A stretch of 64,000 nt of DNA from an uncultured Oscillospiraceae bacterium (GTDB taxonomy: Bacteria; Bacillota; Clostridia; Oscillospirales; Oscillospiraceae), in assembly GCA_947624985.1 (NCBI GenBank), contig CANQMO010000007.1, forward strand, positions 1-64,000, in the 5' to 3' direction. Position 1 is the stretch's first letter; each line of letters begins with the position of its first letter. The translations under genes were made by a program, and so were the position numbers. The notes below the pieces were generated by a model. It saw nothing but the letters and a program-made list of their open reading frames with translations, searched no databases and had not been told where the DNA came from. Below are positions 1-64,000 of the stretch, in pieces.

Positions 1-432
1 TTCAACCCCGTCCCCAGCATGAAGCTGGTGGAGGTCATCCGGGGCGCCAACACCACCCAGGAGACCTTTGAGTTCATCTACAAGCTGGCCCAGGACATCG
101 GCAAGGACCCCGTCGAGGTGGCCGAGGCCCCCGGTTTTGTGGTGAACAAGATCCTCATCCCCATGATCAATGAGGCCATCGGCCTGGTGGAGACCGGCGT
201 CGCCTCCGTGGAGGACATCGACAAGGCCATGCAGCTGGGCGCCAACCACCCCATGGGCCCCCTGACCCTGGGCGACTTCATCGGTCTGGACGTGTGCCTG
301 GCCATCATGGAGACCCTGTACAACGAGACCGGCGACAGCAAGTATCGTCCCGCCCTGCTCCTGAAGAAGATGGTCCGCGGCGGCCTGCTGGGCCGTAAGA
401 CCGGCAAGGGCTTCTACGATTACAGCAAATAA
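1..432 (+). CDS. hbd: 3-hydroxybutyryl-CoA dehydrogenase, 3' part
   Basis: Partial gene open at the left edge; frame 1 reads through to TAA at 430-432, giving the last 143 residues. The fragment starts in the conserved [13 protein letters not shown] segment that follows the NAD-binding domain. It contains the whole C-terminal helical domain ([15 protein letters not shown], then [15 protein letters not shown] and the terminal [11 protein letters not shown]). The enzyme reduces acetoacetyl-CoA to 3-hydroxybutyryl-CoA in the cytoplasm. The adjoining bcd-etfB-etfA genes place it in the butyrate operon. The NAD(P)-binding Rossmann domain is outside the window, so cofactor preference cannot be judged. 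Confidence 0.95.
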
Positions 433-452
433 TCTATAAGGAGAACAAGAGT

Positions 453-1610
<1,158 letters not shown>

Positions 1611-1632
1611 TAGAGGAGGTAAAAGGTTAGAA

Positions 1633-2433
1633 ATGAAAGTTATCGTTTGTGTAAAGCAGGTTCCCGATACCTCCGGTAAGGTGGCGGTGAACCCGGACGG
1701 CACGCTGAACCGTGCGTCCATGGAGACCATCACCAACCCCGACGACATGAACGCCGTGGAGGCCGCTCTGAAGCTGAAGGACGCCACCGGCTGCAAGGTC
1801 ATCGTGGTGACCATGGGTCCTCCCCCCGCGGAGGGCATGCTGCGTGAGCTTCTGGCCATGGGCGCGGACGAGGGTTACCTGATCTCCGGCCGTGAGTTCG
1901 GCGGTTCCGATACATATGCCACGAGCCAGATCGTCGCCGCCGGCGTCAACAAGATCGGCGTGGAGAAGGGCGACATCGTGCTGTGCGGCCGGCAGGCCAT
2001 CGACGGCGACACCGCCCAGGTGGGTCCCCAGATCGCCGAGAAGCTGCACCTGCCCCAGGTGACCTATGCCGCCGACATCCAGGTGGACGGTCAGGACATC
2101 ACCGTCAAGCGCATGCTGGAGGACGGCTACATGACCATCAAGGTCAAGACCCCCTGCCTGCTGACCTGCATCAAAGAGCTCAACGAGCCCCGCTATATGT
2201 CCGTGGGCGGCGTGTTCGAGGCTTACAGCAAGCCCGTCACCGTGCTGGACTACGAGGCGCTGAAGGACGATCCTCTGATCGACGCCACCACCATCGGCCT
2301 GAAGGGCTCCCCCACCAACATCCTTGTCTCCTTCACGCCCCCTCAGAAGGGCGCCGGCATGATGCTGGAGGGCAACGACATGGCCACCTGCGAGAAGCTG
2401 GCCGGTATCCTGGCCGGTAAGCACATCATCTGA
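1633..2433 (+). CDS. etfB: Electron transfer flavoprotein beta subunit
   Basis: 266 residues, preceded by a strong GAGGAGGT site at about 1612-1619. It begins MKVIVCVKQVPDTSG, as EtfB proteins do, and contains the signature block with CGRQAIDGDTAQVGPQIAEKL near residue 117. It pairs with EtfA to carry electrons between NADH, ferredoxin and Bcd. The order bcd-etfB-etfA is the classical clostridial one. Gaps to bcd and etfA are 22 and 17 bases, so the three are cotranscribed. Confidence 0.95.
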   Translation: MKVIVCVKQVPDTSGKVAVNPDGTLNRASMETITNPDDMNAVEAALKLKDATGCKVIVVTMGPPPAEGMLRELLAMGADEGYLISGREFGGSDTYATSQIVAAGVNKIGVEKGDIVLCGRQAIDGDTAQVGPQIAEKLHLPQVTYAADIQVDGQDITVKRMLEDGYMTIKVKTPCLLTCIKELNEPRYMSVGGVFEAYSKPVTVLDYEALKDDPLIDATTIGLKGSPTNILVSFTPPQKGAGMMLEGNDMATCEKLAGILAGKHII

Positions 2434-2450
2434 GAGAGGAGTAAGAGAAA

Positions 2451-3584
2451 ATGGCTTTTAACAACACTGATCTGGCTGCTTTCAAGGATGTATGGGTATT
2501 CTGCGAGCAGCGTGACGGAAAACTGATGCCCACCGACTTCGAGCTGATCAGCGAGGGCCGCCGTCTGGCCGACGAGCTGGGCGTGGACCTGTGCGGACTG
2601 CTGCTGGGCGACAACGTGGAAGGTCTGGCCAAGGAGCTGGGCGGCTACGGCGCGGACAAGGTCTATGTCTGCGAGCACCCCCTGCTGAAGGTCTACACCA
2701 CCGACGCTTACGCCAAGGTCATCTGCGACGTGATCCAGGACCTGAAGCCTGAGGCGTTCCTGATCGGCGCCACCAACATCGGCCGCGATCTTGGCCCCCG
2801 GTGCGCCGCCCGTCTGCACACCGGCCTGTGCGCCGACTGCACCCACCTGGACGTGGACATGGGCATTTACAAGGACTTCCTGCATGAGGCGTCCACCCTG
2901 GACGACGCCCGCATTGACGGCCTGAACACCGCCATGGTCCTGGGCGAGAAGCACGACGTCTCCCGTGACCTGAAGATGACCCGTCCCGCTTTCGGCGGCC
3001 ACCTGATGGCCTCCATCATCTGCCCCCGGTTCCGTCCCACCATGGCGACGGTCCGTCCCGGCGTTATGAAAAAGCGCCCCTTCGATCAGGCCAAGGCCGA
3101 CGCCTGCCAGATCGTGAAGCCCGCTTTCGAGCTGAGCGAGGCCGACATGGAGACCCAGGTCACCGAGGTCGTCAAGGCGGCCAAGAAGCTGGTGGACCTG
3201 ATCGGCGCGGACTTCATCGTGTCCGTGGGCCGTGGTATCAGCAAGGATGTCGAGGGCGGCATCAAGCTGGCCGAGGAGCTGGCCGCGGAGCTCGGCGGCG
3301 TCGTCGGCGGCTCCCGCGCGGTCATCGACAGCGGCTGGCTGTCCGCCGACCACCAGGTGGGCCAGACCGGCAAGACCGTGCACCCGAAGGTATATGTGGC
3401 TCTGGGTATCTCCGGCGCCATCCAGCACAAGGCCGGCATGCAGGACTCCGAGTGCATTATCGCCGTGAACAAGAACGAGTCCGCCCCCATCTTCGAGATC
3501 GCCGACTACGGCATCTGCGGCGACCTGTTCAAGGTCACTCCCATGCTGACCGAGGCCATCCGCGCCGCCAAGGCCGCCAAGTAA
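2451..3584 (+). CDS. etfA: Electron transfer flavoprotein alpha subunit
   Basis: 377 residues, longer than the roughly 310-340 of the basic EtfA family, with about 40 extra residues spread over the N-terminal half. The C-terminal FAD domain is intact: GRGISKDVEGGIKLAEELA, then SGWLSADHQVGQTGKTV, GISGAIQHKAGMQ and IIAVNKNESAPIFEIADYG. It binds the FAD that accepts or donates electrons in the Etf/Bcd complex. It is the last gene of the operon and is followed within 20 bases by a strong intrinsic terminator. Confidence 0.95.
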   Translation: MAFNNTDLAAFKDVWVFCEQRDGKLMPTDFELISEGRRLADELGVDLCGLLLGDNVEGLAKELGGYGADKVYVCEHPLLKVYTTDAYAKVICDVIQDLKPEAFLIGATNIGRDLGPRCAARLHTGLCADCTHLDVDMGIYKDFLHEASTLDDARIDGLNTAMVLGEKHDVSRDLKMTRPAFGGHLMASIICPRFRPTMATVRPGVMKKRPFDQAKADACQIVKPAFELSEADMETQVTEVVKAAKKLVDLIGADFIVSVGRGISKDVEGGIKLAEELAAELGGVVGGSRAVIDSGWLSADHQVGQTGKTVHPKVYVALGISGAIQHKAGMQDSECIIAVNKNESAPIFEIADYGICGDLFKVTPMLTEAIRAAKAAK

Positions 3585-3603
3585 ACCCATTCAAAACGCA
3601 ACA

Positions 3604-3636
3604 AAAGGGCCGCTGTCGAAGCGGTCCTTTTTTTGT
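3604..3636 (+). terminator. Intrinsic terminator of the bcd-etfBA operon
   Basis: Ten-base-pair stem (3604-3613 with 3621-3630, one G-U pair), 7-base loop, then a run of T. It lies 20 bases after the etfA stop. Confidence 0.85.
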
Positions 3637-3647
3637 GTAAATGGAGA

Positions 3648-3676
3648 TAGTATTCAGCCGCGTGGTGTGCTATACT
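3648..3676 (+). promoter_or_regulatory. Possible promoter for the DMT transporter-degV pair
   Basis: A good -10 TATACT at 3671-3676 with 17 bases to TAGTAT at 3648. The -35 is poor, so this is tentative. Confidence 0.35.
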
Positions 3677-3722
3677 GCGTGAGACAGGAACGGTGCGTGA
3701 CCCGCGCCGGCGGAGGCGAAAG

Positions 3723-4625
3723 ATGAAAGGAAAAAACAACGCGCTGAGCGTGGCGCTCATACTGCTGGCGGCCACGGGCTGGGGCGTGATCGGCCTGTTC
3801 TCCCGGCCTCTGGGGGAGGCGGGGCTCAGCGCGATCCAGGTGACCTTCGTGCGCAGCGTCATCACGCTGGCGGGGATGGGCCTGCTGCTTCTGGCGCGGG
3901 ACCGGACGCTTTTCCGTATCGACCTGCGGGACGGCTGGATGTTTCTGGGCACGGGGCTGGTCAGTATCGTGTTTTTCAACGTGTGCTACTTCACCACCAT
4001 CGAGATGACCACGCTGGCCACGGCGTCCATACTGCTGTACACGGCCCCCTGCTTCGTGATGGTCATGTCGGCGGTGTTTTTCAAAGAGCGGATCACGGCG
4101 CGGAAGCTGACGGCGCTGGCGCTGGCCTTTGGCGGGTGCGTGCTGGTCAGCGGTATCGGCGCCGGCGGGGGACTGACCCCCTTCGGCCTGCTGACCGGCG
4201 TGGGCTCCGGCCTGGGCTACGCCACCTACAGTATCTTCGGCAAGGCGGCGCTGAAAAAGTACCACGCCTTCACGCTGATCTTCTACACCTTCGTGGTCTC
4301 CACGGTCTGCCTGGCGCCCTTCGTGGGCATAGGGCAGTGCGCGCGGGCCATAGCGGCCGGCGGGAACGCGCCTTGGCTGGCGCTGGGACTGGGGCTCATC
4401 TCCACCTTCATGCCCTATGTGTGCTACACCACGGGCCTGGAGAACGTGGAGGCGGGCCGGGCCTCGGTGCTGGCCTTTGCCGAGCCCATGGTAGCGACCC
4501 TCGCGGGGATCGTGGCCTACCATGAGCGGCTGGGCGCCCGGTCCGCCGCCGGTATCGCGCTGATCTTCATCGCCATTTTGCTGCTGAGCATACCGGCGAA
4601 AAACAGGGAGGGAACGACCCCATGA
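3723..4625 (+). CDS. EamA/DMT-superfamily transporter
   Basis: 300 residues with about ten hydrophobic segments arranged as two EamA repeats (roughly residues 8-140 and 150-290). Typical repeat features are the opening ATGWGVIGLFSRPLGEAGLS and the second-half LGLISTFMPYVCYTTGLENVEAG. An in-frame GTG lies at 3693, but ATG 3723 has GGAGG at 3712-3716 with ideal spacing, so it is chosen. The substrate is unknown; the family exports amino acids, nucleosides and other small metabolites across the cytoplasmic membrane. The stop overlaps the degV start (ATGA), so the two are translationally coupled. Confidence 0.85.
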   Translation: MKGKNNALSVALILLAATGWGVIGLFSRPLGEAGLSAIQVTFVRSVITLAGMGLLLLARDRTLFRIDLRDGWMFLGTGLVSIVFFNVCYFTTIEMTTLATASILLYTAPCFVMVMSAVFFKERITARKLTALALAFGGCVLVSGIGAGGGLTPFGLLTGVGSGLGYATYSIFGKAALKKYHAFTLIFYTFVVSTVCLAPFVGIGQCARAIAAGGNAPWLALGLGLISTFMPYVCYTTGLENVEAGRASVLAFAEPMVATLAGIVAYHERLGARSAAGIALIFIAILLLSIPAKNREGTTP

Positions 4626-5464
4626 GCGTCAGGATCATCACCGACTCGGCCAGCGACATATCCCCGGCCCAGGCCAAAGCCTGGGGCGTGGAGCTCATAC
4701 CCATGACCGTGGTATTCGGCAGCGAGGAGTATCTGGACGGGGTGACATTGTCCGACCAGGCGTTTTTTGAAAAGCTGGTGGAGACGGACGCGCTGCCCCA
4801 CACATGCCAGATCACGCCCTTTCAGTACGGGGAGGTATTTGAAGCGGTGCGCCGGGCGGGGGACGAGGCGGTATGTGTGGTGCTGTCTGGGAAGCTGTCC
4901 GGCTGCTGGAACAGCGCCGTCATGGCGGCGGAGCACATCGAATGCGTCCATGTGGTGGACAGCGAGAACGTGTGCATCGGCCAGCGGCTGCTGGTGGAAC
5001 TGGCGGTTCGGCTGCGGGACGCGGGGCGCACGGCGGCGGAGATAGCCGCCGAGCTGGAGACGCAGAAAAAGCGCGTCCGGCTGCTGGCCCTGCTGGACAC
5101 GCTGGAGTATCTGAAAAAGGGCGGGCGCATTTCGCCTGCGGTGGCCTTTGCCGGGGGCATTCTGTCCATCAAGCCGGTGGTGGCCGTGCAGGACGGGCAG
5201 GTGGTGCTGATCGGCAAGGCCAGAGGCTCGAAAAACGGCAACAACCTGCTCATGCAATTCGTGGAAAAGTGCGGCGGGATCGACTTCTCCATGCCCTACT
5301 GTCTGGCCTACAGCGGTCTTTCCGACGCGCTGCTGCAAAAATATCTGGCCGACAGCCGGGACCTGTATCAGGGCCACGGGGAGGATATCCCCATATGCCG
5401 GATCGGCTGCGTCATCGGCACCCACGCCGGACCCGGCGCTGTGGGCGTCGCCTTTTTCAGCTGA
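4622..5464 (+). CDS. DegV-family fatty-acid-binding protein
   Basis: 280 residues, full length for the family. It starts with the characteristic RIITDSASDIS segment and contains the TCQITPFQY block and GGILSIKPVVAVQDG at about residues 178-192. DegV (FakB-like) proteins bind a fatty acid in a closed pocket and present it to the FakA kinase for phosphorylation; that role is known for homologues and inferred here. It overlaps the upstream transporter by four bases. FakA is not in this window, so binding without kinase partnership cannot be excluded. Confidence 0.88.
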   Translation: MSVRIITDSASDISPAQAKAWGVELIPMTVVFGSEEYLDGVTLSDQAFFEKLVETDALPHTCQITPFQYGEVFEAVRRAGDEAVCVVLSGKLSGCWNSAVMAAEHIECVHVVDSENVCIGQRLLVELAVRLRDAGRTAAEIAAELETQKKRVRLLALLDTLEYLKKGGRISPAVAFAGGILSIKPVVAVQDGQVVLIGKARGSKNGNNLLMQFVEKCGGIDFSMPYCLAYSGLSDALLQKYLADSRDLYQGHGEDIPICRIGCVIGTHAGPGAVGVAFFS

Positions 5465-5497
5465 GGGCGGCCGGTCGAACGGAAAAAGGAAAAGGAA

Positions 5498-5525
5498 AAG
5501 CCGCGGGGCGTTTGCCCCGCGGCTT
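5498..5525. terminator. Bidirectional terminator between degV and the giant surface protein
   Basis: Perfect 12-bp stem (5498-5509 with 5514-5525), loop GTTT. It lies between convergent genes and is A-rich on the left, so it would serve the minus-strand gene with a U tract and probably degV as well. Confidence 0.75.
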
Positions 5526-5548
5526 AGTGTTTTATGCGATGATCATTA

Positions 5549-8500
5549 TCAGCGGACGTTCTTCTTCCGCCGGATCAGGGTCACCGCCAGTCCCGTCAGG
5601 CACAGGGCCAGCAGCGCTGTGTACAGACCCAGAGGCGCGCTGTCCCCGGTGTTGGGGGCGACGGGCTGCTGGGAGGCGCTGGGGGAGGCGGAGGGAGAAG
5701 CGGTGGGTGTGCCGTCCTGATAGACGATGGCGTACAGGGAGAACAGCTTCGACTCCACGGTGATGGTGTCGCTGGTGCTGCTCACGGTATCCAGCAGGCT
5801 GGCGGTGCCATCATGCAGCCGCACAACGCCGAACTTCCTGCCCTCCTTGATCAGTTCAGCCGGGATCTTGAAGGTCACCTGGATGGGCTTGTTGGTCTCG
5901 GATATCAGCGTGCCCTCGCCGCCGTTGATGGACTTGATAAGCTCCACATTCAGGTACGCGCCCACGGTATATCCCCGGGCGGCGGCCTGCACCGTGCTCC
6001 TCTGCGTGGCGGTGACGGCGCTGCCGACGTTCTCCTCGGTCAGGGTGATCTCGATGGAAGCGCCGTTGGCAAGCATTTGCCGCTCCGCCTCGCTGAGGAC
6101 GGCGTCCGCCAGTTCAGCGCTGGACATATTCAGACTGGCGCCCCCGCCCTCGGACTCCACTTCGATGGTGCCCTTGGGGTTGACGGTGACGGTCACGGTC
6201 ACGTCCGTGGCGGCCTGGGGCTGGAAAGCGTCCTTACTGATGGTGACGGTCAGCTCTCCCGCCGTGGTGGGCGTGCCGGACAGGGTCAGGGTTGCGGTGG
6301 CGCCGGAGACGGTCACCGCGCTGACGGTCAGGCCCTGGGCGGCGTCGCCGGACAGGGTGACGTTCTTGGTGATGTCAGACTTGAAGCTGCTGCCGGAGGC
6401 GGTCAGGGTGATGTCGTCGGCCTTGGCGCCCACGGTGAGCTTGGAGTCGGTGGTGACGGTGACGGTGGGGGCGGCGTTGACGGTGATGCTGCCCGTGACC
6501 GTCTGGTCCTCGTCAGTGGCCAGCTTGAAGGCCGTGGTCTTGGCCGTCACGGTGACGGCGCCCGCCTTGGTGGGCGTGCCGGACAGGGTCAGGGTGACCG
6601 CTTCGCCGGAGCCGGAGACGGAGGCGATGGTCAGTCCCGCGGCGCCCGCGCCGCCCAGGGCAAAGTCCTCGGCCGTCAGGCCGCTGTCCTTAAAGTGCAG
6701 GCCGTGGCTGTTGGAGATGGTCACTGTGATGGTCTGGCCGGAAACCGGCGTGCCCGCGTACAGGCTCCCGGACAGGGTCCCGGTCAGCGTCCCCATGGGG
6801 GGCCCCACACTGACCGTGGCAGTGGCCGCGTTCTCAGGCTTGTACTTGAAAGCGTCGGGCTGGACCGTGATGGTCAAGGCACCTTCCGTGGTAGGCGGGG
6901 TGATGGTCAGCACGGCGGTGTCGCCCTCGGTCTCCACCTTGACGGCGCTCAGGGTAACGCCCGTATCACCGGAGACAGAGAAGTAATCCGTCGCTTCGGT
7001 GGTGTTAAAGACGCTGCCCGTGGCGGTCAGGGTGATGGACGTGGCCGTTTCATCCCCCTCGGCGATGTGCTTGGGGGTCGCGTCCAGCTCGATGGTGGGA
7101 TAGTTGATAGTGACGGCGCTCGTGGTAACATTACTATCAGGATAGTAGGTGAAGGCCGTTCTGTCCACCGTGATGGTGAAGTTGTCGGTATGCGCGTTGG
7201 GCGTGCCGGACAAAGCCAGGACGACATTCCCGCCGCTGCTGCCGACCCTGCTGATCGACAGCCCGTCGGCATTGTTCAGAGTGAACTTGCCGGTGTCGAG
7301 CCCGGCGGCGAAGGACAGCGTAGTAGGCGTCAGGGTGATGGACGTGCTGCTGCCCACCGGCATGCCGGCAGTGAGCTGCCCGCTCAGGCTCGCGCTGACG
7401 GAGCCCGTGGGGGCGGCGTTGACGGTGATGCTGTCGCTGGCGGTGATATCACCCTCCGGGGCCAGCTTAAAAGCTGTGGTCTTGGCCTGGACCTGGAAGG
7501 TGCCGCTGTTACTCGGGGTGCCGGACAGGGTCAGGGTGACATGGGTGGGGTCTACATAGGCAGGCGTGATGGTCAGCCCCCCGGGGTCCGTATTTATGAG
7601 AGCAAAGTCCGTGGCCGCCAGGCCGCTGTCCTTGAAGTGCAGGCCGTGGCTGTTGGAGATGGTCACCGCGATGGTCTGATTGGAGACCGGCGTGCCCTTG
7701 TAGAGAGCGCCGTTCAGCGTGGCGGACAGGGTGCCCTCCGGCTTGCCGATCTTGACCTTGGCGGTGACAGCGGCGAGGGGCTGGTACTTGAAAGCGCCGG
7801 GCTGGACCGTGATGGTCAGGTCGCCGGTCGACTCCGGCGTGCCGGTGAAGGCCAAGGTGGCCTCATTGGAGCCGTCGGTGGCCGTGACGCCGGACAGGGT
7901 GATACCTGTGATGTTACTGCTGAAAGAGAAGTTCTCGTTTGCACCGCTGACCGCGTTAAAGACGCCGTTCGTGGCGGTGAGCTTGATGGAGTGGACCGAA
8001 TCGTCCTCTTCCGCGATGTGGTTGGGGTCAGGCGACACGGAGACGTCGGGATAGCCGATGGTGAGGGACCCGGTGGTCTTTGCCGCGGCGGGCGCGGCCA
8101 CGAAAGCGGAGGTCTGCGCCGTGACGGTGAAGGTACCGCCCGCCTTGGGGGTGCCAGTGAGGGAGAGAGAGACGTTTTTGCTGTCGCTGCGCGTCACGCC
8201 GGAAATGGTCAAGCCGGTGTCTCCGCTCAGGGTGAAATTCTCCGGTGACAACTGCGCTTGTGCTTTGAAGTTCAGGGTGCTGCCGGCGGTGAGGCTGATC
8301 GAGGTGTCGGTCACCGCCGTGCCGGCGGTCAGGGTGGCAGTGCCACCCGCCAGAGAGCCGGTGACGGAGCCATCGGGCTGGTTGACGGTGATACTAGCCG
8401 TGGCCTTGTCAGCCGCAACGGGGGTGAAAGCGTCCTTCGTCACCGTGACGGTCATGGTGCCGTTCGTTGTGGGCGTGTCGCTCAGGGTCAGCTTCACGTT

Positions 8501-10609
8501 CTTGTTGGTGCCGCTGTCGGTGATTGCGGCCTCGCTCACGGTGAGACTTGTGTAGCCATCGCCGGAGATGGTGAACTTGTTCGCCGTTACACCGGAGATG
8601 AATTTTGCTTCATCGGGATTCGTGATCTGGATGGTGATCTCGTTGGTGTTGCCCGCCGTGATCTCGTTGCCCGACAGAGTGACGGAGGGAGCCTCCTTGA
8701 CGGAGATGCTGCCGGTGGCTTTCTGTCCGTCTGTGGGCGCATATGTAAAGGCGTCCTTGCTGACTGTGACCTCGATAGCTCCCGAATTTTTAGGCGTGCC
8801 GGACAGGGTCAGAGAGACCTCGGTACTGCTTGTGTAAGTGACATTGGTAACGGAGAGGCCCGTGCTGCCGTCACCGGAGAGGGTGAAGTAACCGGTGTTA
8901 GCAGTAGACAGGCTGGATTTAAAGGTCAGGTCGCCGCTGGCGGTGAGCTTGATGGTCTGGCCGGACGTTTCCGTCCCCGCGTACAGGGCATCGCCTTCCA
9001 GCTCCGCGCTGACAGAGCCCGTGGGCGCGTTGACGGTGGCTTGGCCGGAGGGCTCCACGGGGCTGGTGGGCTGATACTTGAAGGCAGTCTGGCCGATGGA
9101 GGTCACCGTGATGGGGGTCGCTGTGGTGGGGGTCACGGTCAAGGTAGCGGTGTTGCCGGTGGCGGTGACGGAAGTGGGCTGGGTGACCCCGCCGCCGGAC
9201 AGGGTGAACAGGCTCGCGTCAGGGTTGGTGGAAGCAAAGTCGCTTCCGGTGGCGGTGACGGTGAACGTTCCCTCCTTGCCCACGGTGAGGGAACCTTCAA
9301 CTGTTGCGGAGACCGTGGCCGCCGCAACGCTGATGGACACTTCGGACGCACTGGCGGGCGTATACTTGAACGCAGCGGGATCGACTGTCACTTTGAGGGT
9401 CCCCTGTGCGTCGGGAGCGCCGGTGACGGTCAGGGTGGCGGTGGTGCCGCTGGCAGAAACGCTGCTGACAGTGAGCCCGGTAACGTCGCTCAGAGTATAA
9501 TAACTGGTCGAATCGCTTGTGAACTCGTTGTTCCCGTTGCTGATGGTGAGCGTGATGGTATTGGGTTGCTCGCCCGCCTTCAGGGAATCGGAGGAGGTGA
9601 CGTCCACGTTCGGCGCCGCGTTGACGGTGATGGCGCTACCGTTGGGGGTCACCGCCGAGGCGGACTGGGGCTCGAAAGCGGCCGCTGCAATGCTGGTCAC
9701 CTCGATAGTCCCGCCCTTGGTGGGAGTAACCTTCAAAGTGGCGCCGGTGCCGCTGGCCTCTACGCTGTCAGGCTGGGTGACCCCGCCGCCGTTCAGGGTG
9801 AACAGGTTCGCCGCCGGGCTGGCCGCGAAGTTACCGCTGGCGGTGACGTTGATGGTGCCCTCGGTGCCCGCGGTGAGAGTGGTGCCGTTATAGGACGCGG
9901 TGACCGTGGGAAGGGAGACCGTGACACTGCCGCTGGCGGTGACATCGCTTGCGGGCTTGTATGCAAAGGCCTCCGGTTTGATGGTGACGCTCACCGTGCC
10001 CGTCTTGGTGGGGGTGAGGGTCAGTGAAGTCGTATCAGTACCGCCGCCATCGCCGGGGCTGGTCACGGTCTGGCTCTCTCCGTCAATGGACACGGTGAAC
10101 ATGTCCGTCTGGAGAGAGTTGGCAAAGTCAATGCCGGTGGACTTCAGCTGGATCTCCCCCGACTGGCCCACCTTCAGGTCGCCGGAGGCAGTGACATCGG
10201 CGTTCGCCCCGTTGACGGTGATGGTCTGGGTAAGCGCTTCGCTCGGCTTGCCGGTATCCTCAAAGGCGTCGGGCTGGGCCGTGATGGTGATCGTTCCCGC
10301 TTCGGTAGGCGTACCGGTGGCGGCTATGGTGACGGTAGTCGTGTCTTGATATTGCGCCTGGCCGAACTCAAGGCCCTTGCCGTCATAGCCGGAGACGGTT
10401 ATGTAGGTAGACACGTTTGCCTCGCTGAACGTGCCGCCTGTTGCCGTGACGGTGATGGTGCCACCGGACGTCACACCGGCGGTGAAGCTGGTGGGCTCCA
10501 CGCTGATGGTGGCTGTGCCCCCGTCGGCCAAAGCCGCCGTGGGCAGCCAGGTCGCCACCAGGCACAGGGTCAGCAGGATTGTCATGACTCTCTTTGTCGT
10601 TCTGATCAT
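5549..10609 (-). CDS. Giant secreted repeat protein with sortase-like C-terminal anchor
   Basis: 1,686 residues. A Sec signal peptide (MIRTTKRVMTILLTLCLVA, cut near PTAALA) is followed by about 14 tandem units of 95-110 residues. Each unit runs: x-V-x-G-S-L-x-x-G, ITLTASG, F-x-x-x-x-FTLSG, TGLTVSSV, TLTLSGTPTxAGTLTVTV, then AFKYxP and a Val-rich linker. After the repeats come a Gly-Gly-Gly break, a distinct domain of about 150 residues, a PSASPSAS spacer and APNTGDS + hydrophobic segment + RRKK, a non-canonical LPxTG-type signal. The ATG at 10609 is chosen over upstream in-frame TTG because AAGGAGG (10620-10626) is correctly spaced. It is presumably an adhesin-like stalk on the cell wall. Ligand unknown; no sortase gene is visible here. 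Confidence 0.88.
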   Translation of the reverse strand: MIRTTKRVMTILLTLCLVATWLPTAALADGGTATISVEPTSFTAGVTSGGTITVTATGGTFSEANVSTYITVSGYDGKGLEFGQAQYQDTTTVTIAATGTPTEAGTITITAQPDAFEDTGKPSEALTQTITVNGANADVTASGDLKVGQSGEIQLKSTGIDFANSLQTDMFTVSIDGESQTVTSPGDGGGTDTTSLTLTPTKTGTVSVTIKPEAFAYKPASDVTASGSVTVSLPTVTASYNGTTLTAGTEGTINVTASGNFAASPAANLFTLNGGGVTQPDSVEASGTGATLKVTPTKGGTIEVTSIAAAAFEPQSASAVTPNGSAITVNAAPNVDVTSSDSLKAGEQPNTITLTISNGNNEFTSDSTSYYTLSDVTGLTVSSVSASGTTATLTVTGAPDAQGTLKVTVDPAAFKYTPASASEVSISVAAATVSATVEGSLTVGKEGTFTVTATGSDFASTNPDASLFTLSGGGVTQPTSVTATGNTATLTVTPTTATPITVTSIGQTAFKYQPTSPVEPSGQATVNAPTGSVSAELEGDALYAGTETSGQTIKLTASGDLTFKSSLSTANTGYFTLSGDGSTGLSVTNVTYTSSTEVSLTLSGTPKNSGAIEVTVSKDAFTYAPTDGQKATGSISVKEAPSVTLSGNEITAGNTNEITIQITNPDEAKFISGVTANKFTISGDGYTSLTVSEAAITDSGTNKNVKLTLSDTPTTNGTMTVTVTKDAFTPVAADKATASITVNQPDGSVTGSLAGGTATLTAGTAVTDTSISLTAGSTLNFKAQAQLSPENFTLSGDTGLTISGVTRSDSKNVSLSLTGTPKAGGTFTVTAQTSAFVAAPAAAKTTGSLTIGYPDVSVSPDPNHIAEEDDSVHSIKLTATNGVFNAVSGANENFSFSSNITGITLSGVTATDGSNEATLAFTGTPESTGDLTITVQPGAFKYQPLAAVTAKVKIGKPEGTLSATLNGALYKGTPVSNQTIAVTISNSHGLHFKDSGLAATDFALINTDPGGLTITPAYVDPTHVTLTLSGTPSNSGTFQVQAKTTAFKLAPEGDITASDSITVNAAPTGSVSASLSGQLTAGMPVGSSTSITLTPTTLSFAAGLDTGKFTLNNADGLSISRVGSSGGNVVLALSGTPNAHTDNFTITVDRTAFTYYPDSNVTTSAVTINYPTIELDATPKHIAEGDETATSITLTATGSVFNTTEATDYFSVSGDTGVTLSAVKVETEGDTAVLTITPPTTEGALTITVQPDAFKYKPENAATATVSVGPPMGTLTGTLSGSLYAGTPVSGQTITVTISNSHGLHFKDSGLTAEDFALGGAGAAGLTIASVSGSGEAVTLTLSGTPTKAGAVTVTAKTTAFKLATDEDQTVTGSITVNAAPTVTVTTDSKLTVGAKADDITLTASGSSFKSDITKNVTLSGDAAQGLTVSAVTVSGATATLTLSGTPTTAGELTVTISKDAFQPQAATDVTVTVTVNPKGTIEVESEGGGASLNMSSAELADAVLSEAERQMLANGASIEITLTEENVGSAVTATQRSTVQAAARGYTVGAYLNVELIKSINGGEGTLISETNKPIQVTFKIPAELIKEGRKFGVVRLHDGTASLLDTVSSTSDTITVESKLFSLYAIVYQDGTPTASPSASPSASQQPVAPNTGDSAPLGLYTALLALCLTGLAVTLIRRKKNVR
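6170..10522 (-). repeat. Array of about 14 diverged protein-coding tandem repeats
   Basis: Successive units of about 290-330 bp within the surface-protein gene, aligned by the recurrent AFKYxP and LTLSGTP motifs. Units are diverged, so most would not be scored as DNA repeats. Confidence 0.85.
6468..8372 (-). repeat. Higher-order duplication of a three-unit block, period 942 bp
   Basis: Units 8-9-10 and 11-12-13 match each other in order: HIAEEDDS pairs with HIAEGDET, and NSHGLHFKDSGL occurs in both. Near-identical DNA around 6679 and 7621 fixes the period at 942 bp, exactly 314 codons. Confidence 0.8.
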
Positions 10610-10689
10610 ATGATCTGAACCTCCTTCCCAAATGAGAGAACACGCGCCGGCACATGACACCCATGGCCGGCCCCCGCAAAAAATGCAGC

Positions 10690-10698
10690 GGGGGGGGG
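10690..10698 (-). repeat. Nine-base G/C homopolymer tract in the leader of the surface-protein gene
   Basis: A run of nine G on the plus strand (C on the mRNA sense strand) lies between the predicted promoter and the ribosome site of the surface-protein gene, at the foot of a small hairpin. Confidence 0.7.
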
Positions 10699-10744
10699 TA
10701 CCGTTCTCCGGTCTCCCCCGCAACTACTTTATTCCTCGCACCTT

Positions 10745-10773
10745 ATTATATAGCAGAGGTTCATTGAATGCAA
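10745..10773 (-). promoter_or_regulatory. Sigma-A promoter of the giant surface protein
   Basis: On the minus strand TTGCAT (10768-10773), 17 bases, TATAAT (10745-10750). It predicts a leader of about 130 nt. Confidence 0.75.
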
Positions 10774-10811
10774 GCAAAAATATTGGTAACAAAGGGGTTT
10801 TTACAAGGAAA

Positions 10812-10837
10812 ATCCCCGGCTCAGACGAGCCGGGGAT
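10812..10837 (-). terminator. Terminator downstream of thiolase
   Basis: Perfect 11-bp stem (10812-10822 with 10827-10837), loop AGAC, followed on the minus strand by TTTTCC. Confidence 0.75.
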
Positions 10838-10862
10838 CATCAGTTTTTCTTATGTCAACCGA

Positions 10863-12122
10863 TCAGCATTTCTCCCAGATGGTGGCGACGCCCATGCCGC
10901 CGCCAATGCACAGGGTGGCCAGGCCCTTTTTGGCCTCGGGCCGCTTGAGCATTTCGTGGATCAGGGTGACGATGATCCGCGCGCCGGAGGCGCCCACGGG
11001 GTGGCCCAGGGCGATGGCGCCGCCGTTGACGTTGACCTTCTCCATGTCGAAGCCCAGCTCCCGGGCAACGGCGATGGACTGGGCCGCGAAAGCCTCATTG
11101 GCCTCGATCAGGTCCATGTCGTCGATGGTCAGACCGGCCTTCTTGAGAGCCTGACGGGTGGCGGGCACGGGGCCCACGCCCATGATCTTCGGGTCCACGC
11201 CGCCCTGGCCGTAGCTGACCAGCTTGGCCATGGGCTTGAGGTTGTATTTCTTCACGGCCTCGCCGCTGGCCAGGATGATGCAGGCCGCGCCGTCGTTGAT
11301 ACCGGAGGCGTTGGCCGCCGTGACGCGCTGAACGTGCTTCTTGGTGTCGGCCTCGTGGACCTGGGTGGGCTGGAAGGTGTGGACGATCTCGTCCTCAACG
11401 CCCTCGGGGCCCACGGGGAACGCGCCGCGCAGCTTGGCAATGCTCTCGGAGGTCACGCCCTTGCGGGGGAACTCGTCCACCTTGAACTCGATGGTCTCCT
11501 TCTTCATCTTCACGGGCACGGGGACGATCTCGTCGTCAAACTTGCCGGCGGCCTGAGCGGCCTCGGTCTTCTGCTGGCTGGAAGCGGCGAAAGCGTCCAG
11601 CTCCTCCCGGGTAATGCCCCACACGTCGCAGATGTTCTCGGCGGTGGTGCCCATGTGGTAGTTGTTGTAAGCGTCCCACAGACCGTCGCTGATCATGGTG
11701 TCCTTCAGCTTGGTGTCGCCCATGCGGGCGCCCATGCGGGTGGCGGGAGAGGCGTAAGGCGCCATGGTCATGCTCTCCATACCGCCGGCCACGATCACGT
11801 CCGCGTCCCCGGCGGCGATGGCCCGGGCCGCCTCGATGACGCTCTTCATGCCGGAGCCGCAGACCATGCCCACGGTGTACGCGGGAACGGACAGGGGCAG
11901 ACCGGCCTTGATACCCACCTGGCGGGCCGGGTTCTGGCCCAGACCGGCGGTGAGGATGCAGCCGAACATGAGCTCGTCCACGTTCTCAGGAGCCACATTG
12001 GCCCGCTTCAGAGCCTCCTTCACCACGATGGAGCCCAGGTCCACCGCGGGGGTCTTGCTCAGCGTGCCCTGGAAGCTGCCAATGGCGGTGCGGCAGCAGT
12101 TCACGAGATAAATGTCTTTCAC
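10863..12122 (-). CDS. thl: Acetyl-CoA C-acetyltransferase (thiolase)
   Basis: 419 residues from a GTG start at 12122. That GTG has AAGGAGG at 12132-12138; the longer reading from 12167 adds 15 residues unlike the family. The product begins (M)[16 protein letters not shown]. The catalytic residues are visible: nucleophile Cys88 in [10 protein letters not shown], His374 in [10 protein letters not shown] and Cys405 in LCIGGGMG. The enzyme condenses two acetyl-CoA to acetoacetyl-CoA, the entry step to butyrate and the substrate of the Hbd encoded at the left edge. It diverges from the CoA-transferase gene, with its own promoter and terminator. Confidence 0.94.
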
Positions 12123-12211
12123 AGGGGATTTCCTCCTTAAAAAATTATTCGTATTTTCCGGCCCCATAGAAGGGGCAAGCGCCCAAAATACGCAATTATC
12201 CAGCCTGAATA

Positions 12212-12240
12212 AGTATAATATGGGCCCCGGTAAAAGTCAA
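12212..12240 (-). promoter_or_regulatory. Sigma-A promoter of thiolase
   Basis: Minus strand TTGACT (12235-12240), 17 bases, TATACT (12212-12217). Confidence 0.8.
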
Positions 12241-12293
12241 GACCCGCTCGTCAGGAATTTGACGGAAAGCCCGCCGGAAACAGCCGGTTTTGC

Positions 12294-12322
12294 TTGACTT
12301 TTCCCGGACGGGCCGGTAAACT
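12294..12322 (+). promoter_or_regulatory. Sigma-A promoter of the CoA-transferase
   Basis: TTGACT (12294-12299), 17 bases, TAAACT (12317-12322). The -35 is identical to that of the divergent thiolase promoter and the next three bases (TTT) also match, suggesting shared control. Confidence 0.75.
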
Positions 12323-12374
12323 GGTGACAGATAAGCTCAGCCGATTTCAATGGCTCGAAAAGGAGATCGTACCT

Positions 12375-13712
12375 ATGGACTATCAAGCGATGTACAAGTC
12401 CAAGCTGACCACCGCCGAGGAGGCCGTGAAGCTGGTCAAAAGCGGCGACTGGGTGGATTACACCTGGTGCACCAACCATCCCGTGGCTCTGGATAAGGCC
12501 CTGGCCGCGCGTGGCCATGAGCTCCGGGACGTGAAGGTCCGGGGCGGCGTCACCATGTGGATGCCCGAGATCGCCAAGGCCGACGACGCCGGGGAGCACT
12601 TCGCCTGGCATAGCTGGCACTGCTCCGGCGTGGACCGGAAGATCATCGCCAAGGGCATGGGCTGGTTCTGCCCCATCCGCTACTCCGAACTGCCCCGGTA
12701 CTACCGGGAGAACCTGCCCCCTACCGACGTGGTCATGATGCAGGTCCCGCCCATGGACGAGCACGGCAACTTCTCCCTGTCCCTGGCCCCGTCTCATCTA
12801 TATGATATGTGCGCCAGAGCAAAGCACATCGTGGTGGAGGTCAATCGGAACATGCCCGTGGTCTACGGCCTGTGCAAGACCGAGATCAATATCGCCGACG
12901 TCACCTTCGTGGTGGAGGGGGACGATCCCCCCGTGGCGGAGCTGGGCTCCGCCGCCCCCAGCGACGTGGACAGGGCCGTGGCCAACCTGATCGTGCCCGA
13001 GATACCCAACGGCGCCTGCTTGCAGCTTGGTATCGGCGGTATGCCCAACGCCGTGGGCGCCATGATCGCCCAGTCCGACCTGAAAGACCTGGGCGTACAT
13101 ACCGAGATGTATGTGGACGGCTTCGTGGATATCGCCGCCGCCGGAAAGATCAACGGCAAAAACAAGAATCTGGACTATGGCCGGCAGGTGTTCGCCTTCG
13201 CCGCGGGCACCAAAAAGCTGTATGATTATGTTAACCGCAACCCGGAGGTCATGGGCGCTACGGTGGACTACACCAACGACGTGCGCGTCATCGCCCAGCT
13301 GGATAAGTTCATCTCCATCAACAACGCGGTGGATCTGGACCTGTTCGGCCAGGTGAACGCCGAGTCCGCCGGTATCAAGCATATCTCCGGCACCGGGGGG
13401 CAGCTGGATTTCGTCATGGGCGCGTACCTCTCCAACGGCGGCAAGAGCTTCATCTGCCTGTCCTCCGCCATGAAGGCCAAGGACGGGACGCTGAAAAGCC
13501 GTATCGTGCCCACCCTGACCCCGGGCTCCATCGCCACGGACCCCCGCTCCTGCGTGCAGTACATCGTCACCGAGTACGGCATGGTGAATCTGAAGGGCCT
13601 GTCCACCTGGCAGCGGGCCGAGGCGCTGATCTCCATCGCCCACCCCCAGTTCCGGGACGAGCTGGTGAAGGAAGCGGAAAAAATGGGTATCTGGCGCAGG
13701 ACGAATAAGTGA
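12375..13712 (+). CDS. Acetyl-CoA hydrolase/transferase-family CoA-transferase, probably butyryl-CoA:acetate
   Basis: 445 residues from ATG 12375, which follows an AAAAGGAGA site; an in-frame upstream ATG at 12294 overlaps the -35 box and is rejected. The family hallmarks are [14 protein letters not shown] near residue 220 and the thioester-forming Glu244 in [16 protein letters not shown]. The family includes But (butyryl-CoA:acetate) and 4-hydroxybutyrate CoA-transferases, which sequence alone separates poorly. Divergence from thiolase and the nearby bcd-etf operon favour a role in the last step of butyrate synthesis. Cytoplasmic. Confidence 0.85.
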
Positions 13713-13728
13713 GATAAAAATTATGTTA

Positions 13729-13760
13729 ACCGCCTCGGACGTGGTCCGGGGCGGTTTTTT
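13729..13760 (+). terminator. Terminator of the CoA-transferase gene
   Basis: Twelve-base-pair stem with one G-U pair (13729-13740 with 13744-13755), loop GTG, then six T. Confidence 0.85.
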
Positions 13761-13777
13761 CATGGGCTGCGGCGCGG

Positions 13778-14758
13778 TCAGAGAGCGAAGCCTTCCGCCG
13801 CGCGGGCGGTATTGGCCAGATAGCGGATGGCCTCCGCCGGATACCGGCCCACGGCGGTCTCCCCGGTGACCATGACGGACGCGGCCCCGTCCAGAACGGC
13901 GTTGAAAATGTCGCTGACCTCCGCCCGGGTGGGCACGGGGCTGCGCTCCATGGAGGCGAGCATTTGGGTCACCACCATGAAGGGCTTGCCGGCGGCCCGG
14001 CACCGGGCGGCGATCCGCTTTTGCAGAGCGGGGAGGTCCCACAGGGGCAGGGCATTGCCCAGGTCGCCCCGGGCGATGACGATCTCGTCCGCGGCGGGCA
14101 GCAGGTCGTCCAGACCCTTTACCCCGTCCAGGTCCTCGATCTTGGCCAGCAGCCGGATGTGCTGCCCGCCCGCCTCGTCCAGCGCCGCCCGGACGGCCAG
14201 CAGGTCCTCCGGGCCCCGGACGAAGGGCTGCATGACCCCGGTAACACCAAAGTCCTTCGCGGCCCGGATATTGGCCCGGTCCGCCTCCGTCATGGCGGGG
14301 GAACGGACGTCCGTCCCCGGCAGGGCAATGCTCTTGCGGCTTTGCAGCGTCCCGCCCCGGACCACCTCCGCCCGCGCCGCGCCGCCGGGGTTTTCCGTCA
14401 CCCGCAGCAGGAGCCTGCCGTCGTCCAGCAGCACCGGCTGACCGGGCAGCAGCCGGGCCAGGACCGGCTCCGGCACGGGTATGCCGCCGGGGCCCAGGAG
14501 CACGGTCCCGCCCTCGGTCAGGGGCAGGGGAGCGGGCAGGCTGCCCGTCCGAAGCTCCGGGCCCTGCATATCCACGAGCAGCCCGGGGCGCACGCCGCAG
14601 CGGGACGCGGCCCTGTGCAGGCGCTCAATCTGCGCCGCCGCGTCCCGGAGCGTCACATGGGACAGGTTCAACCGCACGCCGGTCATGCCGGCGCGGAACA
14701 TCTGCTCCAGCGTGGCGATATCGTCACAGGCGGGGCCCAGCGTACCGTATATTTCCAT
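13778..14758 (-). CDS. Short pyruvate-kinase-like protein lacking the C-terminal domain
   Basis: 326 residues, against about 470-585 for pyruvate kinase. Active-site features survive: TLGPA at the N-terminus, Arg29/Asn31/Ser33 in VRLNLSH, AKIEDLDG and the metal-site segment IARGDLGNAL, then TQMLASM and TGETAVGRYP. The allosteric C-terminal domain is missing entirely, and the mobile B domain is short. The second ATG (14758) is chosen because GGAGG is seven bases upstream; the first ATG is too close. It may be a catalytic barrel used outside glycolysis or a regulatory homologue. It is single-gene, facing the CoA-transferase terminator. Confidence 0.8.
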   Translation of the reverse strand: MEIYGTLGPACDDIATLEQMFRAGMTGVRLNLSHVTLRDAAAQIERLHRAASRCGVRPGLLVDMQGPELRTGSLPAPLPLTEGGTVLLGPGGIPVPEPVLARLLPGQPVLLDDGRLLLRVTENPGGAARAEVVRGGTLQSRKSIALPGTDVRSPAMTEADRANIRAAKDFGVTGVMQPFVRGPEDLLAVRAALDEAGGQHIRLLAKIEDLDGVKGLDDLLPAADEIVIARGDLGNALPLWDLPALQKRIAARCRAAGKPFMVVTQMLASMERSPVPTRAEVSDIFNAVLDGAASVMVTGETAVGRYPAEAIRYLANTARAAEGFAL

Positions 14759-14787
14759 GGTCATGCCTCCGTATGTTCATTACCCAC

Positions 14788-14816
14788 AGGGTACCACATC
14801 CCGCCGCCCGGCGCAA
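14788..14816 (-). promoter_or_regulatory. Promoter of the pyruvate-kinase-like gene
   Basis: Minus strand TTGCGC (14811-14816), 17 bases, TACCCT (14788-14793); moderate match. Confidence 0.5.
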
Positions 14817-14827
14817 GGCCGCGGCCA

Positions 14828-14856
14828 TTGACGGACGGGGGCAAATACTATACAAT
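14828..14856 (+). promoter_or_regulatory. Promoter of the unknown gene at 15005
   Basis: TTGACG (14828-14833), 17 bases, TACAAT (14851-14856). Confidence 0.7.
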
Positions 14857-14858
14857 AG

Positions 14859-14883
14859 CGCCGTATCCGGTCAGGATACGGCG
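14859..14883 (+). other. Hairpin at the predicted transcript start
   Basis: Perfect 10-bp stem (14859-14868 with 14874-14883), loop GGTCA, directly after the -10 box. It would form at the very 5' end of the leader; it has no T run of terminator length. Confidence 0.5.
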
Positions 14884-15004
14884 TTTATGCGGGCGAAAAA
14901 AGGCCCTATACGGACCGTTGCGGCTTATGCGTGTCATATCCGGGCGGATAGCCCATGGATATGGGATATTTATACGGTCGGGACCTGTCGAGGAGGTGGA
15001 TATT

Positions 15005-15448
15005 ATGTCAACTGAAAAAATCTTCGCGGACGCCGGTCTGGAGGCGCTACGGCGGAAGTTTTTCCCCCGGGTCCCCTGGACGGAGGCGGGGCCGATCCGC
15101 CGCCGGTACAGGGCAAAGGCGGCCCGGGAGGGGCAGAGTGTGGAGGAGGCTCTGACGGCGCTGGCCCGGGCGGAGGGCTTTCTGGGCCCCGGTCAGGAGG
15201 CTGTGCTGGGGGACGCCGGGACGTGCCTCGCCGCGTTCAAGACCCGTGGTGAGCGGGACATACTGGTGTTCGGCCAGGGGCTGGACGTGGTCTGGTGCGA
15301 CATGGCGCTGGGCCCGGCGGATGAGGACGGCTGGCGGGAGATGATCGTCCGGTCCGAGGAGGCGGAAAATCTGGCGGCGCTGGCCCACGCCGTGGGCGCG
15401 GTGCGCTTCCGGCCGGCGGGCGGTGAAAACAGCGGGCGCCCATGTTGA
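15005..15448 (+). CDS. Unknown small protein
   Basis: 147 residues. The ATG at 15005 follows a strong GAGGAGGTGG site at 14990-14999, and a promoter lies upstream, so it is probably expressed. The N-terminal half is basic and helical (RRKFFPRVPWTEAGPIRRRYRAKA); the C-terminal half has a short hydrophobic core (ERDILVFGQGLDVVWCDMALG). No signal peptide, membrane segment or recognised motif. It ends just before the restriction-modification module, whose promoter starts 17 bases later. Confidence 0.7.
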   Translation: MSTEKIFADAGLEALRRKFFPRVPWTEAGPIRRRYRAKAAREGQSVEEALTALARAEGFLGPGQEAVLGDAGTCLAAFKTRGERDILVFGQGLDVVWCDMALGPADEDGWREMIVRSEEAENLAALAHAVGAVRFRPAGGENSGRPC

Positions 15449-15464
15449 CAGGCTGCTCGGATGG

Positions 15465-15493
15465 TTGACATATTTCGGGCTCTAACCTATAAT
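15465..15493 (+). promoter_or_regulatory. Consensus promoter of the restriction-modification module
   Basis: TTGACA (15465-15470), 17 bases, TATAAT (15488-15493), a perfect sigma-A match. A second TTGACA at 15445-15450 has no matching -10. Confidence 0.88.
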
Positions 15494-15610
15494 ATGTTGT
15501 GTATTTTTGTATAATGGATACGGTTGTATTTGCAACAGATGTCCATTTTATGGGACTATAGGACCTGTATCATCATGATCGAACAGTGGGACAGACCGGA
15601 GGGACGCACG

Positions 15611-16660
15611 ATGGGTGTTGCCGGAGCGAAGGCATATAAGACCTCGCACATCAACAACAGAAGATATCTGGGCAACAAGTATAAGCTCCTCCCGTTCATT
15701 ACGCGCGTAGTCGGCGATGAATGCCCGGGCATCGGGACCGTAGCGGATATTTTTGCCGGGACGGGGGCGGTATCTTCCATATTCACCGATAAGGTCATCA
15801 TCACAAACGATCTGATGTACAGCAATTATATCTGCAATTACGCCTGGTTCGGCGCCGAGACATATGACCCGCAGGTGATCGTCGATCATGTGGTGAGATA
15901 CAATGCCGAGACCGAATGCGGCGAGAACTACATGACGCGGAATTTTGCGGACACTTACTTCAGCAAAAGCGACTGTGCCAAGATCGGCTATATCCGCGAG
16001 GATATTGAGAAGAGCTACCAAGAGGGCGCGCTGAACGAACGGGAAAGGGCGATACTGATAACGTCGCTGCTGTATGCGATGGACAGGATCGCCGTTACCT
16101 GCGGGCATTACGACGCGTACCGCAAGGGCGCCGGATTCGACGGGTCGCTGGAGCTTTTCGTACCGCTGGCGAAGGTCGATAACAATGTGGAGAATCGTTG
16201 CCTCAACGAGGATGCGAACGAGCTTGTCAAGAGGATAGAGGCGGATCTTGTCTATATCGATCCGCCGTATAACTCAAGGCAATATTGCGACGCCTATCAT
16301 CTGCTTGAGAACGTGGCCCGCTGGGAAAAGCCCCCGGTGTTCGGCGTGGCAAAGAAAATGGACCGTAGCGGCATGAAAAGCAAGTATTGCACCGCCGGCG
16401 CCACGCAGGCTTTTGAGGCGCTGATACAAGATGTAAAAGCCAAATACATACTGCTCTCCTATAACAACATGGCCGAAAAAGGCGACAGCCGGTCGAATGC
16501 CAAAATCTCCGACGGGGATATAATGCGCATCCTGCGCGGGAAAGGTACGGTCAAGGTATTTGAGGAGAACTATAAGGCATTCACTACGGGAAAGTCCGAC
16601 ATTGAGGGAAACGCGGAGAGACTGTTCCTCTGCCGCTGCTATGACGAAGGGCAGAGCTGA
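15611..16660 (+). CDS. Adenine-specific DNA methyltransferase (D12 class), first of two
   Basis: 349 residues from ATG 15611, chosen for the GGAGGG site seven bases upstream; an in-frame ATG at 15524 is less well placed. The D12-class layout is clear: RRYLGNKYKLLPFI at the N-terminus, AdoMet motif DIFAGTG at residues 46-52, and catalytic DPPY at 217-220 followed by NSRQY. It should make N6-methyladenine. The stop shares a base with the start of the second methyltransferase. Two methyltransferases beside one endonuclease suggest an asymmetric target with one enzyme per strand (inference). Confidence 0.88.
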   Translation: MGVAGAKAYKTSHINNRRYLGNKYKLLPFITRVVGDECPGIGTVADIFAGTGAVSSIFTDKVIITNDLMYSNYICNYAWFGAETYDPQVIVDHVVRYNAETECGENYMTRNFADTYFSKSDCAKIGYIREDIEKSYQEGALNERERAILITSLLYAMDRIAVTCGHYDAYRKGAGFDGSLELFVPLAKVDNNVENRCLNEDANELVKRIEADLVYIDPPYNSRQYCDAYHLLENVARWEKPPVFGVAKKMDRSGMKSKYCTAGATQAFEALIQDVKAKYILLSYNNMAEKGDSRSNAKISDGDIMRILRGKGTVKVFEENYKAFTTGKSDIEGNAERLFLCRCYDEGQS

Positions 16661-17595
16661 TGATACCGTCACCGCTCAACTATACCGGCGGCAAATTCCG
16701 GCTTCTGCCGCAGATATTGCCTCTTTTCCCCAGGGACATAGACGTCTTTGTCGATCTATTCTGCGGCGGCTGTAACGTCGGGATCAATGTGGACTGTGCC
16801 CGCGTGATCTATAACGACCTGAACAAGGAGCTATTGTGCTTATATAGCACGTTCCGGTATCTCGGAAAACAGACCGTCCTGGAATGGGTCTATGAGATCA
16901 TTGAGAAATACGGCCTCTCTCTGGTGAGCGAACACGGCTACGGGTATTATCAATGCGACAGCAGCAAAGGGCTTGGAGATCGTAACAGGAGCGGTTATTT
17001 GAGGTTACGCGCGGACTTCAACGAAAAGCGCGCGAAAGGGGACCTGGATCACCGTTACTATGTGATGCTCTATGTTCTGATCGTATACGCCTTTAATAAC
17101 CAGATCCGTTTCAATTCAAGCGGCGCGTTCAATTTGCCTGTGGGGAAGCGTGATTTCAACAGGAAAATGGAGCGAAAGCTGGGGGCGTTCATAGACAGGC
17201 TCCAGGAACAGGACTGCGCGTTCACCTGCCGTGATTTCCGGCGGTTTGACATATCCTCTCTTTCCCCGCGGGATTTCGTGTATGCCGATCCGCCGTATCT
17301 TATCACCTGCGCGACGTACAACGAACAGGGCGGCTGGAACGAGGCGGCGGAAAGGGACCTGCTCGCGTTCCTGGACGGATTGCATGACCGGCATGTTCGA
17401 TTCGCGCTGTCCAACGTCATACGGAGCAAGGGAAGAGAGAACGGGATATTGCTTGAATGGCTTGGGAAGAACGGGGATAAATATACGGCTGTCCCGCTGG
17501 ATTTCAGTTACTCGAATTCCAGCTATCAGACGAAGGACAGGACGTCCGGCTCGGAAGAGGTGCTGATAGTCGATTATCCGCTCGCAGAGGTGTAG
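16660..17595 (+). CDS. Dam-like adenine-specific DNA methyltransferase (D12 class), second of two
   Basis: 311 residues. It opens with LNYTGGKFRLLPQI, has AdoMet motif VDLFCGGCNVG near residue 30 and catalytic DPPY at 210-213 followed by LITCATYNEQGGW, the layout of the Dam/M.DpnII group of N6-adenine methyltransferases. Start and stop are fixed by one-base overlap with the upstream gene and a two-base gap to the endonuclease gene. It probably methylates the strand not covered by the first enzyme. The site cannot be read from sequence; GATC-containing sites are common in this group. Confidence 0.88.
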   Translation: MIPSPLNYTGGKFRLLPQILPLFPRDIDVFVDLFCGGCNVGINVDCARVIYNDLNKELLCLYSTFRYLGKQTVLEWVYEIIEKYGLSLVSEHGYGYYQCDSSKGLGDRNRSGYLRLRADFNEKRAKGDLDHRYYVMLYVLIVYAFNNQIRFNSSGAFNLPVGKRDFNRKMERKLGAFIDRLQEQDCAFTCRDFRRFDISSLSPRDFVYADPPYLITCATYNEQGGWNEAAERDLLAFLDGLHDRHVRFALSNVIRSKGRENGILLEWLGKNGDKYTAVPLDFSYSNSSYQTKDRTSGSEEVLIVDYPLAEV

Positions 17596-17597
17596 AT

Positions 17598-19703
17598 ATG
17601 ATCGTTGAAAAGAATCATATTTTCAATTTGATGGACACGAACGGCCGGCGCCGGGATGTTCTCAACGCCTTAAAAATATATCTGGAGATCCTTGCGTATC
17701 TGAAGGACACCTATCCTACCGAGAGATGGGGCACATATCCGGCCAGTTTATCTCAGTTTTTGTTTTATGAGCAGGCGCTGGACAGATCGAAAGATGTCTT
17801 TACGACCCATAAAAAGTACGACGGCTTCATAGAGGCACTGGGGGAGGACTATCAGACCTTCCTGGACAGGGACGAACGGTGGATAGAAAACCATCTTTCC
17901 GAAGTTGCCAAGGATCTGGACGAAGGCATAGAAAAACGGGCGCGGCATTACACGAGCAACCTGGTAAAAATGGGCTTCACCAATGCCGACAGAAGTATCA
18001 CCGAAGCGGGCTATGCCTATTTGAGAGGCTCGATCGTCAGGGACGCGCTGGAGGAGATATTGCCGCTCGACAATGTGAATATCGCGCTTTTCAGGCAGCT
18101 TGCCAAGTTGAAGATATTCAGCGCGCCAAAGGAAGGGAAAAGGCAATACTATTCCCCGTTCATCATGGCGCTCGTATTGCTTTTGGACGGAGAGCCGGTC
18201 GACAGGAATACTTTTGAGGTGATCGTTCAGGGCCTCACGCCCTATTGCGGCGAGGAGGTCAAAGAGGGCGTCCGCCGCAATGCGCTCAATGTGGACCAGT
18301 TGGAAAACTACGTTCTTGACGTACAGTTTGCGCTACCCGGTGCCCTGGACGGGAAAAGCGATATCGAATACGACGTATTCAAGGACATTTTCAAGAGCTC
18401 AAAAAGCAGCGAGGCGGCCTCAAAAACATACTATGCCTTCTTTAGAGCCTTGAAGGCTTTCAGAGATGAAAGGACGGAAGAGACCTACAGAGAGCTGCTC
18501 AAATGTTTGGACGGCGACGATACCGCCTCGGTGTCGAAGGCGTTCGGATACGGCAAAGCGATCTTTGCCGCGGGAAACAGAGGCAGCAGATACGATCTTG
18601 AGCGGTTCCTGGCGGAAAACGCGGACCATCCGCTTCTGGCGTCCGAGGATTATGTGAGAGAATTCTATATGGCCTACGCCAGATCGAAATGGCGCGACGG
18701 GATCAGGGAGTATTCGGATACGACGATCCGGCTGTTGAGCGCGACAGGACTGTTCCGGTTCAGGAATCTGCCGGAATTGTCGTACAGGGACGTATTGTCG
18801 TTGATCTTCGACGTGGACCGGCTCAGGGAAAATGTATTCGGCGAAATGACGGTCGAGGAGTATGACCGCTATGAGGCGGCGGACGACGCGTTTTTCGGCA
18901 GGAGCACTTCTCTTGTTGAAATATTCGGCTATTCTCCGGACGACGTCTCCGCGATAGCCGGGAAAATAGAGCGGTCCCTCAAGGTGAGCACCGCAGCGGA
19001 CGTTAAAATGCTTCTTGACAGCCTGAAAAGCGCGGACTTTATCGCACATATCAGGGAAAAATATCCCCGGGAAAAGGTCATGGAGCTTCTTCCACTGTTC
19101 GCCGATCGAAGAAATGACAGCCGGATCAAAAAGGAAGTTAACGATACGGCTACTGTACCGACCATATACGAATACATCATCGGCATAGCCTGGTATTACA
19201 TCTCGAATGAAGAGTTCGATCTGTACAGCAGCTTCAATCTGACGTTGAACGCGGACTTTGAACCGGTCTTTCACGCCAGCGGCGGCAGCGGGGATATCGT
19301 TATCCACTATGATGAGCTCGTCCTGATGCTTGAAGTAACGCTTATGAACAAGCAGGCGCAAAAACGGGGCGAATGGGAGCCGGTCCTGCGTCATGCTGTG
19401 AATCTGAAAGCCGCTGACGGATCGAAGGAAACGATGACATTCTTCATAGCGGACGAGCTGGACTACAATACGATCAATATTTGGAGAGCCGTTGCCTCGG
19501 TACCGCTAAGGTCGACGGACACGCATGCCGATATCGACGGCGTTATCATCATGCCTTTTACGAACGGGGAGATCTGCGCTTTTCTCGCAAAAAATATCTA
19601 CTATAAGGATATCGTAAGGGCGGTGAAGGACTCCTTTGTGAAGGTACCGCAGATCACGGACGCCAGGTGGCACGAGGAGGTCGTCGCTGCTTTAATAAGC
19701 TGA
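17598..19703 (+). CDS. AlwI-like Type II restriction endonuclease
   Basis: 701 residues. The C-terminal third carries the AlwI-family nuclease signature: GGSGDIVIHYDELVLMLEVT from residue 562, then QAQKRGEWEPVLRHAV, which supplies the acidic metal ligands (Asp566, Glu579) and the conserved GEWEPVxRH. The first 500 residues are a long helical region expected to hold DNA recognition. Type IIS enzymes of this family cut a few bases from an asymmetric site. Two bases separate it from the second methyltransferase, so all three genes form one operon. AT-richer and with codon use unlike the flanking genes, suggesting acquisition. Confidence 0.82.
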   Translation: MIVEKNHIFNLMDTNGRRRDVLNALKIYLEILAYLKDTYPTERWGTYPASLSQFLFYEQALDRSKDVFTTHKKYDGFIEALGEDYQTFLDRDERWIENHLSEVAKDLDEGIEKRARHYTSNLVKMGFTNADRSITEAGYAYLRGSIVRDALEEILPLDNVNIALFRQLAKLKIFSAPKEGKRQYYSPFIMALVLLLDGEPVDRNTFEVIVQGLTPYCGEEVKEGVRRNALNVDQLENYVLDVQFALPGALDGKSDIEYDVFKDIFKSSKSSEAASKTYYAFFRALKAFRDERTEETYRELLKCLDGDDTASVSKAFGYGKAIFAAGNRGSRYDLERFLAENADHPLLASEDYVREFYMAYARSKWRDGIREYSDTTIRLLSATGLFRFRNLPELSYRDVLSLIFDVDRLRENVFGEMTVEEYDRYEAADDAFFGRSTSLVEIFGYSPDDVSAIAGKIERSLKVSTAADVKMLLDSLKSADFIAHIREKYPREKVMELLPLFADRRNDSRIKKEVNDTATVPTIYEYIIGIAWYYISNEEFDLYSSFNLTLNADFEPVFHASGGSGDIVIHYDELVLMLEVTLMNKQAQKRGEWEPVLRHAVNLKAADGSKETMTFFIADELDYNTINIWRAVASVPLRSTDTHADIDGVIIMPFTNGEICAFLAKNIYYKDIVRAVKDSFVKVPQITDARWHEEVVAALIS

Positions 19704-19715
19704 ACGGACCACAAA

Positions 19716-19749
19716 GCACGGCGGCACAGCTTTTGCTGTGCCGCCGTGC
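19716..19749. terminator. Strong hairpin between convergent genes
   Basis: Perfect 15-bp stem (19716-19730 with 19735-19749), loop TTTT. It separates the endonuclease gene from the MaoC gene; only a short T run follows on the minus strand. Confidence 0.7.
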
Positions 19750-19757
19750 CATATGCT

Positions 19758-20201
19758 TCATGCTTCATCGTCCGCCGCTTTTTGCGCGCAGGGCCGCTCC
19801 GGCGGAAGATATTTGACAACGGCCTCGCCGTCGGCCACGGTCTGGCCCCGCTGGTTCACGCAGACGGTCTCCAGCCGGTATATCCCCTTGGCGGGATCGA
19901 TGACGTCCAGGACCGTGACGGTGGCGGTGACGGTGTCCCCGATCTTCACAGGGGCCGTGAAGTCCAGCCACTGGTGCAGATACACGGTCCCGGGACCGGG
20001 CAGGTACATGCCCAGCACCGTGGAGATCAGCCCGGCGGGAAGGATGGAGTGAGCGATGCGCTCCCCAAAGGGGCTCCTGGCGGCCTCCTCCGCGTTCACA
20101 TGCAGGGGGTTCATATCCCCGGTGGCCCCGGCGATGGCGTATATGTCCCACTCGGAGACCGTCTTGGAGAAGCTGGCGCTCCGGCCCGGTTGCAGCGTCA
20201 T
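19758..20201 (-). CDS. MaoC-like (R)-specific enoyl-CoA hydratase
   Basis: 147 residues from ATG 20201, which has GGAGGT eight bases upstream; the longer reading from 20222 overlaps the previous gene. Hot-dog fold hydratase with the catalytic motif ATGDMNPLH (Asp and His) near residue 30. It ends in a charged tail. The product interconverts an enoyl-CoA and an (R)-3-hydroxyacyl-CoA. It is the last gene of the recJ-rel-dtd operon, one base after the hydrolase stop. Acyl substrate unknown; a link to the butyrate pathway is possible but unproven. Confidence 0.82.
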   Translation of the reverse strand: MTLQPGRSASFSKTVSEWDIYAIAGATGDMNPLHVNAEEAARSPFGERIAHSILPAGLISTVLGMYLPGPGTVYLHQWLDFTAPVKIGDTVTATVTVLDVIDPAKGIYRLETVCVNQRGQTVADGEAVVKYLPPERPCAQKAADDEA

Positions 20202-20202
20202 G

Positions 20203-20805
20203 TCAGCATACCTCCACGGCATATTTCATGTAGTAGTTGGAACGGCGCTCCCGGTCCAGCGTGGTGGGGCTCATATGGCCCGGCCAGACCTCGTAGTCGC
20301 CGGGCAGGTCGTAAAGACGCTTCAGGCTGGCCAGCAGCGCGGACATATCCCCACCGGGCAGGTCGGTCCTGCCGCAGGAGTCCCGGAACAGAGTGTCCCC
20401 GGAGAAGATGGCGTCCTGGCATATGAGGCACACCCCGCCGGGGGTGTGGCCCGGGGTCTCCATCACCCGGAAGGTGAGGCTGCCCACAGAGAACGTGTCG
20501 CCCTCGCCGTAAAAGACGGAGCCCTTGGGCGGGTCAAAGCGGTAATCCCCCCTGCCCGTGTCCTTCCGGCTCATGCACACGGTGGCGCCGGTCTGCTCCT
20601 GCACCGCGTTCACCGCCATGGTGTGGTCAAAGTGGCCGTGGGTAAGGAAGATGTACTTGGCGGTGAGGTGGTTGTCCTCCAGGTAGTCCATAATGGTGTT
20701 GGACTCGTCGCCCGGGTCGATGACGGCGCACTGCAAGGTGTCCTCGTCGGTGACGATGTAGCAGTTGGTCTCGATCTGGCCGACGGTCAGGGTCTTTATC
20801 AGCAT
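20203..20805 (-). CDS. Metallo-beta-lactamase-fold hydrolase (glyoxalase II-like)
   Basis: 200 residues from ATG 20805. The metal-binding motif THGHFDH lies near residue 60, followed by His in ETPGHTPG, Asp in FSGDTLF and the terminal VWPGH. This is the small single-domain type often called hydroxyacylglutathione hydrolase-like; the exact thioester substrate is unknown. Its start nearly abuts the dtd stop, a common arrangement next to rel and dtd in Firmicutes. Confidence 0.88.
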   Translation of the reverse strand: MLIKTLTVGQIETNCYIVTDEDTLQCAVIDPGDESNTIMDYLEDNHLTAKYIFLTHGHFDHTMAVNAVQEQTGATVCMSRKDTGRGDYRFDPPKGSVFYGEGDTFSVGSLTFRVMETPGHTPGGVCLICQDAIFSGDTLFRDSCGRTDLPGGDMSALLASLKRLYDLPGDYEVWPGHMSPTTLDRERRSNYYMKYAVEVC

Positions 20806-20807
20806 GT

Positions 20808-21254
20808 TTATAGCTCCTTCGTATCCAATAGGATGGTGACGGGTCCGTCGTTCTGGCTGAATACCTGCATGTCCGCGCCGAACACGCCGGTCTGCACGGT
20901 GAAGCCCCGGTCCCGGCACAGGCGTATGACCTGCTCGTACAGGGGCACGGCCTGTTCGGGCCGGGCGGCCAGGGTGAAGCCGGGCCGGCGGCTGCGGCAG
21001 TCGGCAAAGAGGGTGAACTGGCTGATGATGAGAAGGCTGTTGGCGCCCGCGTCCGTGGGGTTCACGTTCATCTTGCCGGCGGCGTCCTCAAACACCCGCA
21101 GACCGCATATCTTGTCCGCTATCTTCTCCGCCTCCCGGGGCCCGTCGTCCACATGGACCCCCAGCAGCACCAGAAAGCCCTGGCCGATCCGGCCGTGAAC
21201 GGCTCCGTCGATCTCCACGGAGGCGTTTTTTACTCTTGTGACCACAGCGCGCAT
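20808..21254 (-). CDS. dtd: D-aminoacyl-tRNA deacylase
   Basis: 148 residues, full length. It begins MRAVVTRVKNASVEIDG and contains the family signature SQFTLFADCRSRRPGF with the catalytic Thr. The proline motif appears as NDGPVTI rather than the usual NxGPVT. It hydrolyses D-amino acids from mischarged tRNA. Three bases from the rel stop. Confidence 0.93.
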   Translation of the reverse strand: MRAVVTRVKNASVEIDGAVHGRIGQGFLVLLGVHVDDGPREAEKIADKICGLRVFEDAAGKMNVNPTDAGANSLLIISQFTLFADCRSRRPGFTLAARPEQAVPLYEQVIRLCRDRGFTVQTGVFGADMQVFSQNDGPVTILLDTKEL

Positions 21255-21257
21255 ATC

Positions 21258-23450
21258 TCACACACCTCCCCGGTTGACCTCCCGCACGCCCCGAACGGCC
21301 AGCAATTTGTTGATGATGGTCTGCAGCTCGGCGGCCTGCTTTACCTCCAGCGTGATGATGACCGTGGACAGGCCCTTGCCGGTGTCCCGGGCGGTGAGGC
21401 TGCGGACCTTGGCGTTGAGGGAGTTGAGGATGGTGGCGATGTCCATGACCAGACCGCCGCGCTCGTCGGAGGTGATGTAAAGGTCCGCGGCGTAGCTGTC
21501 GGTGATATGGTCGGCCCAGGACACGGTGATCCACCGGCCCTTGTCCTCGTCCCGGCGGTAGTTCACGCAGTCCCGCCGGTGGATGGACACGCCCAGCCCC
21601 CGGGTGATGAAGCCGATGATGGGGTCCCCGGGCACCGGCGTGCAGCAGCGGGAGAATTTGATGAGGCAGTTGTCCAGCCCCTCCACCAGCACGCCCTGGA
21701 CGGCCTTCAGCTCCTTTTGCTGGCGGCGGTCGGCCCGCTCCTGCATTTTGTCCAGCTCCGTCTTGCGGCTGGCGGAGCGGTTGCGGACGATCTCGTCCCG
21801 GATACGGCCTACCGCGTGGGAGGCGGTCATGCCCCCGTAGCCGATGGAGGCGTATATGTCGTCCATGTCCATGACGGCCATCCGCTTCAGGATGAGGGGG
21901 ACCATCTCCGGGTCCGTCACGTCCGCCATGGAAAGGCCCGCCCGCCGGGCCTCGGCCTCGAACATCTCCCTGCCCTGGACGATGTTCTCCTCCCGGCGCT
22001 CCCGCTTGAACCACTGCTTGATCTTGGAGCGGGCCTCGCCGCTTTTGGCGATGTTCAGCCAGTCCCGGCTGGGGCCGGTGGAGCCGTGGGAGGTGATGAT
22101 GCTGACGATGTCCCCGTTTTGCAGGGGGTAGGCGATGGGCACGATACGGCCGTTGACCTTGGCGCCGGTCATGGAGTTGCCCACGGCGGAGTGGATGGCA
22201 TAGGCAAAGTCGATGGGCGTGGCCCCGGCGGGCAGGCTCTTCACGTCTCCGTTGGGGGTGAAGACGAACACCTCGTCGTCGAACAGGTCCATTTTGAGGT
22301 CGTGGTAGAAATCCTGTACGTCGCCGGAGTCCTGCTGGGTCTCCAGAAGCCGGCGTATCCAGGCGAATTTCTCCTCGTCGCCCACCTTGGAGCCCACGCC
22401 GCCGGATTTGTACTTCCAGTGGGCGGCCACGCCGTATTCCGCCGTCATGTGCATTTGCCAGGTGCGTATCTGCACCTCGAAGGGTATGCCCTCCGTGCCG
22501 ATGACGGTGGTGTGCAGGCTCTGGTAGTTATTGGGCTTGGGGGTGGAGATGTAGTCCTTGAACCGCCCCGGCACCGGGCGGAACATCTCATGGATGATCC
22601 CCAGAGCGTTGTAGCAGTCGGCCAGGTCGTTCACGATCACCCGGAAGGCGCACAGGTCGAATATCTCCTCCACGCTCAGGTGCTGGGCGTACATCTTCCG
22701 GTATATGCTGTAAATGTGCTTCAGCCGGCCGTACACCTTGCAGGCGATACCCTCCCGCTCCATGCGCTGGCTGATACGCTCCTCCATGGAGGCGATGAAC
22801 TGCTCGAACACATCCCGGCGCTTGTCCAGAATGCTGGTGATCTCCCGGTAGCCCACCGGGTCCAGGTATAAAAGCGCCAGGTCCTCCAGCTCGTCCTTCA
22901 TCTTCTCCACGCCCAGCCGGTGGGCGATGGGGGCGTAGATCTCCATGGTCTCCCGGGACTTGGAGAGCTGTTTCTCCGGGCTCTGGAATTCCATGGTCCG
23001 CATGTTGTGCAGCCGGTCCGCCAGCTTGATGAGGATGACCCGGATGTCCTTGGCCATGGCCATGAGCATTTTGCGGAGGTTCTCCATCTGGGTCTCCTCC
23101 AGCGTGCTGTACTGGACCCGTGTCAGCTTGGTGACCCCCTCCACGATGTCCGCCACGTCGGCGCCGAACTGCCGCTCCAGTTCCTCGTGGGTGGCGTCCG
23201 TATCCTCCAGCACGTCGTGCAGGAGGGCGGCCATGATGGACTCGTCGTCCAGACCCATCTCCCCGGCGATCTTCGCCGCGGCGATGGCGTGGGTGACATA
23301 GGGGGAGCCGTCCCGCCGCTTCTGGCCGGCGTGGGCGGTCACGGCGAAGTCAAAGGCTTTCCGTATGCGCGCCAGATCCGCGCCGGTGCCGTTTTCTTCC
23401 AGCACCGCCGCGAGCTCCGCAAACGCTTTGTCAGGCGAAAACTCTGCCAT
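21258..23450 (-). CDS. rel: Bifunctional (p)ppGpp synthetase/hydrolase
   Basis: 730 residues with all Rel domains. HD hydrolase: HAGQKRRDGSPYVTH and ALLHDVLEDTDA near residues 75-85. Synthetase: RFKDYISTPKPNNYQSLHTT near residue 300. TGS: FVFTPNGDVKSLPAGATPIDFAY. A C-terminal ACT domain follows. Both catalytic halves are intact, and the RFKD (RxKD) motif is that of bifunctional enzymes rather than the ExDD of RelA. It controls growth by making and degrading ppGpp. It lies 15 bases after recJ in the same operon. Confidence 0.95.
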   Translation of the reverse strand: MAEFSPDKAFAELAAVLEENGTGADLARIRKAFDFAVTAHAGQKRRDGSPYVTHAIAAAKIAGEMGLDDESIMAALLHDVLEDTDATHEELERQFGADVADIVEGVTKLTRVQYSTLEETQMENLRKMLMAMAKDIRVILIKLADRLHNMRTMEFQSPEKQLSKSRETMEIYAPIAHRLGVEKMKDELEDLALLYLDPVGYREITSILDKRRDVFEQFIASMEERISQRMEREGIACKVYGRLKHIYSIYRKMYAQHLSVEEIFDLCAFRVIVNDLADCYNALGIIHEMFRPVPGRFKDYISTPKPNNYQSLHTTVIGTEGIPFEVQIRTWQMHMTAEYGVAAHWKYKSGGVGSKVGDEEKFAWIRRLLETQQDSGDVQDFYHDLKMDLFDDEVFVFTPNGDVKSLPAGATPIDFAYAIHSAVGNSMTGAKVNGRIVPIAYPLQNGDIVSIITSHGSTGPSRDWLNIAKSGEARSKIKQWFKRERREENIVQGREMFEAEARRAGLSMADVTDPEMVPLILKRMAVMDMDDIYASIGYGGMTASHAVGRIRDEIVRNRSASRKTELDKMQERADRRQQKELKAVQGVLVEGLDNCLIKFSRCCTPVPGDPIIGFITRGLGVSIHRRDCVNYRRDEDKGRWITVSWADHITDSYAADLYITSDERGGLVMDIATILNSLNAKVRSLTARDTGKGLSTVIITLEVKQAAELQTIINKLLAVRGVREVNRGGV

Positions 23451-23465
23451 ATCTTCGTTCTTCCT

Positions 23466-25475
23466 TTATTGCACGGCGTTGGGCTGTGCGCCGTCGCCGA
23501 ATTGCGCTTTCCAGGTGGGGGAGCGGTCCAGATCCGTCTTTTCCGTCCAGGCGACGAGCGCCAGGTCCACATTCTCTCCGTCCAGCCGGACGGTCGCCAG
23601 ACCGAGCTCCGACAGCACCCGCAGCCCCATGGCGATCCGGGCCGGGCGGAGAGATCCGTCCAGACCGGACAGACGGCTCAGCCGCACCTTGCAGGGGCAC
23701 CGGTCCTCCAGCGCCCGCCACAGGCGCACCAGCTCCTGCCGGGTCAGGCGCAGTCCGGCGCAGCCGCCGCTCTCCAGTATATGCCGGCAGAGGGCCTCCA
23801 GGTCCGTGGGCCGCATATCCGCTATGAGCAGCTGCACGCTCCGGCGGCCCCGGTGTTCGCTGATCTGGGGGAAAAAGGCCGCGTCCACCTCCTGGCCCGC
23901 CGCGGCGCCCAGATCGGCCAGACGCCTGCCGAACCAGACGCACTCATACCGGCGGCCGAACTTCTCCAGCGTCAGGCGCAGGTGCTTGCCGCCGCCGATG
24001 GGCGTCACGTCCGCCAGAAGCGCGTCCGTCATGCACAGGGTGGGCCGCTGGTTGCCGCTGCCGAAGGGCTCCAGAAGCTCCAGACTCTCCACGCACTCCA
24101 TGGTGAGCAGGGCCGGGTCCGCCACCAGCAGATCCGGCGTCAGCCCCTCCTCCCCGGCGGGGGGATGGGCGAGATAATACTCCCGCAGGGCCGCCCGGAA
24201 GGAGGGGATGTCCTCCCGCCGGAGATTCAGCCCCGCCGCCAGGGCGTGGCCGCCAAAGGACTCCAAATGCTCCCCGCAGGCGTCCAGCGCGTCGAACAGA
24301 TTGAACCCGCCCCAGCTGCGGCAGGAGCCCTTGCCCTTGTCGCCGTCCAGAGAGATCATCACCGTGGGCACCTGATATGCCTCCGCGAGCCTCGACGCCA
24401 CGATGCCCACAACGCCCTGGTGCCAGCCCTCCCGGGCCAGCACGATGGGGCCGTCTACGGTCTGGCCGGCCAGCATTTCCGCCGCCTCGTCCCAGATGGC
24501 CGCCTCCAGCTGCTGCCGCCGGCGGTTCATGTCGCAAAGCTCCTCCGCCAGACGGTAGGCCCGGACCGGGTCGTCCTCCAGCACCAGGTCCGCCGCGCAG
24601 TCCACCTGGCCCAGCCGTCCGGCGGCGTTGATACGGGGGGCCAGGGTGAAGCCCACCGTATTGGCGCCCAGCCGGGCGGTGTTCACCCCGGCCAGCTCCA
24701 TCAGCGCGGCCAGCCCCGGACGGGGGGCGGCGCGGAGCTTTTTAAGCCCCGCCTTCACGATGGCCCGGTTTTCCCCGACCAGGGGCATTACATCCGCCAC
24801 CGTGCCCACGGCCACCAGATCCGCGAACCGGTCCAGCATGGCCCCGCTGTCTCCGCTCAGAGCGCAGGCCAGCTTGAACGCCACGCCCACGCCGGCCAGC
24901 GCCCGGCCCGTCTCCGGTCCGTCCGCGCGCTTGGGGTCCACCACCGCCACTGCGGCCGGCAGCTCAGCCTGACACTCGTGATGGTCGGTGATAATCATGT
25001 CCACGCCCCGCTCCGCCGCGTAGGCCGTCTCTCTGACGGCGGTGATGCCGCAGTCCACCGTGATGATGAGCCCGGCGCCCCGGGCCCGGAGGACGTCGAT
25101 GGCGCCGGTGTTGACGCCGTAGCCCTCCGCCAGCCGGTCGGGGATGTAGCGCAGGACGCGCACGCCCTCGCCGCGCAGATACTCCGTCAAAAGACAGGTG
25201 GCGGTGATACCGTCCACGTCATAGTCGCCGTAAACGGCCACCGTCTCGCCCCGGTCCACGGCCCGGCGGATACGCCGGACGGCGGCGTCCATATCCGGGA
25301 GGAGAAAGGGGTCCTCCGGCTCCTGGGTCCCGGCCTCCAGAAAGACGCGGGCCCCCTCTGCCGTGACCACGCCCCGGACCGCCAGCACCGCCGCCAGAAG
25401 CGGCGTACAACCGGCCTGAAGCAGCTGCTCCGGCACGGTGGCTGCCTCGGGGATATTCCATATTCTTTCCTTCAT
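23466..25475 (-). CDS. recJ: Single-stranded-DNA-specific exonuclease RecJ
   Basis: 669 residues from ATG 25475; an in-frame GTG at 25493 would add six residues and neither start has a strong ribosome site. DHH-family motifs are complete: AVYGDYDVDGITAT, TVDCGITAV, ITDHHE, and in DHHA1 FGGHALAAGLNL. It degrades 5' single-stranded ends in recombination and repair. First gene of the operon, about 35 bases from the predicted transcription start. Confidence 0.93.
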   Translation of the reverse strand: MKERIWNIPEAATVPEQLLQAGCTPLLAAVLAVRGVVTAEGARVFLEAGTQEPEDPFLLPDMDAAVRRIRRAVDRGETVAVYGDYDVDGITATCLLTEYLRGEGVRVLRYIPDRLAEGYGVNTGAIDVLRARGAGLIITVDCGITAVRETAYAAERGVDMIITDHHECQAELPAAVAVVDPKRADGPETGRALAGVGVAFKLACALSGDSGAMLDRFADLVAVGTVADVMPLVGENRAIVKAGLKKLRAAPRPGLAALMELAGVNTARLGANTVGFTLAPRINAAGRLGQVDCAADLVLEDDPVRAYRLAEELCDMNRRRQQLEAAIWDEAAEMLAGQTVDGPIVLAREGWHQGVVGIVASRLAEAYQVPTVMISLDGDKGKGSCRSWGGFNLFDALDACGEHLESFGGHALAAGLNLRREDIPSFRAALREYYLAHPPAGEEGLTPDLLVADPALLTMECVESLELLEPFGSGNQRPTLCMTDALLADVTPIGGGKHLRLTLEKFGRRYECVWFGRRLADLGAAAGQEVDAAFFPQISEHRGRRSVQLLIADMRPTDLEALCRHILESGGCAGLRLTRQELVRLWRALEDRCPCKVRLSRLSGLDGSLRPARIAMGLRVLSELGLATVRLDGENVDLALVAWTEKTDLDRSPTWKAQFGDGAQPNAVQ

Positions 25476-25515
25476 GCTCAGCGTTGATCTCACTTAATTA
25501 TTATTAATTAAACTG

Positions 25516-25544
25516 ATTATACGCCATTTGCCGCCGCTTTGCAA
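25516..25544 (-). promoter_or_regulatory. Promoter of the recJ-rel-dtd operon
   Basis: Minus strand TTGCAA (25539-25544), 17 bases, TATAAT (25516-25521). Confidence 0.78.
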
Positions 25545-25663
25545 TCGGAAACCGCCCGTATCCGCCGCTTTTGGACGGATTTCCCTTGCCCGCCGCGGAG
25601 GCCGGGCGTATGGGCCGGTTTTTCCGGAGGGACAATAGCAACGGACGGGCGCGCGTTTCCCTC

Positions 25664-25692
25664 TTGCGCGACAGGGGGAATCGTGGTATAGT
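25664..25692 (+). promoter_or_regulatory. Promoter of the SGNH-DUF4358 pair
   Basis: TTGCGC (25664-25669), 17 bases, TATAGT (25687-25692). Between this and the recJ promoter (25545-25663) nothing else is visible. Confidence 0.65.
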
Positions 25693-25757
25693 ACCGGTAG
25701 ACATAAAATGACATAATCTGCAACCGTACGGTCATGCGTTTTATGAGGAGAGATCAT

Positions 25758-26657
25758 ATGAGACATAAAACAGTCGCTCTGATCCTGATAGGGTTGAGCG
25801 TGGTGCTGGCGTGTGCGGCGGTGGTGGTGCTGAGAGTGCGGATGCTGTCCGGCGGCCCTGAGGCCGTGGACGTCACGGCGGTCACGCCCGCCGACTATGC
25901 GGCGGCACAGCCTGCCCCGGACCAGACGCCCACGCCGGAGCCTACGGCCACGCCGGAGCCTACGGCCACGCCGGAGCCCACGGAAACGCCCTGGGCGGGG
26001 CCTCTGGTGAAGGAGCAGTCCGTGCCGGTCCCGGCGGCCTATTTCGCCGACGCGGGTTTTCTGGGCAATTCGGTCCTGTCCGGCCTGTGGCTTTACAACA
26101 ACGACCTGCTGCTGCCCTCCGACCCCACCCACTGGTTCTGGCAGGACAGTCTGACCATCATGGGCGCGTCTCCCTATGCGGCCCAGATGGCGGCCTATGA
26201 CTTCGGCAAAATCTATATCGAGTTCGGTATCAACGAGCTCACCTATGACCAGAGCACCTTGCAGGAGGCCTTCAACACCGTGATCGACCAGCTACAGGCC
26301 GATCACCCCAACGCCATCATCTATCTCATGAGCGTCACACCGGTGAGCCAGTACTGCGACGCCAACCTGTCCATAAAACAGAGCGCGGTCATGGCCTTCA
26401 ACAACATGCTCCAGACCATCGCGGCCGAGCAGCATGTGTGGTATCTGGACGTGTACCCCGTCCTGTGCGGGCCGGATGGCTTTTTGCCCTCGGACGTGAC
26501 GCCGGACGGCGTGCACTTCAACCCCGCCCACTACCAGCTCTGGCTGGACTATCTGACCACCCACTACGTCCCCGACGGCAGAGAGTACGCCGTCCCGCAG
26601 ACGGAGGCGCCGGCGGAAGACGCGGGAGATACTGTGACGGACGCCCCCGCCGCCTGA
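25758..26657 (+). CDS. Membrane-anchored SGNH/GDSL-type hydrolase
   Basis: 299 residues from ATG 25758 (GAGGAG seven bases upstream). It has an N-terminal membrane anchor (residues 6-26), then a PTPEPTATPEPT linker encoded by three 18-bp repeats (25931 onward), then an SGNH fold. Block I is FLGNSVLSG with Ser105, block III EFGINEL at 155, and block V PDGVHF with Asp250 and His253. The block-III Asn of GxND is kept (GIN). Extracytoplasmic esterase or O-acyltransferase partner is likely. Pairing with the DUF4358 lipoprotein suggests envelope polymer modification (inference). Confidence 0.82.
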   Translation: MRHKTVALILIGLSVVLACAAVVVLRVRMLSGGPEAVDVTAVTPADYAAAQPAPDQTPTPEPTATPEPTATPEPTETPWAGPLVKEQSVPVPAAYFADAGFLGNSVLSGLWLYNNDLLLPSDPTHWFWQDSLTIMGASPYAAQMAAYDFGKIYIEFGINELTYDQSTLQEAFNTVIDQLQADHPNAIIYLMSVTPVSQYCDANLSIKQSAVMAFNNMLQTIAAEQHVWYLDVYPVLCGPDGFLPSDVTPDGVHFNPAHYQLWLDYLTTHYVPDGREYAVPQTEAPAEDAGDTVTDAPAA

Positions 26658-26700
26658 GGCGGGGCCCCTATATAGAAACGACAGGAGAGAGGAAAACACC

Positions 26701-27171
26701 ATGAAAAAAATCGTTATCTGCATGATCGTGCTGGGCCTGGTACTGACTTTGACCGCCTGTGGCGGCGGCGGGAGCAAGAAGGACGTGGATCTGGACGCTC
26801 TGGCCAGTGAGCTGACGGCCAGCGCCGCCTTCACCATGGACATGGGCCAGTACGCCATGCAGCCGGAGCTGGCGGCACCCACCTACGGCTACGACGCCGC
26901 GGATGTGGCCAGCGCGAAGTTTTTCTACAACAACGGCTCCGCCGAGGAGATCTTCCTGGCCCAGGCCTCCGATGAGGAGGCGGCGGCGAGGCTGGAGCAG
27001 CTTTGCGAGGACCGGACCGCCAATCAGCAGACCGTGCTGTCGAGCTATAACCCCGACGCCATCCCCCGGCTGCAAAACGCCGTCATCGCCCGAAGCGGGG
27101 TCTATGTGGCGCTGGTGGTGGCCAATGACGCCGCCGCGGCCCAGACCGTCGTGGACAAGTATATGAAGTAA
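26701..27171 (+). CDS. DUF4358-type lipoprotein
   Basis: 156 residues. Type II signal peptide with lipobox LTAC at residues 17-20, followed by a Gly-rich linker and a compact domain with the pattern KFFYNNGSAEEIFLAQASDEEAA and the terminal VVANDAAAAQTVVDKYMK seen in DUF4358. Function unknown. It follows the SGNH gene by 43 bases with its own GGAGAGAGG site, and homologues commonly neighbour SGNH proteins. Confidence 0.78.
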   Translation: MKKIVICMIVLGLVLTLTACGGGGSKKDVDLDALASELTASAAFTMDMGQYAMQPELAAPTYGYDAADVASAKFFYNNGSAEEIFLAQASDEEAAARLEQLCEDRTANQQTVLSSYNPDAIPRLQNAVIARSGVYVALVVANDAAAAQTVVDKYMK

Positions 27172-27188
27172 ACGTCGAAAAAACGCAG

Positions 27189-27222
27189 GGCAGCGGCTCT
27201 CTCGCCGGAGGGGGCCGCTGCC
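27189..27222 (+). terminator. Hairpin after the DUF4358 gene
   Basis: Nine-base-pair stem (27189-27197 with 27214-27222) enclosing a smaller stem; only a weak T run follows. Confidence 0.5.
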
Positions 27223-27249
27223 TGTTCGCGTCATGGGCCTGTTTCCCTC

Positions 27250-27278
27250 TTGACGGAGAGGCGGATATGTGGTATCCT
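27250..27278 (+). promoter_or_regulatory. Promoter of the ABC importer operon
   Basis: TTGACG (27250-27255), 17 bases, TATCCT (27273-27278). Confidence 0.65.
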
Positions 27279-27330
27279 CATGCCGCCAAGAGAAAATTTA
27301 ATATCGGAGCCAAAAAGGAGAATCATCACT

Positions 27331-28872
27331 ATGACAAAACGTATTCTCACTCTTGCGTTGGCAGTCGTTATGACGGCGGCACTCTTCATCGGAGGCGGCC
27401 AGTCAGCATTGGCTGCCGGGACCGGCTCCACCGGCGATGCCGCCGGCGGTGCGATCACCGTCGGTATCGCCTCAGACCTGGACAGCAGTCTTGACCCACA
27501 CGTATCTTCGTCGTTGGCAGGAACCAGAGAAGTCCTATTCAACATCTATGAAGGGCTCACCAAGCCCGACACACAAGGAAATCTCGTCCCCGCCGTCGCC
27601 GAAAGCTACGCCGTCAATGACACCGCAGACGAATACACCTTCACCCTCCGTGAGGGCGTGCGGTTTCATAACGGACAGGAGGTCACGGTCGGGGATATCG
27701 TTTATTCTCTGACCCGCGCTGCCGGTCTGGAGACGGGCGAGCCGCTGGTGGCCACCCTGGCGGGTGTCGCCTCTGTGGAAGCCGTTGACGACAGGACCGT
27801 CGTCGTCACCCTCTCCGCGCCCGACGCGGAGTTCATCGCCTACACCACGGTCGCCATCATCCCCGAGGGAAGCGACCCCGCCGACGGGATCGTGGGAACG
27901 GGCCCCTTCAAATTCGTCTCCCGTTCTCCCCAGGGGAACATCGTCATGGAGCGCTTTGACGAGTACTGGGGCGAGCCGGCCAAGTGCGCGAAGGTCACCT
28001 TCGAGGTCATCGAGGACGGCCAGACCATGGTCATGAGCCTGCGCTCCGGCGCCATCGATCTGGCGGCCCATCTGGAGGCCAGCCAGGTGGCGGAGCTGAA
28101 GGCCGCGGCGGACCTGAACGTGCTGGAGGGGAACATGAATCTGGTGCAGGCGCTGTATCTGAACAACGCCCGGCCCCCCTTCGACGACGCCCGGGTCCGG
28201 CAGGCGCTGTGCTACGCCGTCGACAAGCAGACGGTCATCGACCTGGCCGGGGACGGCCACGGCACGCCGCTGGGCAGCAGCATGTACCCGGCCTTCGGCA
28301 AATACTTTGACGACAGTCTCACGAACCGTTATGAGAGCGATCTGGATAAGGCCCGCGATCTCTTGGCCGAGGCGGGCTACGGTCCGGACGATCCTCTGCG
28401 GTTCACCATCGCCGTCGTGTCCGCCTACACCCCCCATGTGAACACCGCGCAGGTGATCGTGGAGCTGCTGCGGCAGGTAGGCGTGGAAGCGGAGATCAGG
28501 CAGATGGAGAATGCCGCCTGGTATTCCGACGTGTATCAGGGCCGGGACTTTGACGCCACCATCACCGGTATGGACGCGTCCACGCTCACGGCGTCGGCGC
28601 TGCTGGCCCGGTTCGTCAGCGACAACCCCAAGAACTTCATCGGCTTTGACAGCGCCGACTACGACGCGGCCTACGCCGCCGCCGTGGGCACCACCGACGA
28701 CGCGGAGCAGACGGCGAAGTTCAAAGAGTGCGAGGCCATCCTGGCCGAGGACGCCGCCAATGTGTATATCCAGGACCTGGCGGACTTTGTGGTGACCCAG
28801 GCGGACATCGAAGGCTACCAGTTCTATCCCCTGTATGTCATGGACCTGTCCACGGTGTACCGGGCCGGGTAA
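27331..28872 (+). CDS. ABC transporter solute-binding protein, peptide/nickel family
   Basis: 513 residues from ATG 27331 (AAGGAG eleven bases upstream). Signal peptide MTKRILTLALAVVMTAALF with a likely cut at ALA-AG; there is no lipobox Cys, unusual for a Gram-positive binding protein. The mature part matches family 5 (GLTKPDTQGNLVPAVAESYAV, FTLREGVRFHNGQEVTVGDIVYS). It captures peptide, nickel-chelate or similar ligand outside the membrane. First gene of a five-gene importer. Confidence 0.9.
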   Translation: MTKRILTLALAVVMTAALFIGGGQSALAAGTGSTGDAAGGAITVGIASDLDSSLDPHVSSSLAGTREVLFNIYEGLTKPDTQGNLVPAVAESYAVNDTADEYTFTLREGVRFHNGQEVTVGDIVYSLTRAAGLETGEPLVATLAGVASVEAVDDRTVVVTLSAPDAEFIAYTTVAIIPEGSDPADGIVGTGPFKFVSRSPQGNIVMERFDEYWGEPAKCAKVTFEVIEDGQTMVMSLRSGAIDLAAHLEASQVAELKAAADLNVLEGNMNLVQALYLNNARPPFDDARVRQALCYAVDKQTVIDLAGDGHGTPLGSSMYPAFGKYFDDSLTNRYESDLDKARDLLAEAGYGPDDPLRFTIAVVSAYTPHVNTAQVIVELLRQVGVEAEIRQMENAAWYSDVYQGRDFDATITGMDASTLTASALLARFVSDNPKNFIGFDSADYDAAYAAAVGTTDDAEQTAKFKECEAILAEDAANVYIQDLADFVVTQADIEGYQFYPLYVMDLSTVYRAG

Positions 28873-29814
28873 TTGCGGTATGTACTGAAAAAAACAGGAG
28901 TATTGCTCATAACGCTGCTCCTCATCTCCCTGCTGGCCTTTCTGGCGTTCCAGATCGTCCCTGGGGACCCCACCACCAAGCTCCTGGGCAGCGAGTACAG
29001 CCCGGAGCGGGCGGCGTCCCTGCGGGAGGAGATGGGACTGGACCGGAACGTGCTGGTGCGCTACGTAGACTGGCTGACCGGTTTCATTACCGGCGATCTT
29101 GGCGTCAGCTACAGCTACGGCATGGGTGTGGACCAGGTCATGGAGGGCAAGGGCGCCGTCACGGCGGCCCTGTCCCTCCTGGCCTGGGTGCTGGTGATCG
29201 CCATCAGCCTCCCCTTGGGCGTCGCGCTGGCCCGCTGGCAGGGGGGACGTCTGGACCGGGCGTGTGTGGCCATGAACCAGGTGTTCATGGCCATTCCCCC
29301 GTTTTTTCTGGGGATACTGTTCACCTATGTGTTCGGGCTGGTGCTGAAACTGTTCGTACCCGGGGGCTTTATCAGTCCCCAGCAGAGCTTTTGGGGCTTT
29401 CTGGGCTATCTCACGTTCCCGGCGCTGGCCATCGCCATCCCCAAGGCCGCCATGGTGACGAAGCTGCTGCGCTCGTCCATCCTCAACCAGATGGGCGAGG
29501 ATTATGTCCGCACGGCCTACAGCCGGGGCAATTCCCGCTGGGGGGTCATCCGGGGCCATGTGCTCCGCAACGCCATTTTGCCCGTGGTCACCTTCGTGGC
29601 CATGACGCTGGCGGACATCGTGGCCGGGTCCATCATCGTGGAACAGGTATTCGCCCTGCCGGGACTGGGCAGGCTCCTGCTGGCCAGTATCGGCAACCGG
29701 GACTATCCGGTGGTACAGTGTATCGTGGTCATCATCGCCTTCATCGTGGTGTTCATGAACTATCTGGCGGACGTGGTGACCCAGTACATCGACCCGCGTG
29801 TTCGTCTCGCTTGA
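28873..29814 (+). CDS. ABC transporter permease, DppB/NikB type
   Basis: 313 residues from a TTG that directly follows the binding-protein stop; no other in-frame start is near the N-terminal membrane helix, so translation is probably coupled. Six membrane segments, with the permease loop motif around EDYVRTAYSRGNSRWGVIRGHVLRNA. Its length equals NikB-type permeases. The stop codon is inside the first hairpin of a repeat cassette. Confidence 0.88.
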   Translation: MRYVLKKTGVLLITLLLISLLAFLAFQIVPGDPTTKLLGSEYSPERAASLREEMGLDRNVLVRYVDWLTGFITGDLGVSYSYGMGVDQVMEGKGAVTAALSLLAWVLVIAISLPLGVALARWQGGRLDRACVAMNQVFMAIPPFFLGILFTYVFGLVLKLFVPGGFISPQQSFWGFLGYLTFPALAIAIPKAAMVTKLLRSSILNQMGEDYVRTAYSRGNSRWGVIRGHVLRNAILPVVTFVAMTLADIVAGSIIVEQVFALPGLGRLLLASIGNRDYPVVQCIVVIIAFIVVFMNYLADVVTQYIDPRVRLA

Positions 29815-30059
29815 AAGGCAGAGCCTTTCAAGCGAAAAGGCTGCAGCCTGCTGCAGCGCACGTCGTCGGAACTCGCAAGCCAGGTCTCCTTTTGCCGCAA
29901 GCGGCAAAACTCGATCGGCTCGCGGTCCCTCCTCTCCCCACAAAGCAGGCTTTGTGGGGGCCCCAGAGGCGACGCACGTTTGCAGGCTGATAAGAATGAT
30001 TTCCGAGGTACACGCCCCCGGAAATCATATCCCTCTTTATTCGCGCCTGCGGGCGCGAA
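29808..30059 (+). repeat. Hairpin cassette A: six serial hairpins between two permease genes
   Basis: Perfect stems at 29808-29819/29823-29834, 29840-29846/29851-29857, 29890-29898/29901-29909, 29936-29946/29949-29959, 29996-30005/30019-30028 and 30040-30047/30052-30059. Five of the loops are 2-4 bases and the fifth stem has a 13-base loop. Nothing codes here. It is an intercistronic insertion in an otherwise overlapping operon. Confidence 0.75.
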
Positions 30060-30075
30060 CTCTGCGAGGCGCATT

Positions 30076-30882
30076 GTGAAGATCAAACACAACAAAAACT
30101 TCACAGCCGGGGCCGTCATCACGGCGTTCATGCTGACCGTGATCCTGATCGGCATGGTCTGGACGCCCTACGACCCCAACGCCATGAGCGGGAAGGAAAA
30201 AATGCTCTCTCCCTGTCTTGCCCACCCTCTGGGCACGGACAATTTTGGCCGGGACATCCTCTCCCGGGTGGTGGAGGGGGCCGGCGCCACCTTCATCATC
30301 GCCGCCGCCACGGTGGCCATCGGGCTCGTGGCCGGGCTTGTGATCGGCGGGCTCACGGGCTATTACGGGGGCTGGCTGGACGAGGTGGTCATGCGCTTCA
30401 ACGACGCCATCGCCGCCTTCCCCAGCATCCTGCTGGCGCTGGTGCTCATCGCCCTTTTCGGCAGCGGCAAGTACAACATCATCCTGGCGCTGGGGCTGCT
30501 TTTCATCCCCAGTTTCGCCCGGGTCGTCCGCGCGGAGGTGGCCCGGCAGAAAAGTCTGGACTATGTGGCCGGGGCAAAGCTCATGGGGGCGGGGGATATG
30601 CGTATCCTGTTTTTGCATATCCTGCCCAACATCGTCCCCGTGCTGCTGCCCAGCGTGGCCATCGGCTTCAACAACGCCGTGCTGGCGGAGGCGTCCATGA
30701 GCTATCTCAGCGTGGGCGTGCAGCCGCCGGACGCCAGCCTGGGCCGAATGCTGAACGAGGCCCAGGGGTATCTGCTCACCGCGCCCTGGTACGCCCTCAG
30801 CACCGGCGTGGCCATCATCCTGCTGGTGCTGGGCTTCGGCCTGCTCAGCGAGGGGATGGGAGGTAAATATGGCGCTGCTTGA
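30076..30882 (+). CDS. ABC transporter permease, DppC/NikC type
   Basis: 268 residues from GTG 30076, which has GAGG six bases upstream. The open frame extends back to 29980, but that part lies in the hairpin cassette and is not permease-like. About six membrane segments; loop motif DYVAGAKLMGAGDMRILFLHILPNI. It forms the channel with the preceding permease. Its end overlaps the first ATPase gene by 14 bases. Confidence 0.86.
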   Translation: MKIKHNKNFTAGAVITAFMLTVILIGMVWTPYDPNAMSGKEKMLSPCLAHPLGTDNFGRDILSRVVEGAGATFIIAAATVAIGLVAGLVIGGLTGYYGGWLDEVVMRFNDAIAAFPSILLALVLIALFGSGKYNIILALGLLFIPSFARVVRAEVARQKSLDYVAGAKLMGAGDMRILFLHILPNIVPVLLPSVAIGFNNAVLAEASMSYLSVGVQPPDASLGRMLNEAQGYLLTAPWYALSTGVAIILLVLGFGLLSEGMGGKYGAA

Positions 30883-31657
30883 CATGCGGGACCTGCATGT
30901 GACGTTCCTGTCCACAGGCAAGGAGGCGGTCCGGGGCGTGGAGCTGACCATGGAGCCCGGCCAGCGGCTGGGTCTGGTGGGGGAGTCCGGCTCCGGCAAG
31001 ACCGTCACCGCCATGGCCCTGTCCGGGCTCATCGAGCGGTGGAACGTGCATATGACGGGGAATGTGTTCTTTGAGGGCAAGGACCTGCTGTCCTGCTCCC
31101 GGAGCCAGCTGCGGGACGTCCAGGGCAAGGACATCGGCGTGGTGTTCCAGGAGCCCATGACCAGCCTGAACCCCCTCATGAAGGTGGGCCGGCAGGTGGA
31201 GGAGGTCCTGCGCCTGCATACGGAGCTGTCCCCGGGGGAACGCAGGACCCTGGCTCTGGAGGCCATGGCCCAGGTGGGCCTGCCCGAGCCGGAGCGGACA
31301 TATGAAAAATACCCCCACCAACTCTCCGGCGGCCAGCGCCAGCGGGCCGTTATCGCCTCCGCCATGGTCATCCACCCCAAACTGCTCATCTGCGACGAGC
31401 CCACCACCGCTCTGGACGTGACCGTCCAGGCCCAGATACTGGAGCTGCTGCGCTCCATCAGCGAGGATTTCGGCGTGGCCATCTTCCTCATCAGCCATGA
31501 CCTGTCCGTGGTGCGGAAGCTGTGCGAGAGCGTGTGCGTGATGTACCAGGGGCGGATCGTGGAGCGGGGGAACACAGAGCAGATCTTCAACGCCCCCCAG
31601 GACGACTATACAAAGCGGCTCATCGCCGCCATACCCCGGAGGAAGCGCCATGGATGA
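30869..31657 (+). CDS. ABC transporter ATP-binding protein, DppD/NikD type
   Basis: 262 residues. Walker [10 protein letters not shown]-loop [12 protein letters not shown], signature LSGGQRQR, Walker [13 protein letters not shown] and switch ISHD. It lacks the C-terminal extension of about 60-70 residues seen in Opp/Dpp ATPases, so its length matches NikD. Overlaps neighbours by 14 and 8 bases. Confidence 0.92.
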
Positions 31658-32390
31658 ACAGCGGGTCTTAGAGGTGGAGCACCTGACCGTCCGGTACTCC
31701 GACGCCACTGTCTTTGGCCGCCGGAAGGGGAGAGAGACGGTCCATGACGTAAGTTTTTATGTAAACTATGGGGAGATCGTGGGCCTGGTGGGAGAGTCCG
31801 GCTGCGGCAAGTCCACGCTCTCTAAGGCCATACTGGGCATGCTGCCGGAGAAGGACGTGACCGGCACGGTGAAGCACTATACAAAACGGCCCCAGATGGT
31901 GTTTCAGGACCCCTACGCCAGTCTGAACCCGGCCCGGACCGTGGGCTGGATACTGGCCGAGCCCCTGCGTATCTTCGGCAAATACGACGCCCCGGAGCGG
32001 AAGCGCCGGGTAGTGGATATGCTGGAGCGGGTGGGGCTGGGAGAAGATTATGTAAACCGAAAACCCCGGGAGCTGTCCGGCGGCCAGCGCCAGCGGGTGG
32101 CCATCGCCCTGGCGCTGATCCAGCGGCCCCGGTTCCTCATCGCGGACGAGCCGGTATCGGCTCTGGACGTGACCATCCAGGCCCAGGTGCTGGACCTTCT
32201 GTGGGAGCTGCGGAAGGAGCTTGACCTGAGCTACCTGTTCATCAGCCACGATCTGAACGTGGTCTACTCCATCTGCGACCGGGTGCTGGTGATGCAGGAC
32301 GGGCGGATCATCGAGTCCGGTACGGTGGACGAGGTGTACGACCAACCCCGGCACGAGTACACGAAAAAGCTCATCCAGGCGGTGCGCTGA
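31650..32390 (+). CDS. ABC transporter ATP-binding protein, DppF/NikE type
   Basis: 246 residues. Walker [17 protein letters not shown] and [12 protein letters not shown] are intact. It is the second ATPase of the importer, again short and NikE-sized. The sfsA start shares its last base. Confidence 0.92.
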
Positions 32391-33100
32391 TGCGGTACGA
32401 GCGAGTGGTCCCGGCCCGGTTCATCGCCCGGCCCAATCGGTTCATCGCCCATGTGGAGCTGGACGGGCGGGCGGAGACGGTGCATGTGAAGAACACAGGC
32501 CGGTGCCGGGAGCTGCTGGTCCCCGGCGCCCGGGTGTATCTGGCCGACGCCGGGGCCAACGCGGCCCGCAGGACGCGGTATGACCTTATCGCCGTGGAGA
32601 GGGGCTCCCGGCTCATCAACATGGACAGCCAGGCCCCCAACGCCGCGGCGCTGGAGTTTTTGCGGGCCGGGAACATTTTCCCGCCGGGGACGGAGATAAA
32701 GCCGGAGTTCCGATATGGGCCCAGCCGCTTCGATTTCTCGGCCTTTACGCCGGCGCTTGCGCTGCTGGAGGTGAAAGGCGTCACGCTCGTCGAAACACGC
32801 TCCGCGCCGCCGGGCCCCATGGGGGGCGATGTAGCGCTGTTTCCCGACGCGCCAACGGCGCGGGGCGCCAAGCACCTGCGGGAGCTGGCGGCCTTTGCCG
32901 AAGGGGGAGGCGCGGCGTACGTCCTGTTCGTCATCCAGACGGCGGGCGTGGCGTATTTTGCCCCCAACGAGGCCACGGACCAGGCCTTCGCGGCGGCCCT
33001 TCGGGGGGCGGCCAAGGCGGGGGTGCGTATCCTGGCCTACGACTGCCGGGTGACGCCGGAGAGCATGGCGCTGGATGCGCCGGTGCCTGTGCGGCTTTGA
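32390..33100 (+). CDS. sfsA: SfsA-family protein
   Basis: 236 residues, full length. Starts RYERVVPARFIARPNRFIA and contains VKNTGRCRELLVPGARVYL, RLINMDSQAPN and LLEVKGVTL, the conserved SfsA blocks with a nuclease-like DxExK core. Named for stimulation of maltose fermentation in E. coli; the DNA-binding/nuclease role is uncertain. One-base overlap with the ABC operon makes it the last gene of that transcript. Confidence 0.92.
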   Translation: MRYERVVPARFIARPNRFIAHVELDGRAETVHVKNTGRCRELLVPGARVYLADAGANAARRTRYDLIAVERGSRLINMDSQAPNAAALEFLRAGNIFPPGTEIKPEFRYGPSRFDFSAFTPALALLEVKGVTLVETRSAPPGPMGGDVALFPDAPTARGAKHLRELAAFAEGGGAAYVLFVIQTAGVAYFAPNEATDQAFAAALRGAAKAGVRILAYDCRVTPESMALDAPVPVRL

Positions 33101-33118
33101 AAAGTGGATCGGGATGAT

Positions 33119-33149
33119 ACGAGCGCGCTGCGGCAGGCAGCGCGCTCGT
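33119..33149. terminator. Bidirectional terminator after sfsA
   Basis: Perfect 13-bp stem (33119-33131 with 33137-33149), loop GGCAG, between convergent genes. Confidence 0.75.
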
Positions 33150-33184
33150 TTGTTATATTGTGGTTTCAGACCATGACCCGTCGG

Positions 33185-34498
33185 TCAGTCGTCCAGCGGC
33201 GCGCGGCCCCGGTCCGAGGCATTGGCATCCCGGACGGAGAACAGAAGGGCGGAGGCGGCCAGCCCCACGGCGGCCAGCGCTATCAGGGCCACGCAGGCGG
33301 TCCGGCCCATGCCCATGCCGATGAGCCACACCGCCGCGACGGGGGCGGCGGCAGCGGGCAGCAGCAGCGCCGGCAGCACGATCTGCCCCGCGGCGGCAAA
33401 TCCGCGCCGGCCGTAGACCCGGGCCAGGGCGCAGGGGACCATGGTGGATACGCCGCCCATGAGGCAGGCCACGCCCACGGACAGGAGGATCTCCCACAGC
33501 AGGCTCCCCTCCGCCGGCATGACCAGCAGGGCGGCAGCCGGCAGAAGCTCCGTAACGGCCAGCGCCACCGAGGCGGCGGCGGACCCGGCATAGTCGTCCA
33601 GCAGTCCGAACAGATAGCTGGCCGGGATACTCAAGATGGCGCCCAGAGCCAGCCACTTGCCGGCGGACAGCCACAGCCCCTCCCCGCCAAGAGAGAGGAA
33701 CCGGGCGGCCACAGCGCCCATGCAGCCGGAGGCCACGGCCACCAGTGGGCCGTACGAGGCCAGCAGCAGCCAGGTGCGCCGGTCCTTCAGGACCTGTTTC
33801 CCGCCTGGCGGCGTATCGTCGTCCGGCTCGGACAGGGGGGCTCTTCCGGCTCCGTCCGGATACAGCCCCGCTTCCTCCGGCACGTCCCGCAGCAAGAACC
33901 GGGTGACCAGCGCCAGCACGGCCAGCGCTCCGGCCAGCGCCAGAAAGAAGGGCCGGCAGTCGCCGTCCAGACGACCGGAGATGAGGGCCACCAAGGCCCC
34001 CACGCCCACGGCGCCCAGCAGGGGCGCGCCCAGGGTGACGATACCCATCACCCGGCCCCGGCAGCGGATGAACCATCCGGCGCACAGGGTGAACACGCCG
34101 ATATCGATGAGGGCGCAGGCGCACCGTACCAGAGCCGAGGACAGGAAAAACAGCGGATAGGACCCGGCGGCGGCCCCGCCGTACACGTCCAGACCATTGG
34201 CCGCGGCCAGCCCCACGCTGCCCAGCGCCGCCAGCGCCGCGCTGACGATGAGGGTCTGCCGGGGCCCGTTTTTCACCGTAAGCCGCCCGCAAACGAACGC
34301 CGCCGGGACCGCAAGAAAGCTCCCCACCATGGCGGGAAGCTCGATGGCCCGGCCGGACCAGCCGCCGCCCCCGGCGGTGACAAAGTGCCGGAGGATATCC
34401 GTCTGGCCGCTTTGCAGGGCCGCGCAGAGGGCGGTGTATGCCAGTCCCGTCAGGCAAAGTGTGACGGCGTAAAAGCCGAATTTTCTGTTTTTGAACAT
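33185..34498 (-). CDS. MFS transporter
   Basis: 437 residues with about 12 hydrophobic segments. The first loop has RAIELPAMVGSFLAVPAAFVCGR and the middle loop is a charged stretch (YPDGAGRAPLSEPDDDTPP). Family and topology are clear but the substrate is not; it resembles general sugar/drug/nucleoside-type MFS proteins. Last gene of the glyS cluster, 16 bases from its neighbour. Confidence 0.8.
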   Translation of the reverse strand: MFKNRKFGFYAVTLCLTGLAYTALCAALQSGQTDILRHFVTAGGGGWSGRAIELPAMVGSFLAVPAAFVCGRLTVKNGPRQTLIVSAALAALGSVGLAAANGLDVYGGAAAGSYPLFFLSSALVRCACALIDIGVFTLCAGWFIRCRGRVMGIVTLGAPLLGAVGVGALVALISGRLDGDCRPFFLALAGALAVLALVTRFLLRDVPEEAGLYPDGAGRAPLSEPDDDTPPGGKQVLKDRRTWLLLASYGPLVAVASGCMGAVAARFLSLGGEGLWLSAGKWLALGAILSIPASYLFGLLDDYAGSAAASVALAVTELLPAAALLVMPAEGSLLWEILLSVGVACLMGGVSTMVPCALARVYGRRGFAAAGQIVLPALLLPAAAAPVAAVWLIGMGMGRTACVALIALAAVGLAASALLFSVRDANASDRGRAPLDD

Positions 34499-34514
34499 CG
34501 CGTCCCTCCGGGCG

Positions 34515-35348
34515 TTATCGGGCGGCCTTGGCCTTTTTCAGCGAGCGGACCAGCACGACCGTCTCCACCAGGATGGCCAGGATGGCCACGCCGGAGATGA
34601 CGAGCCAGAGATCGGTCCTGGGGTCGGCTGCGGCGGGGTCGTCGTCCTCCGCCGCCGGGGCCGTGTCGGTATCGGAGCCGTCCTCCGCCCACGCGGCGAC
34701 CGCCCCGTCCGTATCGGTGCCGGAATCCTCTTCAAAGACCGGCAGTTCATCCGCCGCTGCCGCAGCAGCCTCCGCCGCCGCTTCCTCCTCCTGCGCCCGC
34801 AGGCCGTAGTAGTAGACGGCGTTGCCCTCGGTGGCGGCCAGCACGCGCCCGCAATTGGCGCACTGCCAGGTGCCGAAGGTGATAAAGGAGCCGTCCTCGT
34901 CCCGCTCCGCGTCATACTGATAGGCGTAGTCGTGGCCGGTGGCGCTCTCCAGGACCTGGCCGCAGTTGACGCAGACCCGGCTGTGGGTGCAGGTGGCGGG
35001 CCGGTCCTCCGGTATGTGCCCGGCGGCCGTGATGTGTTCGGTATAGGTATCGCCGCAGCGGGAGCAGGTATAGGTGGCGTCGCCGTCCTCGGTGCAGGTG
35101 GCGGTGGTGCCGGTAAGCTCATAATCATGGTCCCCGTCGGGCAGGGTCTCCGCCGTGTAGGTCAGGCCGCACTTGGAGCAGGTGTAGGCCAGCAGGCCCT
35201 TGTCCGAACAGGTGGCCTCCCGCAGCACGGACACCTCGAAATGGTGGGCGCACCGGGCGGGGTCCACGGCGGGCCCGTCGCCGCCGGCGGCCAGAGCCGG
35301 CGTTGTCAGCAGCGCCGCCATGAGCAGAAAGGCGAACAGTTTGCGCAT
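34515..35348 (-). CDS. Secreted, membrane-anchored protein with serial zinc-ribbon-like CxxC motifs
   Basis: 277 residues from ATG 35348 with GGAGC upstream. Signal peptide MRKLFAFLLMAALLTTPALA. The ectodomain has four CxxC knuckles (CSKCG, CSRCG, CVNCG, CANCG), separated by similar spacers (AETLPDGDHDY, EHITAAGH). An acidic/Ala-rich stretch follows, then a C-terminal membrane helix and a KKAKAAR tail. Such knuckles occur on surface proteins of gut Clostridia; metal binding is likely and the role unknown. Confidence 0.72.
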   Translation of the reverse strand: MRKLFAFLLMAALLTTPALAAGGDGPAVDPARCAHHFEVSVLREATCSDKGLLAYTCSKCGLTYTAETLPDGDHDYELTGTTATCTEDGDATYTCSRCGDTYTEHITAAGHIPEDRPATCTHSRVCVNCGQVLESATGHDYAYQYDAERDEDGSFITFGTWQCANCGRVLAATEGNAVYYYGLRAQEEEAAAEAAAAAADELPVFEEDSGTDTDGAVAAWAEDGSDTDTAPAAEDDDPAAADPRTDLWLVISGVAILAILVETVVLVRSLKKAKAAR

Positions 35349-35368
35349 AAGTAAGCTCCTTTGTGGGG

Positions 35369-36568
35369 TCAACGCTCCGCTTCGCGGATAACGTCCAGAG
35401 AGAACACGTCCGGGCCCTCGCAGGGGGCGGGGCGGTGGTATTGGTCGAAAAACCGGTCCAGCACCGCCAATATGGTCTTATGGGGGAACCGGCCCTCGAA
35501 GGTGTCCTCCAGCATCCGGGCCTGGCTCCACTTGGACAGGTCGTACACCAGCGAGTAGTGGAGCAGGAAGTCGTAAAGCTCCCAGGGCTGGCTGTCGTCG
35601 TCATGGACGATGGAGCGGATGGGCACGGACAGGGCCATATTGCCGCAGGTATTGGCGTACCAGCGCATGGCGAGCCTGGCCACGCTCCGGGGCACGGTGG
35701 CGTTCACGGCGTAGTGCTCCGGCACGGTCCCGTCCAGGGCCCGGGCGGTCAGGTCCGTCCAGTCCACCGCGAGGCCGCCCTCGCCGCCCAGCGTGACGCC
35801 GAAGGCCGCGGCGATCTGCCCGGCCCGGTTGCCGTCGGCGGTGACGTGGATGTTCTTGTGGGACATCTTCAGCCGGTCCACCGCCGCCACGCAGGCGGTC
35901 AGCGCCAGCAGGGAGGAGGCGTTGCGCCCGATGGAGACGGTGAGCTGGGTGACGCCCAGGGCCATCATCCGCCGGGCCAGCCCGTCGGCGGCCAGCTTGA
36001 TCACCCGGGGCAGCATTTCGGGAAAGGGCGTCCAGGGGGTCGTGGGCTGGTCGGATACGAGCCCCTCCACAGGGGGCTGCGTCCCCCGGCCGGGGATGGT
36101 GACCCGGGCCAGGACGTAGCCGTCGGCGCTCTGCAAAATGGCCCCGTTCTGGGCGATAAGGCACTGGCCGGTGTACAGCTTGCCGCTGCCGTCCCCGCCC
36201 TGGGGACAGGCCATGACCACCACGGTCATGTTCTCGTGGCTGACAAGTCCCGCCAGGTTTATGTTGTCATAATGGGAGGAGACGGTGGTGGGGGTGTCGG
36301 CGGAGCAGCACCAGACGTCCAGATCGTCGTGCCGCTCCAGCAGATCGGCCCGGGACAGGGACGGCTTCATGATGGGATAGACGGTCATCTTGCCCGCCTG
36401 CCGCTCCAGCGCGCCCCGGTTCATATCCTCCGGCAGGTCCGCCGGCAGCACCAGGATGGAGGCGCCGTCCTCCCGTGCCCGGCTGATGGCGGCCAGGACG
36501 CTGGCCATGTTCTGACCGGGCTGGCCGGGCAGAAGCTCCGGCGCCGCGGCGGCCACTTTGATACGCAT
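35369..36568 (-). CDS. Degenerate glutamine-dependent NAD synthetase (NadE)-like protein
   Basis: 399 residues, against about 640 for two-domain NadE. The N-terminal half follows the nitrilase/amidase layout (GASILVLPAD, LYTGQCLIAQNGAIL), but the catalytic Glu position reads PADLP and neither Lys nor nucleophile Cys is recognisable. The second half follows NAD synthetase (LTVSIGRNASSLLALTACVA, RLAMRWYANTCGN, WELYDFLLHYSLVYDLSKW) but lacks the SGGxDS ATP-binding loop. It is probably a non-catalytic relative. The frame is open and uninterrupted. It sits between an unknown membrane protein and the CxxC protein; only weak AGGGG precedes ATG 36568. Homology call by eye. Confidence 0.55.
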   Translation of the reverse strand: MRIKVAAAAPELLPGQPGQNMASVLAAISRAREDGASILVLPADLPEDMNRGALERQAGKMTVYPIMKPSLSRADLLERHDDLDVWCCSADTPTTVSSHYDNINLAGLVSHENMTVVVMACPQGGDGSGKLYTGQCLIAQNGAILQSADGYVLARVTIPGRGTQPPVEGLVSDQPTTPWTPFPEMLPRVIKLAADGLARRMMALGVTQLTVSIGRNASSLLALTACVAAVDRLKMSHKNIHVTADGNRAGQIAAAFGVTLGGEGGLAVDWTDLTARALDGTVPEHYAVNATVPRSVARLAMRWYANTCGNMALSVPIRSIVHDDDSQPWELYDFLLHYSLVYDLSKWSQARMLEDTFEGRFPHKTILAVLDRFFDQYHRPAPCEGPDVFSLDVIREAER

Positions 36569-36574
36569 GGCTTG

Positions 36575-36946
36575 TCAGCCCCTTTCAAAAATGATAAGGT
36601 CCTCCGGGAAATACCGCAGGATGGCGGCCCGGGCCGCCGCGAAGTTGCCCTCCTCCACCGTCACGGTGACCGCGTCCCCGGTGACGGCGGCGGTCATATC
36701 GTATTCCGGCAGCTGTGGGAACACCTGCTCGGTCAGCACAGCCGCCAGCGCGGGCAGATTGTTTTCATAGCTGGCCCGCTCCGGCGGGGTATAGCCCGGG
36801 ATGGGGTCCCGTCCGGCGGTGAGGCACACCGCCGCCACCAGCACGGCGACGATGAGAAACAGCGCGCACCCCGCCGGGCGGATGCTTTTTACAAAGCTCT
36901 GGCCCGCGGTGAGCTTTTCCTCTGCGGGCCGGTTTTCCTCGTTCAC
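36575..36946 (-). CDS. Small single-pass membrane protein, unknown
   Basis: 123 residues from GTG 36946, three bases after the glyS stop. One membrane segment (AGCALFLIVAVLVAAVCLTAG) and a C-terminal outside domain of about 75 residues. No recognisable ribosome site, so coupling to glyS is assumed. Followed after six bases by the NadE-like gene. Confidence 0.6.
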   Translation of the reverse strand: MNEENRPAEEKLTAGQSFVKSIRPAGCALFLIVAVLVAAVCLTAGRDPIPGYTPPERASYENNLPALAAVLTEQVFPQLPEYDMTAAVTGDAVTVTVEEGNFAAARAAILRYFPEDLIIFERG

Positions 36947-36949
36947 GTC

Positions 36950-38386
36950 TTAATACTTGATCCGCTGGGCGATGTAGTCCGCCACCTGGTCCATGGGGAT
37001 GCGGACCTGCTCCATGGAGTCCCGCTCCCGGACGGTGACGCACCGGTCCGCGGGTATCTCCCCGTCGCCCACGGTCTGGAAGTCCAGCGTGACGCAGAAG
37101 GGGGTGCCGATCTCATCCTGACGGCGGTAGCGCTTGCCGATGGAGCCGGTCTCGTCATAGTCGCAGGAAAACTCCTTGGCGAGCTGCTCGTACAGCTCTT
37201 TTGCAGGGCCGGAGAGCACGTCCTTCTTGCTCAGCGGCAGCACGGCGCACTTGTAGGGGGCCAGCTGGGGGTGCAGGTGCAGCACGGTGCGCACGTCGGG
37301 GTTGCCCTTCTTGTCCACGCCCACCTGTTCCTCGTCGTAAGCGTCGATCAGGAAGGCCAGCATGACCCGGTCCGCGCCCAGACTGGGCTCGATGACATAG
37401 GGGATGAAGCCCTCGTCCATGCCCTCCTCTTTGTATTCCATCTTCTCGCCGGAGAAGGTCTGGTGCTGGGTCAGGTCGTAGTCGGTCCGGTCCGCGATCC
37501 CCCACAGCTCGCCCCAGCCGAAGGGGAACAGGTACTCGAAGTCCGTGGTGGCCTTGGAGTAGAAGCTCAGCTCCTCGGGGGTGTGGTCACGCAGCCGCAG
37601 GTATTCGTCCGTCATGCCCAGGTCCAGCAGCCACTTGTGGCAGAATTCCCGCCAATACCGGAACCACTCCAGGTCGCTTCCCGGCTGGCAGAAGAACTCA
37701 AGCTCCATCTGCTCGAATTCCAGGATGCGGAAGGTGAAGTTGCCCGGGGTGATCTCGTTACGGAAGCTCTTGCCGATCTGGCAGATCCCGAAGGGCAGCT
37801 TTTTGCGGGTGGTGCGCAGCACGCTCTTGTAGTCCACGAAGATACCCTGGGCGGTCTCGGGCCGCAGATACACGTCCGTGCCGCTCTCCTGGGTGACGCC
37901 CTGGTGGGTCTTGAACATCAGGTTAAATTTCTTGATGTCGGAGAAGTCGGTGGCGCCGCAGCCGGGGCAGGGGATCTTTTTCTCCCGGATGTACTCCACC
38001 ATCTCGTCGTTGGTGAGGGCCTCCACGTTCACGTCCGTGCCGGTCTGCTTCGCCCACTCTTCAATGAGCTTGTCGGCCCGGTGACGGCGCTTGCAGCCCT
38101 TGCAGTCGATGAGGGGATCGTTGAAGTTGGTCACATGGCCGGAGGCCTCCCACACCCGGGGATTCATGAGGATACCCGCGTCCAGGCCCACGTTGTAGGG
38201 GCTCTCCTGAACGAATTTCTTCCACCAGGCGTTTTTCACGTTCTGCTTCATGAGCACGCCGAGGGGGCCGTAGTCCCAGGAGTTGGCCAGGCCGCCGTAT
38301 ATCTCGGAGCCGGCGAAGATGAAGCCCCTGTTCTTGCACAGGGCCACGATCTTTTCCATCGTCTTGTCTTGGGCTTTCATGCGCAT
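36950..38386 (-). CDS. glyS: Glycyl-tRNA synthetase, single-chain type
   Basis: 478 residues, class II. N-terminus [21 protein letters not shown], motif 2 at [19 protein letters not shown], motif 3 at [12 protein letters not shown] and the anticodon-binding domain from VLPLSKKD. This is the alpha-2 form, not the GlyQ/GlyS tetramer. First ATG 38386 has GGAG ten bases upstream. Four bases separate it from the HD-protein gene; no T-box leader is present because it lies inside an operon. Confidence 0.95.
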
Positions 38387-38390
38387 TATC

Positions 38391-39014
38391 TTAATTCTCC
38401 TTTTGGGAAAGTGTGTTCAGCTTTGGCTCGCTGTACTCCATGGTGCCAAGCTCATCCAGCGTCCGCTCGAAGGCGGGGATGAACTTCTCCAGAAAGTAAT
38501 CCACCTCCGGCATACGGTAGCCCCGCAGGGTCTCCAGAGACTTCTGCTCCGCCTGCAAAAACTCATCGTTGCCCGCCCGGCGCTCCTCGATACACTTGAT
38601 ATAGGCGGACAGCTTGTCGGCGGCCTTCACCAGCGGCTTCAAGTCCGGGTCCGGCCCGGCCAGCAGCGGCTCATAGGCCGGACGCAGCTCCTCCGGCAGC
38701 ATATCCAGCAGCTTGGCCGAGGCCTCCGCCTCCACCTGCCGGTAGGCCGCCTGGATGGATTCGTTGCGGTACTTGATGGGCGTGGGAAGATCGCCGGTGA
38801 GGATCTCCCCGGCGTCATGGAAAAGAGCCGCGGCGGCGGCGGCGTTGGGGTCGCTCTCGCCGCCGAACACGTCTCGCCGGATCACCGCCAGCGCGTGAGC
38901 CAGCACCGCCACCATGTGGCTGTGCTCCTGCACGTTCTCCGGCGTCACCGAGCGCATGAGCGCCCAGCGGCTGATGTTCTTCATCCGGGCGATGAGGGCG
39001 TAAAAGTTGTCCAT
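38391..39014 (-). CDS. YfbR-like HD-domain 5'-deoxynucleotidase
   Basis: 207 residues. HD-domain ligands are visible as [20 protein letters not shown] and [12 protein letters not shown], and NVQEHS is typical of YfbR proteins. Homologues dephosphorylate deoxynucleoside monophosphates. First gene of the six-gene minus-strand cluster ending at 33185. Confidence 0.83.
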
Positions 39015-39044
39015 CCCGTACCATCCTTGCTCAGAGTATCCTTC

Positions 39045-39073
39045 ACTATATCATATGTATCCGGATTTTTCAA
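39045..39073 (-). promoter_or_regulatory. Promoter of the yfbR-like-glyS cluster
   Basis: Minus strand TTGAAA (39068-39073), 17 bases, TATAGT (39045-39050). Confidence 0.7.
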
Positions 39074-39077
39074 TCAC

Positions 39078-39106
39078 TTGTGATTTCGGCCCGGGCACGG
39101 TATAAT
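39078..39106 (+). promoter_or_regulatory. Promoter of the O-antigen-ligase-like gene
   Basis: TTGTGA (39078-39083), 17 bases, TATAAT (39101-39106). Confidence 0.7.
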
Positions 39107-39132
39107 GGGTCCGAAAGAGAAAGGAGCGGGCC

Positions 39133-40416
39133 ATGGATCTTCCCTTTCTGGACCGGGCCCGATGGGTCACGGATAAATTCATACTGCTGATGTTGGGCGT
39201 GTTCCCGCTGTTCGTGGGCTTCCAGGGCTACGACAACGGTACCGCCTCCAAGTTCTGGTTTTTCGCCGTGGCCACCGGGGTGTGGGCGGCGGTCGCCGGA
39301 GCGCTGCTGGTGTGCGGGCTGCTGGCCGGGGAGCGGTACAGCCCCCGCGTGCGTCCGGCCCACATCGCCATTGGCGTGTTTCTGGCGGCGGGGGCCGTGT
39401 CCGCCGCCGCGTCGGAGTACGGCACGGTGTGCCTCGTGGGCGGCAACCGCTATGACGGATATCTGACCACCGCGCTGTACGGCGTCATATTTTACGGCGT
39501 GTCCATGCTGGGCCGGCCCCGGCGGCGGTATGTGTGGGCGCTGGGACTGTCCTCGGCCATATGCTGCGCCATCGCCGTGGCGCAGCTTTTCGGGCTGGAC
39601 CCGCTGGGATTTTACCCGGACGGGACCAATTACTACGACAAATTCATCGCCTACAACAGCGCCTTTCTGGGCACCATCGGCAACACCGGGCTGCTGGCGG
39701 CCTATCTGTGCCTGGCGGCGCCGCTGCTGACGGTGTACGCCGCGCTGAGCGGGAAAAAGTGGGACAGGGCGCTGTTTCTGCCGGCGGCGCTGGATCTGGG
39801 CATTCTGGCGGCCTGCGACGTGGACGCGGGGGCGGTGGCTCTGGCGGGCTGCGTGCTGATCGCCGGGCCCGTGACGCTGCAAAAGGACCGGGCGGCCCGG
39901 ATCGCGGGCTGCGCCAGCGCCGGCGTCACGCTGGCCGGACTGGGGACGCTCTGGTTCTGGCCGGGCAGGAGCGGGCTTTTCTATGAAATGAGCCAGGTGC
40001 TCCACGGCCACCTGGCGGACGAGTTCGGCTCCCACCGGGGCCAGATATGGAAACAGGGCTGGCGGCTTTTCAGGGAACACCCCTGGCTGGGCACCGGACC
40101 GGGCACCACCGGGCTGCGCTTCGACATCCAGTGGGTCAGCGAGGTGCGCCACTCCATCGCCCATGTGCGCAACGCCCACAACGTGTACCTGGGCTACCTG
40201 ATGAACATCGGCATTTTTGGCCTGGCGGCCTATCTGGCCGCCATGGGGTGCAGCGCGGTCACATGGATCAGACGCCGGAAGGAAGGGCCCCTGTATCCGG
40301 CGCTGGGAGCGGCGCTGGTGTGCTATTTCATCCAGGACTTCTTCGGTCTGGGCCTGAGCCTGACCGCCCCCATGGCTTGGGTCCTCTGGGGCCTGCTGGA
40401 GACGGATACAAAGTGA
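39133..40416 (+). CDS. O-antigen ligase/polymerase (Wzy_C)-family membrane protein
   Basis: 427 residues, about 11-12 membrane segments. The large external loop has the family signature: SHRGQIWKQGWRLFREHPWLGTGPGTT and then HNVYLGYLMNIGIFGL near residue 355. Such proteins transfer or polymerise surface glycans. No other glycan genes are adjacent, so the acceptor is unknown. AAGGAG lies nine bases upstream of ATG 39133. Confidence 0.85.
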   Translation: MDLPFLDRARWVTDKFILLMLGVFPLFVGFQGYDNGTASKFWFFAVATGVWAAVAGALLVCGLLAGERYSPRVRPAHIAIGVFLAAGAVSAAASEYGTVCLVGGNRYDGYLTTALYGVIFYGVSMLGRPRRRYVWALGLSSAICCAIAVAQLFGLDPLGFYPDGTNYYDKFIAYNSAFLGTIGNTGLLAAYLCLAAPLLTVYAALSGKKWDRALFLPAALDLGILAACDVDAGAVALAGCVLIAGPVTLQKDRAARIAGCASAGVTLAGLGTLWFWPGRSGLFYEMSQVLHGHLADEFGSHRGQIWKQGWRLFREHPWLGTGPGTTGLRFDIQWVSEVRHSIAHVRNAHNVYLGYLMNIGIFGLAAYLAAMGCSAVTWIRRRKEGPLYPALGAALVCYFIQDFFGLGLSLTAPMAWVLWGLLETDTK

Positions 40417-40431
40417 CCGGCGGACAAAATA

Positions 40432-40460
40432 CGAGCGCACCGCGAAAAGCGGTGCGCTCG
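40432..40460. terminator. Bidirectional terminator between convergent genes
   Basis: Perfect 12-bp stem (40432-40443 with 40449-40460), loop GAAAA. Confidence 0.75.
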
Positions 40461-40473
40461 CTGTTATCTGCAT

Positions 40474-42372
40474 TTATGTGTCGCTGCCGTCGCTGTTGTC
40501 GTAAGGAACGACGTTCTGGGTGTCGGTGGAGGTGCTCGTCTCCTGCTGGGGAGGCGACTGGGTCTCTTCACCGCCACCGCCGCCGCCACCACCGCCGCCG
40601 CCGGTGGAGCCCTCGCCGCTCACATAGGGCGTGGGCGAGGGGGACGGGGTGGGCGTGGTCTCCGGCGTGGCGTTGGTGCGGATGAGGGTGCCGGCGTAGG
40701 TCCGGACGATCTGGCCGGTGTAGCTGCCGATGAAGTTGATACACACCACCACGGTGCTGTTGTTATAGACCCGGGCGGAGATGGTGTAGTCCGTGCCCAG
40801 CATAAGGGGCCGGTCGCCGTCCATGATGACCAGGGTCTCCAGATTGGTCTCCTCGCTGATGGCGGGGACGGTGATCTGGCTGGGCAGGGTGGTGATAAGA
40901 CCGGCGGGAGCGGCCATCTCCTCGTTGAGCTTGAAGGCCATCAGCTGCTTCGCCTGTCCCTGATCGTCTGTGAAGGTGAATTGCAGCACCTCCCGGGTGA
41001 GGCTCTGGTCCGCGGCGGGCGCGGCGCCGCCCAGATACACCGGATCGGATATCTGAGGCGTCGTCTGGCCGTTTTCATCCGTGGTCACGGTCCCGGCGGG
41101 GAAGGCATCGTCGGTGATCACCTCGGCGGCCATCTGCATGGCGTTCACATAGTACCGGCTGCCGTTCCTGTAGGTCAGAGTGGAGAGCGTCGAACCGTCG
41201 GCCAGCTCCGCCGTCTCAAGGAGGAAACGGGTGCGGGTCCTGTTGTCGTTGAGGAGCATGTTGACGTCCTCGTCGTCCAGATTCAGATAGGCGTCGTTGT
41301 TGCCGAAGGAGAAGCGGCGCTCGTCCTTATAGGCGTCCCGGTTGGACGTCCAGAGCATGCCCTGGGTGACGGGGCCGCCCAGGCACCAGGTGCCGTCCTC
41401 GGCCTGGATCAGGGGCATATCCACCGTGCGCATATTGGTGCCGTCCAGATTCACCAGCACGCTGGCCACGGGCGCGGGCGCGGCGGCGTCAGTGCCGTCC
41501 GCAGGCGCCTGCGCGGCGTCGGTGCCGTCCTGGGCTTCCACATAGGAGAAGCTCACATCGTCTTCCTCTTCGGCGTCGTCCTGCGCTTCGGCGTCCGCCT
41601 CGCCCCCGCCCTCGGCGGCGGTGGCGTCGGCGGGCAGACCGCTAACCAGCGCCAAAGCGTAGACCTGGTCGTCCTCAAGCTCGGAGGCCAGCGTGAACGC
41701 CTGGGTCTGCACGGTGGGATATGTGCCGTAATCCACAGCCATGATGGGCGTGGGGGTGGGCTCCGGGGTGGGCTCGGGCGTAGCCGTGGGCTCCGGGGTG
41801 GGCTCCGGCGTGGCCGTGGGCTCCGGCTCGGAGCTTATGACCTGGAAGGCAAAGGGCGAAAAGCTGTCCGCCAGGAAGGTGACGGAGTTGTTTTGGATGG
41901 TATATGTACCGATAAGATCCCACACGGCGGTGCCCGCGTTGTAATGGTGTACCGCGAGGCCGTCTCCGTCGGTAAAGCTGGGATCGCTGACGGTCACATA
42001 CACCGGCTCGGACTGCTCGTTCTTACCGGTCCAGGCGATGTCCAGCAGGATCACATCCTCCTCCGGGGGGATGGTATCGGGCCGCTGGGTGCCTTCGGTG
42101 ACGGAAAGATTGCCGGCGGCGTTCTTGCCGTTGCTATACTCCGCGCCCACCTGGGTAAAGATCCCGGGCGCGATGTCGGCCTGGGCGTTGCCGCCGTCGC
42201 CGATGCCAAGGCTGCTCATCAGGGTGCTGCCAAACATCTGCCACAGCAGGAAGCACAGCGCCGCAACGGCGATCAGAAGGACGAGTACCAGGACCCAGAC
42301 CTTCCAGGAAGAATTGGATTTGGACCTTGATTTGGTGCTTTGCGCGCGAGGCGCCATGTGACTACCAGCCAT
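40474..42372 (-). CDS. Large single-pass extracytoplasmic protein with Pro/Thr and poly-Gly regions
   Basis: 632 residues. Basic cytoplasmic start (residues 1-24), one membrane helix (about 24-46), then a long outside part. That part contains two PEPTATPEPT repeat blocks near residue 190, an Ala/Asp/Glu-rich stretch, an unknown domain of about 280 residues, a second Pro/Thr linker, eleven consecutive Gly near 600 and a disordered acidic tail. No catalytic motif recognised. The PEPT linker resembles that of the SGNH protein at 25758. Weak AAGGT ribosome site. Confidence 0.72.
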   Translation of the reverse strand: MAGSHMAPRAQSTKSRSKSNSSWKVWVLVLVLLIAVAALCFLLWQMFGSTLMSSLGIGDGGNAQADIAPGIFTQVGAEYSNGKNAAGNLSVTEGTQRPDTIPPEEDVILLDIAWTGKNEQSEPVYVTVSDPSFTDGDGLAVHHYNAGTAVWDLIGTYTIQNNSVTFLADSFSPFAFQVISSEPEPTATPEPTPEPTATPEPTPEPTPTPIMAVDYGTYPTVQTQAFTLASELEDDQVYALALVSGLPADATAAEGGGEADAEAQDDAEEEDDVSFSYVEAQDGTDAAQAPADGTDAAAPAPVASVLVNLDGTNMRTVDMPLIQAEDGTWCLGGPVTQGMLWTSNRDAYKDERRFSFGNNDAYLNLDDEDVNMLLNDNRTRTRFLLETAELADGSTLSTLTYRNGSRYYVNAMQMAAEVITDDAFPAGTVTTDENGQTTPQISDPVYLGGAAPAADQSLTREVLQFTFTDDQGQAKQLMAFKLNEEMAAPAGLITTLPSQITVPAISEETNLETLVIMDGDRPLMLGTDYTISARVYNNSTVVVCINFIGSYTGQIVRTYAGTLIRTNATPETTPTPSPSPTPYVSGEGSTGGGGGGGGGGGEETQSPPQQETSTSTDTQNVVPYDNSDGSDT

Positions 42373-42404
42373 AATATCACTACCTTATTCATAGGATGGA
42401 CCCC

Positions 42405-42433
42405 ATTATAAACGATTGGGAGGAAAAATACAA
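42405..42433 (-). promoter_or_regulatory. Promoter of the large extracytoplasmic protein
   Basis: Minus strand TTGTAT (42428-42433), 17 bases, TATAAT (42405-42410). Confidence 0.65.
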
Positions 42434-42523
42434 CAAAAAATTACGAAAATTTGCGAAATGGTTAATTTTTTCTGAAAAGGGAGTGGCTTTGGGGCGGATC
42501 GGACGGGGAAAATGAAATTTTCC

Positions 42524-42552
42524 TTGACAGTAAGGAGAGAAATATGTATAAT
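42524..42552 (+). promoter_or_regulatory. Perfect-consensus tRNA promoter
   Basis: TTGACA (42524-42529), 17 bases, TATAAT (42547-42552), 23 bases before tRNA-Asp. Confidence 0.92.
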
Positions 42553-42575
42553 CAGAAAGCTCGCTGACAGCAAGT

Positions 42576-42652
42576 GGCCGAGTAGTTCAGTCGGTTAGAA
42601 TGCCGGCCTGTCACGCCGGAGGTCGAGGGTTCAAGTCCCTTCTCGGTCGCCA
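42576..42652 (+). tRNA. tRNA-Asp (GTC)
   Basis: 77 bases including encoded CCA. Acceptor GGCCGAG pairs with CTCGGTC (one G-U), anticodon loop CTGTCAC, T arm GAGGG-TTCAAGT-CCCTT. No bases separate its CCA from the next tRNA. Confidence 0.95.
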
Positions 42653-42728
42653 GCTGCTGTAGCTCAGTCGGTAGAGCGCGTCATTGGTAATGACGAGGTC
42701 GGCGGTCCGAATCCGCCCAGCAGCTCCA
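42653..42728 (+). tRNA. tRNA-Thr (GGT)
   Basis: 76 bases including encoded CCA. Acceptor GCTGCTG pairs with CAGCAGC; anticodon loop TTGGTAA gives GGT. Confidence 0.95.
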
Positions 42729-42732
42729 AAGG

Positions 42733-42766
42733 AAAGCCCGCAACCATCACCGGTTGCGGGCTTTTG
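42733..42766 (+). terminator. Terminator of the tRNA operon
   Basis: Thirteen-base-pair stem (42733-42745 with 42752-42764), loop ATCACC, followed by a short T run. Confidence 0.85.
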
Positions 42767-42782
42767 CTTACGCGTAAAATCC

Positions 42783-42811
42783 TTGCTATTTTCCGGGCCG
42801 TCGGGTACAAT
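42783..42811 (+). promoter_or_regulatory. Promoter of the aldolase gene
   Basis: TTGCTA (42783-42788), 17 bases, TACAAT (42806-42811). Confidence 0.65.
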
Positions 42812-42841
42812 GGAAAAAAGCGCAAAAAAGGAGACTTGAAA

Positions 42842-43759
42842 ATGCGTGACATCGAAAAATACCGGGGTATCATCCCCGCGTTTTACGCCTGCTATGACGA
42901 CACGGGCGCCATCAGCGCCTCCCGGACGAAGGCATGGACGGAGTACCTGCTGGACCGGGGCGTGAAGGGCGTCTATGTGTGCGGCTCCTCCGGGGAGTGT
43001 ATCTACCAGGGGGTGGACGACCGCCGGCGGACCCTGGAGGCGGTCATGGAGGTCGCGAAGGGCAAAATGACGGTCATCGCCCATGTGGCCTGCAACAACA
43101 CCGCCGACAGCGCGGCCCTGGCCGCCCACGCGGAGAGCCTGGGAGTGGACGCCATCGCGGCCATTCCGCCCATCTACTTCCATCTGCCGGAGCACTCTAT
43201 CGCCCGGTACTGGAACGACATCTCCGCCGCCGCGCCCCACACGGATTTCATCATCTACAACATCCCCCAGCTGGCCGGCACGGCGCTGACCATGCCGCTG
43301 TTCCGCCAAATGCTGAAAAATCCCCGGGTGGCCGGGGTGAAAAACAGCTCCATGCCCATCCAGGACATCCAGATGTTCAAGGCCGAGGGCGGCGAGGGGT
43401 TCGCCGTGTTCAACGGCCCGGACGAGCAGATCGTGGGGGGCCTGGCCATCGGGGCGGACGGCTGTATCGGCGGCACCTACGGGGTCATGCCGGAGCTCTA
43501 TCTGAAGATATACGAGCTGTGCCGGGCGGAAAAATATGCCGAGGCCCGGCCCATCCAGTACGTCTGCAATGACATCATCGCCGAGTTATGCGCCGGGCAG
43601 GGCCATATGTACGCCCTCATCAAGGCGGTGATCCGCCGCCGGACGGGGCTGGAGCTCGGGGGCGTGCGCAGCCCCCTGACAGACGTGGCCCCGGCGGACG
43701 AGGCCCATGTGGTCAAGGCCGCGGCCATGATCGACCAGGCCATCGCCCGGTTCTGCTGA
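42842..43759 (+). CDS. DapA/NanA-family aldolase (N-acetylneuraminate lyase-like)
   Basis: 305 residues from ATG 42842 (GGAG upstream). Class I aldolase barrel with GSSGE near residue 48, the catalytic Tyr in IIYNIP near 139 and the Schiff-base Lys in AGVKNSS near 167. The GS(S/T)GE motif and neighbouring residues favour the sialic-acid-lyase branch over dihydrodipicolinate synthase, but no nan genes are adjacent, so the substrate is open. Single-gene transcript. Confidence 0.82.
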   Translation: MRDIEKYRGIIPAFYACYDDTGAISASRTKAWTEYLLDRGVKGVYVCGSSGECIYQGVDDRRRTLEAVMEVAKGKMTVIAHVACNNTADSAALAAHAESLGVDAIAAIPPIYFHLPEHSIARYWNDISAAAPHTDFIIYNIPQLAGTALTMPLFRQMLKNPRVAGVKNSSMPIQDIQMFKAEGGEGFAVFNGPDEQIVGGLAIGADGCIGGTYGVMPELYLKIYELCRAEKYAEARPIQYVCNDIIAELCAGQGHMYALIKAVIRRRTGLELGGVRSPLTDVAPADEAHVVKAAAMIDQAIARFC

Positions 43760-43775
43760 GCGGGGTATCACAAGA

Positions 43776-44022
43776 GCATATCGGCGGACGCGGGAGCGTC
43801 CGCCGATATTGAGCGGTCAAAAAACGAGTTTTTTGACCGCTCTGATAGAAACTGCTCGGCGGAAGTGAATCCCGCCGGCAGGAAGTCAAAAGCCTGTCGC
43901 ACAACGGCTTTTGACTTCACAGGCGGCTTCGCCGCCTGGCTCGCCCTGACCGGGCTTCGCTCCCGTTTATCCTTTCTTTGACAGTCTGCATATCGGCGGA
44001 CGCGGGAGCGTCCGCCGATATT
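43776..44022 (+). repeat. Hairpin cassette B bounded by two identical 35-bp hairpins
   Basis: Identical 35-bp elements at 43776-43810 and 43988-44022, each a perfect 14-bp hairpin with loop GGGA. Between them are perfect stems at 43811-43825/43828-43842 (15 bp, loop GA), 43882-43894/43906-43918 (13 bp) and 43920-43938 (8 bp, loop TTC). No gene lies in 43760-44035. Confidence 0.8.
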
Positions 44023-44035
44023 TATATGGCCGTAT

Positions 44036-45151
44036 TCAGGAAAAGAGCGCTCGCGCCGCGGCCCGGAACCGGGGGAGGGTATAGTCGAAAAAGGCCCGCA
44101 TGGAGGCGCACCAGTAGTTCTCCGGCCCGGCGGGGCCATCCGTCCGGTCCCTCCGGCAGCCGCCCCGGCACAGGGGATAGTACCGGCATGCGCCGCAGGC
44201 CCCGGGCCGTCGGGCCCCCTCCGCCAGAAACCGTTCCATCACCGGCGAGGCCAGAGCCGCCGCCACCGACATGGTGTGGATATCGCCCAGCCGCCACGGG
44301 TCCAGCACATAAAAGTCGCAGGGATACAGCCCCCCGTCGGCCTCCGCCGCCAGATATCCGCCGCAGACCCCCGCCGCGGCGCAGGAGCTGGGGGGCATGC
44401 CCGCCAGCAGCCGCAGCACGTCGTCAAAAAGCCGCACGCTCACATACACGCCGCTTTCCAGCTCTCGGTACCAGCTGTCGAAAAGGCCCTTCAAAAACCC
44501 GCCGTAGGCCGCTGGCGTCAGGGACCAGGGAAGGCCGCCCCGGTCCGCCTCCAGCGGGTCCAGACAGGGGATGAATTGCAGGGGGTGATCGCCCAGCTTC
44601 CGCAGCGAGCGGTAGACCGCGCTTGGCGCGGCGGCCACGGGCCCCGTCACCACCGTGAGCAGATTGGTCTCCGCCCCGGCGGCGTCCAGCGTCTCCAGCG
44701 CCCGGACGGCCCGGTCCCAGGTGCCGCCGCCGGAGGCGTCCCGGCGGAAGCGGTCATGGATGGTCCGGGTCCCGTCCACAGACAGACCCACCAGAAACCG
44801 CCTCTCCCGGAAAAACGCCGCCCATTCCCCGTCGATGGCAAGGCCGTTGGTCTGGATGGCGTAGGTGACATGAGCGCCCCCCGCCGCGGCCTTGTCCGCC
44901 ATAGCCGCAAGATCCCGGAAAAAGTCCAACCCCGCCAGGGTGGGCTCGCCCCCCTGAAAAAGGAAGTGGACCGCCCCGTCCGGCCCGGCGTAGTCCAGAC
45001 CCGAGCGGATGAGCGCCTCCGCCGTCGCCCGGTCCATGAGCCCCATGCTCCGCCGGGTCCGGCTGGCGGCCACGTCGGCATAAAAGCAGTACCGGCAGGC
45101 CATGTCACAAAGACTGCTGGCCGGTTTTACGAGAAATGTGACGTTCGGCAT
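44036..45151 (-). CDS. Radical SAM/SPASM protein, anaerobic sulfatase-maturase type
   Basis: 371 residues from ATG 45151 (GAGGAG seven bases upstream); the open frame extends further but without family similarity. The radical-SAM cluster is Cys15/Cys19/Cys22 (CDMACRYCFY), followed by FQGGEPTLAGLDFF. C-terminal Cys clusters CAAAGVCGG, PCDFY and CGACRYYPLCRGGCRRD are the SPASM auxiliary clusters. The family converts a Cys/Ser of a sulfatase to formylglycine. No sulfatase is in this window, so the target is unknown. Confidence 0.85.
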   Translation of the reverse strand: MPNVTFLVKPASSLCDMACRYCFYADVAASRTRRSMGLMDRATAEALIRSGLDYAGPDGAVHFLFQGGEPTLAGLDFFRDLAAMADKAAAGGAHVTYAIQTNGLAIDGEWAAFFRERRFLVGLSVDGTRTIHDRFRRDASGGGTWDRAVRALETLDAAGAETNLLTVVTGPVAAAPSAVYRSLRKLGDHPLQFIPCLDPLEADRGGLPWSLTPAAYGGFLKGLFDSWYRELESGVYVSVRLFDDVLRLLAGMPPSSCAAAGVCGGYLAAEADGGLYPCDFYVLDPWRLGDIHTMSVAAALASPVMERFLAEGARRPGACGACRYYPLCRGGCRRDRTDGPAGPENYWCASMRAFFDYTLPRFRAAARALFS

Positions 45152-45193
45152 GGGCCGCTCCTCTCTGCCGTTGACGGCGGGCTTGTCCCTATG

Positions 45194-45222
45194 AGCATAC
45201 CATATAAAGGTCCCCGTGGCAA
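45194..45222 (-). promoter_or_regulatory. Promoter of the maturase-like gene
   Basis: Minus strand TTGCCA (45217-45222), 17 bases, TATGCT (45194-45199). Confidence 0.6.
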
Positions 45223-45292
45223 GACGGCGCGGCGCGGGCCTGTGGCCGCTTTTACCGGCGCGCCGTCCGGCCTCCCGCGTCGGCATAAAAGC

Positions 45293-45319
45293 TCCCCCGG
45301 CCTCTCACAGACCGGGGGA
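45293..45319 (-). terminator. Terminator of the PNPOx-like gene
   Basis: Eight-base-pair GC stem (45293-45300 with 45312-45319), then GCTTTTAT on the minus strand. Confidence 0.7.
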
Positions 45320-45350
45320 AGATTAACATAATATTATTTACATAATAACA

Positions 45351-45743
45351 TCAAAACCTGACCGTCTCAGGGGGCGCGGTGAAGGAACAGAAGGTGGCGG
45401 TGGCGTCGGTGAGATACAGCACCTCCGTATTGCCGTCGTTTTCGTCGTACATGCCCCGCAGGTCGGGATAGGCGTCCAGCATGCTCTTGCGGGCCTGGAC
45501 CCGGTCGTCCTCCACCAGCCGGCAGGCCACCCGGAGCCAGACGCCGTCCTTGAAGGCGCAGATCTCCGCTTTCGGGTCGGCCGCGAGCTGTTTGGCCACG
45601 TCCTTGCTCCGGCCGGTCTGGATATACAGCCTGCCCTCAAAGAGGTGTATGGTGCCGAAAGGCCGCACCCGGGGCTGGTCCCCGTCCACCGTGGCCAGAT
45701 AATAGGTCCCCGCGTCCTTCAAAAAACGGTATACTTTTTCCAT
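45351..45743 (-). CDS. Pyridoxamine 5'-phosphate oxidase-like flavin protein
   Basis: 130 residues. Split-barrel start MEKVYRFLKDAGTYYLATVDGDQPRVRPFG, then LYIQTGRSKDVAKQLAADPKAEI, the FMN-binding pattern of small PNPOx-family proteins. Function unassigned; members bind FMN, F420 or haem. Single gene with its own promoter and terminator. Confidence 0.85.
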   Translation of the reverse strand: MEKVYRFLKDAGTYYLATVDGDQPRVRPFGTIHLFEGRLYIQTGRSKDVAKQLAADPKAEICAFKDGVWLRVACRLVEDDRVQARKSMLDAYPDLRGMYDENDGNTEVLYLTDATATFCSFTAPPETVRF

Positions 45744-45774
45744 GGTTCAAACCTCCGCGGATGATATCGTGTAC

Positions 45775-45803
45775 AGTATAGTCTCTCCCGCCGGACCTGT
45801 CAA
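45775..45803 (-). promoter_or_regulatory. Promoter of the PNPOx-like gene
   Basis: Minus strand TTGACA (45798-45803), 17 bases, TATACT (45775-45780). Confidence 0.8.
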
Positions 45804-45831
45804 TATTACAGGGGCGCCGGCTGGGCCGTAC

Positions 45832-45860
45832 TTGCCGGGTGGGGCCGGATGGGGTATAAT
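45832..45860 (+). promoter_or_regulatory. Promoter of the mutT-like gene
   Basis: TTGCCG (45832-45837), 17 bases, TATAAT (45855-45860). Confidence 0.65.
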
Positions 45861-45892
45861 CGGAGAAAAACCTGTGCCGGGAGGTGTGAGAT

Positions 45893-46270
45893 ATGGTGGA
45901 AGTGGTGGCGGCGCTCATATGGCGTGGGGACAGGTTCCTTATCTGTCAGCGGCCCGCCCACAAGGCCCGGGGGCTTTTGTGGGAGTTCGTGGGCGGCAAG
46001 GTGGAGCCGGGAGAGACCGGGGAGCAGGCTCTTGTCCGGGAGTGCGCAGAGGAGCTGGGCATAGAGGTCTCGGTGGGGGACGTGTTTATGGATGTGGTCC
46101 ACGAGTATCCCGATATCACGGTCCATCTGACGCTGTTTTATGCCTCCGCCGCCGGGGAACCGCAGCTCCTGGAGCACAACGCCCTGGCGTGGATCACCGT
46201 GGACCAGATACCGCAGTACGCCTTCTGCCCGGCGGACGACGCGATATTGCAGCGGCTGATGAAAGAGTAA
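45893..46270 (+). CDS. MutT-type Nudix hydrolase
   Basis: 125 residues. Nudix box is complete: GGKVEPGETGEQALVRECAE then ELG, with ligands Glu in REC-AEE. The start EVVAALIWRGDRFLICQRP is typical of 8-oxo-dGTP/CTP pyrophosphohydrolases. GGGAGGT lies upstream of ATG. It cleans oxidised nucleotides from the pool (inferred from family). Confidence 0.9.
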   Translation: MVEVVAALIWRGDRFLICQRPAHKARGLLWEFVGGKVEPGETGEQALVRECAEELGIEVSVGDVFMDVVHEYPDITVHLTLFYASAAGEPQLLEHNALAWITVDQIPQYAFCPADDAILQRLMKE

Positions 46271-46275
46271 ACAGC

Positions 46276-46299
46276 GCCCCCGGTCGCAGGACCGGGGGC
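46276..46299 (+). terminator. Hairpin after the mutT-like gene
   Basis: Perfect 10-bp stem (46276-46285 with 46290-46299), loop GCAG; little T follows, but it lies between convergent genes. Confidence 0.65.
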
Positions 46300-46330
46300 A
46301 ATGATTTACATAATTTAGTTTACATAAATA

Positions 46331-46903
46331 TTACTTTTTCAGCAGGTCCGCGCCGGATTTCCAGGCCTGACCCACCTTTTCGGCGCAGGCGTAATAGCCG
46401 TTGCGCATTTGGTCGAAGGCGAAGGCGTTGAGCTTGGAGGCGTCGATCCGGCCCATCTCGTCCAGCACCTTTTCATCCGCCATCACGTTCTGGATACAGC
46501 CCAGCACCCGCAGGCCGTAGGGTTCGTCCTCGAACCGCTCCACGGTGCATTCCAGCGTGAGGGGATATTCCTGGATGACCGGCGCGTCCACCCGGCTGCT
46601 CCGGACCGCGTGCAGGCCGGTGCGGGCGAACTTGTCGGGGGTGTCGTTGGCGGAGGCGATGCCCATATAGTCGGATTGGGCGATGGTGTCGGCGCCGGGC
46701 ACGGACAGGGTGAAGGCGCCCCGGGCGCGCAGATTGGCCACGGTCTTATGGCTCGCCTCCAGATTCAGGGCCACCATATCCTCCGCACAGATACCGCCCC
46801 AGGCCATCATCATGGCGTCCACGGTGCCGTCGTCGTTGTATGTGGCGATCATGTAGGTGGGCATGGGGTACAGGTAGGGCTTGACGCCAAAGTCTTTCAT
46901 CAT
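46331..46903 (-). CDS. Flavin reductase/flavoredoxin-like protein
   Basis: 190 residues from ATG 46903 (AAGGAG six bases upstream). The upstream open frame reads through the tRNA remnant and is not coding. It has the flavin-reductase split barrel (MPTYMIATYNDDGTVDAMMMAWGG, ASHKTVANLRARGAFTLSV, SDYMGIASANDTPDKF). Binds FMN; electron partner unknown. Originally the gene just downstream of tRNA-Ser. Confidence 0.85.
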   Translation of the reverse strand: MMKDFGVKPYLYPMPTYMIATYNDDGTVDAMMMAWGGICAEDMVALNLEASHKTVANLRARGAFTLSVPGADTIAQSDYMGIASANDTPDKFARTGLHAVRSSRVDAPVIQEYPLTLECTVERFEDEPYGLRVLGCIQNVMADEKVLDEMGRIDASKLNAFAFDQMRNGYYACAEKVGQAWKSGADLLKK

Positions 46904-46953
46904 GATGATTCTCCTTTCATGTCTTGAAAACGTCGCGTTCTTTGACAGGATGA

Positions 46954-46986
46954 GGCGGCGAAGGAAAGTGAATTTTCTTCGCCGCC
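46954..46986 (-). terminator. Terminator of the host tRNA-Ser gene
   Basis: Ten-base-pair stem (46954-46963 with 46977-46986) ending one base beyond the tRNA CCA end; weak T run on the minus strand. Confidence 0.6.
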
Positions 46987-46987
46987 G

Positions 46988-47043
46988 TGGCGGAAGCGGT
47001 GGGATTCGAACCCACGAGACCTTGCGGTCTACCTGATTTCGAG
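46988..47043 (-). pseudogene. 3' half of the disrupted host tRNA-Ser (CGA)
   Basis: On the minus strand it holds part of the anticodon loop, the 3' anticodon strand TCAGG, variable arm GACC-GCAA-GGTC, T arm GTGGG-TTCGAAT-CCCAC, acceptor strand CGCTTCC and G-CCA. The missing 5' half is 9.6 kb away at 56673-56714, with matching acceptor GGAAGCG and anticodon strand CCTGA. Confidence 0.93.
47035..47043 (-). other. Left attachment core (9 bp)
   Basis: CTCGAAATC on the minus strand, spanning the anticodon; exact copy at the right border. Flanking bases differ on both sides, so the shared core is exactly nine bases. Confidence 0.85.
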
Positions 47044-47073
47044 AACGAAAATAACGAGGAAAACGCGATATAT

Positions 47074-47143
47074 CCTCATATATCTTCATATCCGCTCATG
47101 CCAAAAAGCCCGTAAAAATAAGAAAATGATGTATCTTCATATA
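47074..47143 (+). repeat. Left integrase arm-type repeats
   Basis: CTTCATATA-like motifs at 47074, 47084 and (degenerate) 47094, spaced ten bases, with a further exact copy at 47135-47143. They sit inside the left border. The rest of 47144-47293 shows nothing codable. Confidence 0.7.
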
Positions 47144-47293
47144 TCGCTATATAACTCCATATTTGGTGCTTGGGAGGGGATTTCAACAATTTCACACGAT
47201 TATAATACTTTTGCGGGATTTATTTAGAAGATATAGTCATCCATATTTATTAAAGTGCAGGATGGTGATAGCCTCTCAACATGATTTGCCTCG

Positions 47294-50200
47294 TTATAGC
47301 TGATCAATCAATTCTGTAAATGGCTTGATTGCCCAAGGACGATTATGATATATAATATCCCACATATCGAGGCATGCCCTGCGGATCTGTACATCCTCCT
47401 TTCCCTGGTGAAACAACCGGGCGATGCATATGATAAGCTCGTCAAAGTCATAGTATGTCGTTCCTGGAAGGAATAATGCTTTTACGAATTCGTGTATTAC
47501 GTCAGTATAGGCAAGAATATCCCCATCGTATTCTTTCAGATAGTTTATAAAATAATATGCCATGCGTCTCATGTTGCCACGGGTAACCAGCTTAAGCAGG
47601 AATTCTTTATCTCTTTGAGGATCGATAAGTTTCTGATAAAATAGTTGATCCAGTTGCGGCAGATCATCACATATATCTATGATATGGCTTAAAATGACTC
47701 GGCTTTGCATACGCCTGTCATCGTATTTAAAGCAGCGGACGGCTTGATGGCAAACCCCTTGTGCTTGCTTTTTGCTTAACTGCAACGAAAGTAAAATGTC
47801 GAGCATTTGACTATTTGTAGTTGCGATTATTGTCATCATCTCCAGTGCATGTTCACTCAGGTCTTTGATTTCAGAGTGGAACGCCGACAGCAATTTGTCA
47901 CAGTAGTATGATGGGTCATCGCTATAACACCGCGATAGGATCTGCCATGCGTCATAAGCACCCAAGACACGAATATCCCGTTCCAACAACCGATGGAATA
48001 GTGTCTTTGAGAATTCTCTATCAACATTGTACCATGGGGCAAGGCAACACATGGCAGAAAACAGAACGGCGGGATTTTCATCTTCAACGGCAGATGCAGT
48101 AACTCCGCGAAAAGTTTCAAACAGTTCCGGGTGTTCCCACAAAAGGTGACTGATCGCAAATAATGCATAGCCTCTTACACAGTTGATTGCGCACTGACGT
48201 AAAGTGTCACAGTCTACGGTCTCTGCATCAATTTTGTATATAGGCAACTCCTTTGGAAGCGGATCGGCATGATGTGCAGCAATATCAATTAATTCATTCA
48301 GAATGCCGATTGGCCATGCTTCCTGAGAACGGTGCTCTATAACTTGTGCATATGAGATGGCGAGGTTTCGGGATGGGTTCTGACAGAATCGCTGCAGGAT
48401 GTCACACGTTAAGTCAAGGGGGACATCTGGTGATTGAAGGCCGGTAAGTATCGCGTCAACAAAGGGCTCTGCAGTTCCATCGGGAAAGAGCAACGCTAAA
48501 TTGGCAAAGCAAATAGGATCTTTCTCTGCTGCATGGGCCAGGCTCCGGGCAAACATTTGAGGAGAAGAGTCTGTGCCAGCATTCCAATTGCGTTTTCCCA
48601 CGTTTGGGGTGGAACGACTCATATCGGAAATGAGCTTAAGCCAGTTTCTATCACTTAGACGATCGGCATGAGAATCTATCGGCGAGGAAATGCATTTGGC
48701 CATTCCATTTTGTGACAAATCATAAAGGCTTGTTCCATTAGGGAATTTTCGTGTAAGGACACAGATAAGTTCCTTTGTATAGTTGGACGTTCTGGATGGA
48801 TCTAGTGCAGGCAGTAGAATGGTCTGCAAATCGCCCCAGAAGGCAGTAGAGCCATTGTCGTTGCCAACGATATGTCCGGTTTTGATCTGCCACTGAAGTA
48901 TAGCACGCATACGATCAGCAGGAGGAGACCACTGGCATAAAAAGGTCTCTAGTTGTTTGAAGGTATCAACGCAACAATATGGGGAGAATCGTCTGATTAT
49001 ACGCTGGCAGCAAGACAGTGAAGTCGGCTCACTGCTAAATCTCTCAAAAGCTCTATTATCAAAATCAGATATAAGCCATATAATTACCTGATCAGCATAA
49101 TCTGTCGGCAAGTTTTCTGCTGCGTGGATACGGAGAGATGTCTCTATAGACGAATTAGTGCTTGGACTGTTTAGGTATTGAAGGAATTTGAGGGAGTCGT
49201 TCGATGCGACCTGAGAGAGTGCAGCCTGAACGATATGAACAAGAGCTTGTTCAATGGTGACATCATTATAATTTGTGTTCCATACTGTGCTATATTTGTT
49301 TTGTGCCGTTTCAGATATAACTGTTTGAATGAGAGGGTCAAGCAACTGGCCAACTATCTGCTCAGCATGCTTCTCTACAAAAAAGTTTGTATGCTCAAGC
49401 GTGATAAAATGCACATTGTGTCTAACAGATGGGTCCATTTCGATTATAAGCCTAAGCATAGGGACGGCCCAGGCAGGTCCTGACTCTATTATTTTTTCCA
49501 ACTCAAAATAATTAAGGAATAAAAGACGATTTTTCTCTAATAGTTTAAGTCGCAAAGCAGCGGCTTTTTCAAAATCATCAGGCGATATAGAGCAAAGGAT
49601 CGAATATAGAGTATTATCATCAAATTTATCGGGGCCATAATTATATATGATGTCCAGCGCGAGGTTCGGTTCTTGACAGATAACAGAACGAAGTATATTA
49701 CATCCAGTTTCTTCATGCCATTCATGTTCAGGATGAGATCGGCAAAATAGCTGGACAAATTCTGAGTGACTGCTGAGAACCATGTGGACAATATACTGGT
49801 TCCATTCTGGATCATCATAATACGCATCGATTGTTGGCCAAAATACTTCAGCAAGAGATGCTTTCTGACCAATAACCTCAAATATACAACATTTGAAATA
49901 GTAACGGATATTTGAAGACGCTAAACTATACTTTGCCTCGGATATAAAAGTCGCAGTATCAGCATCGACCAAATACTGTAAGAGCATCAGGAACTGATAG
50001 CGAACGTCTGGCGTCTGCCTGTCCGTATCACAGAATATATCCGGAAGATGCATAGATCTGTCATAAATGCTGTCAATATATGATTTGACGGAAAAGAAAT
50101 CGAACAGGCTTTGGTGGACAAAGGAAATGCTATTTCCGACCTTCTGTAAAACGCCATATGATGTTAGGATATCTATTTCATTATGTTCGTCTTGAAACAG

Positions 50201-51769
50201 CATGTCAGGGAGAGACAACACTTCTCGCCGCTGCATTATAGATACGATCCGATTGCGGCAGTCATCAATTCTTTGCGCGTTCAGACCATTATCAATACAA
50301 CGGTCTCTTACCTGTGTCCACCAAGTTTCCATTAACTGTCGGAGGTTTTCGATCAATGGTTTGGAACTGGGGGACAACTTTTCCCAGATGTAGAGATTGG
50401 AGGGCGTTTGAAGTAAGGCATGAAGTCTAGGGGATAGTGAATTATAGGAGTCTCCAATTAGCTTGTGAACATCATCAGACGAGAGAAGATCGACTTCGAT
50501 TTTTTCCCAGCTTGACTGGGAACCATCAGCAGACTCAAACATCCTATGTATGGTCGGGTCAGTCTGATAGTCAAATGATCGGACGACAAAAATACAACGG
50601 ATTTTTCCGTTTTCCAGGCGATTCAAATGCTCTGCCTGATCGATCATTTCTTTGCAGATGCTCAGAGATGTAGAGGTAGAACTGTTTGTCCAGTGTAAGG
50701 CATCCAATTGATCGAAGATCAAAACACATGGGCGTCCGCCTGAAAGACTATGTAGACACAGCACAGGAGAGCATAGCAGTCCAAGAGATCTCCCGTACTG
50801 ATCAGCAAATCCAGTTGGCTGACGCTTATCAAGAGGAAGGACCAAGTGGGTGGTCCCCTCGGTTTCAAGTTGTTCAATTACTTCATGGATACAGCCGCTT
50901 TTTCCTGAACCGGCTTTTCCCAGAACCAAGGCTGAATTACCGTTGTGAATACATTCCATTATTTTGTCAGCCTCGCAGCGGTGAAAGAGCGAGGACCCAA
51001 TAGGGTGAAAGCTTTCAATATACGCCTGATTGAGAGTTTTGATTTGGGTGAGAGTTCGCTCGTCGTGGACAAGAAGGCGTTGCTGGAATCCGTGCTCCTC
51101 CAGATAGGCTAATACTTCTCCGGCGTTGATTGGTCTGCCCCAGCGTTTCTCATCATTTGCGAACGCTTCTAATTCTATGCGGATGGAAGCGGGAGTTCCT
51201 GAAGTATCTTTAACGAACAAAAGCTCGATTAGCGTCTCTAATTCATGTATTCGCTCGTGATTATCAGGAATTTGATCAAAGTGACACCGTGAAAGAAGAA
51301 AAAGTGTGTGCACGTCATTTTCGCCAAAATACAGTTTACATTTGTTCCACCAATTCCTTAATTTGTCATTGGTCAACTGATTAGTTAGAAAACTGTCAAG
51401 GCCTGAAGCTGTTCGGGCCCGGTCGCATAAACTATCTAATTCATCATAGGAAAGCGGTGAAACAAAGTGATATATACAGTTGCTTCCGCTTTGAATGTGT
51501 GTTTTTGCAATTTGGAAAACAGAGTAGGCGTCCAAATCGCTGGGGCGCCAGTAATTTTCCATACCATTGGATGCTTTACATTGATAGTACTCGCGCTTAC
51601 CATTTGCAGTAGTTGTGATGAATTCTACTCCCCGGCCTTCGTCACCAAGGGGTTCTACTTCTATAGAGATAAGACGTTCCCGGATTAAATCTATCCAAAG
51701 TTTGGCTAAAAAGCGGTTCTCATATCTATTTCCACCCTTATCCGCCCGTCCGCCTGTCTCTAGACTCAT
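47294..51769 (-). CDS. Avs-like STAND NTPase with N-terminal nuclease-like domain
   Basis: 1,491 residues. Residues 1-75 look like a Cap4/DUF4297-type PD-(D/E)xK nuclease: GGRADKGGNRYENRFL, acidic residues near 37-49, and the QxK variant YYQCK at 61-65. A STAND ATPase follows: Walker A GKAGSGKS at 284-291, Walker B CVLIFDQLD at 348-356, and a winged-helix stretch with FVHQSLFDFFSVKSYI near 550. About 900 C-terminal residues are helical-repeat-like and would be the sensor. In Avs systems ligand binding triggers oligomerisation and nuclease activation; that function is inferred. Start has GAGGAAAGGG upstream. Confidence 0.75.
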   Translation of the reverse strand: MSLETGGRADKGGNRYENRFLAKLWIDLIRERLISIEVEPLGDEGRGVEFITTTANGKREYYQCKASNGMENYWRPSDLDAYSVFQIAKTHIQSGSNCIYHFVSPLSYDELDSLCDRARTASGLDSFLTNQLTNDKLRNWWNKCKLYFGENDVHTLFLLSRCHFDQIPDNHERIHELETLIELLFVKDTSGTPASIRIELEAFANDEKRWGRPINAGEVLAYLEEHGFQQRLLVHDERTLTQIKTLNQAYIESFHPIGSSLFHRCEADKIMECIHNGNSALVLGKAGSGKSGCIHEVIEQLETEGTTHLVLPLDKRQPTGFADQYGRSLGLLCSPVLCLHSLSGGRPCVLIFDQLDALHWTNSSTSTSLSICKEMIDQAEHLNRLENGKIRCIFVVRSFDYQTDPTIHRMFESADGSQSSWEKIEVDLLSSDDVHKLIGDSYNSLSPRLHALLQTPSNLYIWEKLSPSSKPLIENLRQLMETWWTQVRDRCIDNGLNAQRIDDCRNRIVSIMQRREVLSLPDMLFQDEHNEIDILTSYGVLQKVGNSISFVHQSLFDFFSVKSYIDSIYDRSMHLPDIFCDTDRQTPDVRYQFLMLLQYLVDADTATFISEAKYSLASSNIRYYFKCCIFEVIGQKASLAEVFWPTIDAYYDDPEWNQYIVHMVLSSHSEFVQLFCRSHPEHEWHEETGCNILRSVICQEPNLALDIIYNYGPDKFDDNTLYSILCSISPDDFEKAAALRLKLLEKNRLLFLNYFELEKIIESGPAWAVPMLRLIIEMDPSVRHNVHFITLEHTNFFVEKHAEQIVGQLLDPLIQTVISETAQNKYSTVWNTNYNDVTIEQALVHIVQAALSQVASNDSLKFLQYLNSPSTNSSIETSLRIHAAENLPTDYADQVIIWLISDFDNRAFERFSSEPTSLSCCQRIIRRFSPYCCVDTFKQLETFLCQWSPPADRMRAILQWQIKTGHIVGNDNGSTAFWGDLQTILLPALDPSRTSNYTKELICVLTRKFPNGTSLYDLSQNGMAKCISSPIDSHADRLSDRNWLKLISDMSRSTPNVGKRNWNAGTDSSPQMFARSLAHAAEKDPICFANLALLFPDGTAEPFVDAILTGLQSPDVPLDLTCDILQRFCQNPSRNLAISYAQVIEHRSQEAWPIGILNELIDIAAHHADPLPKELPIYKIDAETVDCDTLRQCAINCVRGYALFAISHLLWEHPELFETFRGVTASAVEDENPAVLFSAMCCLAPWYNVDREFSKTLFHRLLERDIRVLGAYDAWQILSRCYSDDPSYYCDKLLSAFHSEIKDLSEHALEMMTIIATTNSQMLDILLSLQLSKKQAQGVCHQAVRCFKYDDRRMQSRVILSHIIDICDDLPQLDQLFYQKLIDPQRDKEFLLKLVTRGNMRRMAYYFINYLKEYDGDILAYTDVIHEFVKALFLPGTTYYDFDELIICIARLFHQGKEDVQIRRACLDMWDIIYHNRPWAIKPFTELIDQL

Positions 51770-51828
51770 TTGATGTCCCTTTCCTCTACAATATGATTTA
51801 TAAATCTAGAATATAATTGGTTTGTCGG

Positions 51829-52584
51829 TCATTCTTGTGAATATGTATTTTTCAACAGGTTAAGAACCGTGTCCCTATCCATATGTATCCCCAGTTGCTT
51901 CAAATCGATTGGCTCAGTCTCCATCGCGGTTAGGAAATGCTGGAAATTCTGGTAAACGCTTTGCGGAACGGCGAGTTTTGATGTCGGCGCCAAAAGAAGC
52001 GACAGGCGAAAGACGTCATTTTTGTGCTTGCGGATATCACGGGAATCTATGGCTTCACCTGCATTCTTACGAAGAGTAAGATCAAGCCACGCCTTTGCCT
52101 TGAACAGAATAAGCTGTTCCGCGCCTACGATGGGGACACCATCCACAATGTGTTTGCCGGAGAGAAGGATCTGGTAATAGTCATCGTCCAGCAAAATGGC
52201 GGACAAACTGGACAGGTCGTCATCCAGCGGCATCGGGGTCAGGACGGCGTCCTCCGGCAGAGAAATTGCGTCTGGCTTGCGTCTGAACAGCTCGATCATA
52301 TAGGGGTACTCCCGGCTACGGGGGTGTGTAAAGCGGTAATACTGCGGCTGGCCATTGCTGCTGCGCCGATGCTTATAATCGGCGGCTTTGACGTATTGCC
52401 AGAAATGCAGTCCGAATTCCGGAGTAAGGCTCTCCACGATGAGGACCATGTCGATATCTTTGGTCGCCCGGAAATCCTCGCCTTCCTCGCTCATCAAAAG
52501 GTCGCATGCTGTTCCGCCGATGATGGCAAACTGGTCGCTGTAGTCAGCGAACCATTCTTTAAAACTCTCAAATCCGGTGACCAT
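51829..52584 (-). CDS. AbiEii-like nucleotidyltransferase toxin
   Basis: 251 residues. Nucleotidyltransferase core: IIGGTACDLL at 21-30 and the metal-binding ATKDIDMVL at 40-48, then EQLILFKAKAWLDL. This is the layout of AbiEii/MenT-type toxins, which modify tRNA or other targets by nucleotide transfer. Its start overlaps the upstream HTH gene by 17 bases. Sequence is divergent from classical AbiEii, so the name is by architecture. Confidence 0.72.
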   Translation of the reverse strand: MVTGFESFKEWFADYSDQFAIIGGTACDLLMSEEGEDFRATKDIDMVLIVESLTPEFGLHFWQYVKAADYKHRRSSNGQPQYYRFTHPRSREYPYMIELFRRKPDAISLPEDAVLTPMPLDDDLSSLSAILLDDDYYQILLSGKHIVDGVPIVGAEQLILFKAKAWLDLTLRKNAGEAIDSRDIRKHKNDVFRLSLLLAPTSKLAVPQSVYQNFQHFLTAMETEPIDLKQLGIHMDRDTVLNLLKNTYSQE

Positions 52585-53530
52585 CCCGCAACACCTCCTT
52601 GAGAAGAATATCTACAGACTGTTCTACACGCTCATCGTTTGTATCGCTCAAACTGGCAGCGAGAGAGAGGGGGTCAACGTATAGGCTTCCGCTGACCAGC
52701 CTGGGATCGTATTTCCAAAACTCGATCGCACATTGCCTTGCGGCGTCCACCAAGAGCGCACTCTTGGTCGCGAATGATTTCTCTTGCGCGACAGTTCCCC
52801 AGGTATCCACAAATGGGGGATTGATAAACGCCTGTTCGGAAAGAGCGCTCAGTCCGGCGGAAAACACATCTTTCGGAAGCTCGGTGCGGTCAATATACAT
52901 GGTCTTTCGCACCGGGGATATCAGATGGGGTAGAGCGGCCTGATATAACGCCCATGGCGTCAGATTGGAACTTAGAAGGATCTGCACTCCTTGGGTACTT
53001 CGGTTCAACAGTTTTGCTTGTATGAGCTGCTGCGCAGCGCGGGACATGGTCATCGCGGAGCAACAGAATCGTTTTGTCATGTCACTGAGAAAGATCGGCT
53101 TATTGCCGCCAAGGAAAAACGCGAAAAGCAGCATCTGTGCGGAAGGAAGCAGTTTATCTATCGGCTCTGGGGTAGCTTCAACGTCATTTCTTTCGGAGAG
53201 AACAACGCCAAGAAAAGGAAGATAGAGCTGCTTCCCGGGCACCACAAAGGGGATCCTTTCCGCGATGAGGGAACTCTTCCGCCGACGGCTGAGGTTGGGC
53301 AGCTCCAACACGACCGGCCAGGGACAGAAAGTCCCCAGCCGGGCGATGTGCTTTTTGATGGTTCCGACCGTTCCCAATTCACCGACAGGCGTCAGGAAGA
53401 GGGCGCGGCGATCCCCCAATTCCGCGTTTTCAAAAGAATAGGAATTGGTCAGGTAAAAAGGAAGTTCCGTCGCGTGCTCCCATTTGCTGCGGTGGACAGG
53501 AATGCCCAATGTCTGCGTAATATAGTCCAT
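52568..53530 (-). CDS. AbiEi-like winged-helix antitoxin/regulator
   Basis: 320 residues. A winged-helix DNA-binding segment lies around 128-180 (SAQMLLFAFFLGG then LSDMTKRFCCSAMTMSRAAQQLIQ), preceded by a 125-residue N-terminal domain and followed by an AbiEi-type C-terminal domain. It overlaps and precedes the toxin gene, and an inverted repeat flanks its promoter, consistent with autoregulation. Call rests on architecture and context. Confidence 0.68.
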   Translation of the reverse strand: MDYITQTLGIPVHRSKWEHATELPFYLTNSYSFENAELGDRRALFLTPVGELGTVGTIKKHIARLGTFCPWPVVLELPNLSRRRKSSLIAERIPFVVPGKQLYLPFLGVVLSERNDVEATPEPIDKLLPSAQMLLFAFFLGGNKPIFLSDMTKRFCCSAMTMSRAAQQLIQAKLLNRSTQGVQILLSSNLTPWALYQAALPHLISPVRKTMYIDRTELPKDVFSAGLSALSEQAFINPPFVDTWGTVAQEKSFATKSALLVDAARQCAIEFWKYDPRLVSGSLYVDPLSLAASLSDTNDERVEQSVDILLKEVLRDGHRI

Positions 53531-53542
53531 GGCAACGCCCCG

Positions 53543-53603
53543 TTTAACTTTGGTTAATAATATATTAACTTAATAGATGTTAAATGTCAATATCAAAGTT
53601 AAA
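53543..53603 (-). promoter_or_regulatory. Promoter with flanking inverted repeat for the AbiE-like pair
   Basis: Minus strand TTGACA (53585-53590), 17 bases, TAATAT (53562-53567). Outside it are TTTAACTTTG (53543-53552) and its exact complement CAAAGTTAAA (53594-53603), probable operator half-sites. Confidence 0.75.
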
Positions 53604-53636
53604 TTTGGGCATTCGCCATGTGGGAACGAATGGGCT

Positions 53637-54818
53637 TCAGCTATATACTGCCTTATGATACGCTTCCAGAACATACTGCTTTCGGGAATCCTTGAGCGTT
53701 ATATACTGGCCGATGATCTCGGGGACGCAGGCGGGGATGTCCAGTGCAACGGTGATACCTTTGAAGGAGTGGCCAAGGATAGCTCCAATGGTCAGGTAAT
53801 CGCCGGTGAGTTCATGCATGTTGGTGGCAGCAGACCGGCGCAGGTCATGAAAGCGGATCTTCCGAAACTGCAATGACTCCAGAAGCAGGGGAAAGTGCTC
53901 TGATAAGTGAGAAACGCTGTATGGCTGTCCGTCCGGCTGGGTTATAAGAAGGCCCGAGGCGCTGCTTCCGCTGCGCATTTCCACCTGCCTGACGAAGCAG
54001 GGATAGGTAAGGTCGGTGATAGGCAATGTGCGATAGGAGGTACTTGTTTTGAGTGGGGCGAGTATGCTGCCGGTACGCTTTCGCTCCGCACAGCAAGCCA
54101 ACTGCTGCGACACGGTGAAGCAATGGTTTTCCAAATCGATGTCCTGTATCTGAAGACCGTATATCTCGCCGCGGCGCAGACCGTATAGTGCAGCCAGCAT
54201 GACGATAAAATGCATCTGCGGATCGGAAACGGCGTCCAGGAGTTTCCGTACTTCGGAGATCGAGTATGGCTCGTCTGCCCTCTTCGTGATTTTGAATCTT
54301 GCAAAGCTGTTTCGCACGGGGTTCACATCGATATACCCGTGCTTTCTCGCGTGTTCCAGGGAAACGCTCAACACACGGTATGCGTGCCTTTGAGAGGAAA
54401 CGGCATAACCTTGGTGCATCATCTCCGTGCAAATCTTATCTATATCAGAGGCTGTCACCTTACGCAGTTTGATCGATCCGATGGACGGCATGATGTGTTG
54501 CCGGAAGCAGCTCAGATACCCCTGATATGTAGATGGGGCCAGGTAATTGTAGGCATATTCTGCCAGCCAGTCCTGCAAATACTCACCAAGAGTCGCGTTG
54601 TAATACTTGCGGGAGCCGCTGCGGTTCAAGGTGACGAACATCTCTGCCTCATGCTGCATGGCTAGACTTTTGGTGGCAAAGCCCCGTTTGCCATAGGTGT
54701 GCCGGTTGCCGTTGGCATCCTTGTATGAGATGAAGACGTCGTACACGGTGCCGGGCTTGTGGGTGGGGACGTGGTTTTCATCCTTTTTGTTCTTTACTTG
54801 ACGTGGTTGAATGCTCAT
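53637..54818 (-). CDS. int: Tyrosine-recombinase integrase
   Basis: 393 residues with an N-terminal arm-binding domain (VYDVFISYKDANGNRHTYGKRGF), core-binding domain (about 75-160) and catalytic domain. Active-site residues: Arg215 (GLRRGE), Lys257, His324 and Arg327 (HDLR), His350 (LGHS), Tyr372 (GQYITL). The Tyr lies further from LGHS than usual, as in a subgroup of clostridial integrases. AAGGAGGA and a TATAAT (54849-54854) lie upstream. It should catalyse integration at the tRNA-Ser core. Confidence 0.93.
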   Translation of the reverse strand: MSIQPRQVKNKKDENHVPTHKPGTVYDVFISYKDANGNRHTYGKRGFATKSLAMQHEAEMFVTLNRSGSRKYYNATLGEYLQDWLAEYAYNYLAPSTYQGYLSCFRQHIMPSIGSIKLRKVTASDIDKICTEMMHQGYAVSSQRHAYRVLSVSLEHARKHGYIDVNPVRNSFARFKITKRADEPYSISEVRKLLDAVSDPQMHFIVMLAALYGLRRGEIYGLQIQDIDLENHCFTVSQQLACCAERKRTGSILAPLKTSTSYRTLPITDLTYPCFVRQVEMRSGSSASGLLITQPDGQPYSVSHLSEHFPLLLESLQFRKIRFHDLRRSAATNMHELTGDYLTIGAILGHSFKGITVALDIPACVPEIIGQYITLKDSRKQYVLEAYHKAVYS

Positions 54819-54880
54819 GGGGACATCCTCCTTAATAAGTTTGTGTCCATTATAAGGTTTTCTGCTGTGGCCGCATAAAA

Positions 54881-54914
54881 AGAAGACCTGAAAGCGTGTG
54901 CTCTCAGGTCTTCT
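54881..54914 (-). terminator. Terminator of the 63-residue gene
   Basis: Perfect 11-bp stem (54881-54891 with 54904-54914) followed on the minus strand by a run of T. Confidence 0.8.
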
Positions 54915-54930
54915 GGGTGAATATGGATTT

Positions 54931-55122
54931 TTACTGCTGGCTAAAGCGTTGGATCATTGCGATCGCATCGGCTAGGGTGCAGGCGCTCAAAACAGCCTGT
55001 CCTTCCGATTGGACCCTCTGCCGTGTGGCCGGGCTGAGGTTATTAAGGTCATTTTGCGTTTCCTGCAGTCGATGGATAAGTTTTGTCCAGAATTCAGTGT
55101 GCTCGTTCTGTTCAGTTTTCAT
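54931..55122 (-). CDS. Small unknown protein beside the integrase
   Basis: 63 residues, soluble, Gln/Asn-rich and helical (TEFWTKLIHRLQETQNDLNNL). Weak CGAGG ribosome site before ATG, and a dedicated terminator. Size and position suit a recombination directionality factor, but no winged-helix motif is visible. Confidence 0.55.
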   Translation of the reverse strand: MKTEQNEHTEFWTKLIHRLQETQNDLNNLSPATRQRVQSEGQAVLSACTLADAIAMIQRFSQQ

Positions 55123-55213
55123 ATGAAATACCTCGAGTTATGATTTGATTCTTAATTATAATCCCCAGCAGTTATTAATACATAGATGATGTGAGTTATA
55201 CACATTTTGGCTT

Positions 55214-56341
55214 CTATTCAGTTGTCATATCTATGGAGAGATAATCTTTAATTATTTCATATATGGATAATAACTGTTCCTCAAGTTTGCTCTTGTATTC
55301 TTCGTATCCTGTATTAAATTGACTTTCAATGAGTCCACAGTAAGGAATGCCTAAATTGAGATTTGTTGGGCTGATTAAATGTTTGCCGGTACTATCCGTT
55401 AAACTAAAATGCATCATGCAGTTTCTAAAAGCCGGTTTTCTTAACCCACATTTATTTTTAAAATCAAAGCTCTTGAGAAGCTTGATTAACTTGTTATCGT
55501 TAATCTTTGCGTTGTGTTGATCGCAGTACTTGTCTAGATCATCCAAACGTAGCAGCGTGTAATGATAGGTGATATACTCAAGCCGTAACAGAAGGCCTGT
55601 ATCACGAATAATAGCCTTTTTGAGCAAAAATAAAAGTAGTCCTATACTTGAAACAACATGAAGCAGAAAAAGTCGAATTATCTTATAATTTCCGCTTTCA
55701 GATGTTGTACAGCGATTTGTATTGTAGTCTTGGCTATGTAAAGAGATCATACTTGCATCAAAATCTGCTACTATAAAATCGCTGACAGTACTAAGACCAG
55801 ATGATATGCCCCCAATAATCTCTCCCATATCATGAGCAAATGCGTATAGTTCTTCTCCTATAAGTTCAAAACTATGCATATTATTCTTGGGCTTGCTAAT
55901 ATCTCGCCCGTCTTGGAAGACATAAAATGCATAATGTGTGTTACCTATTATGTTTTTGCTATCATCATAATATATTCCAAGATTATCGTGTAAGTTAAGC
56001 GGACCAAACTCCGGAAATTTAAGTAATTGTGAAAAATGCTCATCTTGAATGTAATCAATATTGTCTACACACTGGAATAGCTTGTTTAGACGAAAGTTAA
56101 AGAATTTTGCTTTCTGACGAATATCTTTGATAGAATATCTACTAGATTGATTAATTTCAATAGGATGGCCTTTTTTGTTAAAATACTCAATTGCTTCATA
56201 GCAAAACAGGGCAACGAATGGCGTAAATTGAGTTATAACAACTGGAGGTAGTTGTACTACCACTTTCTTCAATAGGTCGCAATCTCTCTTGATTATCAAT
56301 AATTCTGCAACCTGTAGAGCAGAAGACATTGCTTCGTCCAT
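55214..56341 (-). CDS. Unknown protein with a HEPN-type RNxxxH motif
   Basis: 375 residues, very AT-rich. Starts with GGAG ten bases before ATG. No signal peptide; one hydrophobic helix (residues 222-241, LFLLHVVSSIGLLLFLLKKA). Near the C-terminus FRNCMMHFSL gives Arg306-Asn307-x3-His311, the HEPN ribonuclease motif (R-x4-H), and the regions around it are helical. That suggests an RNA-targeting effector, but the fold is not proven. It has its own promoter. Confidence 0.55.
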   Translation of the reverse strand: MDEAMSSALQVAELLIIKRDCDLLKKVVVQLPPVVITQFTPFVALFCYEAIEYFNKKGHPIEINQSSRYSIKDIRQKAKFFNFRLNKLFQCVDNIDYIQDEHFSQLLKFPEFGPLNLHDNLGIYYDDSKNIIGNTHYAFYVFQDGRDISKPKNNMHSFELIGEELYAFAHDMGEIIGGISSGLSTVSDFIVADFDASMISLHSQDYNTNRCTTSESGNYKIIRLFLLHVVSSIGLLLFLLKKAIIRDTGLLLRLEYITYHYTLLRLDDLDKYCDQHNAKINDNKLIKLLKSFDFKNKCGLRKPAFRNCMMHFSLTDSTGKHLISPTNLNLGIPYCGLIESQFNTGYEEYKSKLEEQLLSIYEIIKDYLSIDMTTE

Positions 56342-56374
56342 AATGATCTATCTCCATTGCACCTTGTTTTTAGT

Positions 56375-56403
56375 ATTATATCACAAAAGACTGTAAACCG
56401 CAA
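56375..56403 (-). promoter_or_regulatory. Promoter of the HEPN-motif gene
   Basis: Minus strand TTGCGG (56398-56403), 17 bases, TATAAT (56375-56380). Confidence 0.65.
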
Positions 56404-56445
56404 AAAAGACAAACCCATTTCAAATTGAGTTCAGAAATGGGTTTG
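56402..56445 (-). terminator. Terminator of the cargo tRNA-Ser
   Basis: Perfect 12-bp stem (56410-56421 with 56434-56445) followed on the minus strand by six T. Confidence 0.85.
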
Positions 56446-56452
56446 CCCTAAT

Positions 56453-56543
56453 TGGCGGAGCGGGTGGGATTCGAACCCACGTGCCGTTTCACCGGCAACT
56501 CGATTTCGAGTCGAGCTCGTTGTGTCCACTTCGATACCGCTCC
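56453..56543 (-). tRNA. tRNA-Ser (CGA), island-borne complete copy
   Basis: 91 bases including CCA. Acceptor GGAGCGG/CCGCTCC, anticodon stem CTCGA/TCGAG around loop CTCGAAA (anticodon CGA), long variable arm, T arm GTGGG-TTCGAAT-CCCAC. It differs from the host tRNA in acceptor, anticodon stem and variable arm, so it is not a simple duplication. Confidence 0.95.
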
Positions 56544-56620
56544 ATGTATATTCAAACCGGTGTGACCGGCTCAAACATTGCTATTTTGTTGTGCTGTTGT
56601 GGAAGCAGATCGCCGAAAAC

Positions 56621-56669
56621 CCGATATAACTTCATATAAGCTCATATAGCTTCATATAGGCTGATGGGT
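56621..56669 (+). repeat. Right integrase arm-type repeats
   Basis: CTTCATATA at 56630 and 56650, GCTCATATA at 56640 and degenerate GCTGATG at 56660: a ten-base-period array mirroring the left border. Confidence 0.72.
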
Positions 56670-56672
56670 TTA

Positions 56673-56681
56673 GATTTCGAG
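56673..56681 (-). other. Right attachment core (9 bp)
   Basis: CTCGAAATC on the minus strand, identical to the left core. Confidence 0.85.
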
Positions 56682-56714
56682 TCAGGCCCGTTATGACCAC
56701 TTCGATACGCTTCC
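56673..56714 (-). pseudogene. 5' half of the disrupted host tRNA-Ser (CGA)
   Basis: Minus strand: acceptor strand GGAAGCG, D arm region, anticodon strand CCTGA and the anticodon loop up to the core. Joined to the 3' half at 46988 it gives an 89-base tRNA with perfect acceptor and anticodon stems. Confidence 0.93.
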
Positions 56715-56726
56715 GGATGCGGGCTT

Positions 56727-56755
56727 ACTATACCATGCAAAGGGCTCAATGTCAA
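56727..56755 (-). promoter_or_regulatory. Host tRNA-Ser promoter, intact
   Basis: Minus strand TTGACA (56750-56755), 17 bases, TATAGT (56727-56732), 12 bases before the tRNA 5' end. It now reads through the 5' half into the island's complete tRNA-Ser. Confidence 0.85.
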
Positions 56756-56767
56756 CGCCAAAGCGGC

Positions 56768-56796
56768 TTTACAACCGCCGCCGGATGGCCTATAAT
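56768..56796 (+). promoter_or_regulatory. Promoter of the TIGR04255-MFS pair
   Basis: TTTACA (56768-56773), 17 bases, TATAAT (56791-56796). Confidence 0.7.
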
Positions 56797-56828
56797 AAGG
56801 AAAACAGCGGGAAAGGCGGGCCGGATCT

Positions 56829-57599
56829 ATGGGCCGATATGCGAAAGATTTTATAACCCAGGTGGTGCTGCGGGCGGACTTCGTCACCGGTACGGCGCCC
56901 ATCACGGGGCAGCTGCCGGAGGGGCTGCTGGCCCCGCTGGAGAATTACCCGGTGCGGAACGTTCTCAACCGCTCCCGGACCGAGGTGCGGGTGCAGAAAA
57001 CGCCCCAGGGCCCTGTCCGGGACACACGGACCATCAACTTCCCGGAACACAACTTCTGGACCGCCGACCGCGATCTGCATGCCGCCGTGTGCAGCGAGTA
57101 CACCTTCATCGCCCAGCGCCAGTACGGGGGCTACGCCCCGCTGCGGGAGGGGTTCCTGGAACTGGCCGAGGCCGTGTCCGCGCAATTTCCGGGGCTGCGT
57201 ATCAAGCGATTGGGAATGCGTTATGTAAATGAAATAAAATTGCCGGAGGCCGACGCGGGACCGGGTCTGGGCGCGGACTTTTGGGAACATTATGTTAACC
57301 CGCTTTTGCTGGGCGGTCTCCGCTTCGCCGCCAACGACGGGGCGATGGCCCGGCACATGTGCACCACGGAGCTCAATTATGGCACGGACCGGGCCACCAT
57401 CCGCTACGGTATCTTCAACGGGGAGTATCCCCGGCCCAACCGGCGGCGGGAATTCGTTCTGGATGTGGACACATACTGTCAGACGGAGATGGGGCCGGAG
57501 AGCCTGGCCGCCAGGCTGGACGATTACCATGCCGCGGCCTGCCAGGTGTTCGAGGCGGCGGTGACGGACGCGCTCCGGGCGCGGATGATGATGCCGTGA
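56829..57599 (+). CDS. TIGR04255-family protein
   Basis: 256 residues. Family features: opening DFITQVVLRADF, the central GLRIKRLGMRYVNEIKLPEAD and the C-terminal half ending near YHAAACQVFEAAVTDALRARM. Function of the family is unknown; many members are near mobile elements. Weak ribosome site before ATG. Coupled by a GTGA overlap to the MFS gene. Confidence 0.78.
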   Translation: MGRYAKDFITQVVLRADFVTGTAPITGQLPEGLLAPLENYPVRNVLNRSRTEVRVQKTPQGPVRDTRTINFPEHNFWTADRDLHAAVCSEYTFIAQRQYGGYAPLREGFLELAEAVSAQFPGLRIKRLGMRYVNEIKLPEADAGPGLGADFWEHYVNPLLLGGLRFAANDGAMARHMCTTELNYGTDRATIRYGIFNGEYPRPNRRREFVLDVDTYCQTEMGPESLAARLDDYHAAACQVFEAAVTDALRARMMMP

Positions 57600-58771
57600 G
57601 CGGGTCCCGGCGTTTTCGCGTCGCCTACGGCGGGCTGAACGGCGTATACTGGATGCTGTGCTGCCTGAACTCCTTCACCTCCAGCTTTCTGCTGGGGCGG
57701 GGGTATTCCAACAGCGAGCTTGGAGCCGTCATGGCGGCGGGCTATGTGCTGGGGCTGGCGCTCCAGCAGCCCGCGGCGGCTCTGGCGGACCGGACGGCCC
57801 GGGCGCCTGTGGCGGTGATTACGGCCGGCACGGGACTGGTGGGGCTCACGGCGGGGCTGCTGCTGGTCATGCCGGGAAGGAGCTTCGCGGTCACGGCGGT
57901 GTATGTGCTGTTTTTCGCGTTCATCATTTTATTGCAGCCGCTGGTGAACGGCTTCGCGTTCTATATAGAGCGGCTGGGCACGGCGATCCCCTTTGGGGTC
58001 TGCCGGGCGGTGGGGTCGCTGTCCTACGGGCTTTTGGCGGCGGCGCTGGGCCGGATCGTCCAGCGCCGGGGCGTGAACGCGGTGCCCTGGGCCGGGGTCC
58101 TGACGGCGCTGGCCATGGCGGGGCTGATGGTCTGGTTTTCCCGGGTCGGCACGCCGCCGGCGGCGGAGAAGCGGGAGGCGGCGGCCCCGTCCGTGAGCCC
58201 CCTGAAAAACCGGTGCTTCCGCATGATGCTGGCGGCCACTGCGCTGCTATTTTTCAGCCACGCCTTTCTGTCGGTATACATGTTGCAGATCGTGCGGAAC
58301 GTGGGCGGCGACAACGAGGATCTGGGGATGATGACGGCCTTCGTGGCGGTGCTGGAGCTGCCCGCGATGTTCCTTTTCGACCGGCTGCTGCGCCGGTTCA
58401 GCTGCGCCGGCCTTTTGCGGTTCGCGGCGGTATTTTTCGCGGTCAAGACCTCGCTGGTGCTGGCGGCGGGCTCTCTGCCCGGGGTGTACGGAGGCATGTT
58501 CTTTCAGATATTCGCCTACGCGCTGTTCATCCCCGCCTCGGTGCGGTACGCCGGACAGGTGTCCGGCCCGGAGAACGCCAACCGGGCCCAGGCGTGGGTG
58601 ACGGTGATGACCACGGTGGGCAGCGTGTGCGCCTCCGGTCTGGGCGGGGTGATGATCGACCGGCTGGGCCTGAAGGCGGCCCTAGCCCTGGCGGCGGCCT
58701 GCGCCGCAGCGGGCGCGGCGGTGATGGTCCTGGGCGTGCGGGAAAAAGAGAAAACGATGACCGGGAGCTGA
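57596..58771 (+). CDS. MFS transporter (MFS_1-like/nucleoside-permease type)
   Basis: 391 residues from GTG 57596, which overlaps the previous stop; earlier in-frame codons are Asp/Ala, not starts. Twelve membrane segments with GYSNSELGAVMAAGYVLGLALQQP, IPFGVCRAVGSLSYGL and a middle loop at PPAAEKREAA. Resembles the LacY/PPP-type branch; substrate unknown. Confidence 0.82.
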   Translation: MSGSRRFRVAYGGLNGVYWMLCCLNSFTSSFLLGRGYSNSELGAVMAAGYVLGLALQQPAAALADRTARAPVAVITAGTGLVGLTAGLLLVMPGRSFAVTAVYVLFFAFIILLQPLVNGFAFYIERLGTAIPFGVCRAVGSLSYGLLAAALGRIVQRRGVNAVPWAGVLTALAMAGLMVWFSRVGTPPAAEKREAAAPSVSPLKNRCFRMMLAATALLFFSHAFLSVYMLQIVRNVGGDNEDLGMMTAFVAVLELPAMFLFDRLLRRFSCAGLLRFAAVFFAVKTSLVLAAGSLPGVYGGMFFQIFAYALFIPASVRYAGQVSGPENANRAQAWVTVMTTVGSVCASGLGGVMIDRLGLKAALALAAACAAAGAAVMVLGVREKEKTMTGS

Positions 58772-58788
58772 CCGCTCCCGGCTTTTTG
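58761..58788 (+). terminator. Terminator overlapping the MFS stop codon
   Basis: Eight-base-pair stem (58761-58768 with 58774-58781), then CTTTTTG. The 5' arm lies in the last codons. Confidence 0.85.
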
Positions 58789-58796
58789 TTCGCTTT

Positions 58797-58826
58797 CTGT
58801 ATATTCATTTCAAGATGAATATACAG
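58797..58826 (+). promoter_or_regulatory. Perfect palindrome, candidate ArgR operator 1
   Basis: CTGTATATTCAT, six bases, ATGAATATACAG. The ATTCAT/ATGAAT cores fit ArgR/AhrC boxes, and the next gene is argG. As RNA it is also a 12-bp hairpin without a T run. Confidence 0.65.
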
Positions 58827-58850
58827 TGCGGATTCACCAAACATTGAAAA

Positions 58851-58888
58851 TATTCATTGATTTCATGAATAAAGCTATTGATATTCAT
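58851..58888 (+). promoter_or_regulatory. Candidate ArgR operator 2, overlapping the argG promoter
   Basis: ATTCAT (58852-58857), seven bases, ATGAAT (58865-58870), and another ATATTCAT at 58881-58888 overlapping the -35. Confidence 0.6.
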
Positions 58889-58906
58889 CGGCCCGCGCGG
58901 TATGAT
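58878..58906 (+). promoter_or_regulatory. Promoter of argGH
   Basis: TTGATA (58878-58883), 17 bases, TATGAT (58901-58906). Confidence 0.72.
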
Positions 58907-58937
58907 ACGCTTACTGTGACCGACAGGAGGAAATAGC

Positions 58938-60155
58938 ATGTCTGAGATAAAAAAAGTAGTGCTGGCCTATTCGGGGGGACTGGACACGTCTGTGATCATC
59001 CCCTGGCTGAAGGAGAACTACGACAACTGCGAGGTCATCGCCGTGGCCGGGAACGTGGGGCAGGCGGACGAACTGGAGGGTCTGGAGGAAAAGGCTCTCA
59101 AGACCGGCGCGTCCAAGCTCTATGTGCTGGACCTGACAGACGACTATGTGGACAACTACATCATCCCCACCATGAAGGCGGGGGCGGTATATGAGGAGTA
59201 TCTGCTGGGCACCAGCCACGCCCGGCCCTGCATTGCCAAGGGTCTGGTGGAGGTGGCCATGAAGGAGCACGCGGACGCCATCGTCCACGGCTGCACCGGT
59301 AAGGGCAACGACCAGGTCCGCTTCGAGCTGGCCATCAAGCACTTCGCCCCCAACATGAAGATCATCGCCCCCTGGCGGGAGTGGGACATCAAAAGCCGGG
59401 AGGAGGAGATCGACTACGCCGAGGCCCACAATGTGCCCCTGCGTATCGACCGGCAGACCAACTATTCCAAGGACAAGAACCTCTGGCACCTGAGCCATGA
59501 GGGACTGGATCTGGAGGACCCCGGCAACGAGCCCCAGTATGAAAAGCCGGGCTTTCTGGAGATGGGCGTGTCCCCCATCCAGGCGCCGGATGAGCCCACC
59601 TACATAACGCTGGAGTTTGAAAAGGGCGTGCCCGTGGCGCTGGACGGGGAGAAGATGAGCGCCAAGAACATCATATTGAAGCTCAACGAGCTGGGCGGCG
59701 CCAACGGTATCGGTCTATTGGACATCGTGGAGAACCGGCTGGTGGGCATGAAGTGCCGGGGCGTTTACGAGACCCCGGGCGGGGCCATCCTCTACAAGGC
59801 CCACAGCGTGCTGGAGAGCGTGTGTCTGGACAAGATGACCTCCCACGAAAAGCAGCGGCTCGCCATCACCTTCGCGGAGCTGGTGTACAACGGCCAGTGG
59901 TTCACGCCTCTGCGGGAGGCGCTGAGCGCCTTCGTGGACAAGACCCAGGAGCGGGTCACCGGCAAGGTGCGGCTGAAGCTGTACAAGGGCAACATGATCA
60001 ACGCGGGGGTCTGGAGCCCCTACAGCCTGTATTCGGAGCAGATCGCCACCTTCGGCGAGAGCGACTATGACCAGACCGACGCCAGGGGCTTCATCAACCT
60101 GTACGGCCTGCCCATCAAGGTCCAGGCCATGGTGGACGGGGCGGACCATGAATAA
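58938..60155 (+). CDS. argG: Argininosuccinate synthase
   Basis: 405 residues. ATP pyrophosphatase loop AYSGGLDTS at residues 10-18, then [13 protein letters not shown] near 118 and [20 protein letters not shown]. It joins citrulline and aspartate using ATP. AGGAGG precedes ATG by eight bases. First gene of argGH, behind ArgR-like sites. Confidence 0.97.
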
Positions 60156-61482
60156 TCTCTGGGGCGGCGCCGTGGCGGAGGCGGCCCGGGCGCTGAACGC
60201 CTCTATCGGGGTGGACAGCCGCATGTGGCGGGAGGATATCACGGGCTCTCTGGCCCACGCGGCCATGCTGACCAGGCAGGGCATATTGTCCGAAGCGGAC
60301 GGCGCGGCCATCCAGGCGGGGCTGGAGGGCATTCTGGCGGATATCGAAAGCGGCGCGCTGGCCATCGACATGTCCGCAGAGGACATCCACACCTTCGTGG
60401 AGATGACCCTAACCGCCCGTATCGGCGAGGCGGGCAAGCGGCTGCATACCGCCCGCAGCCGCAACGACCAGGTGGCCACGGATCTGCGGCTGTACACCCG
60501 GGGCCGGATCGACGAGCTGCTGGGCCTCATCCGGGAAGCGGTGTCCGCCATCCATGACAAGGCGGCCCGGTACGCCGACGCGGTCATGCCGGGCTACACC
60601 CACCTTCAGCGGGCCCAGCCGGTGACCTTCGGCCACTATCTGTGCGCCTGGGCCATGATGCTGGTCCGGGACGCGGGCCGGCTCACGGACGCGAGAAAGC
60701 GCCTGAATCAAAGTCCCCTGGGGGCCTGCGCCCTGGCGGGGACCACGTTCCCCATCGACAAGGACATGACCGCCGCCGCCTTGGGGTTCGACGGGCCGTG
60801 CCTGAACAGTCTGGACGCGGTGTCGGACCGGGACTTCTGTGTGGAGGTGCTGTCGGCCCTGAGCCTGCTCATGGCCCACCTGAGCCGGATGGCGGAGGAA
60901 CTTGTGCTGTGGAGCAGTCTGGAGTTCGGTTTCGTGACCATGCCGGAGGGGTTCGTGACCGGCTCGTCCATCATGCCCCAGAAGAAAAACCCGGACATGG
61001 CGGAGCTCGTCCGGGGCAAGACCGGCCGGGTCTATGGAGACCTGACGGCCATGCTCACGGTGCTGAAGGGTCTGCCTCTGGCCTACAACAAGGACATGCA
61101 GGAGGACAAGCAGGCGCTTTTCGACGCGCTGGACACGGCGGCGCTGTGTCTTTCCGTGCTGGCGCCTATGGTGGCGGGCATGGAGCCCCACCCGGATGCC
61201 ATGCGCCGCGCCGCCGGGACGGGATTCATCAACGCCACGGACTGCGCCGACTGGCTGGTGGCCCACGGCGTGCCCTTCCGGGAGGCCTACGCTGTGGCGG
61301 CGGGGCTGGTGCGCCGGGGGAAGCCCCTGGAGGAACTGACCCTGGACGAGTATCGGGCCGCCTGCCCCGTCTTTGACGAGAGCGTGTACGCGGCGGTGGA
61401 CCTGGACGCGTGCGTGAAGCGCCGGAACTTGCCCATAGACGAGGAGCTTGCGTATCTGGAGGAATTTTTGAAAAACGCATGA
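60148..61482 (+). CDS. argH: Argininosuccinate lyase
   Basis: 444 residues from ATG 60148, overlapping argG by eight bases; the longer frame from 60067 lies inside argG. Fumarase-superfamily signature [12 protein letters not shown] near 277, plus [13 protein letters not shown] and [13 protein letters not shown]. It releases arginine and fumarate. Confidence 0.97.
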
Positions 61483-61492
61483 GAGATGTGGC

Positions 61493-61526
61493 AACGCCCC
61501 GGACCTGTCGGTCAGGGGCGTTTTTC
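61493..61526 (+). terminator. Terminator of argGH
   Basis: Outer stem 61493-61500 with 61515-61522, inner stem GACC/GGTC, then a T run that touches the stop of the convergent gene. Confidence 0.85.
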
Positions 61527-62217
61527 ACTGTATGTGGTATATCTCCCGCACCTCTTGGGTGGGGGAGCCGTCGTCGTTGACGAGAACCAGCGCGGGCAGG
61601 ACGGTCAGGCCCGGGCGGCCGCCGCGCCGGCCCGCGATCAGCGCCAGCGACGGGGCGGAGGCAGCCTTGTGGCACACCAGCCGCAGCCGCTTCGGCTCGA
61701 TGTCCGCCAGACGCATGGCGGCGAAGATGTCCGTGAGAAATTCCGGCTTGTGCACCACGCAAAGCTCCCCGCCCTGGCGCAGCAGATACGCCGCCGCGCC
61801 GGAGAACTGGGCGGGGGACAGACCGCCGCCCCGGGCCGCGGCCCGGTCCGGGTCCGGGGAGGTCTTGCCCGCGTAATAATAGGGCGGGTTGCACACCACC
61901 AGGTCGTATTCCCCCGGGCAGGGGATGGAGCGGTATTTCCGCGCGTCCAGGCAGGCCGCCGTCCCGGCCACGCCATTGGCGCGGCAGTTCTCCCGGCAAA
62001 GCGCCGCCGCCTCGGGGCGGATGTCCACGCTGTCGAACACCGCCTCCGGCTGCCGCTCGTGCAGCAGCACGGACAGAAGCCCGCCGCCGCAGCCCAGGTC
62101 CATGCAGCGGGAAAACGCCTTTTCTCCCGCGAAATGGGCCAGCAGCACCGAGTCGGTGGTGATCCTGAAGGCCGGGTCGTCCGTATACACGGGCCCCCGG
62201 GGCCAAAGCTGTTTCAT
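61525..62217 (-). CDS. TrmN6-like tRNA1(Val) (adenine-37-N6)-methyltransferase
   Basis: 230 residues from ATG 62217 (GGAGG ten bases upstream). AdoMet motif DLGCGGG at 40-46, catalytic NPPYYY near 110, and FRITTDSVLLAHFA at the N-terminus, all typical of the YfiC/TrmN6 group. RNA substrate inferred from family. Confidence 0.85.
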   Translation of the reverse strand: MKQLWPRGPVYTDDPAFRITTDSVLLAHFAGEKAFSRCMDLGCGGGLLSVLLHERQPEAVFDSVDIRPEAAALCRENCRANGVAGTAACLDARKYRSIPCPGEYDLVVCNPPYYYAGKTSPDPDRAAARGGGLSPAQFSGAAAYLLRQGGELCVVHKPEFLTDIFAAMRLADIEPKRLRLVCHKAASAPSLALIAGRRGGRPGLTVLPALVLVNDDGSPTQEVREIYHIQ

Positions 62218-62255
62218 GGCTCGTTGTCCTCCGTATGGCGTATAAATAAAGCCGC

Positions 62256-62281
62256 GGGCGATATGCAAACGCATATCGCCC
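62256..62281. terminator. Terminator of the ferredoxin gene
   Basis: Perfect 11-bp stem (62256-62266 with 62271-62281), loop AAAC. Confidence 0.65.
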
Positions 62282-62302
62282 GCCTCTTTTTTGGACCTTG
62301 CC

Positions 62303-62473
62303 TTACTCCTCGGCGATGGCGCTCATGGGGCACTGCTCGGCGCAGGAGCCACAGCTGATGCACTTGTCGGCGTCGATGACGTAGTGGGCGTCACCCTCGC
62401 TGATGGCCTCGACGGGGCACTGATCGGCGCAGGAGCCGCAGGAGATGCAGGCGTCGGAAATCTTATAAGCCAT
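62303..62473 (-). CDS. 2[4Fe-4S] ferredoxin
   Basis: 56 residues. Two CxxCxxCxxxCP motifs: CISCGSCADQCP and CISCGSCAEQCP, one per cluster. Start ATG 62473 has GGAGGT eight bases upstream. This is the clostridial-type low-potential carrier, a plausible partner for the Bcd-Etf bifurcating complex and hydrogenase. Single gene with its own promoter and terminator. Confidence 0.95.
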   Translation of the reverse strand: MAYKISDACISCGSCADQCPVEAISEGDAHYVIDADKCISCGSCAEQCPMSAIAEE

Positions 62474-62505
62474 GATTGATACCTCCGTTTTTTATGTACG
62501 CACAC

Positions 62506-62534
62506 ATACTATCATAAAGAACCATAAGATTCAA
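62506..62534 (-). promoter_or_regulatory. Promoter of the ferredoxin gene
   Basis: Minus strand TTGAAT (62529-62534), 17 bases, TAGTAT (62506-62511). Confidence 0.55.
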
Positions 62535-62604
62535 CACTTTTTTGAAAGTTGCCAGAATAAAGAATTGTGACAAAATAATACGCTTTTATTCCCGGCGGGG
62601 CGGC

Positions 62605-62649
62605 TATAATGACTATGTGACGGCGAAGCGCCGCAAGGCGTTGCGGCGC
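62605..62649 (+). promoter_or_regulatory. -10 box and leader hairpin of the Clp ATPase gene
   Basis: TATAAT at 62605-62610 with no good -35, then a perfect 9-bp hairpin (62628-62636 with 62641-62649) in the leader of about 120 nt. No CIRCE or CtsR-like repeat is seen. Confidence 0.5.
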
Positions 62650-62734
62650 GGCTCGTTTGGCGGCGAAAACGATCGAAGGACCGATCGGCTTGCCATGCGA
62701 CGATCATTACAATCTTCCCGGAGGCGAGTGACAC

Positions 62735-64000
62735 ATGAAAAACACGGAGCGCTTCACCCTGCGGGCCCAAAAGGCCATCGAGGAGGCGTATGGGGCCAGC
62801 CAGCGGCTGGGCCACAGCTATGTGGGGACGGAGCACCTTCTCATAGGTCTCATGCGGGAGGGAGAGGGTCTGGCCTGCCGGGTCATGCGCCGGGCGGGGC
62901 TGGAGGAGCCGGCGGTGACGGAGCTGGTGACCGCCGCCGCGGGCAGGGGCGTGCCGGGCCCGCCCGCGCAGGGGCTCACGCCCAAGGCCAAAAAGAGTAT
63001 CGAGATGGCCTGCTCCGACGCGCGGCGGCTGGGCCATAACTTCGTGGGGACCGAACACATCCTCATGGGTATCCTCCGCCAGGCGGACTGCGCCGGGACC
63101 CGGGCGGTGGAGGAGGCGGGGGTGGACCCCAACCGGCTCTATACGGACGTGATGGACGTGTTTTCTGGCCCGGAATACCGCAGCCGTCCGGAAGAGGGCG
63201 GCGGCCGGCCCGCCGTGCGCCGGGGCGACACCAGGACACTTGACCAGTACAGCCGGGACCTGACGGAGCTCGCCGCCAAGGGCCAGCTGGACCCGGTGGT
63301 GGGCCGGGAAAAGGAGCTGGAGCGGGTCATACAGATCCTCTCCCGCCGGACCAAGAACAACCCCATCCTCATCGGAGAGCCGGGCGTGGGCAAGACGGCG
63401 GTGGCGGAGGCGCTGGCAAGGCGTATCGCCGCCGGGGACGTGCCGGAGCACCTGCGCCGGAAGCGGCTCGTGGCGCTGGACATCCCCTCCATGCTGGCGG
63501 GGACAAAATACCGGGGCGACTTTGAGGACCGGGTGAAGGCGGTCATCAAGGAGGTGAGCCGGGCCGCGGACGTGATACTGTTCGTGGACGAAATGCACAC
63601 CATCGTGGGGGCCGGCGCGGCGGAGGGGGCCATCGACGCGGCCAATATACTCAAGCCCGCCCTGGGCCGGGGGCTGGTGCAGATGATCGGCGCCACCACC
63701 CTGGACGAGTACCGGACCCATGTGGAGAAGGACGCGGCGCTGGAGCGCCGGTTCCAGCCTGTCACCGTCTCGGAGCCCACGCCGGAGGAGAGCGTGCGCA
63801 TACTGACCGGCCTGCGGGACCGGTATGAGAGCCACCACCATCTGGTCATCACCGACGGGGCCATCCGCGCGGCGGTGGAGCTGTCCGGCCGGTATATCAC
63901 GGACCGGTTTTTGCCGGACAAGGCTATCGACCTCATCGACGAGGCGGCCAGCCGGGTGCGTATGATCGGCGCCCGGGTGCCGGAGGGCGTGAAGGCCGCG
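62735..64000 (+). CDS. clpC: ClpC-type AAA+ ATPase, 5' part
   Basis: Open at the right edge; 422 residues visible. ATG 62735 follows GGAGGC by ten bases. Two Clp_N repeats ([20 protein letters not shown] and [19 protein letters not shown]), then the first AAA+ domain with Walker A GEPGVGKT at 214-221, [13 protein letters not shown] and Walker [10 protein letters not shown]. Unfolds substrates for ClpP or disaggregates. ClpC is favoured over ClpB by the N-domain, but the deciding middle region is beyond the window. Confidence 0.88.

Follow-up and report, generated by a model that had tools for sequence, protein, structure and literature searches.

Integration at tRNA Genes

Integration of mobile elements into tRNA genes is generally described as restoring the target gene. 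For the tRNA-restoring genomic islands treated by Islander, the target is described as rebuilt from an attP fragment (PMC4383910). A different route, tRNA-dependent lysogeny, has been described for actinobacteriophages (Guerrero-Bustamante and Hatfull, 2024; PMC10865867). There, a tyrosine integrase acts at an attB within a host tRNA gene (tRNA-Lys, tRNA-Ile2, or tRNA-Leu), a common core of only 8-17 bp leaves that gene unrestored, and the phage itself brings a tRNA of the kind that was lost; related integrases also occur in the restoring form. The same text cites the Lactobacillus johnsonii prophage Lj965 as leaving its tRNA unrebuilt and encoding the cognate tRNA. In two Sinorhizobium meliloti strains, a further report describes prophages that break tRNA-Leu centrally and carry a functionally similar tRNA, and that resemble Mesorhizobium phage vB_MloP_Lo5R7ANS (PMC11476347).

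The island described here likewise drops restoration. According to the original prediction, leaving both halves of a tRNA gene dead while carrying a different complete one was a distinct strategy. That claim does not hold, since the actinobacteriophage work of 2024 had already set out the principle, citing an earlier prophage, and the two Sinorhizobium prophages show it as well.

A Split tRNA-Ser(CGA) Gene and Its Carried Replacement

The window is the whole stretch of 64,000 nucleotides that was analyzed, from an uncultured Oscillospiraceae gut bacterium. At the island borders, a single tRNA-Ser(CGA) gene lies on the minus strand in two pieces, 56714-56673 and 47034-46988, split in the anticodon loop as had been proposed. 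The dead 5′ half (56673..56714, minus strand; 42 bases, GGAAGCG...CCTGA-CTCGAAATC) ends in the anticodon loop and equals bases 1-42 of the uninterrupted gene of relatives. The dead 3′ half (46988..47034, minus strand; 47 bases, AGG...CGCTTCCGCCA), assigned from sequence and relatives, is preceded by a second CTCGAAATC copy at 47043-47035. Joined at CTCGAAATC, the halves form 89 bases whose stems pair at 12/12 positions, 7 in the acceptor stem and 5 in the anticodon stem (row G000 of the stem comparison below). The predicted 9-bp core, the 7-base anticodon loop plus TC (CTCGAAA + TC), is present at both borders on the minus strand, the left copy at 56673..56681 being read from sequence and the right copy at 47035..47043 from sequence and relatives, and a third copy lies within the carried tRNA. 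Repeats resembling TATATGAAG, spaced at 10 bp, occur just inside both island ends, three of them at 56624..56663 (minus strand) and others at 47067..47162 (strand not given); they are what integrase arm sites would look like and are treated as putative arm sites. The island has a G+C content of 44.7%, against 63.6% for the rest of the window.

Along the minus strand, a promoter-like site is followed by the dead 5′ half, a 129-bp leader, the carried tRNA, a hairpin, five main genes, and the dead 3′ half. The carried tRNA-Ser(CGA) (56453..56543, minus strand) was identified by ARAGORN as complete with an encoded CCA; the 129-bp leader separates it from the dead 5′ half upstream, and it has the CGA anticodon of the broken gene. 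Directly after it, a predicted 16-bp hairpin with a 12-base loop and a T-run (56406..56449, minus strand; fold z -6.6) is a likely intrinsic terminator, unlisted by the terminator scan, whose loop limit was 8.

An ordinary tRNA-restoring island with an incidental extra tRNA would agree with how tRNA-targeting islands are described (PMC4383910), and one locus elsewhere in the family (L022, the same as L134) does have an intact tRNA at its native promoter. For the window this model was rejected: both junctions lack a complete tRNA, the sole tRNA-Ser found by ARAGORN in the window is the carried one, and a hybrid of the dead 5′ half and the carried 3′ half pairs at only 4/7 acceptor and 4/5 anticodon-stem positions, so that restoration by the carried 3′ half is not possible. 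In L022, the intact tRNA is followed by the downstream sequence found after the carried tRNA in L135, which appears best explained as a later collapse between two identical copies (the 5′ halves). A crossover through the core inside the carried tRNA was discarded, as the right end of L022 lacks the leader and 5′ half remnant expected from it. A restoring island is thus hardly credible here.

Genes of the Island

All five main genes lie on the minus strand. Profile searches found no family for a 375-aa protein (55214..56341). The next gene encodes a tyrosine integrase of 393 aa (53637..54818; PF00589, 2.5e-15, with arm-binding and SAM-like domains), whose C-terminal residues, a tyrosine among them, are common to its relatives. 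The enzyme appears intact, and a suspected loss of the catalytic tyrosine was discounted in view of the tyrosine at one place common to relatives. Two overlapping genes (51829-53530) encode a 320-aa protein with a weak MarR-like match (52568..53530; E 0.0053, below cut-off), a possible partner of the following product, and a 251-aa protein with a weak AbiEii-like nucleotidyltransferase match (51829..52584; PF08843, E 0.0065, below cut-off). By these matches the two could possibly be a toxin-antitoxin pair on a tRNA-carrying island. The product of the fifth gene (47294..51769) has 1491 aa; it partially matches PDC-M54A, a candidate defence family (E 2.3e-18 over 269-567), and weakly matches a P-loop NTPase. 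The description of the locus as a defence island thus has weak support, consisting of the partial PDC-M54A match and the sub-threshold AbiEii match.

Among the five main genes, only the integrase matches PHROGs at E 0.01, which suggests that the island is not a temperate phage. Integrase searches by tblastn returned 750 phage and 131 plasmid records, all below 60% identity (best phage 40.8%, MT836268); a phage or plasmid home for the element was set aside, with no phage or plasmid record reaching 60%. Viral contigs yielded one integrase relative, and a scan of these contigs for the core and tRNA pattern found none.

Serine tRNAs of the Host and the Role of the Carried Copy

As the original prediction proposed, the genome was scanned for other CGA-reading serine tRNAs, and none was found in the 87.6%-complete assembly, which gave 35 tRNA matches; ARAGORN assigned an anticodon to 33, and two 66-base matches on contig C40 were uncalled. 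The remaining serine tRNAs are GGA, TGA, and two GCT. tRNA-Ser(TGA) may read UCG by wobble; therefore the CGA tRNA may not be essential, and its loss may be costly rather than lethal. The expectation that the island would be hard to lose stands in part. Precise excision by the integrase should be harmless, as it would rebuild the host tRNA from two halves that the window keeps intact, whereas other deletions of the carried tRNA would remove the only CGA tRNA found. An excised circular form was not observed. Where a dead half has decayed or the integrase is broken, as in G413 below, the island is probably locked in.

The carried tRNA might serve the codon usage of the island or counter tRNA-cutting defences rather than repair the insertion. 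Phage tRNAs have been proposed to counter such defences (discussed in PMC10865867). However, TCG codons are used about equally in the island (5.3 per 1000, five genes) and the host (4.5 per 1000, six genes), on which ground a codon-usage reason was rejected, and the anticodon of the carried tRNA is that of the broken gene, with a placement just behind a dead half that recurs in other genomes. Such a role in place of insertion repair is improbable.

Empty Sites, Shared Islands, and Decay in the Genus

The rejoined 89-mer is present uninterrupted and 100% identical in 14/35 genomes of the genus (own genome included), thus the joined sequence is not a chance product. As the proposed check of relatives anticipated, G419 (L082/L141) has the uninterrupted 89-base tRNA-Ser and no island, and its neighbors on the two sides are the genes that border the island in the window; of the 14, it is the one whose retrieved pieces cover both flanking genes. 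In G216 and G418 a related element lies beside the uninterrupted 89-mer, and an additional 3′ half occurs at another place in G424.

In four further genomes (G413, G412, G410, and G417), a dead 5′ half identical to that of the window (42/42) stands ahead of an identical carried tRNA (91/91), making an assembly error very unlikely. The carried tRNA is thus identical in five genomes, window included. Its nearest match outside the island is 91% identical (G165, from another genus), a value that does not appear to pin down the donor. The G417 island shares about 91% identity with that of the window over 8.2 kb, against 79% for the sole aligned host flank (about 180 bp), which suggests horizontal movement. 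G413 is 91% identical over the flank and left end; its integrase is internally deleted, and 4 of the 47 bases in its dead 3′ half differ, 3 within the T loop, whereas its carried tRNA shows no change. By this pattern of loss, the G413 island is probably locked in. The empty sites, the conserved carried copy, and the decaying 3′ half in G413 bear out the original view that both halves are dead and that a different complete tRNA-Ser(CGA) replaces them.

Two variants were also observed. At the right end in G417 (L012/L128), the 3′ half has a TGCGG anticodon stem; its acceptor strand fits the dead 5′ half, its anticodon stem does not, and the dead half has no recognizable promoter upstream. The mismatched 3′ half is perhaps the remnant of an older chain. 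In G409 (L129, 4806-6548), a 1.7-kb insert consists of a dead half, a replacement tRNA, and the other half, with no integrase match, and could be a minimal or decayed element.

Recurrence across the Family

Beyond the original prediction, the layout recurs in other genomes, forms chains, and has a carried tRNA that is apparently promoterless. Relatives of the integrase, mostly at about 40% identity, were found at 19 loci in one search and in 14/400 family genomes, own genome included, in another; 10 of the 19 loci have a complete tRNA-Ser(CGA). Locus L015 combines a dead half, a replacement, an integrase, and the other half in a single 7.8-kb unit, and the acceptor of its dead half differs from that of the replacement.

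An integrase-independent search was made for the core followed by tRNA-Ser(CGA) at a set spacing, with the reversed pattern as control. The short spacing (about 78 bp) was found at 18 places in 17/400 sampled family genomes (about 4%) and the long spacing (about 171-200 bp) at 27 places in 24/300 (8%), the window being one of the latter; the reversed control gave 0 in both cases. A stricter script recognized both a dead 5′ half and a complete tRNA in 12/18 short-spaced and 20/27 long-spaced places; the remaining 6/18 and 7/27, in which it did not recognize one or the other, count against the pattern.

At 14/27 long-spaced loci, the carried tRNA has an integrase of a second group no more than 250 bp away and pointing toward it. 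These integrases are 46-70% like that of L017 (one 31%) and 25-29% like that of the window. One of the other long-spaced loci has an integrase of the first group, and 12 have no integrase in the short pieces examined. As the window combines long spacing with the first integrase group, spacing and integrase group do not correspond one-to-one. The first group has a longer stretch from the LGH motif to the shared tyrosine (LGHxLKGIG...TARYV) than the second (LGHSDFSTTANIYAHLDY).

The same layout was also seen with tRNA-Ser(GGA): in L117 (8462-8554), a broken GGA 5′ half is followed by a complete tRNA-Ser(GGA), and in its relatives L118, L119, and L029 a promoter-like site precedes an intact tRNA-Ser(GGA) gene. 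In addition, a second core-like motif (CGAAATC) is found near the core, both in the leaders of L183, L184, and L192, where it follows a palindrome-like stretch, and at the right ends of L022 and L026.

Dead Halves Matched to Separate 3′ Halves

Dead halves were compared with separate 3′ halves in 17 genomes, 13 from 30 that were scanned and 4 from earlier loci (G000, G463, G409, and G417). The other 17/30 scanned genomes were not used, either because a separate 3′ half could not be distinguished from a complete tRNA, because the dead half went unrecognized, or for want of any match (in G209, for example, the second match is a complete tRNA, and in G254 and G153 nothing matched). The stems match at 12/12 Watson-Crick positions in 10 of the 17, whereas shuffling the 3′ halves among genomes gave a mean of 1.47 full matches, and 0/20,000 shuffles reached 10. 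When ten of the separate 3′ halves, on far contigs or at far positions, were re-read with their flanks, none had a 5′ half in front. Where the carried and dead stems differ (13 genomes), the dead half fits the 3′ half better in 10 and pairs no better than the carried one in 3, which counts against the match. Among the misfits, the 3′ half of G355 does not fit, that of G417 (of another kind) reaches 10/12, and G160 and G361 tie; in G216 and G196, the carried and broken stems are identical.

Matched halves can be far apart, as in G132, where they are separated by 66 kb. G160 has two 3′ halves, at distances of about 64 and 125 kb, and the sequences preceding them are nearly identical, as expected if two tandem elements had left them; the outer one fits the dead half. 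Three successive dead halves precede an intact tRNA in L180 and L143, and two do so in L018/L186, L144, L183, L189, L201, L203, L210, and L211, of which L018 comes from the strain Pseudoflavonifractor phocaeensis An858. For the inner dead half of G154, a fitting 3′ half lies 27 kb downstream. Taken with the chains, this match indicates that replacement tRNAs are themselves targeted.

Duplication of one tRNA followed by decay, with no element inserted, would also leave dead and carried copies close together in the same direction. It is nevertheless very improbable: the dead halves stop at the core, a separate 3′ half matches fully in 10/17 genomes, integrases lie beside the carried tRNA in about half of the long-spaced loci, and empty sites exist. 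For the window, duplication is contradicted.

Promoters of Native, Dead, and Carried tRNAs

Upstream of the dead half in the window lies a strong promoter-like site, taken to be the host tRNA promoter (TTGACA-17-TATAGT, 56727..56755, minus strand), with 11/12 consensus matches and a TG before the -10 element. On the minus strand from 56300 to 56900 it is the only promoter match, and terminator matches number 0. Across loci, consensus sigma-70 promoters were scored as TTGACA-16..19-TATAAT over the 85 bases upstream with a threshold of 10/12; leaders more than 80% alike were merged, loci near a contig end were skipped, and the native set included L227 and the restored L022. The threshold was reached by 26/32 native tRNA-Ser(CGA) genes and by 0/29 carried tRNAs (12 short-spaced and 17 long-spaced), as well as by 17/33 outermost and 0/12 inner dead halves. 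Sequences upstream of carried tRNAs score no better than shuffled sequence, in agreement with a previous run on sets that differed slightly. The simplest reading of these scores is that the carried tRNA would run from a captured host promoter.

Alternatively, the replacement may be the same with the carried tRNA transcribed from a non-consensus promoter in its own leader, like the tRNA of mycobacteriophage Fionnbharth, for which a strong upstream promoter was shown (PMC10865867). Type-A elements have a conserved, AAAACTGAATAttttTACAC-like leader that could be such a promoter. Moreover, 16/33 outermost dead halves (e.g., L015, L018, and L012) score below 10 and have no recognizable host promoter either, which counts against promoter capture, though some of them may sit inside older elements. 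Against an own promoter stand the gap between carried and native tRNAs in promoter score, the shortness of the type-A leader, in which about 36 bp follow the core in most cases, and the lack of a minus-strand promoter match between the dead half and the carried tRNA in the window. Transcription from the leader is therefore rather unlikely, while keeping an appreciable share of the probability.

Proposed Mechanism

We infer the action of the integrase, read-through transcription, and the fitness reason for a carried tRNA as follows. A tyrosine integrase would recombine a 7-9 bp core that is the anticodon loop of tRNA-Ser(CGA), and integration would cut the host gene in the loop without restoring it. 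The element would supply a complete tRNA-Ser(CGA), predicted to lack a promoter, together with a strong terminator-like hairpin. The host tRNA promoter would read through the dead 5′ half into the carried tRNA, which processing would then free. With the same loop, the carried tRNA would offer a new target, and later elements would add dead halves in front. This proposal as a whole, comprising a splitting element, a promoterless replacement tRNA, read-through from the host promoter, and repeated re-targeting, is considered likely.

In a classic anticodon-loop insertion, the 3′ half brought by the element must fit the 5′ half of the host, a requirement that a whole tRNA would lift. Since stems matching the host would be unneeded, a 9-bp match should suffice across diverse tRNA-Ser genes. 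A more general reading, favored with less assurance, is that Oscillospiraceae harbor a class of elements with at least two integrase groups in which a promoterless "core - leader - tRNA-Ser" cassette acts as a promoter trap and stacking acts as a ratchet. The cassette would be expressed only after splitting a tRNA gene and taking its promoter, and a single old promoter would serve the most recent tRNA across successive dead halves. Decay of the outermost halves would then make the host tRNA permanently that of a mobile element. If so, tRNA genes would be replaced by foreign versions via mobile elements, a core tRNA could come to depend on such an element, and island finders that seek a rebuilt tRNA would miss islands of this kind.

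Comparison with Known Systems

Replacement of a tRNA after non-restoring integration is known from some phages. What appears new, from the sequences compared here, are non-phage islands in Bacillota, predicted promoter capture, and serial chains; neither promoterless replacement tRNAs, nor dead-half chains, nor non-phage islands of this kind turned up in a literature search that covered few subscription papers.

As in the Islander islands, the integrase is of the tyrosine type and the crossover lies in the anticodon loop, one of the known sub-sites (PMC4383910). Unlike the islands described there, the window island does not rebuild its target tRNA. The Sinorhizobium meliloti prophages share the broken tRNA and its replacement; however, they are prophages of Alphaproteobacteria, and the available part of the report does not describe chains or promoter capture (PMC11476347). 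Lj965, as cited in PMC10865867, is a non-rebuilding element of Bacillota with a cognate tRNA, but is a prophage. A close parallel is tRNA-dependent lysogeny, with which the island shares a tyrosine-family integrase, a short core within a host tRNA gene that is not rebuilt, and a carried tRNA with the anticodon of the broken gene. Whereas the actinobacteriophages are temperate phages of Actinobacteria, the elements here are non-phage islands of Oscillospiraceae that target tRNA-Ser(CGA). In contrast to the Fionnbharth tRNA, which has a strong promoter of its own (PMC10865867), the island tRNA lies beside the attachment junction, is predicted to be promoterless, and belongs to a layout that forms chains of dead halves.
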